Of a stretch of 39,756 bases of DNA, positions 1 to 39,756 are shown one piece after another. Under the pieces are notes generated by a model. It did no database searches. It had not been told where the DNA came from and worked only from the letters and a program-made list of their open reading frames with translations. The translations under genes and the position numbers were made by a program. Position 1 is the first letter of the stretch; the number at the start of each line of letters is the position of its first letter. The DNA comes from an uncultured bacterium (lineage in GTDB: Bacteria; Desulfobacterota; GWC2-55-46): positions 1 to 39,756 of the forward strand of contig CAJPGC010000054.1 of the NCBI GenBank assembly GCA_905339405.1, written 5' to 3'.

Positions 1-1
1 G

Positions 2-9
2 GCCGATAA
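2..9 (+). promoter_or_regulatory. sigma-28 (FliA) -10 box, partial promoter
   Basis: The octamer GCCGATAA matches the flagellar sigma-28 -10 consensus exactly. It lies 36 bases before the ATG of the chemoreceptor gene at 46. The -35 element (consensus TAAAGTTT, 11 bases further upstream) would lie outside the window, so only half of the promoter is visible. Chemoreceptor genes are common sigma-28 targets, which makes the match plausible. Confidence 0.55.
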
Positions 10-45
10 TATCTTTACCCCGCAAACAATTCTCCAGGAGGTTCT

Positions 46-2178
46 ATGCGTTTTCTTCAACGTATCAGCATCAGGAATTTCATGCTGACGGTAATCGGCA
101 CGCTCGTAGTCGTGCTGGCGGGTCTTTCGGCGTCAATCGCAATCGACACATGGAGGTACTACAAGGAAACGAGCAGGGTCGACATAGCCAACGAGATGGC
201 CGACAGCCTGCTCGCGGCGGCGGGCTTCGCGGCCAAGGAGCGCGGCTTTACAGCTACGGCTCTTTCCTCGGACAAACCGGCTGAAAGCTCTCTGGTGCAA
301 AAGATCCAGGAAGTCCGCTCGAAACTGGATGAAACGCTCAAAACGACATTCGAGCTGGCCGCTGAATTCAAGGAAGCCGACGGCAGCAACACCCTTTTCA
401 AGTCTTCCATAAAAGAAGTCGAAAGGCTTGAGGGCGAGCTCCAGTCCATGAGGCGCATGGTCGACGGCGAGGTAATGAAAGAAATTAAAAACTACCCCCC
501 TCAGGAGTGGATAAAGTTCATTACCTCATTCATCGACGCGACTTCCGAGGCGAGGCTTTCAGCCTTCGCGTCAAGGGCGCACCGCGATTCCAACCAGCAG
601 GCCCTGAGGATGAACCTCGAGCTCAAGCAGGCCCTCTGGCTCGTGAGCGAATACGCCGGCAGGGAAAGGGCCGCCCTGGCGAGGTTCGTATCGTCCAAGA
701 CACCTGCCGACGAGGCGGCCTTCCAGAAGCTCAACACCTTCAAGGCGGTCGTAGACATCAACCTCAAGCCCATCCTGCGCATAAAGAGCACGAGCGGCAT
801 GGACCAGGAAGTCATCGACGCCTTCTCGAAGATGGAGAGCGTATACCTGGGCAGCTTCGAGGCAGTGCGTAAATCGGTAATGGAAGCCGCCCACACCGGC
901 GCGTACCCCATTACCGGCAAGGAATGGATAGAAAAGAGCAGCGAGGCGATAGATTCCATACTGGCGGTCTCCGCCGCGGTGGGCGCCATGGTCGACAAGC
1001 CCGTGATGGCCGACCTGGCCTCTTCGAAGCGGAACATGATAATAGCGTTCGTGTTCATGCTGGCGGTCATAGGCCTCGGCATATTCTCGATGCTCGTAAT
1101 AAGGAGCAAGGTCGTCCAGCCTATATCCCGCCTCAACGACGCCATCACGAACATAGAGAAGACAAACGACCTCACCCTCCACATCGAAGTGGCCTCCGAA
1201 GACGAGAACGGCCAGATGGCCTCTGCCTTCAACAGCATGATAGGCAAGTTCCACGCGATAGTGAAAGACCTCCATTCGTCCATCGAGCACCTCGCTTCGT
1301 CCTCAGAGGAGCTTTCCGCCTCGGCCGTCCAGATAGCGGGCGGCTCCCAGTCGCAGAGCTCGAGGGCCGCTCAGGTCTCGACCGCTACCCAGGAGATGAG
1401 CGCGACCATCATTGAAGTCGCCAAGAACGTCTCGGGGGCCGCGGACGCGGCGAAAGAGGCGAGCAACGTTGCGGTCAAGGGCGGGCAGATAGTGTCCGAG
1501 TCGATAGTGTCCATGAACGGCATCGCCGAGACGGCCAAAGAGTCCAGCGCCATCATTTCCGCCCTCGGAAACCGCTCCAACCAGATAGGCGACATAGTGA
1601 ACGTCATAGACGACATAGCCGACCAGACCAACCTCCTGGCCCTCAACGCAGCCATAGAGGCGGCAAGGGCCGGAGAGCAGGGCCGCGGCTTCGCGGTCGT
1701 CGCCGACGAGGTCAGGAAGCTCGCCGAGAAGACCATGAAAGCGACGAAGGAAATAGGCGAGATGATAAAGGCCATGCAGGACGAGACCGGCAAGGCGATA
1801 TCCTCGATGCAGGAGGAGGTGCACGCCGTTGAAAAAGGAGTGCGGCTCGCCAAAGAGGCCGGAGATGCCCTGAGCGAAATAGTCAGCAAGGTCGACGTCG
1901 TCACCACGATGGTCCACCAGGTCACGACGGCCACAGAGCAGCAGTCCGCCGCGACCGAGCAGATAAGCGGCGACATAGCCGCGGTGGCGGACGTCATAAA
2001 CGAGACCTCCTCGAGCGCCCAGCAGATAGCCAAGGCGAGCCAGGAGATGGCGGAGCTCGCCTCCAGCCTCAAATCCACAGTCGAGGTCTTCAGGATAGCC
2101 GGTAAACAGCCCGAAGCCGTGGAACAACGGACGAGTTCAAAAGTCGTCCAGCTGAAAAAGACCAGAAAAGCCGCCTGA
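46..2178 (+). CDS. Methyl-accepting chemotaxis protein, NIT-like sensor
   Basis: Transmembrane chemoreceptor of 710 residues that would relay a periplasmic signal to CheA/CheW. One membrane helix lies at about 12-34 and a second at about 330-352. Between them is a helical periplasmic domain of about 290 residues. It has two ERG/RERA-type segments (KERGF near 65, GRERAAL near 205) resembling the duplicated layout of nitrate/nitrite-sensing NIT domains; this assignment is tentative. A HAMP domain follows (about 353-405), then a long coiled-coil signalling domain whose tip carries [20 protein letters not shown] near 528-546. The start is supported by AGGAGG at 36-41. It stands alone with a terminator behind it, far from the che operon at 7436-17222. 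The sigma-28 -10 box just upstream suggests co-regulation with flagella. Confidence 0.93.
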
Positions 2179-2193
2179 TCTGACAGATACCCC

Positions 2194-2235
2194 AAAAAAG
2201 CCCTGCCCCTTGAAAAAAGGGCAGGGCTTTTTTTA
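2194..2235 (+). terminator. Rho-independent terminator after the chemoreceptor
   Basis: A stem of AAAAGCCCTGCCCTT-type sequence pairs with AAGGGCAGGGCTTTT around a short A-rich loop and runs into a T tract. It closes the monocistronic chemoreceptor transcript. Confidence 0.9.
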
Positions 2236-2253
2236 ATCCTTGCCCGTCCTTCC

Positions 2254-2282
2254 TTGATAAAATCGGGCTTTTTTGTTACGAT
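2254..2282 (+). promoter_or_regulatory. Putative sigma-70 promoter of the RseC-like gene and smpB
   Basis: TTGATA (2254-2259) and TACGAT (2277-2282) are separated by 17 bases. A start about 7 bases further would fall at the ATG at 2291. That gene has no Shine-Dalgarno sequence, so the mRNA could be leaderless. The -10 match is only fair. Confidence 0.4.
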
Positions 2283-2290
2283 TTATTATT

Positions 2291-2725
2291 ATGGAAGAGC
2301 ACGGTACGGTAGTACAAAAAAAAGAGCGCACGGTCGTCATAAGGGCCGAAAGGACGACCTCCTGCGACAACTGCGCCTCGAAGAAGTCCTGCCACAGCGG
2401 CGTGGGCGCGGACAATGAGATACTCATCGAAGCCGAGGACCTCCTCGGCGCGAAAGTAGGCGACCGCGTGGTATTCTCGGTAAGCGCGGGTTCAGTCCTG
2501 AAGGCCGGGATGCTCTTGTACCTCGCCCCGATAGTGAGCTTCATTGGCGGCGTCGTGCTCGGGCAGACCGTAATAACCGGCGCGCTCCCCGGGTATAACG
2601 CCGACCTCGTGGCCGGGGTGACCGGTGTCGTTTTCCTCGCCCTTGCTTTCCTGGGCCTCAAGGGTTACGGCGCGCTCTCCGAGCGCAAGGGGTCTATGCG
2701 CCCCAGGGTCCTGAGGGTGGAATAA
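2291..2725 (+). CDS. SoxR-reducing system protein RseC family
   Basis: Small inner-membrane protein (144 residues from ATG 2291) of the RseC/MucC family, which in other bacteria modulates sigma-E or the SoxR-reducing Rsx/Rnf complex. The N-terminal part has the family cysteine cluster CDNCASKKSCHSG at about residues 28-40. Two hydrophobic segments follow (about 77-97 and 101-123), then a basic tail. A TTG at 2273 is in frame but gives a poor extension, so ATG 2291 is preferred although no ribosome-binding site precedes it. Its stop codon abuts the smpB start codon, so the two are cotranscribed and probably translationally coupled. No rsx/rnf genes are in the window, so the partner is unknown. 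Confidence 0.78.
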   Translation: MEEHGTVVQKKERTVVIRAERTTSCDNCASKKSCHSGVGADNEILIEAEDLLGAKVGDRVVFSVSAGSVLKAGMLLYLAPIVSFIGGVVLGQTVITGALPGYNADLVAGVTGVVFLALAFLGLKGYGALSERKGSMRPRVLRVE

Positions 2726-3187
2726 TTGGCGATAGACATAGTAACTCAAAACAGAAAGGCCTTTCACGACTACTTCATCGAGGAGACCTTCGAGGCCGGG
2801 ATAATGCTCACCGGCACCGAGGTCAAGTCGTTGAGGGCCGGCAAGGCCAACCTGAAGGACAGCTACGCCCGCATAAAGGACGGCGAGATATTCCTCCTCA
2901 ACACGCACATAAGCCCGTATACCCAGGCCGACGGCTTCAAGCAGCACGACCCCGAGAGGACCAGAAAGCTCCTCCTCCACAAAAAGGAGATATTAAAGCT
3001 CCTGGGCAAAACACGGGAGAAGGGCTACACGCTGGTGCCCACGAAGATATACTTCAAGGACGGCAAGGCAAAGGTCGAGATAGGCCTGGCGAAGGGCAAG
3101 ACCTCGTACGACAAGCGCGACTCGATAAAGGCGCGCGACGTCAAGCGTGAGATAGAAAAGACAATGAGAAACAGGAGCAAGCAGTAA
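2726..3187 (+). CDS. smpB: SsrA-binding protein SmpB
   Basis: RNA-binding partner of tmRNA in trans-translation, which rescues stalled ribosomes. It is 153 residues, the usual length. Family hallmarks are visible: N-terminal [35 protein letters not shown] at about residues 30-47, the KILKLLGKT segment, and a basic C-terminal tail ([16 protein letters not shown]) that is disordered until it enters the decoding centre. It begins with TTG immediately after the TAA of the RseC-like gene, with GGGTGG just upstream as a weak ribosome-binding site. The tmRNA gene ssrA starts 61 bases downstream, the common smpB-ssrA pairing. Confidence 0.97.
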
Positions 3188-3189
3188 TC

Positions 3190-3218
3190 TTTCTAAATGT
3201 CCGCTCTTGTGTTACAAT
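3190..3218 (+). promoter_or_regulatory. Possible ssrA promoter
   Basis: TACAAT at 3213-3218 is a fair -10 hexamer, with a weak TTTCTA 17 bases upstream. Transcription would begin about 24 bases before the mature tmRNA 5' end, compatible with RNase P processing. Cotranscription from smpB is equally possible. Confidence 0.3.
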
Positions 3219-3248
3219 ATCAAGTAGGGTTTCGGTTCTTTGACAACT

Positions 3249-3604
3249 GGGGGCGACTGGCTTCGACGGGACGGTCTGAGTCCGGGTGAAGCATGCCGAG
3301 TTAACTATCTTCTCGTAAAAAAAGGTAGGCAAACACAGTCGGCAACGACTACGATTACGCCCTGGCTGCCTAAAAACCGGCCAGCGTCCGGCATACCTTT
3401 TCCTGCGGGGTTTGCTGGACGACAATAAGCAGGATGGCCTCTGGGGCTAGGTCCGAAGGACCTGGGGGCGAGACCTAACCGGACTGGCTTCCCGGAAACT
3501 TGCCTGCAGAGAGCCGGGGAGCGAGACTCCATCTGTGGGCTAAGCATGTAGAAGAAACGGATAAGCGTTTCCGGACGTGGGTTCGATTCCCACCGCCTCC
3601 ACCA
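3249..3604 (+). ncRNA. ssrA: Transfer-messenger RNA (tmRNA)
   Basis: Single-piece tmRNA of 356 bases. The 5' end GGGGGCGACTGGCTTCGACG and 3' end GGTTCGATTCCCACC...CCTCCACCA form the tRNA-like acceptor stem (GGGGGCG with CGCCTCC, one G-T pair). Discriminator A and CCA are encoded. The tag reading frame begins with resume codon GCA at 3329 and ends at TAA 3371-3373. It encodes ANTVGNDYDYALAA, with the usual YALAA degradation signal. The gene lies directly behind smpB. An intrinsic terminator starts one base after CCA. The DNA further downstream repeats pieces of this 3' end. Confidence 0.97.
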
Positions 3605-3654
3605 GTTTATAAAAAAAGGGACCGGCGTTTTTGCCGGTCCCTTTTTTTATAAAC
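3605..3654 (+). terminator. ssrA terminator (22-bp perfect stem)
   Basis: Left arm 3605-3626 and right arm 3633-3654 are perfectly complementary over 22 bases around a GTTTTT loop. The right arm carries T7. The arms are A/T-rich outside and GGGACCGGC inside, so the hairpin works in both directions. The symmetry continues outward: an inverted, degenerate copy of the tmRNA T-arm lies at 3658-3672. Confidence 0.92.
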
Positions 3655-3734
3655 TATGGGCGACGGAATCGAACGGCTCTCTCGCGCCGAGCAGCGCGAG
3701 GATGAGGGCGAGCGGGAGCGAGCCCGTAAGCGAG
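3654..3734. repeat. 81-bp direct repeat, copy 1
   Basis: Identical to 3840-3920. The copy starts at the edge of the ssrA terminator. It opens with GGGCGACGGAATCGAAC, an inverted and degenerate match to the tmRNA T-arm (GTTCGATTCC plus flank). It contains the perfect hairpin CTCGCGC-cgagca-GCGCGAG. Open frames across it have no recognisable product. Of the 417 bases between ssrA and the next gene, 3735-3780 shows nothing recognisable. Confidence 0.9.
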
Positions 3735-3780
3735 AGAGACTGGCCTCGGAGCGAGACGCGGGAGCGGCGAAGCGGAGAGC

Positions 3781-3836
3781 GATTCCCGCCGCCTCCATCA
3801 AAATGGGGATCGGCTTTTTGCCAGTCCCCTTTTTTT
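3781..3836 (+). repeat. Degenerate copy of the ssrA 3' tail plus terminator
   Basis: GATTCCCGCCGCCTCCATCA at 3781-3800 resembles the last bases of tmRNA (GATTCCCACCGCCTCCACCA) with two substitutions. As after ssrA, a terminator hairpin follows: GGGGATCGGC at 3805-3814, TTTTT loop, GCCAGTCCCC at 3820-3829, then T7. It is a second, decayed unit of the tail-plus-terminator arrangement. The rest of a tmRNA is absent. Confidence 0.8.
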
Positions 3837-3839
3837 AAC

Positions 3840-3920
3840 CTATGGGCGACGGAATCGAACGGCTCTCTCGCGCCGAGCAGCGCGAGGATGAGGGCGAGCG
3901 GGAGCGAGCCCGTAAGCGAG
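3840..3920. repeat. 81-bp direct repeat, copy 2
   Basis: Perfect copy of 3654-3734, offset by 186 bases, again starting at the edge of a terminator hairpin. Together with 3581-3654 and 3781-3836 it makes a two-unit tandem array of tail, terminator and repeat. Confidence 0.9.
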
Positions 3921-3935
3921 GCTCGCAAGGCCGTG

Positions 3936-3964
3936 TTGCGCGAAATCAGACTTTTTGCTATATT
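3936..3964 (+). promoter_or_regulatory. Putative sigma-70 promoter of the methyltransferase gene
   Basis: TTGCGC (3936-3941) and TATATT (3959-3964) are separated by 17 bases. The predicted start lies about 50 bases before the ATG at 4022. Confidence 0.5.
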
Positions 3965-4021
3965 CTTCAAAGACACTCAACGGGAGCGGAACATCCATAT
4001 CATTTACCCTTAGGAGGGGAT

Positions 4022-4714
4022 ATGGAAGAGTACTTCAACGAGCACACTCCCGTCTATGAGCTCGAACGGTTCAGGGCCGCTTTCGAGTTCATGAAGGAAA
4101 ACGCCGCTCCCGGAAGCACCTGCATGGACATAGGCTGCGGGGCGGGCAACGTGCTCGAATACGTCAAGAACGAGCTTTCTTTTTCAGTAAGCGGAATGGA
4201 CTTCGCCGAGAATTACGTTGCCCAGGCCGCGAAAAGATGCGGCTGCGAGATACTGAAAGGCTCCATCCTCGACACGGCGTTCATCGACGGGATAAAAAAA
4301 CAGTACGATTTCGTCCTGATGGGCGCCATCCTCCACCACCTCGTCGGCAAAACAAGAACAGGTTCCGAGGAACTGGCGCGCTCGGCCGTAAGGAACGCGC
4401 TGAAGCTCCTCAAGAAAGGCGGCCATCTCGTCATCATAGAGAACGCCTATTCCCCCGCATTCCCCATGGACGTCATCTTCTACGTCAAACGCTTTATGAC
4501 CGGCTTTTCCAACAGGAGGGTATCTTTTCTCAACGGCTGGAACAACATCGGCGCGCCTGTCATCTCTTTTTACACGGACGAGAAATTAAGAAGAATGATA
4601 CCGGCGGAGATCGTAAAAGACGAGTCCATCGACTACCCTGACCTGAGCCCCGTCTGGAAGCTGGCAGGGATAAAAAAGGCGAGCTGGGTCACTTATATCT
4701 GCAAAAAGAGCTGA
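4022..4714 (+). CDS. Class I SAM-dependent methyltransferase
   Basis: Soluble protein of 230 residues with the Rossmann methyltransferase fold. Motif I is MDIGCGAGNVLEY (about residues 37-49), the acidic post-motif is GMDFAE, motif II lies around YDFVLMGAILHHLV, and LLKKGGHLVIIEN is the post-II strand. The C-terminal third (VKRFMTGFSNRRVSFLNGWN) is a variable substrate-recognition region, so the acceptor cannot be named. ATG 4022 is chosen because AGGAGGGG lies just before it (4012-4019); the open frame extends upstream into the 81-bp repeat, which is not coding. It is monocistronic behind its own promoter. The neighbouring minus-strand gene converges on it with only 13 bases between. Confidence 0.85.
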   Translation: MEEYFNEHTPVYELERFRAAFEFMKENAAPGSTCMDIGCGAGNVLEYVKNELSFSVSGMDFAENYVAQAAKRCGCEILKGSILDTAFIDGIKKQYDFVLMGAILHHLVGKTRTGSEELARSAVRNALKLLKKGGHLVIIENAYSPAFPMDVIFYVKRFMTGFSNRRVSFLNGWNNIGAPVISFYTDEKLRRMIPAEIVKDESIDYPDLSPVWKLAGIKKASWVTYICKKS

Positions 4715-4727
4715 AAGCGCGCTGGGC

Positions 4728-4970
4728 CTAAGCCTTTTCCTTCTGAAGCTTCTTCAGGCCTGAAAGCTCCCTCAATACCTTAACCCGCCACGGTATCGAA
4801 AAGAGGAAGGCGGCCAGGGCTCCGGCGGCAAAGGCGAGGATGAGGACTATGACCAGAGAGGCTGAGAAGGACCAATTGAAAAAATTGACGCTTACGGGCT
4901 GGGAGTTCTGGAGCGCGAAAACCGCCGCCAGCGCCATGAGGAGAACGGCTATCGCCATTACGAATCTCAT
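4728..4970 (-). CDS. LapA family inner-membrane protein (DUF1049)
   Basis: Small membrane protein of 80 residues. It has two hydrophobic helices (about 3-21 and 37-60) separated by the family motif ALQNSQPVSVNFFNWSF. A basic cytoplasmic tail that may form a short coiled coil follows (VLRELSGLKKLQKEKA). In Escherichia coli LapA works with LapB in regulating lipopolysaccharide assembly; no lapB is in the window, so the role is inferred from family only. ATG at 4970 is preferred over an upstream in-frame start because AAGGAG sits about 6 bases before it. It is transcribed away from the PagL-like gene. Confidence 0.85.
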   Translation of the reverse strand: MRFVMAIAVLLMALAAVFALQNSQPVSVNFFNWSFSASLVIVLILAFAAGALAAFLFSIPWRVKVLRELSGLKKLQKEKA

Positions 4971-5065
4971 TTTCAGCTCCTTTCGCGAAGCGCTTTTTTC
5001 TGCCGCCTCCACTCTCAATAGCATCAACCTGGCCCGCTTGTCAAGACGCGCCGCACGAAGCGGCC

Positions 5066-5093
5066 TTCACATATTTTTTTATTGGGATATAAT
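5066..5093 (+). promoter_or_regulatory. Putative sigma-70 promoter of the PagL-like gene
   Basis: TTCACA (5066-5071) and a perfect TATAAT (5088-5093) are separated by 16 bases. Transcription would start near 5100, about 54 bases before the CTG start codon. Confidence 0.55.
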
Positions 5094-5153
5094 TTCATTG
5101 GCCGGCGGCCTTTTGTCCACGCCGGCGGCACAATTAACACGGAGGGAAAAAGC

Positions 5154-5591
5154 CTGAAGCCGAAAAAGACCTTACTTACCCTTTTTGCCGCGGCGATTTT
5201 GTCTGCCCTGCCCGCGGCCGCGTCAGCGGAATTGTCGATAGGCTACGCTCAGGACGTCATCCATGTACCCGGGACGAAGGCAGCCATCGTAAGATATGAC
5301 CACAGGCCCACGAGGCTCGGCGGGCAGGCCATGTACTGGGACGGCGGCGACGGCGAGAACATCTCTTTCGGGGTTGATTTCGACCTGCTCCCTTCGAAGG
5401 TCTTCGACCTGAACCTTGGCGGGGTGTACATAGCGAGGACGCACCTTATAAATGGCACCAACTTGAACTTCTCCATAGGGCTCGGGGTGAACCTCGGGGA
5501 GCGCGTGCGCCTCCAATTCTCGCATTTTTCCAACGCGCACGCGAGAAACAACGAAGGCTGGAACTTCGCCGGGGCCTTGGTGAGGTTTTAA
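5154..5591 (+). CDS. PagL-like outer-membrane lipid A deacylase, CTG start
   Basis: Exported protein of 145 residues: signal peptide to about residue 25 (KKTLLTLFAAAILSALPAAASA), then alternating beta strands ending in aromatic F, as in a small outer-membrane barrel. The C-terminal FSHFSNAHARNNEGWN resembles the His-x-Ser-Asn active-site strand of the lipid A 3-O-deacylase PagL family (here H124, S126, with E134 as possible third residue). The Glu spacing is shorter than in the Pseudomonas enzyme, so activity is not certain. GGAGG at 5141-5145 sits 8 bases before CTG 5154, and the signal peptide begins exactly there. No ATG, GTG or TTG lies at that position. It could alternatively be an uncharacterised barrel protein. 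Confidence 0.6.
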   Translation: MKPKKTLLTLFAAAILSALPAAASAELSIGYAQDVIHVPGTKAAIVRYDHRPTRLGGQAMYWDGGDGENISFGVDFDLLPSKVFDLNLGGVYIARTHLINGTNLNFSIGLGVNLGERVRLQFSHFSNAHARNNEGWNFAGALVRF

Positions 5592-5608
5592 GAGATTTAT
5601 TGCCTGTC

Positions 5609-5653
5609 AATCCCGTTCCGCTGTTTTTGCAAGCATGATTGCGGAACGGGATT
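5609..5653. terminator. Hairpin between convergent genes
   Basis: AATCCCGTTCCGC (5609-5621) pairs perfectly with GCGGAACGGGATT (5641-5653) around a 19-base loop. It lies between two converging genes and probably ends transcription, but neither side has a T tract. Confidence 0.45.
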
Positions 5654-5672
5654 TAAAACGAGGAAGGCCCTT

Positions 5673-5903
5673 TCAGGCCGCTTTCTTTGTGGTCCCGTAA
5701 TGTTTCCTGAGCCTGCTCGTCAGGTGCACGAACTTCTTTCCTAGCCTTCTCAAGCCTTGAGGCCCGGAACCGTGCTCGATGTCGGCATAAGCCTCGGCAG
5801 AGGCGCCTTCTTCTTCCCGCAAGGCCTCGTAATGTCCCGGCGAGACGACCTTGGCGAGCGTGCCGGTTTCATCGAACTTGCCTTCAACCCTGTCTTCTGC
5901 CAT
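5673..5903 (-). CDS. Small basic hypothetical protein
   Basis: Protein of 76 residues not recognised as any family. The first half is acidic (GKFDETGTLAKVVSPGHYEALREEEG), the second half strongly basic (GLRRLGKKFVHLTSRLRKHYGTTKKAA). There is no signal peptide, membrane segment or cysteine. A perfect AAGGAGG lies 6 bases before ATG 5903, so it is probably translated. It follows the helix-hairpin-helix gene by 14 bases and shares its promoter, so a nucleic-acid-related role is conceivable but unproven. Confidence 0.6.
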   Translation of the reverse strand: MAEDRVEGKFDETGTLAKVVSPGHYEALREEEGASAEAYADIEHGSGPQGLRRLGKKFVHLTSRLRKHYGTTKKAA

Positions 5904-5917
5904 CTTTGCCTCCTTCT

Positions 5918-6133
5918 TTAGGCGGCTTTTCTATCATGACCACTGAAAAAGGCCCCATGCTCCTTGAGGAGCTCTATCGACTTCTGCGAGAAGCCAGGTA
6001 CGTTTTTTACGTCCTCCCATGTCCTGAAGCACCCGTGCTCGTCCCTGTATTCAAGGAAGAACCTGGCCCGCTCAACGCTTATCCCTGTCCTGGCCAATTC
6101 CTCAAGGCCGGCCGCATTAAGGTCTAATGGCAT
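5918..6133 (-). CDS. Small helix-hairpin-helix protein, ComEA-like
   Basis: Protein of 71 residues made almost entirely of one helix-hairpin-helix module. It begins LDLNAAGLEELARTGIS and ends VKNVPGFSQKSIELLKEHG, the spacing seen in ComEA/helix-hairpin-helix motifs that bind DNA non-specifically. There is no signal peptide, so it is probably cytoplasmic rather than a DNA-uptake receptor. ATG 6133 is chosen because GAGGGGG lies 6 bases upstream; a TTG at 6148 is in frame. It is the first gene of a two-gene unit with the small basic protein. Confidence 0.72.
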   Translation of the reverse strand: MPLDLNAAGLEELARTGISVERARFFLEYRDEHGCFRTWEDVKNVPGFSQKSIELLKEHGAFFSGHDRKAA

Positions 6134-6172
6134 GGCAAACCCCCTCAATGATATTAACCGCCTCTATTAATG

Positions 6173-6200
6173 ACTATAGGCCCGTCATAAGCGGTGTCAA
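6173..6200 (-). promoter_or_regulatory. Sigma-70 promoter of the helix-hairpin-helix gene
   Basis: On the minus strand a perfect TTGACA (6200-6195) is followed after 16 bases by TATAGT (6178-6173). The start would lie about 33 bases before ATG 6133. Confidence 0.7.
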
Positions 6201-6213
6201 GAAGGCGCAGGCA

Positions 6214-6245
6214 AAAACCCCTTGTTTTACAAGGGGTTTTATTTT
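6214..6245. terminator. Terminator-like hairpin in a divergent intergenic region
   Basis: AAAACCCCTTG (6214-6224), loop TTTTA, CAAGGGGTTTT (6230-6240), then ATTTT. The structure looks like a bidirectional terminator, yet it lies between two divergently transcribed genes, only 12 bases before the GTG of the YkuK-type gene. Confidence 0.7.
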
Positions 6246-6250
6246 AGAAT
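6222..6250 (+). promoter_or_regulatory. Possible promoter overlapping the hairpin
   Basis: TTGTTT (6222-6227) and TAGAAT (6245-6250) are 17 bases apart. The implied start falls on the GTG at 6257, which would give a leaderless message. The -35 element is part of the hairpin. Confidence 0.35.
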
Positions 6251-6256
6251 CACAGG

Positions 6257-6754
6257 GTGGACCAACACGGCTCCCATAATTTTCAGGAATTCATAAGCCC
6301 CTCCCAGGGCCCAGTTTCCTTTGACGAGATGTTCGGCGTCATCGTCGAGTACATCAGACAGGTGCCGGACCAGGCCTACAACCTCATCATCGGCACTGAT
6401 TCATTTCTGAACAGCGAAACTCTTTTCGTAAGCGCTGTCATAATCCACAGGGTCGGCCACGGCGGCAGGTACTTCTACAGAAAGAACCCCCGCCGGAAGA
6501 TGGACAACCTGAAGCAGCGCATCTTCTACGAGGCTTCGATGAGCATCGAGCTTGCCTCCATCGTGAAGACCAGGCTCGACGAGTCGGGCCTCGGCAAGCT
6601 GCCTGTGGAGATACACCTGGACGTCGGCGAAAAAGGCGAGACAAAGGAGATAATCCGCGAGCTTGTCGGAATGGTGACGGGCTCGGGTTACGCCGCGAAG
6701 ACAAAACCGGCCTCCTTCGGCGCGAGCAAGGTCGCCGACCGCCATTCGAAATAA
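6257..6754 (+). CDS. YkuK family ribonuclease H-like protein (DUF458)
   Basis: Cytoplasmic protein of 165 residues, full length for the family. It shows the conserved opening FISPSQGPVSFDEMF, LIIGTDSF (first acidic residue of an RNase H-like fold), VSAVIIHRVGHGGRYFYRK, and later IHLDVGEKGETKEIIRELVGMVTGSGY, with the DVG acidic residue. The family is named from Bacillus subtilis YkuK; its substrate is not established. GTG 6257 is the only start consistent with family length. There is no convincing Shine-Dalgarno sequence, and a promoter-like pair upstream would place the transcript start at this codon. It stands alone. Confidence 0.85.
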   Translation: MDQHGSHNFQEFISPSQGPVSFDEMFGVIVEYIRQVPDQAYNLIIGTDSFLNSETLFVSAVIIHRVGHGGRYFYRKNPRRKMDNLKQRIFYEASMSIELASIVKTRLDESGLGKLPVEIHLDVGEKGETKEIIRELVGMVTGSGYAAKTKPASFGASKVADRHSK

Positions 6755-6773
6755 CCCCCCCTAACCGCTTTCC

Positions 6774-6801
6774 TTGATACATTCCCTGAAATCTGTATAC
6801 T
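6774..6801 (+). promoter_or_regulatory. Sigma-70 promoter of the flavin reductase gene
   Basis: TTGATA (6774-6779) and TATACT (6796-6801) are separated by 16 bases. The start would lie about 74 bases before ATG 6882. Confidence 0.6.
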
Positions 6802-6881
6802 CTATTTTTGAAAGAAGGGTGAAAGCCTGTCGTCTATAATTTTAATTGTGGGACAGCGCGCATGCGCACCGAGGAGGAGCA

Positions 6882-7361
6882 ATGGCGAGCGTAAAGGAAG
6901 AGGTCTCAAAGGCACAGAAGTACCTGGCCCACGGCGTCTATGTGATAAGCACGGCACATGAGGGCCGCCTGAACGGCCTGACGGCCGCATGGGTGGCGAG
7001 GGCTTCGTTCGTCCCGCCGCTCATAACAGCTTCCATCGGCAAGACACGCTTCTCTCATGGGATGATACTCGACTCCGGGGTCTTCGCGGTGAGCATACTC
7101 GGCCCCGAGGACATAGAGCTGGGCAGGCACTTCGGCCTCAAGACCGGAAGAAAGACCGACAAGTTCGAAGGGATAGACTACGAGACGAAGGTCACAGGCT
7201 CGCCCGTCCTCAAAAACTGCATAGCGTGGCTCGACTGCAAGGTAGTCTCGTTCCATGACGCGGGCGACCATACCATCTTCATCGGAGAGGTGCTGGACGG
7301 CGGAGTGAACAGGGACGGGGCAGCCCCGCTAATCTACGACAGGGATTCGTTCTTCGGCTGA
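6882..7361 (+). CDS. Flavin reductase family protein
   Basis: Protein of 159 residues with the split-barrel FMN-binding fold of the flavin reductase-like family. Visible are YLAHGVYVISTAHEGRLNG (about 13-31), the FMN-contacting WVARASFVPPLITASIGKTR, FAVSILGPED, and the C-terminal HTIFIGEVLDGGV strand with conserved E. Such proteins reduce free FMN or FAD with NAD(P)H, or simply bind FMN; the partner is unknown. GAGGAGGAG lies just before ATG 6882. The gene is monocistronic and converges on cheB; no terminator is evident in the 74 bases between them. Confidence 0.86.
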   Translation: MASVKEEVSKAQKYLAHGVYVISTAHEGRLNGLTAAWVARASFVPPLITASIGKTRFSHGMILDSGVFAVSILGPEDIELGRHFGLKTGRKTDKFEGIDYETKVTGSPVLKNCIAWLDCKVVSFHDAGDHTIFIGEVLDGGVNRDGAAPLIYDRDSFFG

Positions 7362-7435
7362 CAGACTGGGCGTATCTTTCGTACTCCGCATTTACGTCCC
7401 GTCGCTGAATCAGGAAGCAGGCGGCAGTTGCCTTA

Positions 7436-8497
7436 TCAGCACTCGGCAAGGACTTTTCCGGCTATGGACTTCAACGGGAGCGATACGTCCACCCCTCCGG
7501 CCTTTACCGCCTCCTTCGGCATTCCGTACACCACGCAAGAGTGCTCGTCCTGGGCTATGTTGAAAGACCCTGCGTCTTTCATCTCCTTCATGCCCTGCGC
7601 ACCGTCGTCCCCCATGCCGGTCATAATGACTCCAACGGCGTTCTTTCCGGCGTAGGAGGCTGCCGACCTGAAGAGCACGTCAACAGAGGGCCTGTGCCTC
7701 GAGACCAGCGGGCCGTCCTTTACCTCCACGTAGTACCTGGCCCCGCTCCTCTTCAGGAGCATATGCTTGTTGCCCGGCGCGATGAGGGCCCTTCCCCTTA
7801 TGACCGTGTCGTTGTCCTCGGCCTCTTTCACGGATATCGCGCAGATTGAGTCGAGCCTCCTGGAGAAGGCCGCCGTGAACTTCTCAGGCATATGCTGTAC
7901 GATGACTATGCCGGGGGAATCCATCGGCATTGAAGTGAGGAACTCGGCTATTGCCTCGGTGCCGCCGGTCGAGGCACCGACGACTATCACCTTCTCCGTC
8001 GTCTTCAGCATCGCCTTCGCGCCTGACTTCTGGATGACCGCGTCAGCGGAAAGCTTGCTGCTTATCGGCAACGGTGGGCGCACATGGGACGGCTTGGCCT
8101 GGGAAGCGGCCTTTACGGCGTCGCAGATGAAGACGGAGGCGTCCTCGAGGTACTCCTTCGTGCCGAGCTGCGGCTTCTCGATTATGTCCACGGCCCCGCT
8201 CTCGAGGGCCTTCATCGCGGTCTCCGTGCCGCTTCCGGCCAGGGAGGATATGATGACGACCGGAATCGGGTGCTGCTCCATTATCTTCTGGAGGAAGGTG
8301 AGCCCGTCCATCCTCGGCATCTCTATGTCGAGCGTCATGACGTCGGGCTTCTCGTGGGCTATCTTCTCGGCGGCGACGAACGGGTCGGAGGCGGTGGCCA
8401 TCACCTCAAGGCCGGGGTCGGAGGATATGATGTTGGAGAGGACGCGGCGCACGACGGCCGAGTCGTCCACTATGAGGACTTTTTTCCTGTCGTTCAT
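7436..8497 (-). CDS. cheB: Chemotaxis protein-glutamate methylesterase CheB
   Basis: Cytoplasmic two-domain protein of 353 residues that removes methyl groups from chemoreceptors and deamidates glutamines. The N-terminal receiver has D11-D12, phosphoacceptor D57 ([11 protein letters not shown]) and the KP motif. After a linker (about 130-165) comes the catalytic domain. Its Ser lies in [12 protein letters not shown], its His in [12 protein letters not shown] and its Asp in [11 protein letters not shown], the full triad. The ATG overlaps the cheD stop codon by 4 bases (ATGA), implying coupled translation. It is the last gene of the ten-gene chemosensory operon. No intrinsic terminator was found downstream. 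Confidence 0.97.
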
Positions 8498-8970
8498 TTT
8501 TTGTTCAGCTTTCTGACGTAGACGTCGCCGGTGCCGGTCACGAACATGAGCTTCCTTCCGGTTGTGCCGCCTACGTCTTTTCCTATGATTGGTATGCGCG
8601 CCTCTTCGAGGGCGGACTCGGCGAAGTGTATATTCCTTTCACCGACGTTCAGCAGGCCGCTCGTGCTCTCCAGAACGCTGGCCCCTCCGAAGACCTTCGC
8701 CTTGAGGTTTGCCTTTAAGCAGCCCGCCTGCAGCAGCTTTTCAACGAGAAGGGGGATGGCGATGTTGCCGTACTTGGGCGTCCGGAGGCCGTCTCCGTTC
8801 CACAGGGGCAGCAGGTAGTGGTTCATGCCCCCGGCCCTCGCGGACGGGTCCCAGAGGCAGACCGACACGCAAGAGCCCAGAACGGTGGTGACGCTGTAGT
8901 CGCCGGGCTCGGCGAAGAGCATGCCGGGATAGAGGTACTTCGATTCCGCGGCTGTCATGGCCTGCTGCAC
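8494..8970 (-). CDS. cheD: Chemoreceptor glutamine deamidase CheD
   Basis: Protein of 158 residues that deamidates receptor glutamines and in some species docks with CheC. The catalytic pair is visible: C34 in [11 protein letters not shown] and H51 in GGMNHYLLP, 17 residues apart as in the characterised enzyme. A Thr at 28-29 completes the usual site. It starts at GTG 8970, one base after the stop of the kinase-like gene, with GAGG 7 bases upstream; an ATG four codons later is an alternative. CheC is absent from this operon. Confidence 0.95.
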
Positions 8971-8971
8971 C

Positions 8972-9868
8972 TCAGAACCTCTCGCTTTGAGGAGAATCGA
9001 AGAATTCGGTCCCTTCGCTCAGGAAATCCCCGCCCATGCAGGCGTCGGCCTCGGGGATCGATACTGTGAACATGGCGCCTTTTCCGGTTGAGCTCTCAAG
9101 CGTGATGGCGCCTCCGAGGAGCTCGACCGAGGACTTCACTATGCTGAGGCCCAGGCCGTGGCCCGCGTGCTGCTTGGTCGCCCCGCTCTCGAGCTGTTTG
9201 AACCTCTCGAAGACCGCCCTGTGGTCCTTCTTGTCGATGCCGGCCCCGTTGTCCCTGACCGTCAGGACGAGCCTGCCGGGTTCGCGCCACACGGAGGCGC
9301 TTACCTCGCCTCCCTCGCGGCTGTATTCGATCGCGTTGGCCAGGAGGTTGAGGAATATCCTCTGGAGCTTTTCGGCGTCGGTCCTGAACGGAGCGTCTTT
9401 TACTTCGGCAGAGATGTCGAACCCGACCCTTACGCCCTTGTCGGACGCCCTCGTGCCCAGAGATGAGACGGACTCTCTCAATACGGATTCGATGTCGGTG
9501 TTGGTGAACGAAGGGACGGCCTCGCCTGCCTCGAGCTCCGCCGCGGCGAAGATGTTGCGCAGCTGGAAGTTCAGGCTGAACGCGTCCTTGTGTATGAGCC
9601 CGGCTATCGACTTCAAGGTCTTCTCATCCGGCATCTCCTCGCCTCCTGCGAGGAGCTCGGACATCGCCAGGACCGAAGTCAAAGGGTTATTTATCTCGTT
9701 CCTGATGTTCGAAAGGAAACTCGACTTCAACTCCTCGGACTCTACCAGCTTGCGGTTGAGTTCCTCGAGCTTGGCCGTCACCGCGGCCAGGTCGCGGTAG
9801 GCTTTGTCCTTCGCCTCGAGCCTTTTGCGGAGCTCTTCTATGAGCTCCAGGTCCGGGAGTACCTGCAT
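8972..9868 (-). CDS. Histidine-kinase-like protein lacking the phospho-His
   Basis: Soluble protein of 298 residues. It opens with a coiled coil (about 8-48), then an H-box-like helix FLSNIRNEINNPLTSVL. The residue that should be the phospho-accepting His is Asn (N57, codon AAC). The HATPase domain appears intact, with N box NLLANAIEYS, G1 DNGAGID, F box FERFKQ and G2 GHGLGLSIV. It has no membrane segment or sensor domain. Position between cheR and cheD ties it to receptor adaptation. It could bind ATP without autophosphorylation, act as a scaffold, or phosphorylate another protein's Hpt. AAGGAG lies just before ATG 9868. Confidence 0.85.
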   Translation of the reverse strand: MQVLPDLELIEELRKRLEAKDKAYRDLAAVTAKLEELNRKLVESEELKSSFLSNIRNEINNPLTSVLAMSELLAGGEEMPDEKTLKSIAGLIHKDAFSLNFQLRNIFAAAELEAGEAVPSFTNTDIESVLRESVSSLGTRASDKGVRVGFDISAEVKDAPFRTDAEKLQRIFLNLLANAIEYSREGGEVSASVWREPGRLVLTVRDNGAGIDKKDHRAVFERFKQLESGATKQHAGHGLGLSIVKSSVELLGGAITLESSTGKGAMFTVSIPEADACMGGDFLSEGTEFFDSPQSERF

Positions 9869-9910
9869 GCTTTTCTCCTTTTGGGGCTCTCCGCGAAAAA
9901 CGGAGTTTCG

Positions 9911-10765
9911 TCAGTGCTTCACGTAAACCGAAGTGGCTACCTTCTTAAGCGGAAGGTCGATGCCGCTCAGCGTCTCCGAGTGGCCGATGAAGATGTACCC
10001 GCCGGGCCTCAAGTATTCGCAGAACTTCGTGAAAAGCCTCTCCTGCGTGGGCTTGTCGAAGTAGATGATGACGTTGCGGCAGAATATGGCGTCGAGGTTG
10101 CCGTCCACAGGGTAGACGTCGTCCATGAGGTTTACCCGCGAGAACGAGATATGCGCGCGGAGCTCCGGGGCTACCCTGACGAGGGACTTGGAGGCGTCCC
10201 TGCTCCTTAAGAAGTACTTTTTCCTCAGTTCCAGTGGCACGGGAGAGATCCTGTCCTCCTGGTATATGCCCTTCGAGGCCGCCTCAAGCACCCTTGTCGA
10301 TATGTCGGTCGCGGTTATCGTGTAATCGAAGCCCATGCCGGGCCTGCTCCTGGCGAACTCGTTCAATACCATCGCAAGGGTATAAGGCTCTTCTCCTGTC
10401 GAGCATCCCGCGCTCCATATGCTCACCTTCGGCCCAGATGACCTGACCATCCGGTCGAGGGCCGTTTGTGCCAGGAACTCGAAATGGTGCGCTTCCCTGA
10501 AAAAATCTGTCTTGTTGGTGGTGACGAGGTCGAGCATATGGACGAGCTCGGAGGCCATCCCACCCTTGTTGAAGAGCATGTCGCAGTATTCTGCATACGA
10601 GCCGAGCCCGAGTAAGCGCAGGCGCTTCTGGAGCCTTGACTCCAGAAGCGTCCTTTTCGCGGGCGGCATCTTTATGCCGAGCTCACCTTCGACGAGCGAG
10701 CTCAATGCCCTGAACTCTTCGTCTGAAAGCCTCTTGAGGCTGCCCAGGACTTCCGCCGCTTCCAT
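9911..10765 (-). CDS. cheR: Chemoreceptor methyltransferase CheR
   Basis: Cytoplasmic SAM-dependent methyltransferase of 284 residues that methylates receptor glutamates. The N-terminal helical CheR domain spans about 1-80 (LSDEEFRALSSLVEGELGI). The catalytic domain has WSAGCSTGEEPYTLAM for SAM binding, then ATDIST, NLMD and FCRNVIIYFD, all family marks. The ATG overlaps the cheW stop by one base (TGATG). CheB, its opponent, is three genes downstream. The receptor in the operon lacks an NWETF-type tether at its C terminus, so recruitment is probably tether-independent. Confidence 0.97.
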   Translation of the reverse strand: MEAAEVLGSLKRLSDEEFRALSSLVEGELGIKMPPAKRTLLESRLQKRLRLLGLGSYAEYCDMLFNKGGMASELVHMLDLVTTNKTDFFREAHHFEFLAQTALDRMVRSSGPKVSIWSAGCSTGEEPYTLAMVLNEFARSRPGMGFDYTITATDISTRVLEAASKGIYQEDRISPVPLELRKKYFLRSRDASKSLVRVAPELRAHISFSRVNLMDDVYPVDGNLDAIFCRNVIIYFDKPTQERLFTKFCEYLRPGGYIFIGHSETLSGIDLPLKKVATSVYVKH

Positions 10766-11247
10766 CAGCAGGCCTCGGCCAACCCGGTCGAGGCGAGCTC
10801 GTCCATCGAGAATATCCTGTCAATGTCCAGAATGATTATGAACTGCTCGTCCCTCTTGCCCATGCCCTTTATGAACGCGGTGTCGAGCCTGGTGCCTATC
10901 CTCGGGGCGGGCTCTATCTGCCCGGGCCCGAGCTCTATGACCTCCTGGACCGAGTCTGCAAGAGCGCCGAGGATGAGCCTGTCGTTCTCCACGTTTATCT
11001 CTACGATTATGATGCAGGTGCTTAGGGTCTGCTCGGTCCTCGTCATGCCGAACTTGAGCCTCATGTCAACGACCGGCACGACGCTTCCCCTGAGGTTTAT
11101 TACGCCCCGCATGAACTCGGGCGTCCTCGGTACTTTCGTGATGGCGGTGAAGTCCAGGACCTCCCTCACCTGCGATATGTCGAGCGCGAAGACCTCTTCA
11201 TCTAGCTTGAAGGTGAGGTACTGCGCGGTTTCCGTTATGTTTTCCAC
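10765..11247 (-). CDS. cheW: Chemotaxis coupling protein CheW
   Basis: Adaptor of 160 residues that links receptors to CheA. The whole chain is one CheW beta-barrel domain: YLTFKLDEEVFALDISQVREV near the start, RGVINLRGSVVPVVDMR in the middle, and a C-terminal IKGMGKRDEQFIIILDIDRIF. It starts at GTG 11247 with GGGGAG upstream, 18 bases after the receptor gene, and overlaps cheR. The arrangement receptor-cheW-cheR suggests they are made in step. Confidence 0.96.
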   Translation of the reverse strand: MENITETAQYLTFKLDEEVFALDISQVREVLDFTAITKVPRTPEFMRGVINLRGSVVPVVDMRLKFGMTRTEQTLSTCIIIVEINVENDRLILGALADSVQEVIELGPGQIEPAPRIGTRLDTAFIKGMGKRDEQFIIILDIDRIFSMDELASTGLAEAC

Positions 11248-11265
11248 TTTTCAGCTCCCCTTCGC

Positions 11266-12954
11266 TCAGTATTTGACGAAATCGGCGTCTTCGTCGTCCT
11301 TGCCGGTCCCGAGGTTTAAGACGACCCCGCTGTTCGCAACTTGCGCCTGGGGCTTGCGCGCCTGCGCCGGGTGAGTGGTGGGCTTCGCTTTGTGGACGGG
11401 CTTCGCCTTGTTTATGTTCACGACGTTTGCGCCCGTCGAAGAGCCGCCCCCGGCTATCTTGAAGAAGGTTATCGCCTTCTGGAGCTGCTCGGACTGGCTG
11501 GAGAGCTCTTCAGAGGTGGACGCGAGCTCTTCCGCGCCGCTGGCGTTCTGCTGAATGACCTGGTCGAGCTGCTGGAGGGCCCTGTTTATCTGGTCTGCGC
11601 CCGAGTTCTGCTCGGCGCTCGCAGCGGTTATCTCCTGCACGAGCTCGGAGGTCTTCTGGATGTCCGGTACGAGCTTAGCTAGCATCTCACCGGCCTTCTC
11701 AGCTATCTGTACGCTCGAGGCGGAAAGATGGCTTATCTCGCCCGCCGCGGTCTGGCTTCTTTCTGCGAGCTTCCTTACCTCGGAGGCGACAACCGCGAAG
11801 CCCTTGCCGTGCTCACCCGCCCTGGCGGCCTCTATCGCGGCGTTCAGCGCAAGGAGGTTGGTCTGCCTTGCTATCTCCTCTATGATCGATATCTTCGAGG
11901 CTATCTCCTTCATGGCGACGACCGTCTCGGTGACGGCCTGGCCGCTCTCCTTCGCGTCGGTCGCGGACTTCTGGGCTATCTTCTCGGTCTGCTGCGCGTT
12001 GTCGGAGTTCTGCCTGATGTTGGCGGACATCTCCTCCATCGAAGAGGAGGTCTCCTCTATGGAAGCCGCCTGCTCGGTCGCGCCCTGGGATATCTGCTGG
12101 GCACCGGAAGAGAGTTCCTGCGCGCCTGAGGCGACGTTGTCGGAGACCGCCCTTACGTCGGCTACGACTTCGCGGAGCTTGCCGACCATGTTCCTGAAGG
12201 CCACGGTAAGCTGGCCTATCTCGTCCTTGCCCCTGGCGTCGATGTCTATCGTGAGGTCGCCGTCGGCAAGCTTGTTCGCAACAGCGGTCACGGAGGCGAG
12301 CGGCTTTGCGATGAGGGCCGTGAGTATCAGCGCCAGGGCCACTCCGATGGTTATCGAGAGCACGGTGGCGATGATGACTATGTTCCTGGTGAAGGCATAA
12401 TCGGCCTCAGCTTCCTTATTGAGAGCCTGTCCTATCTCGTCCTGTATCTCAATGAGCCTTACTATATTGTCGTCAAGGCGCTTGAACTTCGGGCCGGCGT
12501 CCGTGAGGGCGTTATGCTTCGCCTTTTCGTTGTCGCCCGCGAGCGCAAGCTTATAGGTCACTATACGTGATTCGTTGTAGCTCAACCATGAGGCCTTCAT
12601 GTCGTCGAAGACCTTCTTTTCGTCGCCGTCCATGTAGGTGGCGCCGTATTTATCTATGAGCCTGTTGGTCTCCTGCTCGGCTTCGGCGGCCTTGTTCCAT
12701 ACTTCCTGCTTTTTGGCCTTGTCCGGCTCGTTCATCACCTGGAGGGCGCCTATCCTTATGAAGGAAAGGTTATTGTTTATCTTGCCCAGGTCTACCGCCG
12801 GGACGAACCTGTCCGCGTAAAGGGTCTGCAGCATCGACTTCATCTCGCCTATCCTGTTGATGCTCAAAAGGCCCAACCCGAGAACGAAGACGATTAGAAC
12901 GGTGAAACTTAAGAACAGCTTGGATCGTGTCTTGAGATTCCTTAGGAAATCCAT
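11266..12954 (-). CDS. Methyl-accepting chemotaxis protein, four-helix-bundle sensor
   Basis: Chemoreceptor of 562 residues. One membrane helix lies at about 11-31 and the second at about 189-212, enclosing a periplasmic domain of about 155 residues. That domain has the all-helical look of the four-helix-bundle MCP sensor family. A HAMP domain follows (about 212-264), then the signalling coiled coil with tip [20 protein letters not shown] near 362-382. The tail is low-complexity, rich in Lys, Pro and Ala, and ends DADFVKY, with no NWETF-like pentapeptide. It lies inside the che operon between cheA and cheW and is probably this array's main transmembrane receptor. The ligand cannot be predicted. 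Confidence 0.94.
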
Positions 12955-13049
12955 TTCAAAAACCCTCCTGTTTATCTTTCGTTTTTATTTTTTCGTCATT
13001 ATGTCCGGCCCGCCCCTGGCCAGGAGAACGGGCGGGAAAAAGACGAGCC

Positions 13050-15215
13050 TCAGGCGCTCATGGCCAAAAGGCTCGCCTCTACCGCCTGCATAAGCCTCGG
13101 CACGTCCAGTATCAGGGCCACCTGCCCGTTGCCGAGGATCGTCGCGCCTGAAATTCCTTTTATTTCCCTGTATACCCTGCCGAGGGACTTTATGACCGTC
13201 TGCACCTCTCCGAAGAGCTCGTCGACCACGAGCCCTATCCTGGTGCCGCCGTACTGCACTATCACGATGTTCTCGTGCCCGGTCCTCTCCCCTGATTCAG
13301 CGAAGAACTCCCTGAGGCGCACGAACGGCAGGACCGCCCCGCGGAGGTTAATGTAGCTCCTCCTGTCGGCCGCGCTCTTCTCGGAGGCTGGCAGCTCGAC
13401 GCATTCCATGACCATGTCCAGCGGGATGATGTACGGAGAGCCTCCCACGCCGACCATGAAGCCGTCTATTATGGCCATCGTAAGCGGCAGCCTTATCCTT
13501 ACCGTGGTGCCCTTCCCCGGCGCGCTGTCGATGTCTATCGTGCCGCGAAGCGCCTCGATGTTGCGCTTCACCACGTCCATGCCGACGCCCCTGCCCGAGA
13601 ACTTTGTGACCGCCTCGGCCGTTGAAAAGCCCGGCTCGAATATGAGCCTGAAGACCTCCTGGTCGGTAAGCTGCTGGCCAGGCTGGATGAGCCCGGCGGC
13701 AACGGCCTTCGCGGTTATCTTTTCCTTGTTCAGGCCCTTGCCGTCGTCTGAGACCTCTATTATGATGCTGCCCGCGTCATGGCAGGCATTGAGGCGTATG
13801 GTGCCTTTCGGGTCCTTGCCAGCGGCCCTTCTCTCCTCCGGCCCCTCGACGCCGTGGTCTGCCGAGTTCCTGACGAGGTGCATCAGAGGGTCGCCTATCT
13901 TCTCGATGACCGTCTTGTCCAGCTCCGTGTCCCCGCCGGATATCACGAGGTCCATGTCCTTGCCGAGCTCGCGGCTTATGTCCCTCACCACGCGCCTGAA
14001 CCTGCTGAAGGTCTCGCCGATGGGCACCATCCTTATCTTCATGGTGGACTCCCGTATCTCCTCGACGAGCCTCAGCATCACGGACGCAGACTCCTGGAGG
14101 GCGGCATCCGACATCCTCTGCGAGTGCTGGTCTATGTTCGCCCCTGATATCACGAGCTCTCCTACGAGGTCGACGAGCGCGTCCAGCTTCGCCGCGTCTA
14201 TCCTCACGGTCGAGGCCTCGCGGCCGGCTATCGACTGGTTTTTCTTCTGCTTGTCGAGCGCCGCGTCGACTATCTCCGGGTGGAGCGAGCCCCCGGCCAC
14301 GAGCATCTCGCCTATGCGGTGCTTCTCCTGCCCGCCCTCCGCGTCCTGCTGGCGCCTGAGCGCCTCTTCGAGCTCGGCTTTGGTGAGGGCCCCGCCCTTG
14401 ACGAGTATCTCGCCCAGAAGGAGCATGTCCTCGGGAAGGCCCTGTATGAGCTCCACGTAGGAGGCGACCCTGCTGAACGGGGGAAGTATGTGTATGACGG
14501 CGTCCTCTCGCACGAACTCGAAGACGCCCTCGATGGCGGCCTTGTCAAAATCGCTCCGGAGGTCTATCTCAAAGCCCAGATAACAGCTCTCCGGGTCCAT
14601 GTCCGAGGCCTGCGGCATTGAATCGAAGAGAGTCGTTATTGATACGACCTCTCCCATCTTCGAAAGGTATGATATGAAAGAGACAGGGTCCATGCCCGAG
14701 CGCAGGACGTCCTGGCCGAACCTTATTGATATGTGCCACGCGTCGGTCGCGGAGCTCGGCCCCTCGTGCCTGCTCTCTGGCGGCTTCGCCTGCTTCTCCT
14801 CTTTCTTTTCCACGGGGGCCGCGAGCCACTGGCCGAGGCGGGCCGCCAGCGCCGCGCCAGAGGCCTCTATTTCCGGCGTAAGGACTTCAATGCCGTCGGC
14901 CGCAAGGGCCGTCAAGGTCGATATGTGGTCCCTGCACTGGAGAAGGAGGTCGATGTTCTCCTTGCAGGCAAGTATCTCGCCTTCGCGCATCTTCGACAGG
15001 AGGTTTTCCACGTGGTGCGTGAACTTCTCGACCGTCTCTATGCCCAGGACGCCGGAAGAGCCCTTTATGGTATGCGCCGAGCGGAAAAGAGAGTTTATCG
15101 CGTCCTGGCAGGCCGGGTCGGCCTCCAGCGTCAGCAGGGCGCTCTCCATCTCCTGAAGGAGCTCCTGGCTCTCAGTTATGAAAGTCTGTCTTGCCTGTCC
15201 GAGTTCCAGTTCCAT
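13050..15215 (-). CDS. cheA: Chemotaxis histidine kinase CheA
   Basis: Soluble kinase of 721 residues that phosphorylates CheY and CheB. Domains in order: Hpt with H48 in SAHTIKGSSG; an unusual middle (about 160-325); dimerisation helices (about 330-395); HATPase with HLVRNSADHG, DDGKGL and FSGRGVGMDVV; and a C-terminal CheW-like domain (about 585-715). The middle holds a ferredoxin-like segment (SFISYLSKMGEVVSITTL) and two short LGEILV/IGEMLV-type repeats, replacing a clear P2 domain. The ATG at 15215 overlaps the STAS gene stop by one base. A longer upstream frame lies inside that gene and is not used. Confidence 0.97.
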   Translation of the reverse strand: MELELGQARQTFITESQELLQEMESALLTLEADPACQDAINSLFRSAHTIKGSSGVLGIETVEKFTHHVENLLSKMREGEILACKENIDLLLQCRDHISTLTALAADGIEVLTPEIEASGAALAARLGQWLAAPVEKKEEKQAKPPESRHEGPSSATDAWHISIRFGQDVLRSGMDPVSFISYLSKMGEVVSITTLFDSMPQASDMDPESCYLGFEIDLRSDFDKAAIEGVFEFVREDAVIHILPPFSRVASYVELIQGLPEDMLLLGEILVKGGALTKAELEEALRRQQDAEGGQEKHRIGEMLVAGGSLHPEIVDAALDKQKKNQSIAGREASTVRIDAAKLDALVDLVGELVISGANIDQHSQRMSDAALQESASVMLRLVEEIRESTMKIRMVPIGETFSRFRRVVRDISRELGKDMDLVISGGDTELDKTVIEKIGDPLMHLVRNSADHGVEGPEERRAAGKDPKGTIRLNACHDAGSIIIEVSDDGKGLNKEKITAKAVAAGLIQPGQQLTDQEVFRLIFEPGFSTAEAVTKFSGRGVGMDVVKRNIEALRGTIDIDSAPGKGTTVRIRLPLTMAIIDGFMVGVGGSPYIIPLDMVMECVELPASEKSAADRRSYINLRGAVLPFVRLREFFAESGERTGHENIVIVQYGGTRIGLVVDELFGEVQTVIKSLGRVYREIKGISGATILGNGQVALILDVPRLMQAVEASLLAMSA

Positions 15216-15529
15216 TACGCTTCTCCCTGCCTTGCGCTCCCGAAGAGCTCCCCAAGGTTGAAAAGGCCTATTACCGAATCCACCGGCGCGCTCCTGCCCG
15301 CCAGGGTGAGCTTCTTTCCGGCCAGCTCGCATTCCTTGCGCGCCAGCAGAAGGAGCTGCGCCCCGGAGGAGTCGAACTCGCTCACGCCCGAAAGGTCGAG
15401 CTCCACTGCCTCGGCGCCGTCTATGGCGGTTACGAGGGCGGCCTTCAGCTCAATGGCGTTGTAGATGTTCATCTCGCCCGTTACCGCGACCTCGGCAACA
15501 TTCCCGCTTATTTGTGTCCGCATTTCCAT
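15215..15529 (-). CDS. STAS-domain (anti-anti-sigma-like) protein
   Basis: Single STAS domain of 104 residues, the fold of SpoIIAA-type antagonists. The phosphorylatable serine region is intact in VSEFDSSGAQLLLLA. The order of strands and helices (VAEVAVTGEMNIYNA, VELDLSGV) is complete. It sits between cheY and cheA in the operon and overlaps cheA by one base. No anti-sigma factor or Ser kinase is nearby. It may take a phosphoryl or protein-interaction input into the array, but that is inference. Confidence 0.88.
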   Translation of the reverse strand: MEMRTQISGNVAEVAVTGEMNIYNAIELKAALVTAIDGAEAVELDLSGVSEFDSSGAQLLLLARKECELAGKKLTLAGRSAPVDSVIGLFNLGELFGSARQGEA

Positions 15530-15540
15530 ATGGGCTCCGT

Positions 15541-15909
15541 TCAGGGCAGTATGAGCTTGGATACGGCCTCGAGCATCTGCTCGGGCTTGAAGGGCTTGAC
15601 GACCCAGGCTTTCGCTCCGGCCGCCTTGCCTTCCTGCTTTTTCGATTCCTGGGATTCAGTCGTGAGCATTATGACCGGCGTGAACTTGTACCCAGGCTTG
15701 TCTTTGAGTGACTTGAGGAACGATATACCGTCCATGTTAGGCATGTTCACGTCACATACTATGAGGTTCACCTTCTGCCCTGTGAGCTTGCCGAGCGCGT
15801 CGGCCCCGTCGCACGCCTCGGTCACGTCGTAACCGGCCTTCGCCAGCGTAAGGCTCATCACCTGCCTGATAGACGCCGAATCGTCCACGACCATCACATT
15901 TTTTGCCAT
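15541..15909 (-). CDS. cheY: Chemotaxis response regulator CheY
   Basis: Stand-alone receiver of 122 residues, the right length for CheY. D9 and D10 bind Mg, D53 (VCDVNMPNMDG) is the phosphoacceptor, followed by Thr in MLTTES and Lys in VVKPF. There is no output domain. It lies second in the operon, 26 bases after the receptor-like gene. No CheZ, CheC or CheX phosphatase is in the operon, so dephosphorylation must be intrinsic or encoded elsewhere. Confidence 0.96.
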   Translation of the reverse strand: MAKNVMVVDDSASIRQVMSLTLAKAGYDVTEACDGADALGKLTGQKVNLIVCDVNMPNMDGISFLKSLKDKPGYKFTPVIMLTTESQESKKQEGKAAGAKAWVVKPFKPEQMLEAVSKLILP

Positions 15910-15935
15910 CTCTGTATCCTCCGGTTAAAATACGC

Positions 15936-17222
15936 TCAAAAGAAAGTGACGTCGCTTTGCGCCGCCGGCCTTATCTCCCCGGCGGAACGCCTGCCGGGGA
16001 AGGGCATCACCACGGCGCTGTGCGTCTCCCTCTGTTTTTCCATGACGTAGTGCTTCCTGATGTTGTCCGCGCTGAACTCCTCTATCCTGCAATCGTCTTC
16101 GCAGAGCCTCGCTTCCTTCATGCAAGAGCTGAGGAGTTCCACGAACCCGTCGGTCTCCTCTATGGCCTTCATCACGAGCTCTATCTGCTGGCGGACTATG
16201 TCCTGGAACTGCACTCCCGCCAGGAGGTCCAACACCTGCCCCGCTACCCGCTCGGAAGAGGAGCCTGCCTCCTCTAGTATCTGCCTGTTGAGGCTGTCGA
16301 GCTTGTTGTAGCTCTCCCCGAGGCTTCCGAGCTGGGCCTCGAGGCTCGTAAGGAGGCCCGCCTCCTGGTTGTTCCTGTCCTGGTTGAGCTTCAATGCGAA
16401 CTTGCCCTCTATCTCGTCGGCCATCTTTATCATGGCCTGGCCTATCTTGCTGGCGGCCTGCTCAGAGTGCTTGGATAGTTTCCTGACCTCGTCGGCCACT
16501 ATGGCGAAGCCCCTGCCGTGCTCTCCGGCCCTTGCCGCCTCAATCGCCGCGTTCAGGGCAAGGAGGTTGGTCTGGTCGCTTATCTCCTTCAAGAGGTCCA
16601 CGAGCTTCGTCATGGACCTGGCGTCCTCTGCGAGCCCGAGGACTATCTTGTAGTCCCTGTCGACGTCGTCCCTGCGCTTGTCTATATAAGCCCTGAGGCC
16701 TGCTATGCTCTTTTCGTTGTCCTCGATAGTCTTCCCTGAAGACTCGGCGAGCTCTTCGGTCTGGCGCTGGAGCGTCGAGATGGCCCCCCTCATCATCGTC
16801 ATGGAAGCGTCTATGTCCTGCGACTGGCCGATTATCTGGTTTGCGGCCTCGCCCGTCTGGCCGATGACCTCCTGGAGGTGGCCGGTGACGAGCCTGTTCA
16901 CCTCGTGCTGTGAGCCGAAGTACCTCTCGAGTTTCTCCCTGCGGCGGCTGTAGTGGCGCGTCTTCTCGGCCAGCTCCCTCACTATCTCCTCGTTGTCGAC
17001 CTCGGAGAGCCTCACGGAGCCCCTGTTAAGGAGATAGACAGGGACAAAACCGGCGATCAGCGCGAGGACCGCCATGGCAGCGGCCTTGACAGGGCCGGAA
17101 CCCGTCATGAGCTCTGCCACAAGGATGACGCCTGCAGCCAGCGCCGTTATGAAGGCGGGCAAAAGCCTGCCGCCATCTTCCATCACTATGAACCTGTCCA
17201 GAACCGTTTGGGTCTTTTCCAT
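15936..17222 (-). CDS. Receptor-like signalling protein without HAMP or sensor
   Basis: Protein of 428 residues, first gene of the operon. Two adjacent membrane helices (about 19-40 and 46-66) are joined by only a few residues, so there is almost no periplasmic part. The cytoplasmic part has no recognisable HAMP. It has a coiled coil with tip [20 protein letters not shown] (near 215-234) and the following [17 protein letters not shown]. After the coil, [24 protein letters not shown] recalls segments found in chemoreceptor-like proteins beside CheY clusters. A Cys pair (CEDDC) lies near the C terminus. It may sense membrane state or an intracellular signal. Confidence 0.88.
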
Positions 17223-17465
17223 TTAACAAGCCTCTGAAGCGGAATTATTACGTCCTTTTGTAGATATATCGGTCCAGCCTGCCCCGGCTACATCGGTACT
17301 GAGGCTAATTCTCTCCGGCACATATGCTGATTTAAAGCGCGTAAAAAGGTTGAGGGATTACAGGAAAAAGGGTTGAGGCAAGGACGAGGCAGGCGGCAAG
17401 AGGCCAGACGGCATTCGATTCAACTACTTGTTTTATATGATTTTTTTGGCTAAAAGAGTTACGGA

Positions 17466-17492
17466 TTGACAGTTTGGGGATATACTTATAAT
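17466..17492 (+). promoter_or_regulatory. Sigma-70 promoter of the secreted unknown gene
   Basis: Perfect TTGACA (17466-17471) and perfect TATAAT (17487-17492) with a short 15-base spacer. The start would be about 14 bases before ATG 17513, leaving just room for AAGGAGGT. No clear promoter for the divergent che operon was found in 17223-17465. Confidence 0.65.
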
Positions 17493-17512
17493 AAGCTAAG
17501 GAGGTATGAACT

Positions 17513-17968
17513 ATGAGAACAGTGAAAACGATATTTTTCCTGCCGCTTTTCCTTGCCTTTATGGCAACGGAAGCGCCGGGATACTATTATGGTGGGCTTG
17601 ACGATTACGCGGCAGGAGTGCCTTCGCAGGAGGAAAAACTCCCGTTCACTTCTTCAGGCAGGGAGACTTTCTACTCGGGGACCATAGCCGACATAGAGCC
17701 TGAAAGCAGGTCCATACTGGTCCGCTCGCGGGTGCCAGGCTTTTTCGGCCCCGAGCTCATAGGCCTTCCCATCCAGGTGAACGACACCAGCACGGTGAAC
17801 ATATGCTACAGGGACACAGGGGAGTGTGTGTTGGCCGGGAGAGACGGCTGGAAGACCTTGAGTTCCATTCCAATGGAGACCCTTCTTGATTCCGATATCG
17901 TCGTGGTGGGCTACGCCGAGGACCAGAGCCGGATAATCACCATCACCGCCGACAACAGCCCGGCCTGA
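17513..17968 (+). CDS. Secreted protein of unknown function
   Basis: Protein of 151 residues with a cleavable-looking signal peptide (about 1-23, KTIFFLPLFLAFMATEAPG). The mature part is beta-rich. One stretch, YSGTIADIEPESRSILVRSR followed by VNDTSTVNI, looks like a small OB-like or DUF5666-type barrel that wraps a metal or carbohydrate, but no family was recognised. Two cysteines (ICYRDTGEC) could form a disulfide outside the cytoplasm. AAGGAGGT precedes ATG 17513. It is alone between the divergent che operon and the convergent ligA. Confidence 0.7.
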   Translation: MRTVKTIFFLPLFLAFMATEAPGYYYGGLDDYAAGVPSQEEKLPFTSSGRETFYSGTIADIEPESRSILVRSRVPGFFGPELIGLPIQVNDTSTVNICYRDTGECVLAGRDGWKTLSSIPMETLLDSDIVVVGYAEDQSRIITITADNSPA

Positions 17969-18009
17969 GGGGAGTGCGACATGAGGAGGGAAGGAGAAGC
18001 GGGAAGCTT

Positions 18010-20040
<2,031 letters not shown>

Positions 20041-20151
20041 CTAGGTCAACGCGGGACGGAAGGGAAAGTTTTTACCTTGACCTCGAACTCCGGATGGGGT
20101 ATAAGGAAAGACCCTCCATTGGACAGGGGCCTTTCTTTCGGAATTTATTCC

Positions 20152-20180
20152 TTGACAAGTCAGGTGAAATAATTTAAATT
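20152..20180 (+). promoter_or_regulatory. Sigma-70 promoter of rplM-rpsI
   Basis: Perfect TTGACA (20152-20157), 17-base spacer, TAAATT (20175-20180). The start lies about 23 bases before ATG 20210, so the leader is too short for a structured autoregulatory element. Confidence 0.7.
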
Positions 20181-20209
20181 TTAGAATTCAAATCTTTGTT
20201 TGGGGATTT

Positions 20210-20650
20210 ATGATGAAGACTTTTCTTCCGAAGGTAGACGCAAATAAGAAACAGTGGTTCCTCGTGGACGCCAAGGGGCAGACGCTGGGAAGGCTCGCGG
20301 CGAGGCTGGCAACGGTGCTCCGCGGTAAGCACAAGCCCACTTTCACCCCGAGCATCGACATGGGCGACTTTGTCGTCGTCGTAAACGCCGAGAAGATCGC
20401 GCTCACGGGCAACAACAAGCTGACCGACAAGATCTACTACCACCACAGCATGTACCCGGGCGGGCTCAAGTCCACCCCGGTCGGCAAGATGCTTACCAAC
20501 AAGCCCGAAGAAGTCATAAAGAAGGCCGTATGGGGCATGCTCCCCAAGGGACCTCTCGGCAGGGACATGTTCAAGAAGCTCAAGGTATACGCCGGCGAGA
20601 ACCACCCGCACCAGGCGCAGTCGCCTGTGAGCATGGCCGTAAACAAATAA
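20210..20650 (+). CDS. rplM: 50S ribosomal protein L13
   Basis: Large-subunit protein of 146 residues, typical length. Marks are KTFLPK...[28 protein letters not shown] at the N terminus, [22 protein letters not shown], and the C-terminal [15 protein letters not shown]. Two consecutive ATG codons open the frame; either may be used, and only GGGGATT precedes them. It forms the classic rplM-rpsI pair with S9, 18 bases downstream. Confidence 0.98.
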
Positions 20651-20668
20651 GAATCCGGAGACAGGTAA

Positions 20669-21058
20669 ATGGCAGAAGTATTCACCGCGGTAGGAAGGCG
20701 TAAGACATCGGTAGCGAGGGTCAGGCTTACGCCCGGCGCCGGAGAGATAGTAGTAAACAAGAAGGCCGTGGGCGAGTTCTTCAGCCGCGAGACCCTGAGG
20801 AGCATAGTAAAGCAGCCCCTCGAGCTTACCAGCACCGCTGGCAAGTACAACGTGACCGCGAACGTGGACGGCGGCGGCGAGAGCGGCCAGGCCGGAGCCG
20901 TAAGGCACGGGATCTCCAGGGCCCTTTGCCTCGTTGACGCCTCGTTCAGGGGAGTCCTCAAGAAGGCGGGTCTCATGACCAGGGACCCGAGAATGAAGGA
21001 AAGAAAGAAGTACGGACAGAAGGGCGCCAGGAAGAGGTTCCAGTTCTCCAAGAGGTAA
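20669..21058 (+). CDS. rpsI: 30S ribosomal protein S9
   Basis: Small-subunit protein of 129 residues. It shows [18 protein letters not shown] at the start, [19 protein letters not shown] in the middle, and the long basic tail [18 protein letters not shown], whose terminal Lys-Arg reaches the P-site tRNA. CCGGAG lies before ATG 20669. A strong terminator follows 25 bases after the stop. Confidence 0.98.
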
Positions 21059-21083
21059 TCCCTTTTTTATCACGAAACTCTGA

Positions 21084-21117
21084 GGGGAAGGCCGCTGGCC
21101 TTCCCCTTTTTTATTTT
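21084..21117 (+). terminator. Terminator of rplM-rpsI
   Basis: GGGGAAGGCC (21084-21093), loop GCT, GGCCTTCCCC (21097-21106), then a T-rich tail. A perfect 10-base stem. Confidence 0.95.
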
Positions 21118-21120
21118 AGT

Positions 21121-21341
21121 CTGTTGAAAAAGCCATCTGCTGCTTTGTTGTATGCCGGTTGACAACGGCTCAGATGGGATTTTTTGAGCGGCCTGCTCAA
21201 GAAAAAACAGAACAGCGGCAGGCCGCTCAAAAAGTTCCGCTGCCGGACTGCGAAGAGAGCGAGGAGTGAGGCGTACTTTTTGTACGCCGCAGTGACGAGC
21301 GACGATGACAACAACGCAGATGGGACTTTTTCAGCGGCCTG
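21121..21341. repeat. Nested inverted-repeat element upstream of argC
   Basis: The ends are imperfect inverted repeats of about 30 bases: the left begins CTGTTGAAAAAGCCATCTGC, the right reads CGCTGAAAAAGTCCCATCTGC on the other strand, both running into TTGTTGT. Inside is a perfect 16-base hairpin, TTTTTGAGCGGCCTGC (21181-21196) with GCAGGCCGCTCAAAAA (21218-21233). A smaller hairpin, GGCGTAC-tttt-GTACGCC, lies near 21270-21287. There is no gene inside. The form suggests two fused palindromic units of a non-autonomous mobile element. The argC ribosome-binding site (AAGGAG) begins just outside the right end. Confidence 0.75.
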
Positions 21342-21354
21342 CAAGGAGTAGACA

Positions 21355-22383
21355 ATGATCAAAGCAGCAATATTCGGCGCAAGCGGCTACACCGGCCTCG
21401 AGCTTCTCCGCATTCTCGCGACACATCCTGAGGCCCGCGTGGTCGAAGCTACTTCCAGGCAGTACAAGGGCACGCCTGTCCCGGAGGTCTTCCCGGCCCT
21501 CCGTGGTTTTTACGACGGGCTTCTCTTTACCGACCCTGAGGACCTCGGCTCTGTCAGCTCTGACATAGCTTTCAGCGCCATGCCCCACGGCGCCTCGCAG
21601 GACGTCGTCCCCGAGCTCCTGAAAAAGAACCGGGTCATCGACCTCAGCGCCGACTTCAGGCTTCACGACAAGGCTGCTTACAACGCCTGGTACGGCGAGC
21701 ACAAGGCGGCCGGTCTTCTCAAGGAAGCTGTCTACGGCCTCCCGGAGCTTTACCGGAAGGAGATAAAAGACGCACGCCTCGTGGCAAACCCGGGCTGCTA
21801 CCCGACCAGCGCGATACTTGCCCTCGCCCCGCTCGCACGAAAGGGCCTAATAAAGACAGGCTCGGTAATAATCGATTCAAAGAGCGGGGTATCAGGGGCC
21901 GGAAGGGGCGCGTCTTTAGCCAGCTCCTTCGTCGAGGTCTCTTCGGGCTTCAAGGCCTACAAGGTCGGCAGCCACAGGCATACGCCGGAGATAGAGCAGG
22001 AACTGGCGCTTGCGGCCGGCGGCAGCCTCAACGTCAGGTTCACGCCCCACCTGATACCTGTATCCAGGGGCATACTCACGACAGCCTACGCCGAGCTCAA
22101 CAGGCCGCTTGCGCCCTCAGAGATGAGAGAGCTGTACAACGCTGCCTACTCGAAAGAGACTTTCGTGCGCCTCCTGCCTGAAGGGTCGTTCCCGGACATA
22201 AGCCAGGTCAGGGGCTCTAACTTCTGCGACCTTGGCCTTTTCGTGGAAGGGAGCCGGGTGACAATCGTTTCGGCCATAGACAACCTCGTAAAGGGCGCGT
22301 CCGGCCAGGCCGTGCAGAACATGAACATAATGTTCGGGCTCGACGAGAAGACCGCCCTTTTCACGCCTCCGCTTTCCATCTGA
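21355..22383 (+). CDS. argC: N-acetyl-gamma-glutamyl-phosphate reductase
   Basis: Third enzyme of arginine biosynthesis, reducing N-acetylglutamyl phosphate to the semialdehyde with NADPH. It is 342 residues, full length. The nucleotide-binding GASGYTGLELLRIL opens the chain. The catalytic Cys is C148 in ANPGCYPTSA, and KSGVSGAGRGA and GSHRHTPEIEQ follow. AAGGAG lies 6 bases before ATG 21355. No other arg gene is adjacent. The gene sits directly behind the nested repeat element and has no clear promoter of its own, so transcription may start within that element or upstream. Confidence 0.97.
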   Translation: MIKAAIFGASGYTGLELLRILATHPEARVVEATSRQYKGTPVPEVFPALRGFYDGLLFTDPEDLGSVSSDIAFSAMPHGASQDVVPELLKKNRVIDLSADFRLHDKAAYNAWYGEHKAAGLLKEAVYGLPELYRKEIKDARLVANPGCYPTSAILALAPLARKGLIKTGSVIIDSKSGVSGAGRGASLASSFVEVSSGFKAYKVGSHRHTPEIEQELALAAGGSLNVRFTPHLIPVSRGILTTAYAELNRPLAPSEMRELYNAAYSKETFVRLLPEGSFPDISQVRGSNFCDLGLFVEGSRVTIVSAIDNLVKGASGQAVQNMNIMFGLDEKTALFTPPLSI

Positions 22384-22393
22384 GCAGACAAAA

Positions 22394-22431
22394 AAACAGC
22401 CCCTTTTACCGAAAGGTAAAAGGGGCTGTTT
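22394..22431. terminator. argC terminator
   Basis: A perfect 17-base stem, 22394-22410 with 22415-22431 (AAACAGCCCCTTTTACC and complement), around GAAA. Only a short T run follows on the plus strand; the T-rich side is stronger on the minus strand. The bases from 22432 to 22488 show nothing recognisable. Confidence 0.8.
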
Positions 22432-22488
22432 GCGTTTTGGGGCTTACGCTTCCATTCATTATTTTTACTTGCCTTTAACACATACCCC

Positions 22489-22673
22489 GTAACAGGGCGG
22501 AGCGCGCCTAAGGGAGGAAGAGGCGACCGGGCCGGGGAAGTTGGGAGCGAAGCGACCTCAGGGGCCCGGTTCGCGGGTGGGAGAGGCGGAAAGCGCGTAG
22601 AGCCCTGTTACAGAGAGCGGCAGCAGCCGCGTTACATGGTATTTTGGAAAAGACTCTTTGCGCGGCAGCGCGC
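22489..22673 (+). repeat. Structured dispersed repeat, copy A
   Basis: Much of this stretch (22543-22673) recurs inverted at 39623-39756. It is foldable. Outer stem GTAACAGGGC (22489-22498) pairs perfectly with GCCCTGTTAC (22602-22611). Inner ACCGGGCC (22526-22533) pairs with GGCCCGGT (22563-22570). A hairpin GCGGC-agca-GCCGC follows at about 22617-22630. No credible protein is encoded. The bases 22674-22766 show nothing further, apart from the ribosome-binding site of the next gene. Confidence 0.8.
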
Positions 22674-22781
22674 GAAAGAATAGAAGAAAGCCTTACAAAG
22701 TCAGGCTCAACAGCCCACCTCCCCAACCCCCTAAATCTTCTCACGTTCCCTGCTATCATCAATAATAAGGAGGTGGTCAAG

Positions 22782-22955
22782 ATGATAGGATGGGCGATTA
22801 CTTTCCTCGTAATCTCTCTTATAGCGGGTTTTCTCGGCTTTTCCGGGATAGCTGGCGCGGCGGCCTGGATGGCAAAGGCGCTTTTCGGCATCTTCCTGCT
22901 GATGTTCGTCCTTTTCCTGGTGCTCGGGTATACCGTCTACAAGAAGATCACCTGA
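22782..22955 (+). CDS. DUF1328 (YtjA family) small membrane protein
   Basis: Membrane protein of 57 residues with two helices and a Gly-Ala-rich turn: [35 protein letters not shown], then [12 protein letters not shown]. This matches the small DUF1328/YtjA family, whose function is not known. AAGGAGGT at 22767-22774 fixes ATG 22782; the longer frame upstream runs through repeat DNA and is not used. Confidence 0.85.
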
Positions 22956-23000
22956 GGCGCGTTTTAAAGACCGGGAACGGACAAGGCAGGCTTACAAAAT

Positions 23001-23033
23001 AAAAAAACCCTGCATGCCTTGGCATGCAGGGTT
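23001..23033 (-). terminator. Terminator of the glycine-zipper gene
   Basis: AACCCTGCATGCC pairs with GGCATGCAGGGTT around two bases. Read on the minus strand, the stem is followed by T7, so it ends the minus-strand gene at 23053. Confidence 0.9.
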
Positions 23034-23052
23034 GAACAAGGCTTTTTTTTGG

Positions 23053-23451
23053 TTAAAAGGTCAATCTGACCAGTTCTATCTTTTCTATCTCTTCTTTTTC
23101 GTTGATCTGCTCATCGTAGTGCTGCTCAGCGGAGATGGTCGGCATCGCGAGGCTGACCGAGCCTTCCTTCTTGTCTATCTCAACCGCGGCGGTCGACATC
23201 ACGCCGCTGGTGGCAACTCCGTAAGCGGCCCCCAAAAGCACGCCGACGGCGGCTCCGGTGGGGATGTAGCTCAGATGGTCGTCAGGGTTGTCGGTCAGGA
23301 GCATTATCGCGGAACCGAGAAGGGCTCCGATGAGGCCACCGTACAGAGAGTCCCTCAAGGTGCGCTGCATCGAGTCCTGCGCGGAAGCCGTAGAGACGGC
23401 CAGAAACGTGAAAACCATTGCCAAGGCTGCAATTTTCTTCAGTTTTCCCAT
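23053..23451 (-). CDS. Exported glycine-zipper protein
   Basis: Protein of 132 residues with a signal peptide (about 1-24, ending VSTASA). After it lie two glycine-rich hydrophobic segments, GGLIGALLGSAIMLL and GAAVGVLLGAAYGVATSG, in the pattern of glycine-zipper envelope proteins. The C-terminal 45 residues are acidic and hydrophilic. It is probably periplasmic or outer-membrane-associated; the function is unknown. ATG 23451 is preferred over an in-frame TTG two codons upstream because GGAGGG then lies 8 bases away. Confidence 0.75.
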   Translation of the reverse strand: MGKLKKIAALAMVFTFLAVSTASAQDSMQRTLRDSLYGGLIGALLGSAIMLLTDNPDDHLSYIPTGAAVGVLLGAAYGVATSGVMSTAAVEIDKKEGSVSLAMPTISAEQHYDEQINEKEEIEKIELVRLTF

Positions 23452-23509
23452 TCCCAAGGCCCTCCATTCTACAGGATTAAAAACTTGATAATTCTCGCAA
23501 GGTTAGTTC

Positions 23510-23538
23510 ATATTAAAAGAAATGCTGATTTTTGTCAA
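23510..23538 (-). promoter_or_regulatory. Sigma-70 promoter of the glycine-zipper gene
   Basis: On the minus strand a perfect TTGACA (23538-23533), 17-base spacer, and TAATAT (23515-23510). The start lies about 52 bases before ATG 23451. Confidence 0.7.
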
Positions 23539-23682
23539 GAGCCTGAGTCATAATTCCGAAAAATAGTGTATGATAACCATCAAACGTCCACAATGAAACC
23601 AATGATACCCCGGAGAACATTAGGAGAGAATTAAACGCTTATTTTTCGCAGGGTTAGCGAGGAACAAGGCCTTCCCGGCCAC

Positions 23683-23710
23683 TTGACAGCCCTGCATTAG
23701 AGGATATACT
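23683..23710 (+). promoter_or_regulatory. Sigma-70 promoter of the DUF948-YtxH pair
   Basis: Perfect TTGACA (23683-23688), 16-base spacer, and TATACT (23705-23710). The start lies about 10 bases before ATG 23728. Confidence 0.7.
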
Positions 23711-23727
23711 GAGTACAGGGAGGGGAG

Positions 23728-24114
23728 ATGACGATTACCGCTGATGTCTTTGACTTTGCTATTTTTTTGATCGGGCTTGGTTTTTTTATTTTTGTGATAG
23801 CGCTGGTACCCGCCCTGCTGCAGCTTAAAAGGACTTTCAAGGCGGTAGAGGAACTTACCACTGAGACTAAAAAGACCGTCGAAGTCGTAAACTTCATAGC
23901 GAAGAGGGCCCAGGACCAGGTCGCTGACTTCGAGGAGCTCATCACCAGGGTCAAAGACCTGGGCGTAAAAGTGACCGGGCTCGGGGATATAGTCGTCGAC
24001 AACGTAAAGGGGCCGGTAATAAGCTTCCTTAGCTTTCTTTTCGGGGCTGAAGAGGGTTTTAAACGGTTCTTTCACAGGAATAAAAAAGGAGGAGGGAAAG
24101 ATGAACAACTCTAA
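23728..24114 (+). CDS. DUF948 family membrane-anchored protein
   Basis: Protein of 128 residues. It has one N-terminal membrane helix (about 9-32, FDFAIFLIGLGFFIFVIALVPALL) and then a long amphipathic helix with heptad-like spacing (about 33-95, VEELTTETKKTVEVVNFIAKRAQD). A Lys/Gly tail ends the chain. This matches DUF948, usually found beside YtxH proteins in stress-related operons; its role is not known. GGGAGGGG precedes the ATG. It overlaps the ytxH-like gene by 14 bases. Confidence 0.82.
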   Translation: MTITADVFDFAIFLIGLGFFIFVIALVPALLQLKRTFKAVEELTTETKKTVEVVNFIAKRAQDQVADFEELITRVKDLGVKVTGLGDIVVDNVKGPVISFLSFLFGAEEGFKRFFHRNKKGGGKDEQL

Positions 24115-24400
24115 GAGTGTCGCGGTCGCTTTTCTTGTCGGCGGAGCCATAGGCGCCGGGCTTGCCCTTCTTTTCGCCCCTGATTCAGGCACTGAAACAA
24201 GGAGAAAAATAAAAGAGGGCGCCGAAGACGCCGGGGACTGGGCAAAGGACAAATACCAGGACGCCAGGTACAAGGTCTCCGAAGGCACCGGCAAGGTCAG
24301 AAGCTTTGTCAGCGACAGGCGTGAAGACCTCCAGTCGGCCTTCGAGGCAGGCAAGGAAGCCTACAACAAGGGCAAAGAGAGGCTCATAAAAGAGTCTTGA
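24101..24400 (+). CDS. YtxH domain general-stress-like protein
   Basis: Protein of 99 residues. A Gly-rich membrane helix opens it (VAVAFLVGGAIGAGLALLFAPDSG, about 7-30), including the YtxH mark LLFAP-SG-ETR. A charged helical segment of repeated Lys/Asp/Glu-rich units follows (AEDAGDWAKDKYQDARYK), reminiscent of LEA-like stress proteins. GGAGGAGG lies inside the preceding gene just before ATG 24101, so the pair is cotranscribed. Confidence 0.85.
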   Translation: MNNSKSVAVAFLVGGAIGAGLALLFAPDSGTETRRKIKEGAEDAGDWAKDKYQDARYKVSEGTGKVRSFVSDRREDLQSAFEAGKEAYNKGKERLIKES

Positions 24401-24410
24401 GTTTATTATA

Positions 24411-24450
24411 AGGGCATAAATGCGGCTAATCTGAGGCGCATTTATGCCCT
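24411..24450. terminator. Long hairpin after the YtxH gene
   Basis: AGGGCATAAATGCG (24411-24424) pairs perfectly with CGCATTTATGCCCT (24437-24450). There is no T tract, so it may be a 3' stabiliser rather than an intrinsic terminator. The remaining bases to 24654 show no gene or known RNA. Confidence 0.5.
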
Positions 24451-24654
24451 GCCACAAACCAGCCCCGCCTTTCAGGGATGATTTTTACCTGTAAACCTTT
24501 CCAAATCCAAAATCGATGGCGGGACTTTGCGCGCCCGCCGCGGGAGACGGCGTGCCGCCGGAAACATTCCATTACGGTCCTGAAGCCCAGATATCACGCG
24601 TTGCCATGCGTTCCGGGCCTACGCACAAGCCTGCCCTGCCGAAGGAGCTTTTAG

Positions 24655-25755
24655 ATGGCCGATAAGCACACCACTTTGAGCGTCTTCACGGCGGACGTGG
24701 GCGGGCTTGTCGGCCATGTCAGCAGCCACCCCGAAGTCGTAGACAACGCAAGGGAGCGCCTTAGCTCGGCAAAAGCCAAAAAGTTCATATCCGACTACCA
24801 TGTCCTGAGGTGCTGTGACGACCTCGAACTGGTAATCACGCACCAGTGCGGCGTCGACGACCGCGAGATACACGAGCTCGCCTGGAACACGTTCACATCT
24901 TGCAGGGAGATAGCCCAGGACCTGAAGCTGTACGCATGGTCAAGGGGCCTGCTTGACGAGTTCACGGGAAACCTGAGGGGCCTGGGCCCGGGGGTAGCTG
25001 AACTGGAATTCCTCGAGCGCTCCAGCGAGCCCGTCGTGGTCTTCTTCGCTAACAAGACGGGGCCGGGCGCGTGGAACCTCCCCCTTTACAGGATTTTCGC
25101 CGACCCTTTCAATACCGCGGGGCTCATCTGCGATCCGGCCATGCTGGACGGCTTCACCTTCACCATCCAGGACATAAGGGAGAACAAGGCAATTACCCTC
25201 AAGACCCCCGAGGAGACGCACTTCCTCCTGGCCCTTGCCGGTTCGACCAGCAGATACGTGATAACGTCGGTTTCAAGGAACGTCGGGAGCGAGGCTGCGG
25301 CAGTCGTCTCCAGCCAGAAGTACGACATCATCGGCGGCAGGCCGGCCGCGAGGAACGAACCAGCCCTCATCGTAAGGTGCCAGTCCGGCCTTCCTGCTGT
25401 CGGCGAGGTGATGGAGGCGTTCTCGTTCCCTCACCTCGTCTCCGGGTGGATGAGGGCGTCCCACGCGGGCCCGCTCATGCCAGTGCCCTTCTACGAGGCG
25501 AACTCCACCAGGTTCGACGGCCCCCCGAGGGTCATCTCCGCCGGGTTCCAGGTAACGGAGAGCCACCTCATCGGCCCTCACGACATGTTCGACGACCCGA
25601 GCTTCGACGAGGCGAGGAAAACCGCCAACAAGGTCACCGACTATCTCCGGCGGCACGGCCCCTTTCAGCCGCACAGGCTTCCTCAGGAAGAGATGGAGTA
25701 CTCTTCCATGCCTGTCGTTTTCGACAGGATAAAAGACCGGTTCAAAAAGCTCTGA
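24655..25755 (+). CDS. FBP aldolase/phosphatase homologue, active site altered
   Basis: Protein of 366 residues, full length for the archaeal-type bifunctional fructose-1,6-bisphosphate aldolase/phosphatase of gluconeogenesis. Family marks are dense: FTADVGGLVGH, CCDDLELVITH, GLGPGVAELEF, GPGAWNLPLYRIFADPFNTA, RCQSGLPAVGEV, RFDGPPRVISAGFQ and HGPFQPHRLPQEEMEY. D14, H21, D55 and D56, expected metal ligands, remain. The loop that holds Tyr229, Lys232 (Schiff-base Lys) and Asp233 in the characterised enzymes reads P230-A-A-R233-N234 here; Asp132 is N133, and the Gln ligand segment reads AWSRGLL. The aldolase activity is therefore doubtful and the phosphatase uncertain. AAGGAG lies 5 bases before the ATG. 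It leads a seven-gene operon to 30464. Confidence 0.88.
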   Translation: MADKHTTLSVFTADVGGLVGHVSSHPEVVDNARERLSSAKAKKFISDYHVLRCCDDLELVITHQCGVDDREIHELAWNTFTSCREIAQDLKLYAWSRGLLDEFTGNLRGLGPGVAELEFLERSSEPVVVFFANKTGPGAWNLPLYRIFADPFNTAGLICDPAMLDGFTFTIQDIRENKAITLKTPEETHFLLALAGSTSRYVITSVSRNVGSEAAAVVSSQKYDIIGGRPAARNEPALIVRCQSGLPAVGEVMEAFSFPHLVSGWMRASHAGPLMPVPFYEANSTRFDGPPRVISAGFQVTESHLIGPHDMFDDPSFDEARKTANKVTDYLRRHGPFQPHRLPQEEMEYSSMPVVFDRIKDRFKKL

Positions 25756-25765
25756 GAAAGGGCAG

Positions 25766-26813
25766 ATGGAACGCTCCGGCAACGGCAGGAGAAGGACGAG
25801 GGCTGACCAGCTGCAGGCGGGCAAGCTGCCCATGGGGCTCCTCGACCGCCTCCTGAAGAAGTACGCCCTGCCAGCTCCGGGAGTTATCGTCGGCCCATCC
25901 ATCGGCATAGACTCTGCAGTCATCAAAATCGGCAGCACCCTTCTTGCAGCCAAATCAGACCCCGTCACATTCGTCTCGGAGAACATCGGCGCGTACGCCG
26001 TCCATGTCAACGCCAACGACATCGCCGTAATGGGAGGCGCACCGAAGTGGTTTCTCGCCGCCATCCTGCTTCCAGCGGGCAAGGCCACACCGAAAACCGC
26101 CGAGAGAATCTTCGCCCAGGTGAGCGCGGCCTGCGAGGAGGTCGGCGCGGCCCTTTGCGGCGGGCATACCGAGGTGACCCCGGGTATAAACAGGCCCCTT
26201 GTGGCTGGCCATATGCTCGGCACGCTCCTTGTGAAAAAACCAATCACTTCCGCAGGGGCGCGTCCGGGGGACGTCCTGATACTCACGAAAGGCATCGCCA
26301 TAGAGGCAACGAGCGTCATCGCGAGGGAGTTCAAAAGCGAGCTCAAAGGCTCGTTCTCCGGCGTCTTCCTCAGGCGGTGCGCAAACTACTTCAGAAAGCC
26401 AGGCATAAGCGTCGTGAAGGACGCCCTGGCAGCCCTTGAGAACGGCCCGGTAAACGCCATGCACGACCCCGACCGAGGGCGGCCTTTCAACAGCCCTCTA
26501 CGAGCTCTCGGCGGCCTCAGGCTGCTCCGTCACCGTCGATGAAGACATGATAACGGTGCTCCCGGAATCAAGGGCCCTGTGCGGACATTTCGGCATAGAC
26601 CCGCTCGGCGCAATCTCCTCGGGCGCACTCCTTATCTCAGCCCCGGAGAGACGCGCGGCGAAAATAACCGGCGCTCTCCGGGAAGCAGGTATACAGTCCG
26701 CAATCATTGGGAGGGTGGGGCCGAAAGGGCGCTCCGTCAGGATGACAGCAGGAGGAAAGTCGAAAAAACTCAAGTATTTCGAGCGGGACGAGCTGACCAA
26801 AATCTTGTTATAA
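25766..26813 (+). pseudogene. AIR synthase/HypE-like protein, single-base frameshift
   Basis: PurM/HypE superfamily protein, interrupted. Frame one (25766 to about 26470) carries GPSIGIDSAVIKIG, the ATP-binding AVHVNANDIAVMGG, and CGGHTEVTPGI. Near 26467-26470 a CCCC run throws it out of frame, giving an unrelated tail to 26542. Dropping one C restores DPTEGGLSTALYELSAAS, the canonical continuation, and the frame then runs intact to TAA 26811-26813 (349 residues in all). Both halves are well conserved, so the lesion is recent or a sequence error. The ligand is unknown: hydrogenase maturation is not supported, as no hyp or hydrogenase gene is near. It follows the FBP gene by 10 bases. Confidence 0.85.
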
Positions 26814-26833
26814 TGAGATTGAGGAGGCTCGAT

Positions 26834-27367
26834 ATGCCAAAGAAAACAGGAAAAGGACTTCTTGAAAGGGCCCCGCACATCGTAAGGAGAAAAAGCATCG
26901 ACCCGGAAGGGTCTGACCCGTATCTCAACAAGGACGCTCCGGACGATATGGCCCTTTGCAGAAGATGCGGGGCTGTGTATCATGAAAAAAGATGGTATAA
27001 GAGAGAAGACCTGCCCGGCAAGCTGGCCGGCTCCCCGAACACCGCGCTGGTCTTTTGCCCCGGCTGCCAGAAGGTAAGGGACAAATACGCCGAAGGGTAC
27101 CTGTCGATAGAAGGCCAGTTCGTCGAGGAGCACGCAGATGAGATAATGAACGTCATCGAGAACAAGGAAGGCCTGCAGGCCTACATAAACCCGCTTGAGC
27201 AGATAGTCGAAATCAAACGCTTCGACGGCCACATCGAGGTGCAGACTACTACTGAAAAGCTCGCGCAAAGGATCGGGCAGATACTCCAGAAGGCGTTCAG
27301 CGGCGAGCTGGTGTACAAATGGAGCAAAGACAAGAGTCTCGCCAGGATAATCTGGACGAGAGATTAA
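26834..27367 (+). CDS. NMD3-like zinc protein (BCAM0308 family)
   Basis: Protein of 177 residues with two Cys pairs (CRRCGAVYHEKRW about 37-49 and FCPGCQKVRD about 74-83) forming a zinc ribbon. An alpha/beta domain follows (LSIEGQFVEEHADEIMNVIE, then VEIKRFDGHIEVQTTTEKLAQRIG). This matches bacterial relatives of the archaeal/eukaryal 60S export adaptor NMD3. Its role in bacteria is not established; RNA or ribosome binding is the family expectation. GAGGAGG precedes ATG 26834. It lies 20 bases behind the frameshifted gene. Confidence 0.8.
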   Translation: MPKKTGKGLLERAPHIVRRKSIDPEGSDPYLNKDAPDDMALCRRCGAVYHEKRWYKREDLPGKLAGSPNTALVFCPGCQKVRDKYAEGYLSIEGQFVEEHADEIMNVIENKEGLQAYINPLEQIVEIKRFDGHIEVQTTTEKLAQRIGQILQKAFSGELVYKWSKDKSLARIIWTRD

Positions 27368-27409
27368 AGGCCGCAACGGCCAAATAACCGAAAGGAAGTT
27401 TACGAACAG

Positions 27410-28420
27410 ATGTTTGAAGCGCAATTGTACGAAAAGGCGGCAAAAAAGAGCGTCGACTGCCGCCTTTGCTCTTTCCGCTGCCATATTCCGGACGGACGGC
27501 GCGGCATATGCGGGGTAAGAGAAAACAAGGGAGGCACTCTATACACCCATACTTGGGGCCGCCTCGTGGCGGAGAACATAGACCCCATAGAAAAAAAGCC
27601 GCTCTTCCACTTCCTGCCGTCTTCCCGCTCCTTTTCGGTGGCGGCCGCGGGCTGCAACTTCAAATGCCTCAACTGCCAGAACTCGGATATCTCGCAGGCG
27701 CCGAGGGAGGGCGGCTTGGTCGGCGGCGAAGAGGTCTCTCCAGAGGAGATAGCAGCCGAAGCTTATGAAACTGGGTGCGAGTCGATCTCGTATACCTATA
27801 CCGAGCCGACCATCTTCTTCGAGTACGCGCATGACATAGGCGTGCTCGCGAAGGAAAAGGGTCTAAAGAACGTATTCGTGACGAACGGGTACATGACGCC
27901 CGAGTGCCTCAATGCACTAGATGGGGTGCTGGACGCCGCGAACGTGGACATAAAATCCTTCAGCGACTCGTTTTACAGGAAGGTATGCGGGGCTACCCTC
28001 GCTCCTGTGCTCGAAAGCGTCGAGAACATGAGGCGTATGGGCGTATGGGTCGAGCTTACGACCCTCGTCATCCCTACCCTCAACGACAGCGAGGAGGAGC
28101 TGAGGGCGCTGGCGAAGTGGATTTACAGGACCGACAAGACAATGCCGTGGCACCTGAGCGCCTTCCACCCGGCCTACAAAATGTTGGACATCGGCCCGAC
28201 TCCGGTTGAAACCCTCGAGAGGGCCAGGGAGATAGGCCTTGAGGAGGGCCTGAGGTACGTCTACACGGGGAACGTCCCCGGCAACAGGGGCGAGTCGACC
28301 TATTGTTGGAACTGCTCCGCCTTGCTCATCGAAAGGCGCGGCTTCATGGTGAAAAAGAACGCTGTCGCGGACTCCAGGTGCCCTTCATGCGGCTCTGCGA
28401 TAGACGGGGTAGGGCTTTAG
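27410..28420 (+). CDS. amrS: AmmeMemoRadiSam system radical SAM enzyme
   Basis: Radical SAM protein of 336 residues. The cluster motif is C82-NFK-C86-LN-C89, preceded by an N-terminal Cys set (CRLCSFRC, GICGVREN) characteristic of AmrS. The core TIM-barrel strands are visible (GCESISYTYTEPTIFFEY, NVFVTNGYMTPE, NVDIKSF, LTTLVIPTLNDSE). A C-terminal zinc-ribbon-like pair closes it (CWNCSAL, CPSCG). The AmmeMemoRadiSam system also has AMMECR1 and Memo partners; neither is in the window, so here AmrS stands apart. GGAAG lies upstream of ATG 27410. Confidence 0.93.
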   Translation: MFEAQLYEKAAKKSVDCRLCSFRCHIPDGRRGICGVRENKGGTLYTHTWGRLVAENIDPIEKKPLFHFLPSSRSFSVAAAGCNFKCLNCQNSDISQAPREGGLVGGEEVSPEEIAAEAYETGCESISYTYTEPTIFFEYAHDIGVLAKEKGLKNVFVTNGYMTPECLNALDGVLDAANVDIKSFSDSFYRKVCGATLAPVLESVENMRRMGVWVELTTLVIPTLNDSEEELRALAKWIYRTDKTMPWHLSAFHPAYKMLDIGPTPVETLERAREIGLEEGLRYVYTGNVPGNRGESTYCWNCSALLIERRGFMVKKNAVADSRCPSCGSAIDGVGL

Positions 28421-28471
28421 AACTATACTTCATTATAGCGGCATTGAAGTCACCTCAAAGGAGGGTTTACC

Positions 28472-28780
28472 ATGCTTGCTACTTTCAATATTATCCCCAT
28501 CGGTTCCGGCGAATCAATGGGGGACCAGATAGCGGCCGTCCTCAAGATAGTCGACGAGAGCGGGCTCCCGTACAAGGCCAACGCGATGTCGACGGTCGTG
28601 GAAGGCGGATGGGACGAGATAAACGGCCTCGTGAAGCGCTGTCATGAAGAGGTCCTGAAAAAAAGCCCGCGTGTCGTGGTGAACATCCAGCTGGACGTAA
28701 GGCCTGCCAAGCCGAAGGAGAGGATTACCGAGAAGCTCAAGAGCGTGGAGAAACGGCTCGGCAAAGAGGTAAAGAAATAA
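28472..28780 (+). CDS. MTH1187 family thiamine-binding protein
   Basis: Protein of 102 residues with the ferredoxin-like fold of the MTH1187/YkoF family: [25 protein letters not shown], then [20 protein letters not shown], and [14 protein letters not shown]. Family members bind thiamine or its precursors in the cytoplasm. No thiamine gene or TPP riboswitch was seen nearby. AAAGGAGG lies before ATG 28472. Its TAA stop (28778-28780) overlaps the inferred first codon of rtcA. Confidence 0.92.
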
Positions 28781-29826
28781 TCGAGCTCGACGGCAGCTTC
28801 GGCGAGGGAGGCGGCCAGATACTGAGGACCGCGCTCACCCTGGCCTCGCTCACGGGCTTGCCCTTCAGGATATACAACCTGAGGTCAAGACGAAAACGCC
28901 CGGGCCTGAGGCCCCAGCACGCGCTCTCGGCCAGGGCCGCAGCCCAGGTGACAAAGGGCAGCCTCGAAGGCTGCGTCGAGGGCTCACGGACTCTCACATA
29001 CCTGCCCGGCAAAATAAAATCGGGCAGGTATTTTTTTGACTGCGGCACAGCCGGTTCACTCTCCCTCGTCTTCCAGACCATACTCGCCCCGCTCGCGTTC
29101 TCGGAGGCAAACTCTTCCGTGACATTTAAGGGCGGCACCCATGTACCCTGGAGCCCGCCAACCTGTTACATCGAGGAGGTCTTCCTACCGCTTCTTTCAC
29201 CCATTGGCCTTGCGGCCGGTTTTTCGACCGTCTCGAGAGGATATTACCCGGCTGGAGGAGGAGAGGCCAGCGCACAGATAAAACCGGTAAAGGCACCACT
29301 TGCGCCTTTCATCATTACCGGCCGAGGCAAGCTCGTAAGAGTGCGCGTCACTTCGGCCGTGTCGAACCTGCCCCTTTCAATAGCGGAAAGGCAACTCAAT
29401 AGCGCCTCAGAGCTCCTTTCAAACTTCCCTGTTGAAACCGTACTTACCGAAGCCCCATCACCCGGCAGAGGCACATCCGTTTTCATCCTGGCCGAGTTTG
29501 AAAATTCGAGGGCAGGCTTTTCCGCCCTCGGCGCGCCCGTCAAAAGGGCCGAAGCCGTCGGCGTAGAGGCGGCCATGGCTTTTCTCGAGTACATGGGAAA
29601 AGAGGGTGCGCTCGACCCGCATCTTTCAGACCAGGCGCTCATCTATATGGCTCTTGCCGGAGGCGAGTCCTCCTTTACCACCACGGAGATAACAGGCCAC
29701 CTCCTGACCAACGTCCATGTCATCGAAAAATTCCTCCCGGTAAAGTTCAGCGTCGAAGGCCCGGCAGGCTTTGAAGGCTCCGTGGCGGTCAGGGGAGCCG
29801 GGTTCGAGAAAAGGTTTTCGGGCTGA
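28777..29826 (+). CDS. rtcA: RNA 3'-terminal phosphate cyclase RtcA, ATA start
   Basis: Cyclase that converts RNA 3'-phosphates to 2',3'-cyclic phosphates using ATP; about 349 residues. The N terminus [20 protein letters not shown] is canonical and begins at 28780. Next come [19 protein letters not shown] and GYYPAGGGE, and the nucleotidyl-accepting His lies in [15 protein letters not shown]. No ATG, GTG or TTG exists between the in-frame TGA at 28645 and TTG 28858, which would delete the GEGGGQ loop. The codon where ATG is expected (28777) is ATA, overlapping the preceding TAA. A single G-to-A change in an ancestral ATGA overlap explains it. No RtcB or RtcR is in the window. Confidence 0.88.
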
Positions 29827-29846
29827 AATTCATTGCGGGATTTGTT

Positions 29847-30464
29847 ATGCTGGAGGAGATGGATCTTTTCGACCTCATGCTGAAGACGCTAGAGCCTTTT
29901 TTCCTGGCCTTCATCCCGCTCTTCGTGGCGATGGAGCCCATAGGGCTCATCCCTGTCTACGCTTCTTTGACCTCGAAGATGGACAGGCACCAGAAAAGGA
30001 GCGTCCTCCTCCATTCGACTGTAACCGCCGCCGCAATTACCCTCGCCTTTCTCCTGGTCGGCAGGGCCGTATTCCTTCTGCTCGGCATAACGCTCCCTGA
30101 CTTCCAGATAGCCGGAGGACTTATCCTCCTTTCAATCGCCATAGTCGACATAGTCTCCACGGCCAGGTTCGCCCCGCTTGCGCCCATGCCCGGGGTTGGC
30201 GTCGTCCCCATTGGCACGCCGCTCATTGCCGGGCCAGCCGCGCTCACTACCCTTCTCATGCTGAGCGAGCTTTACGGCTTCACCGTCACTCTAATAGCCC
30301 TGCTCGTGAACCTCTTTATCGTATGGGCAACTTTTCTTTCGGCAGACGCGATAATAGACTACATAGGAGAGAAGGGCGCGATGGCCGCCTCGAAGGTCAT
30401 CTCATTGCTCCTGGCCGCCATCGCGGTGATGATGATACGAAGGGGCATAGAAGGCATGCTCTGA
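29847..30464 (+). CDS. MarC family integral membrane protein
   Basis: Protein of 205 residues with six predicted membrane helices. Marks of the MarC/YhgN family are FLAFIPLFVAMEPIGLIPVY (about 16-35), GITLPDFQIAGGLILLSIAI, and PIGTPLIAGPAALTTLL. Its transported substrate is not established; the older link with multiple antibiotic resistance in Escherichia coli was not confirmed. Two starts are possible (ATG 29847 or ATG 29859); the first keeps better spacing. It lies 20 bases behind rtcA and is the last gene of the operon. Confidence 0.9.
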   Translation: MLEEMDLFDLMLKTLEPFFLAFIPLFVAMEPIGLIPVYASLTSKMDRHQKRSVLLHSTVTAAAITLAFLLVGRAVFLLLGITLPDFQIAGGLILLSIAIVDIVSTARFAPLAPMPGVGVVPIGTPLIAGPAALTTLLMLSELYGFTVTLIALLVNLFIVWATFLSADAIIDYIGEKGAMAASKVISLLLAAIAVMMIRRGIEGML

Positions 30465-30592
30465 TTCTACCGGGGCTGATATTGGTCATGGAAAAAAACT
30501 GAAAAGCAGGTTATCATTCGGGCGTAAAATGAAACTAATAGCTATTTTTTCTTCTGAAAAAAGAGCAATTTTCCCAGGAGGCTTTCTGTAAG

Positions 30593-31066
30593 ATGATCCT
30601 CAAATTAGCGCTATTACTGCATATAATCTCGGCCATCTTCTGGGTAGGCGGCATGCTCTTCCTCGTTCTCGTCGTGGCCCCCTACCTGAAGACGATATCC
30701 GACCCGAAGGCCAAGTCCCAGATATACCAGGTCGTCGGAAAGCAGTACAGGTTCTGGGGTTGGGTTGCGATAATAACCCTTCTCATAACCGGCCCGGTGA
30801 TGCTCCATTACCTCTACGCGATGCCGTTCTCGGCCCTCTTTGACCCGGCGTTCCACGGAACTGGCTTCGGCAAGGCTGTCATCGGCAAGATAACGCTCGT
30901 GACCATAATTGTCATAAGCGCCCTGGTGCACGACTTCTGGATAGGGCCCAAGGCGAGGAACTCGCCGAGGCATTCGCAGATAGCGAGGATCTTCGGCAGG
31001 GCAAACCTCCTGGTGGCCCTCTTGATAGTGCTCTTCGCCGTCTTCATAAGGGCCGGCGGGATTTAA
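30593..31066 (+). CDS. CopD family membrane protein
   Basis: Protein of 157 residues with four membrane helices. The first carries LLHIISAIFWVGGMLF, the CopD-type His/Trp-Gly pattern; others lie at about 55-75, 97-116 and 134-153. Relatives are linked to copper handling or haem-binding membrane domains; no copper gene is adjacent, so the substrate is open. AGGAGG lies 12 bases before the ATG, a little far. It is followed after 3 bases by a methyltransferase gene. Confidence 0.75.
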   Translation: MILKLALLLHIISAIFWVGGMLFLVLVVAPYLKTISDPKAKSQIYQVVGKQYRFWGWVAIITLLITGPVMLHYLYAMPFSALFDPAFHGTGFGKAVIGKITLVTIIVISALVHDFWIGPKARNSPRHSQIARIFGRANLLVALLIVLFAVFIRAGGI

Positions 31067-31069
31067 AAG

Positions 31070-31639
31070 ATGCACAAATTCAACCCGGAACATTTAGAGC
31101 GCCTCATGAGCGAGGAACGCGAAAAGGAGCTCTCCCCCGAGAAGATATTGCGGGAGGCGGGCCTGAAGCCAGGCCAGATATTCGCGGACATAGGCGCTGG
31201 CCCCGGCTTTTTCACGATCCCCGCGGCCAGGATAATCGGCCCATCGGCTATCGCCTTTGCCGTGGACACGCAGGCGGAGATGCTCATCGACCTGCGCGAC
31301 CGGCGCAACCCTCCCGACAACGTCATCCTCATGAAGTCAGAGGAGTACGAGATACCCATCGGCGACTTCGAAGCCGACTTCATTCTCCTTGCCTACGTAC
31401 TCCACGAAACGCCCGACAAAGTACGCCTGCTCCGCGAAATAAAGCGCGTTATGAAGCCCGGGGCTACCCTTCTCGTGCTCGACTGGACGAAAAAGGCGGA
31501 AGAGAAGGGGCCGCCGCTTGAAGAGCGCATATCCGACAAGGAGGCCCGCGCCTTTGTCGAGGAAGCGGGTTTCGACGTGGTCCAGCTCTCTCCCCTCAAT
31601 ACTTCTCACTACAGGATAATCGCCAGAAGACCTGCCTGA
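31070..31639 (+). CDS. Class I SAM-dependent methyltransferase (UbiE-like)
   Basis: Protein of 189 residues. SAM-binding motif I is FADIGAGPGFFTIPAA (about 38-53), followed by AVDTQAEM, ADFILLAYVLHET (motif II region), and MKPGATLLVLDW (motif III). The acceptor is unknown; short proteins of this type often resemble UbiE or ArsM-like enzymes but lack extra domains here. It begins 3 bases after the CopD-like gene and ends 13 before the macrodomain gene, so the three form an operon. Confidence 0.88.
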   Translation: MHKFNPEHLERLMSEEREKELSPEKILREAGLKPGQIFADIGAGPGFFTIPAARIIGPSAIAFAVDTQAEMLIDLRDRRNPPDNVILMKSEEYEIPIGDFEADFILLAYVLHETPDKVRLLREIKRVMKPGATLLVLDWTKKAEEKGPPLEERISDKEARAFVEEAGFDVVQLSPLNTSHYRIIARRPA

Positions 31640-31652
31640 CAGGAGGCGGCCG

Positions 31653-32198
31653 ATGGAAGCGAAAGTCAACAGCACGACGATATCTCTGGTGCGGGGCGAC
31701 ATAACCCTCGAAGAGACCGACGCGATCGTGAATGCCGCGAACTCGGCCCTCGCCGGAGGAGGCGGAGTAGACGGTGCGATACACCGCGCCGGCGGGCCAG
31801 CGATAATGGAAGAGTGCGGGAAGATAGGCGGCTGCCCCACCGGGAGCGCGGTCATCACCACCGGAGGCAACCTCAAGGCAAGTTTCGTCATCCACACGGT
31901 CGGCCCGATCTACAGGGGCGGCAGTTACGGCGAGCCCGGCCTCCTCAAAAGCGCCTATGCCTCGAGCCTTTCCCTGGCCATCAAAAAAGGGCTCAAATCC
32001 ATCTCATTCCCTTCAATCAGCACCGGGGTCTACGGATACCCAATAGAAGAGGCTTCGACGATAGCCGTTTCAACGGTCATCGAGTTCGTCAGGCAGAACG
32101 AGGGCCTCGACCTCGTCAGGTTCGTCCTTTTCTCGGAAAGGGACCTGGCCGCCTACTCCGGCGCTCTCCGGAAAAACCTCCAATCGCCCTCTCCTTGA
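31653..32198 (+). CDS. Macrodomain protein (O-acetyl-ADP-ribose deacetylase-like)
   Basis: Single macrodomain of 181 residues. The ADP-ribose pocket is clear: VRGDITLEETDAIVNAANS (about 13-31), GGGGVDGAIHRAGG, and SISTGVYGYP. These are the marks of MacroD/YmdB-type hydrolases that remove ADP-ribose or O-acetyl groups. AGGAGG lies 6 bases before the ATG. No ADP-ribosyltransferase or sirtuin is in the window. It is the third gene of the CopD-like/methyltransferase unit. The promoter of the next gene overlaps its stop codon. Confidence 0.95.
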   Translation: MEAKVNSTTISLVRGDITLEETDAIVNAANSALAGGGGVDGAIHRAGGPAIMEECGKIGGCPTGSAVITTGGNLKASFVIHTVGPIYRGGSYGEPGLLKSAYASSLSLAIKKGLKSISFPSISTGVYGYPIEEASTIAVSTVIEFVRQNEGLDLVRFVLFSERDLAAYSGALRKNLQSPSP

Positions 32199-32223
32199 CA
32201 GTTTTCCCCAAAAGACATAAAAT
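32195..32223 (+). promoter_or_regulatory. Sigma-70 promoter of the first rhodanese gene
   Basis: Perfect TTGACA (32195-32200), 17-base spacer, TAAAAT (32218-32223). The -35 hexamer overlaps the macrodomain stop codon. Confidence 0.75.
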
Positions 32224-32268
32224 CCAAGTAGATGATATTGATTTTCATTTTCGTTAATGGAGGCGGTC

Positions 32269-32700
32269 ATGGACGAGTATGAATCGACAGTCCCGGTAAC
32301 GCGCGAATCGTTCAACGAGGAAAACGACATAGCCATCTTCATGGGGCCCATCACTTCCATGTACGACAGGATAAAAGCGCAAGAGCTCAAGACCCTCATG
32401 AAAAGCGGCCGCAAGCTCTCGATAATCGACGTAAGGACGCCGGAGGAATACAGGAGCGGGCACATCTGCGGGGCCGCAGAAGTCCCGGTCGAGTCGATAG
32501 AAGAGATGGTGCAGGGCCTGGACACCGAAAGGCTCATCGTCGTCTATTGCGGAGCCCCCATGAGCGCGGAAGGGGTTGTAGCGGCGGACAAGCTCCACAC
32601 GCTCTCTTTCCACAACGTCCTCGTGCTCGACGGAGGGCTTTCGGTCTGGAAAAAAGAAGGCGGCTGCCTCGAGCTGGAAACCTCTCCAGCCCTTCATTGA
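32269..32700 (+). CDS. Rhodanese-like sulfurtransferase, first of two
   Basis: Single rhodanese domain with an N-terminal extension, 143 residues. IIDVRTPEEYRSGHICGAAEVP (about 52-73) is the structural signature. The active-site Cys is C94 in VVYCGAPMSAEG, and the C-terminal NVLVLDGGLSVWKKEGG is typical. The loop is unusual, lacking the common Arg of CxxGxR. ATG 32269 is chosen because GGAGG lies 5 bases before it; an ATG 12 bases upstream is also in frame. It is probably cytoplasmic and moves sulfane sulfur to an unknown acceptor. Confidence 0.87.
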   Translation: MDEYESTVPVTRESFNEENDIAIFMGPITSMYDRIKAQELKTLMKSGRKLSIIDVRTPEEYRSGHICGAAEVPVESIEEMVQGLDTERLIVVYCGAPMSAEGVVAADKLHTLSFHNVLVLDGGLSVWKKEGGCLELETSPALH

Positions 32701-32706
32701 CCCATG

Positions 32707-32735
32707 TTGAAGCTTCTCCGGATGGGCAGTATAGT
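32707..32735 (+). promoter_or_regulatory. Sigma-70 promoter of the second rhodanese gene
   Basis: TTGAAG (32707-32712), 17-base spacer, TATAGT (32730-32735). It lies just after the stop of the first rhodanese gene, so the two have separate promoters. Confidence 0.6.
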
Positions 32736-32800
32736 CTTATTAAGAGAGTTTAAAAACTCCAAATCCCGGGCTTTTCTACTTGCCTGGCAGGAGGTATTCA

Positions 32801-33148
32801 ATGATACGGGACATATCGCGCGAGGAACTCAAAGATATGATGGACGGAGGAGAGAGCTTCGTCCTCATTAACGTGCTCGACGCTGAAGATTTCGAGAACG
32901 AGCATATCTGCGGCTCGATAAACCTTCCTGTGGCTACAATAGCCAGGGACGCAGACGGTATACTGAACAGGAACGACACTGTCGTAGTACACTGCTCCGG
33001 CCCGGCGTGCACCGCGAGCCACATAGCCGCTGAAAAGCTCGAATCGCTGGGCTTCAGCGACATCTGGAGGTTCAAGGGCGGCATAGAGGAATGGAAAGCT
33101 GCCGGTTATTGCCTCGAAGGGATGGCCTACAAGGGTAAAGCGGCGTAA
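32801..33148 (+). CDS. Rhodanese-like sulfurtransferase, second of two
   Basis: Protein of 115 residues, a minimal rhodanese domain. FENEHICGSINLP and IWRFKGGIEEWKAAGY are the fold marks. The active loop is HCSGPACTAS, giving two Cys (C65, C70). The usual DVR triad reads NVL. AGGAGGT precedes ATG 32801; a longer frame from 32780 has no ribosome-binding site. It is a diverged paralogue of the gene at 32269 with a different active loop. Confidence 0.87.
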   Translation: MIRDISREELKDMMDGGESFVLINVLDAEDFENEHICGSINLPVATIARDADGILNRNDTVVVHCSGPACTASHIAAEKLESLGFSDIWRFKGGIEEWKAAGYCLEGMAYKGKAA

Positions 33149-33168
33149 ATTTGCCGCCCGTCAATCTG

Positions 33169-33215
33169 ACTCTCTCCCCTTCCCCCAGATAAGGGGAGAG
33201 AGTGTTTTTTGTTTT
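33169..33215 (+). terminator. Terminator between convergent genes
   Basis: ACTCTCTCCCCTT (33169-33181) pairs with AAGGGGAGAGAGT (33191-33203), followed by a T-rich tail. It ends the second rhodanese transcript just before the convergent ABC permease stop. Confidence 0.92.
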
Positions 33216-33216
33216 C

Positions 33217-34011
33217 CTACTCTCCCACCTTCGCCAGCAGCCCCTTTTCCTTGACCACCTTGAAGTTCCAGTAGAAGAAAAAGACCGAGAAGATGATATA
33301 CAGGACGTTGAGCCCGGCAGCCCACGCAAGCTCCCTTGCAGGGAAAGCCCCTCCTTCTATGACAATCCTCATGCCCTCGAAGACGTGCGCTGCCGGGACG
33401 AATTGCGCCACCGCCTTTAAAAACCAGGGCAGGACCGCTACCGGGTAGAAAACAGCCGATACGGGCTGAAAAAGTAGGGCTACTCCCCAGGCCAGCACCT
33501 CGGCTTCCTGCCCGAATCTCAATATGAGGGCGGTCGTGACTATGCCAACGGCCCAGCCCATGACGACGAGGTTCAGGACGAGCGGGACCAGGGCGAGCCC
33601 GATCTCGAATATGTTGAAACGGTACAGGAGGAGCGCGAGCGTCACCATTACTGTAGAGGTCAGTAGCAGCTTTATTATGCTGAGGAACAGGAGCGAGAGG
33701 ACGTACTCGGTCGCGCTCATGGGGCTTACGAATATATTGAGGAGGTTCCTCGACCAGACGTCCTCGAGGAACGAGACCGAAATGCCCTGTTGGCTCCTGA
33801 ACAGGATGTCCCAGAGGATGAGCGCACCCAGAAAGAAGGTCACGAACTGGGGCACAGCCCCGGACTGCCTGGAAAGGTAGACCGTGACGAACCCCCAGAC
33901 AAGCAGGTCGAGCACTGGCCAGTAGAAGACCTCCATGAGCCTCGGCATGCTCCGTTTGTATAGGTACAGATGGCGTACGGTGTAGGCCAGTATCCTCTGG
34001 AAACTCGTCAT
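33217..34011 (-). CDS. ABC-2 type transporter permease
   Basis: Integral membrane protein of 264 residues with six predicted helices and the ABC-2 layout: an N-terminal helix (VFYWPVLDLLVWGFVTVYLS), then FVTFFLGALILWDILF, and a coupling-helix region SFLEDVWSRNLLNIFVSP. The substrate is unknown. The ATG overlaps the stop of the ATPase gene by 4 bases (ATGA). It is last in a three-gene unit. Confidence 0.9.
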   Translation of the reverse strand: MTSFQRILAYTVRHLYLYKRSMPRLMEVFYWPVLDLLVWGFVTVYLSRQSGAVPQFVTFFLGALILWDILFRSQQGISVSFLEDVWSRNLLNIFVSPMSATEYVLSLLFLSIIKLLLTSTVMVTLALLLYRFNIFEIGLALVPLVLNLVVMGWAVGIVTTALILRFGQEAEVLAWGVALLFQPVSAVFYPVAVLPWFLKAVAQFVPAAHVFEGMRIVIEGGAFPARELAWAAGLNVLYIIFSVFFFYWNFKVVKEKGLLAKVGE

Positions 34012-34739
34012 TCGCCGGGCCTCGCTATCTTCAGGAAGACCTCTTCAAGAGTCCTGCCCTTCCATTCCCTCATTATGCTGGCTGGGTCGCCCATGGCGAT
34101 TATCCTGCCCTTGTCCATGAAGATTACCCTGTCGCACATCTCTTCCATTTCCTTCATGTTGTGGGACGTATAAAGGATTGACAGGCCCTGCTCGCCCCTT
34201 ATCTTCTTCAGCAGGTGCCTGGTCTTGTCGGCTATGTCCGGGTCGAGGCTTGCCGTGGGCTCGTCGAGAAACAGTACCCTGGGGCTGTTGAGGAGCGCCT
34301 TACACAGGCACACCCTCGTGATCTGGCCGGAGGAGAGCCTGCGCGTAGGGGTATGCCTTATCTCCTCTATCTCGAACGTGCGTAAGAGCTCAGTTATCCT
34401 CTCCCTGTATTTTTTGACCCCGTAAAGGCGCGAGAAGACAATGAGGTTCTCCTCGACGGTGAGCGAGTACGGAAGGGATATGTAGGAGGACGAGAAGTTC
34501 ACCTGCCTCAGTATCTCCTCCCTGCCGGTCTTTATGTCGAGGCCGAATATCCTTATCTGGCCGCCGGTGGGCGTGGTGAGGCCGAGGAGCATCTGCAGGG
34601 TCGTGGTCTTTCCCGCGCCGTTCGGGCCGATGAGCCCGAGTATCTCCCCCTCGAACATGTCAAAAGAGATGCCGTCTACGGCCTTTTTAAACCTGTTGAA
34701 TACCTTCGAGAGCTCCCTTACCTCGACGATGGACTTCAA
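34008..34739 (-). CDS. ABC transporter ATP-binding protein
   Basis: Single nucleotide-binding domain of 243 residues. Walker A is GPNGAGKTTT (about 36-45), the signature is LSSGQ, Walker B is VLFLDEPTASLDPD, and the switch His lies in LYTSHNM. It powers the ABC-2 permease encoded just downstream. The ATG overlaps the metallo-beta-lactamase gene stop by 4 bases, so the three genes are tightly coupled. The pair resembles exporters of lipids, polysaccharides or drugs; none can be chosen. Confidence 0.94.
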   Translation of the reverse strand: MKSIVEVRELSKVFNRFKKAVDGISFDMFEGEILGLIGPNGAGKTTTLQMLLGLTTPTGGQIRIFGLDIKTGREEILRQVNFSSSYISLPYSLTVEENLIVFSRLYGVKKYRERITELLRTFEIEEIRHTPTRRLSSGQITRVCLCKALLNSPRVLFLDEPTASLDPDIADKTRHLLKKIRGEQGLSILYTSHNMKEMEEMCDRVIFMDKGRIIAMGDPASIMREWKGRTLEEVFLKIARPGE

Positions 34740-35637
34740 TCCTTTTCATCCCTTTCAGCTGAGAGTTCGTCGTAAACGCGGGCGGCGTTCGCAGGAAGCC
34801 ACTCCCTGTACATGAGCCACGAGGAGTACGCCGGGAGGCTTACCTTTGAAGCCGCTTCATTCCTGCCCATGCCTTCTTCCATCATCCTTTTCACCTCGGC
34901 CCTCAAGGCCTCGATGTAGCCCTTGTACTTCAATGCGTCCTCTTTCGAGGCGATCGGCCCGTGGCCAGGGACCAGCCTTGCGGCCCCGGTCGAGGTTATC
35001 TTGTCTATAGCCTTCAAGACCCCGGCAGTCTCGCCGTCGTTCAAAAGCGGGAGCCTTCCGTTATAAATGAGGTCTCCGCTGAAAAGTATCTTCTCCTCTG
35101 GGAGCAGACGAAGATATCTCCTTCGGTGTGCGCTTTAGCGCCCGCGTAGACGAGCTCCATAGTCCTGCCGCCGTGCCTCAATATCATCCTGTCGGTGAAA
35201 GTCATCTCCGGCAGAGTCAGGGAGAAGCTCTTGAGGCTCTCCTGGCCGAAGAACTTCCTGAACATGGCCCTGTGCCCCTCGTCCCGCTCGACTAGCTCCT
35301 TCCTCGTGTTCTCGTGGGCTATTATCAGGCCCTCCGCGAAGTACTGGTTCCCGAAGGTATGGTCGCCGTGGTAGTGGGTGTTTATGACGTGGGTCACGGG
35401 CTTGTCCGTGGTCTCTTTTATCTTCTCCCGAAGGAGCATGGCGAGCTCTGCGGGCCCCTGCGTGTCGATTACGACGACCCCTTTTTCGGTCACGACGAAG
35501 CCGGAGTTTGTTTTGCCTTCGCCCCCGATGAAGGCGTAGACGCCCGGCGCGAGCGCCTTGAGCTCTGGGGCGGCAACGGCAACATCAGCAAAGACCAGCA
35601 TACAGGCCATAAGCGCGAATGAAAGCTGCCTTATCAT
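34736..35637 (-). pseudogene. Secreted metallo-beta-lactamase-fold hydrolase, frameshifted
   Basis: The metallo-hydrolase gene is split by a one-base lesion. The first part (from ATG 35637) has a signal peptide (about 1-22, ending VAVAA), then VVVIDTQGPAEL, the metal motif HYHGDHTFGN, and AGAKAHTEGDIFV. Near 35104-35105 a base is missing; adding one restores LPEEKILFSGDLIYNG, including the metal-binding Asp. The frame then continues LNDGETAGVLKAIDKI to the stop at 34736, including RLVPGHGP. About 300 residues in all. The two halves also stand as open frames 35041-35637 and 34736-35044. AAGGAGG precedes the ATG. It heads the ABC exporter operon. Confidence 0.87.
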
Positions 35638-35802
35638 GGGAAAACCTCCTTGAAAATGGCGGCGAATGTGATTTTATCCCCTAACAGGCTTCAAGACAAG
35701 CACAGGCGGGCTTCTTGCGGCTTGCCCACCCCTCTGATATGCTTTAAACAGACGTCCAAAGGACTTGATTTGCCTCTGGAAACGTCAAAACATGAGGCTT
35801 TT

Positions 35803-36933
35803 ATGGCAAAAGGAATAAAAATATTCAAGATTCTCGGGATACAGGTATCCCTTGATTATACATGGTTCATAGTCTTCGTGCTCTTCGCCTGGTCGCTTTC
35901 ATACGGGTATTTCCCGTTCCAGCACCCCGGGCTTCCAACCGGCACGTACCTGACCATGGGCATCCTTTCCGCCACTCTCCTGTTTGCGTGCGTCCTCATC
36001 CACGAAATATCCCACTCGTACACGGCCAACAGGCTCGGCATGGACATCCACGAGATAACGCTCTTCATATTCGGCGGGGTCGCCCAGCTCACAAAAGAAC
36101 CGGAGGACGCGGCAACCGAGCTCAAAATTGCGATAGCAGGGCCAGCTGCAAGCCTCGTCCTCGCGCTCCTCTTCTACGGTTCAGCCGCGGCAATAAACCC
36201 GGAGGCCTACCCTCTCCTGAAATCGGTGCTCGGCTATCTCGCGCTCATAAACTTCATCCTTCTGGGCTTCAACATGATACCAGGCTTCCCGCTCGACGGG
36301 GGCAGGGTCTTCAGGGCGATTTGGTGGCTTAGGACCGGGGACATCAACACGGCGACGAGGGTCGCGAGCAACATCGGCAAAGGGTTCGCCCTTTTCCTCA
36401 TAGTCATGGGGTTCATACAGATATTCATGGGGAACTTCGTAGGCGGGCTCTGGTTCGTTTTCATCGGGGTCTTCGTCCAGCAGGCGGCAGAGAGCGGCTA
36501 TCAGCAGGTCGTCATTAAAAAAGCGCTTTCAGGCCTCAAGGTAAAAGACCTGATGTCCAAGCCTGTCATAACGGTCGACGGACAGAGCAGCGTGACCGAC
36601 GCCGTGGAGAACTACTTCTTCAAGTTCCATCACGCCAGTTTCCCTGTGCGCTCCGACGGGCAGGTCTCCGGCCTATTGACCCTCAACAACGTGAGGGCCG
36701 TGGACAAGGAGAGGTGGAACGATACCCGCGTTAGCGACGTGATGAACAGGCTCGGCCCGAACGACACTTTGAGCCCTGAAGACAACGCCATAGACGCCCT
36801 TTCCAGGATGATGGCGAACAGCAACGGCAACCTCGGCAGGTTCCCCGTGGTCCAGGGAGGCCAGCTCGTCGGCATAATCTCGAGGCAGGACATAATGAAG
36901 ATGCTCGAGTTCAAGGCGGGCCTTCAAAGGTAG
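35803..36933 (+). CDS. Site-2 protease family metalloprotease with CBS domains
   Basis: Intramembrane zinc protease of 376 residues. Membrane helices surround HEISH (H67, E68, H71), and the second metal motif is NMIPGFPLDGGR (D165). After the membrane part (to about 245), two CBS domains follow: LMSKPVITVDGQSSVTDA near 255-305 and a second near 320-372 ending VGIISRQDIMKML. CBS pairs often bind adenosyl nucleotides and would gate the protease. ATG 35803 is chosen because the conserved sequence starts there, with only GAGG upstream; the longer frame runs through non-coding DNA. No anti-sigma factor substrate is adjacent. Confidence 0.92.
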   Translation: MAKGIKIFKILGIQVSLDYTWFIVFVLFAWSLSYGYFPFQHPGLPTGTYLTMGILSATLLFACVLIHEISHSYTANRLGMDIHEITLFIFGGVAQLTKEPEDAATELKIAIAGPAASLVLALLFYGSAAAINPEAYPLLKSVLGYLALINFILLGFNMIPGFPLDGGRVFRAIWWLRTGDINTATRVASNIGKGFALFLIVMGFIQIFMGNFVGGLWFVFIGVFVQQAAESGYQQVVIKKALSGLKVKDLMSKPVITVDGQSSVTDAVENYFFKFHHASFPVRSDGQVSGLLTLNNVRAVDKERWNDTRVSDVMNRLGPNDTLSPEDNAIDALSRMMANSNGNLGRFPVVQGGQLVGIISRQDIMKMLEFKAGLQR

Positions 36934-36935
36934 CT

Positions 36936-37361
36936 CTACTTCAAGAGCACGACCCCGCCCACCACCAGGGCTATTCCGGCGAGCTTCTGCATGGTGAACG
37001 CCTCCCCGAGAAAGAGGACCGACACTAGGAGGGCGACGAGCGGGTAGGTCGCCGCTACCGGCACGACGACCGACGCCTCGCCCCATTTGAGTGCTGAGTA
37101 GAAAGCCAGCTGCCCCAGCAAGCCCGCCACGAGGCCTCCTGCCGCCACGAACAGCGCGCTCTTCAGGTCGACTGAAGCTACCTCCCCCATCCTGCCCATG
37201 ACAAGGACTCCGAGCATGGCGAAGAAGGCTATGGGTATTGTCCTTATGAAGACCCCGAGAAAGGGGTCCATGCCAGCCCCCTTGAGGCCGACCTTTTCGA
37301 GCGCCGGGGCAAAGCCCCATATTACAGCCGCGAGGACCGCGAAAAGAAATGATTTGTCCAT
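36936..37361 (-). CDS. Half-size EamA (DMT superfamily) transporter
   Basis: Membrane protein of 141 residues with four to five helices, a single EamA repeat rather than the usual two: AAVIWGFAPALEKVGLKG at the start, FYSALKWGEASVVVPVAATYPLV, and FLGEAFTMQKLAGIALVVGGVVLL at the end. Such half-size proteins act as dimers. The substrate is unknown. It converges on the site-2 protease gene with a 2-base gap, leaving no room for a terminator between them. Confidence 0.88.
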   Translation of the reverse strand: MDKSFLFAVLAAVIWGFAPALEKVGLKGAGMDPFLGVFIRTIPIAFFAMLGVLVMGRMGEVASVDLKSALFVAAGGLVAGLLGQLAFYSALKWGEASVVVPVAATYPLVALLVSVLFLGEAFTMQKLAGIALVVGGVVLLK

Positions 37362-37414
37362 CGTATGAACCCCTTCGGTATCGTTCCAGGTATTTTAACC
37401 TGAACGCCTGAAAT

Positions 37415-37446
37415 AAAAAAGCCCCTGCCGTTTCCGGCAGGGGCTT
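37415..37446 (-). terminator. Terminator of the carbonic anhydrase gene
   Basis: AAGCCCCTGCCG pairs with CGGCAGGGGCTT around TTTC. Read on the minus strand, it runs into a T6 tract. Confidence 0.92.
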
Positions 37447-37470
37447 CGTGCTTTTTTCTGATGGCCGTTC

Positions 37471-38226
37471 TTACTTCGATATTTTAAGCGTCCTGTCGTG
37501 CATCTTCTGGACGGGCCTGTTGTTCTTGTGCATTATCTTCTGTATGTCCTTTATCTGCCCCTCTGACATCTCGATGGGGGTCTGGAGGACTATCCACCTT
37601 ACGTTCTCCGAGCAAGGAGGGGTCGTAAGGGAGCCGGAATAGGTGAAGTACTTCTTGTCCTTGGGGAGGAGCTCGGAAGCGTTGATGTCAACGGCGGCCG
37701 ACTTCTTCTCGTTGGCCTTCTTGGGCAGGTTCGACCAGATGGCCTTGTAAGCGGCGTTCTCCTGGCCGTTCTCGACGAGCACGCCTACGACCGCGAGCTC
37801 GCCCTTGTCGTTCTTGTGGACGAGGTGCATCTCGTTGCCGAAGGACTTCCCGGCTACCGTGTGCTCGCTGGGGGTATGGAAGTGGAACTGGACGAGGTTA
37901 TACTGCTCGCCGTTCACGGATATCGAGCTGCCGTTGTCGTAGTTTACCTGCACGGTATGGCCGTTGTTGACAACGTTGAGCTTCGAGGCCTTGTAGTCGA
38001 ATTTGATTTCCGCGAGCTCCTCTGCGGCTGCCCCGGTCAAGTCTATGGGCGACTGGGTCTTGCCTTCGGAGCAGGCCTTGTACTCGCCTGACATATGTCC
38101 CCATTTTTCGGGGCCGTGCTCGCCCTCATAACCCCAGTGGGCGCCTGAACCGGCGTTGGCGTTGAAAGCCGCGAGGGATAATCCTATTGCGAAAGCTGCC
38201 GTCAAAACAGATTTTCCGAATCTCAT
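37471..38226 (-). CDS. Periplasmic alpha-type carbonic anhydrase
   Basis: Zinc enzyme of 251 residues that interconverts CO2 and bicarbonate. A signal peptide occupies about 1-25 (ending FNANA), placing it in the periplasm. The zinc histidines lie in FHFHTPSEH and EMHLVH. Other marks are HWGYEGEHGPEKWG, KTQSPIDL and SGSLTTPPCSENVRWIV. AAGGAG lies before ATG 38226; a longer frame to 38274 lacks a site. A strong terminator follows. It may supply bicarbonate for metabolism or pH control; no carbon-fixation gene is in the window. Confidence 0.95.
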   Translation of the reverse strand: MRFGKSVLTAAFAIGLSLAAFNANAGSGAHWGYEGEHGPEKWGHMSGEYKACSEGKTQSPIDLTGAAAEELAEIKFDYKASKLNVVNNGHTVQVNYDNGSSISVNGEQYNLVQFHFHTPSEHTVAGKSFGNEMHLVHKNDKGELAVVGVLVENGQENAAYKAIWSNLPKKANEKKSAAVDINASELLPKDKKYFTYSGSLTTPPCSENVRWIVLQTPIEMSEGQIKDIQKIMHKNNRPVQKMHDRTLKISK

Positions 38227-38306
38227 CTTTCGAACTCCTTTTTTTACGTGGGTGTTGGGAGTGCAAAACCGCACAGATTATATATTGGGAACGGCCCGAA
38301 CGCAAC

Positions 38307-38666
38307 CTATTTGGAAAAGAGCATCTTGATGGATATGACGAGGAGGACCGCCCCGAACGCCTTCGTAAGGGCCGGGGTCGAAAGGGAGACCGCAGCCTTG
38401 CCGCCCAGATAGCCGCCTAAAACAAAGCCGGCGCAAAGAAGGGCGGCAGCCTTGACGTCCACGTGCCCCTGGCTCCAGTAGGCCCACACGGCGAGTATGC
38501 CGATGGGCGGGACCATCATGGCAAGCGTCGTGCCCTGCGCCTGGTGCTGGGTGAAGCCGAAGAGAAATACAAGGGCAGGCACCACGATTATGCCGCCGCC
38601 CACGCCGACAAGGCCGCTCAGCACGCCCGCAGCAAGGCCTACCGCTATGAAAAGAGCTTCTGCCAT
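38307..38666 (-). CDS. Half-size TauE/SafE (TSUP) permease
   Basis: Membrane protein of 119 residues with four helices and the TSUP repeat signature GLAAGVLSGLVGVGGGIIVVPAL near the start, followed by AQGTTLAMMVPPIG and FVLGGYLGGKAAVSLS. Family members are usually twice as long, with two repeats; single-repeat forms exist and would dimerise. The family exports sulfite or organosulfur anions; the substrate here is unknown, though two rhodaneses lie nearby. The next gene downstream is carbonic anhydrase, 80 bases away. Confidence 0.88.
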   Translation of the reverse strand: MAEALFIAVGLAAGVLSGLVGVGGGIIVVPALVFLFGFTQHQAQGTTLAMMVPPIGILAVWAYWSQGHVDVKAAALLCAGFVLGGYLGGKAAVSLSTPALTKAFGAVLLVISIKMLFSK

Positions 38667-38736
38667 TACGAATTTTTATAACACAAAAGACGGCTCAAAA
38701 AAATTAGATATTTTTTCTGAGATCAAGGAAGGGTGG

Positions 38737-38782
38737 AAATAAAAAGCGCAGCATATATGAAAATATGTGAGCATTTTTATTT
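38737..38782 (-). terminator. Weak A/T-rich hairpin
   Basis: AAATAAAAA pairs with TTTTTATTT, and inner CATAT with ATATG, around a short loop. On the minus strand it ends in T5 and may terminate the zinc-ribbon gene transcript. Confidence 0.35.
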
Positions 38783-38824
38783 ACACACTGACGCGGAGGT
38801 CAGGAAAAATAGCAATTTTTATTT

Positions 38825-39427
38825 TTAAAATTTAAAGACAAGCCTCACAAGGGATTGCAACGCCAGAAAAGCCATATCCTTTGCGACCTCTCTGGTGCTC
38901 ATGGGCCGGGCTTCCTTGAGCTCGCTTGCGGCGAGCTCAAGGGTCGTGGGCATGGCGATGTCGCCGATCTTGAGTTCCTTCTGAAGGTGCTTCAATGCGC
39001 TCGTCTCGGCGGCACCTGGCTCACCGTCCCTTTCACCGCGAAAAACCTTCCTGTGGGCGGCGTACTTGCCGAGCTCGCCCCTATTGAGCCAGAGGCCGTT
39101 GCAGCCGGGGCAGCGCTCTATGAGGGCGTCCTTAGGCAGGTTCGGGTCTGTAAATATCGCGAGCGCCTTTTCGCACCTGGGGCACTTGCCCTTCGCGGCG
39201 TGAGGGGCCACGGCGGCGGCAAAGGAAGCCGCGTCGATCGCTTCGAGGTCCCTTATGGATTTGTCGGTTACGAAGTAGAGCTCCCACCTGTCGAACCAGA
39301 CCCCGCCGCAGCCCTTGCACTGGTCGAGGAGCAGTACGCGGCCATAGTTGGCAGCGGCGTAGACCTCGTGGAGGAAGCCGCCGCATTCGGGGCAAAGGAG
39401 TTGTTTGGGTTGGGTCATTGGGTTCAC
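38825..39427 (-). CDS. Double zinc-ribbon protein (zf-TFIIB family)
   Basis: Cytoplasmic protein of 200 residues with two TFIIB-type zinc ribbons: CPECGGFL...CKGCGGVWFDRWEL (about 12-50) and CPRCEKAL...CPGCNGLWLNRGEL (about 82-118). Each has the CxxC-CxxC plus W-D/N-R-x-E-L signature. The rest is helical with no known fold. The function of such proteins is not known; DNA or protein binding is likely. GTG 39427 and ATG 39418 are both possible; neither has a good ribosome-binding site. Confidence 0.85.
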   Translation of the reverse strand: MNPMTQPKQLLCPECGGFLHEVYAAANYGRVLLLDQCKGCGGVWFDRWELYFVTDKSIRDLEAIDAASFAAAVAPHAAKGKCPRCEKALAIFTDPNLPKDALIERCPGCNGLWLNRGELGKYAAHRKVFRGERDGEPGAAETSALKHLQKELKIGDIAMPTTLELAASELKEARPMSTREVAKDMAFLALQSLVRLVFKF

Positions 39428-39451
39428 GTTTTTCTAAGAAAGTCCTTATCT

Positions 39452-39594
39452 GTCATTCTGAGTGAAACGAAGAATCTCGTGCTCTGCCAGAAAGTACGGA
39501 TTCTGTCCCCCTCTTTTCTAAAGAGGGGGACAGGGGAGATTTTTTCTCTTCGAAAAAAACCGGCCTTCGGTCACTCAGATACCTTAGAATGAAC
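39452..39594. repeat. Intergenic repeat with inverted ends
   Basis: The left end GTCATTCTGAGTGA is echoed inverted at the right (TCACTCAG...TTAGAATGAAC), with an insertion in the right arm. Inside is the hairpin CTGTCCCCCTCTT (39503-39515) with AAGAGGGGGACAG (39521-39533). The opening GTCATTCTGAGTGAAACGAA resembles a repeat known from many bacterial intergenic regions. No protein is encoded. It fills most of the gap before the repeat at 39623. Confidence 0.7.
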
Positions 39595-39622
39595 AATTTA
39601 TTTTACAGCGTTGGCAACAATT

Positions 39623-39756
39623 TTTCTCGCGCTGCCGCGCTTGAATCATCTCGCCAAATTCCATGTAACGCGGCTACCGCCGCTCTCTGTAACATGCTCT
39701 ACGCGCTTTCTGCCTCCCCCACCCGCGAATCGCGCCCCCGAGGTCGCTTCGCTCCC
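39623..39756 (-). repeat. Structured dispersed repeat, copy B (cut by window edge)
   Basis: The reverse complement of this stretch matches 22543-22673 along its length. Identical blocks include GGGAGCGAAGCGACCTC, AAAGCGCGTAGAGC, TGTTACAGAGAGCGGC, GCCGCGTTACATGG and GCGCGGCAGCGCG. The hairpin GCGGC-ggta-GCCGC keeps its stem while the loop differs from copy A. The left part of the element, with its pairing arms, would lie beyond 39756. Confidence 0.85.

Follow-up and report, generated by a model that had tools for sequence, protein, structure and literature searches.

Known folding repeats of bacteria

Small dispersed repeats of bacteria are usually simple palindromes, and structure in them could be a by-product of symmetry. 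HEARO and other structured RNAs associated with mobile elements show covariation and occur in many dispersed copies. The element described here is different from HEARO in that it has no match to this family in Rfam and no reading frame inside its unit.

The REP families are marked by a GTAG or CGTC tag. They are organised as inverted doublets with short spacers (REPINs), come in several subfamilies and lie near the 3' ends of genes (PMC3116915, PMC3733652). The present element resembles them in many respects: it is a short, intergenic, non-autonomous repeat with many copies, related but different units are combined head to head across short spacers, single units resemble remnants of such doublets, more than one subfamily occurs per genome, and the copies are mostly found near gene 3' ends. 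Its unit, however, has about five times their length and contains several helices that covary as well as purine loops that are conserved though unpaired, it lacks the GTAG/CGTC tag, and no Y1 transposase was found in its own genome and none linked to it.

The bcr1 repeats of the Bacillus cereus group are a stem-loop family of 147-167 bp, and ERIC and YPAL of the enterobacteria are MITE-like, intergenic, folding sequences of 100-170 bp (PMC2267715). With bcr1 our element shares the dispersed intergenic distribution, a similar length and a common predicted secondary structure; it lives, however, in other bacteria, and the likeness is one of description, not of sequence or fold alignment. It is MITE-like, intergenic and folding as are ERIC and YPAL; ERIC, however, is described as one long stem-loop, whereas the fold of the present element comprises several helices and internal loops and is under selection on one strand. 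As to bcr1, it is reportedly transcribed and flanked by a short duplication.

With a probability of roughly 0.7, we consider the element a family-restricted, non-autonomous mobile repeat in whose unit one strand folds up into several helices. Like a MITE, it is short, multi-copy, non-coding and intergenic, and it is present or absent between relatives. It is REP/REPIN-like in organisation, about five times larger in its unit and endowed with an unusually elaborate, selected fold. We do not file it as a REPIN, because two defining features of REPINs fail.

The element and its parts

The window, i.e., the whole stretch of DNA analysed (39,756 nucleotides), comprises an entire contig. The first copy extends from about 22460 to 22676 and lies some 97 bp 3' of argC. 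The unit has a core of about 160 nt and reaches about 215 nt with leader and tail (Table 1). A preliminary description of this DNA had recognised the outer stem and the trailing hairpin, both of which are exact. Its inner stem, ACCGGGCC (22526-22533) with GGCCCGGT (22563-22570), is likewise correct but not the whole helix, being part of one of 11-12 bp. The extent of 22489-22673 given there holds at its 3' end, which is the end of the second terminal hairpin, but the conserved unit begins earlier, with the T-rich leader. No reading frame is found within the unit.

The inverted, diverged copy at the window edge is real, and both copies are intergenic, as had been described. The second one is truncated because the window, being the whole contig, ends at 39756.

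Table 1. Features of the element in the window; positions are those of the 39,756-nucleotide stretch.
Feature	Position	Strand	Observations
T-rich leader (consensus TTTTGTATTGTCTTTAACnCATACACC), which marks the 5' limit of the conserved unit	22460-22487	+	In own-genome copies the information content per column begins to rise at about -28, counted from CGTAACA; leader of the same type in other genera
Outer stem, 5' arm GTAACAGGGC	22489-22498	+	Partner 22602-22611; exchanged for different paired sequences in further genera and subfamilies
Second helix, 5' arm GCGCGC	22502-22507	+	Partner 22593-22598; in relatives, Watson-Crick pairs or tandem G·A at this place
Left purine-rich internal loop CTAAGGGAGGAAGAG	22508-22522	+	Unpaired yet strongly conserved, across genera in A2/A3; 87% purine
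Inner stem, 5' arm GCG-ACCGGGCC	22523-22533	+	Partner 22563-22574; CG/AU, CG/GC and tandem G·A exchanges; one A lost in the window copy
Apical arm with a GGGG/CCTC stem and, at 22547-22553, the mini-hairpin GCGAAGC	22534-22559	+	Mini-hairpin pairs never or almost never vary; relatives with longer apical hairpins
Inner stem, 3' arm GGCCCGGTTCGC	22563-22574	+	Partner 22523-22533
Right purine-rich internal loop GGGTGGGAGAGGCGGAAA	22575-22592	+	Conserved across genera; 89% purine
Second helix, 3' arm GCGCGT	22593-22598	+	Partner 22502-22507
Outer stem, 3' arm GCCCTGTTAC	22602-22611	+	Partner 22489-22498
Trailing hairpin GCGGC-AGCA-GCCGC	22617-22630	+	Compensatory changes in 5/5 pairs of the family alignment
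Terminal hairpin GCGCG-GCAG-CGCGC, then AAA; 3' boundary of the unit	22660-22673	+	Conservation stops just past the hairpin
Second copy, inverted, 3' part only (terminal hairpin to apical loop)	39623-39756	-	Match to model R3, 74.5 bits, cut off at the 5' end

Copies and taxonomic range

The genome to which the window belongs (2.65 Mb) contains about 60 copies of the element. By BLAST, some 41 A-type copies are near-full; their identity to the window copy is 81-91%, and E goes down to 1e-71 (the self match aside). A covariance model finds 58 copies at E ≤ 1e-4; it exceeds the BLAST count because diverged subfamilies are included. This repetition is far beyond chance, and with the further copies that the model finds in relatives it bears out the earlier suggestion of a dispersed repeat. 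The copies share the T-rich leader and end just past GCGCGGCAGCGCGC. The amplification is recent: at unrelated loci the closest pair of copies is 97.5% identical, and the median identity to the nearest neighbour is 93.8%. Several other copies lie at or near contig ends, which is to be expected, since repeats break assemblies.

In six own-genome copies (L013, L016, L021, L030, L033 and L036), which differ in their outer and inner stems, the module GCGCTTCTCGCGGAGG or a close form of it replaces GCGCGCCTAAGGGAGG; the exchange of the modules suggests recombination or gene conversion between copies. In L219 of G008 and in L004 of the own genome, extra solitary tail copies directly adjoin full copies, as if new copies inserted beside old ones.

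The clade is a lineage of uncultured Deltaproteobacteria from groundwater. Three covariance models were used. The first, R1, was built on an RNAalifold structure containing few of the pairs; R2, made from own-genome copies only, and R3 took its place. With R3 at E ≤ 1e-4, 23 of 30 same-family genomes have matches, with up to about 80 copies per genome (the weaker R1 had found 21 of 30). A search of the order with the same model and threshold yielded 24 of 48 genomes, 23 of them in the same family; the remaining one, G043 of another family, has a single weak match (E 4.5e-5). Within the family, R3 finds no copies in the genera g4, g5, g7, g8 and g11. When 198 genomes were sampled evenly across the phylum, matches came only from the three that belong to the same family. 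The element is thus restricted to one family and essentially absent outside.

No family of Rfam 15 reaches or approaches its gathering score with the element. The only Rfam matches are the tmRNA in the window and a ZTP riboswitch (L252, 827-910), which is unrelated to the element and is separated by a few hundred bases from a diverged copy of the own genome. In plasmids and phages no similar sequence was seen, the viral scan being made with a narrow exact pattern; carriage by plasmid, phage or virus was rejected on these grounds.

Selection on the fold and its strand

The fold is maintained, while nearly every paired base has been changed; there is selection on structure. In the own genome alone, 94.2% of the cells are paired in the 38-pair structure, double changes occur in 7 pairs (42 cells), and covariation amounts to 0.118, versus at most 0.042 for slid partners. 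Among 97 distinct copies, aligned by fitting to the structure and so biased towards it, 88.1% of the cells are paired, compensatory double changes affect 33 of 38 pairs (621 cells), and covariation reaches 0.425; the controls give 0.141 after shuffling and no more than 0.095 for slid partners. Plain sequence alignments independently show the paired replacement of the outer stem, which reads GTAACAGGGC/GCCCTGTTAC or GTAACATGC/GCATGTTAC in the own genome, GAGGGTAAGGC/GCCTTACCCTC in G008 and GGGCATAAGGC/GCCTTATGCCC in the partner subfamily there. Model R2 gave 114 matches in the loci examined, most of them in other genomes and some with entirely different outer stems. At two places of the fold, tandem G·A alternates with Watson-Crick pairs.

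The preliminary description had deduced selection on structure from the kept stem and changed loop of the trailing hairpin. The conclusion holds, but this single hairpin is a weak argument; it is replaced by the covariation of paired positions throughout the family. Some A-type copies of G008 (L076, L077, L081 and L083) carry in their inner stem a structured insert of about 113 nt with hairpins of its own.

Without selection, a transition in a G-C pair leads to G·T or A·C about equally often. In the family, 218 G·T cells compare with 18 A·C cells, counted as sequences, not as independent events. The + strand of the window copy, therefore, is the folding strand, and the signal is the same for RNA or single-stranded DNA. 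When the single window copy is compared with shuffled sequences, z is -2.7 on the + strand and -5.7 on the - strand; we attribute the weaker value of the + strand to its richness in G. The folding energy of the sense strand is below that of the antisense strand in 83 of 84 comparisons, which is not taken as evidence, because a G-rich sense strand favours G·U pairs and the z-scores point the opposite way.

Doublets, gain and loss

Doublets occur in three genera. G008 has 11 head-to-head and no tail-to-tail pairs, with spacers of about 57-80 bp and one longer; G012 has 15 and none, respectively, by our own count from the match listing, and in the own genome 6 pairs are head to head, 1 is tail to tail and 1 in tandem. 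A doublet combines members of two diverged subfamilies and, taken as a whole, is an inverted repeat bounded by a GC hairpin on either side; no autonomous partner of it was found.

Presence differs between species at orthologous sites, by gain or loss. G002 and G003, which belong to the same genus, have no copy at the argC site, and 63-64 bp separate the flanks in G003, versus 342 bp in the own genome. Another genus offers two such sites, both empty in G023. At the first, G008 carries one B-type copy, and G025 one A-type copy in opposite orientation. The second is occupied by a doublet in G008 and G027 and by the inverted doublet in G025 and G017. Between sister species, intergenic DNA has diverged so far that single bases cannot be aligned; neither a target-site duplication nor an exact empty site could therefore be made out, and at single sites insertion is inseparable from loss by deletion. 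That the element might be a non-autonomous mobile repeat had been one of the earlier proposals, and the many copies, their recent spread and the gain or loss at orthologous sites support it.

Such a repeat could spread as follows. An enzyme acting in trans would recognise the folded single strand, be it single-stranded DNA exposed at replication or an RNA copy. It would insert new copies between genes, for the most part close to 3' ends, at positions where their presence is tolerated. Afterwards the copies might recombine, so that modules are mixed and single copies are left over from doublets. That an elaborate fold is selected on one strand despite the turnover of its bases implies that something probably reads the folded strand, and the doublets in three genera suggest a replicating unit like that of REPINs with another mobiliser. 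Since the covariance model now locates the copies, expression, mobility and the missing enzyme become directly testable.

The mobile repeat is not without difficulty: the complex fold and the long conserved unpaired purine loops seem to exceed the apparent needs of a transposase. One may think of a class of mobile structured RNA (or single-stranded DNA), in which a fold of about 160 nt, kept to the depth of the family, spreads as head-to-head doublets via a fold-recognising protein other than a Y1 transposase or a reverse transcriptase. We regard this as conceivable, if doubtful.

Unlikely, in our view, is a functional structured non-coding RNA family that is expressed from many loci and also spreads, its fold being recognised by a protein of the host or the element. 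The compensatory changes, the tolerance of G·T but not of A·C, the tandem G·A alternating with Watson-Crick pairs and the conserved purine-rich internal loops are what such an RNA would display. Single-stranded DNA, however, gives the same G·T signal, the fold of the window copy stands out less from its shuffles on the + strand than on the - strand, and no consistent promoter element is seen by eye in the leader. Moreover, orthologous sites differ between species, and between co-directional genes the sense and antisense orientations are balanced (see below).

Gene context and orientation

Gene context was assessed with a simple hexamer gene finder. Own-genome copies occupy 14 convergent, 2 divergent and 19 co-directional gaps. 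Divergent gaps, i.e., those with promoters, are rarer than expected (2 of 35, where gap length predicts about 20%; P=0.02 by length and 0.05 by number), and there is an excess of convergent ones (P=0.014). These biases are modest, because the background set is small (71 gaps). Between co-directional genes the orientation is random, 9 sense versus 10 antisense, which argues against the element being part of the neighbouring mRNAs, and argC has a terminator-like hairpin of its own just after its stop. The earlier idea of a terminator or mRNA-processing element is thus not supported, and a cis-acting mRNA element was rejected because of the random orientation.

The preference for convergent gaps and 3' ends, together with the many copies, could also be read as a site beneficial to the host, either in DNA (for gyrase or a nucleoid protein) or at mRNA 3' ends as a terminator, that was spread by recombination. 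We consider this quite improbable in view of the balanced orientation and of the hairpin that argC already possesses; also, the sites are not conserved between sister species, and several genera of the family do without the element.

The A-type copies of G008 are unevenly distributed over the strands (13 minus, 3 plus, by our own sorting), independently of the replichore as judged from a coarse 20-point skew sample. A replication-strand bias was rejected in G008 for this reason; the GC skew of G005 is weak and mixed. In the latter genome, all 18 copies of at least 50 bits are on the + strand of six contigs (7/7, 5/5 and 3/3 within contigs), whatever the gene direction; examples are L267, L274, L278, L282, L286, L290, L293 and L297.

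Candidate mobilising enzymes

The absences reported here rest on profile searches of partly incomplete genomes. Y1_Tnp (PF01797), the profile of the RAYT transposases that accompany REPs and are often flanked by them, finds nothing in the own genome, which is 95% complete and holds 58 copies. It does find matches in the element-free G006 and G010; hence, it does not track the presence of the element. Of 13 Y1 regions of 2.6-2.9 kb, a single one contains a near-complete copy. RAYT as the mobiliser was rejected accordingly: it is absent from the own genome, does not correlate with the element and is hardly ever flanked by copies. Reverse transcriptase, as in a group II intron fragment or a retron, was rejected as well, since RVT_1 is absent from the own genome, G008 and G012, all of them rich in the element.

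A strict REP/REPIN family moved by a RAYT (Y1) transposase, though suggested by the head-to-head inverted doublets with short spacers, the several subfamilies per genome and the vicinity of gene 3' ends (PMC3116915, PMC3733652), is most improbable in view of these data on Y1, of a unit of 160-215 nt instead of a palindrome of 20-40 bp, and of terminal hairpins that, read directly, have a variable T/A and no GTAG or CGTC in front of GCGCGGCAGCGCGC.

Other repeats

The window and related genomes contain further repeats. Just 3' of the tmRNA gene (3249-3604), a direct repeat of 91 nt, 98% identical, occupies 3644-3734 and 3830-3920. A second dispersed repeat of about 125 nt lies at 21219-21343, just 5' of argC, with the inverted ends CAGGCCGCT...AGCGGCCTG; it has 45 matches in the own genome and dozens in genomes of the same genus. 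The genus of G008 has at least three more families of dispersed repeats, 130-160 nt long, which are seen in L212 of this genome at 1436-1595, 4757-4892 and 13664-13796.
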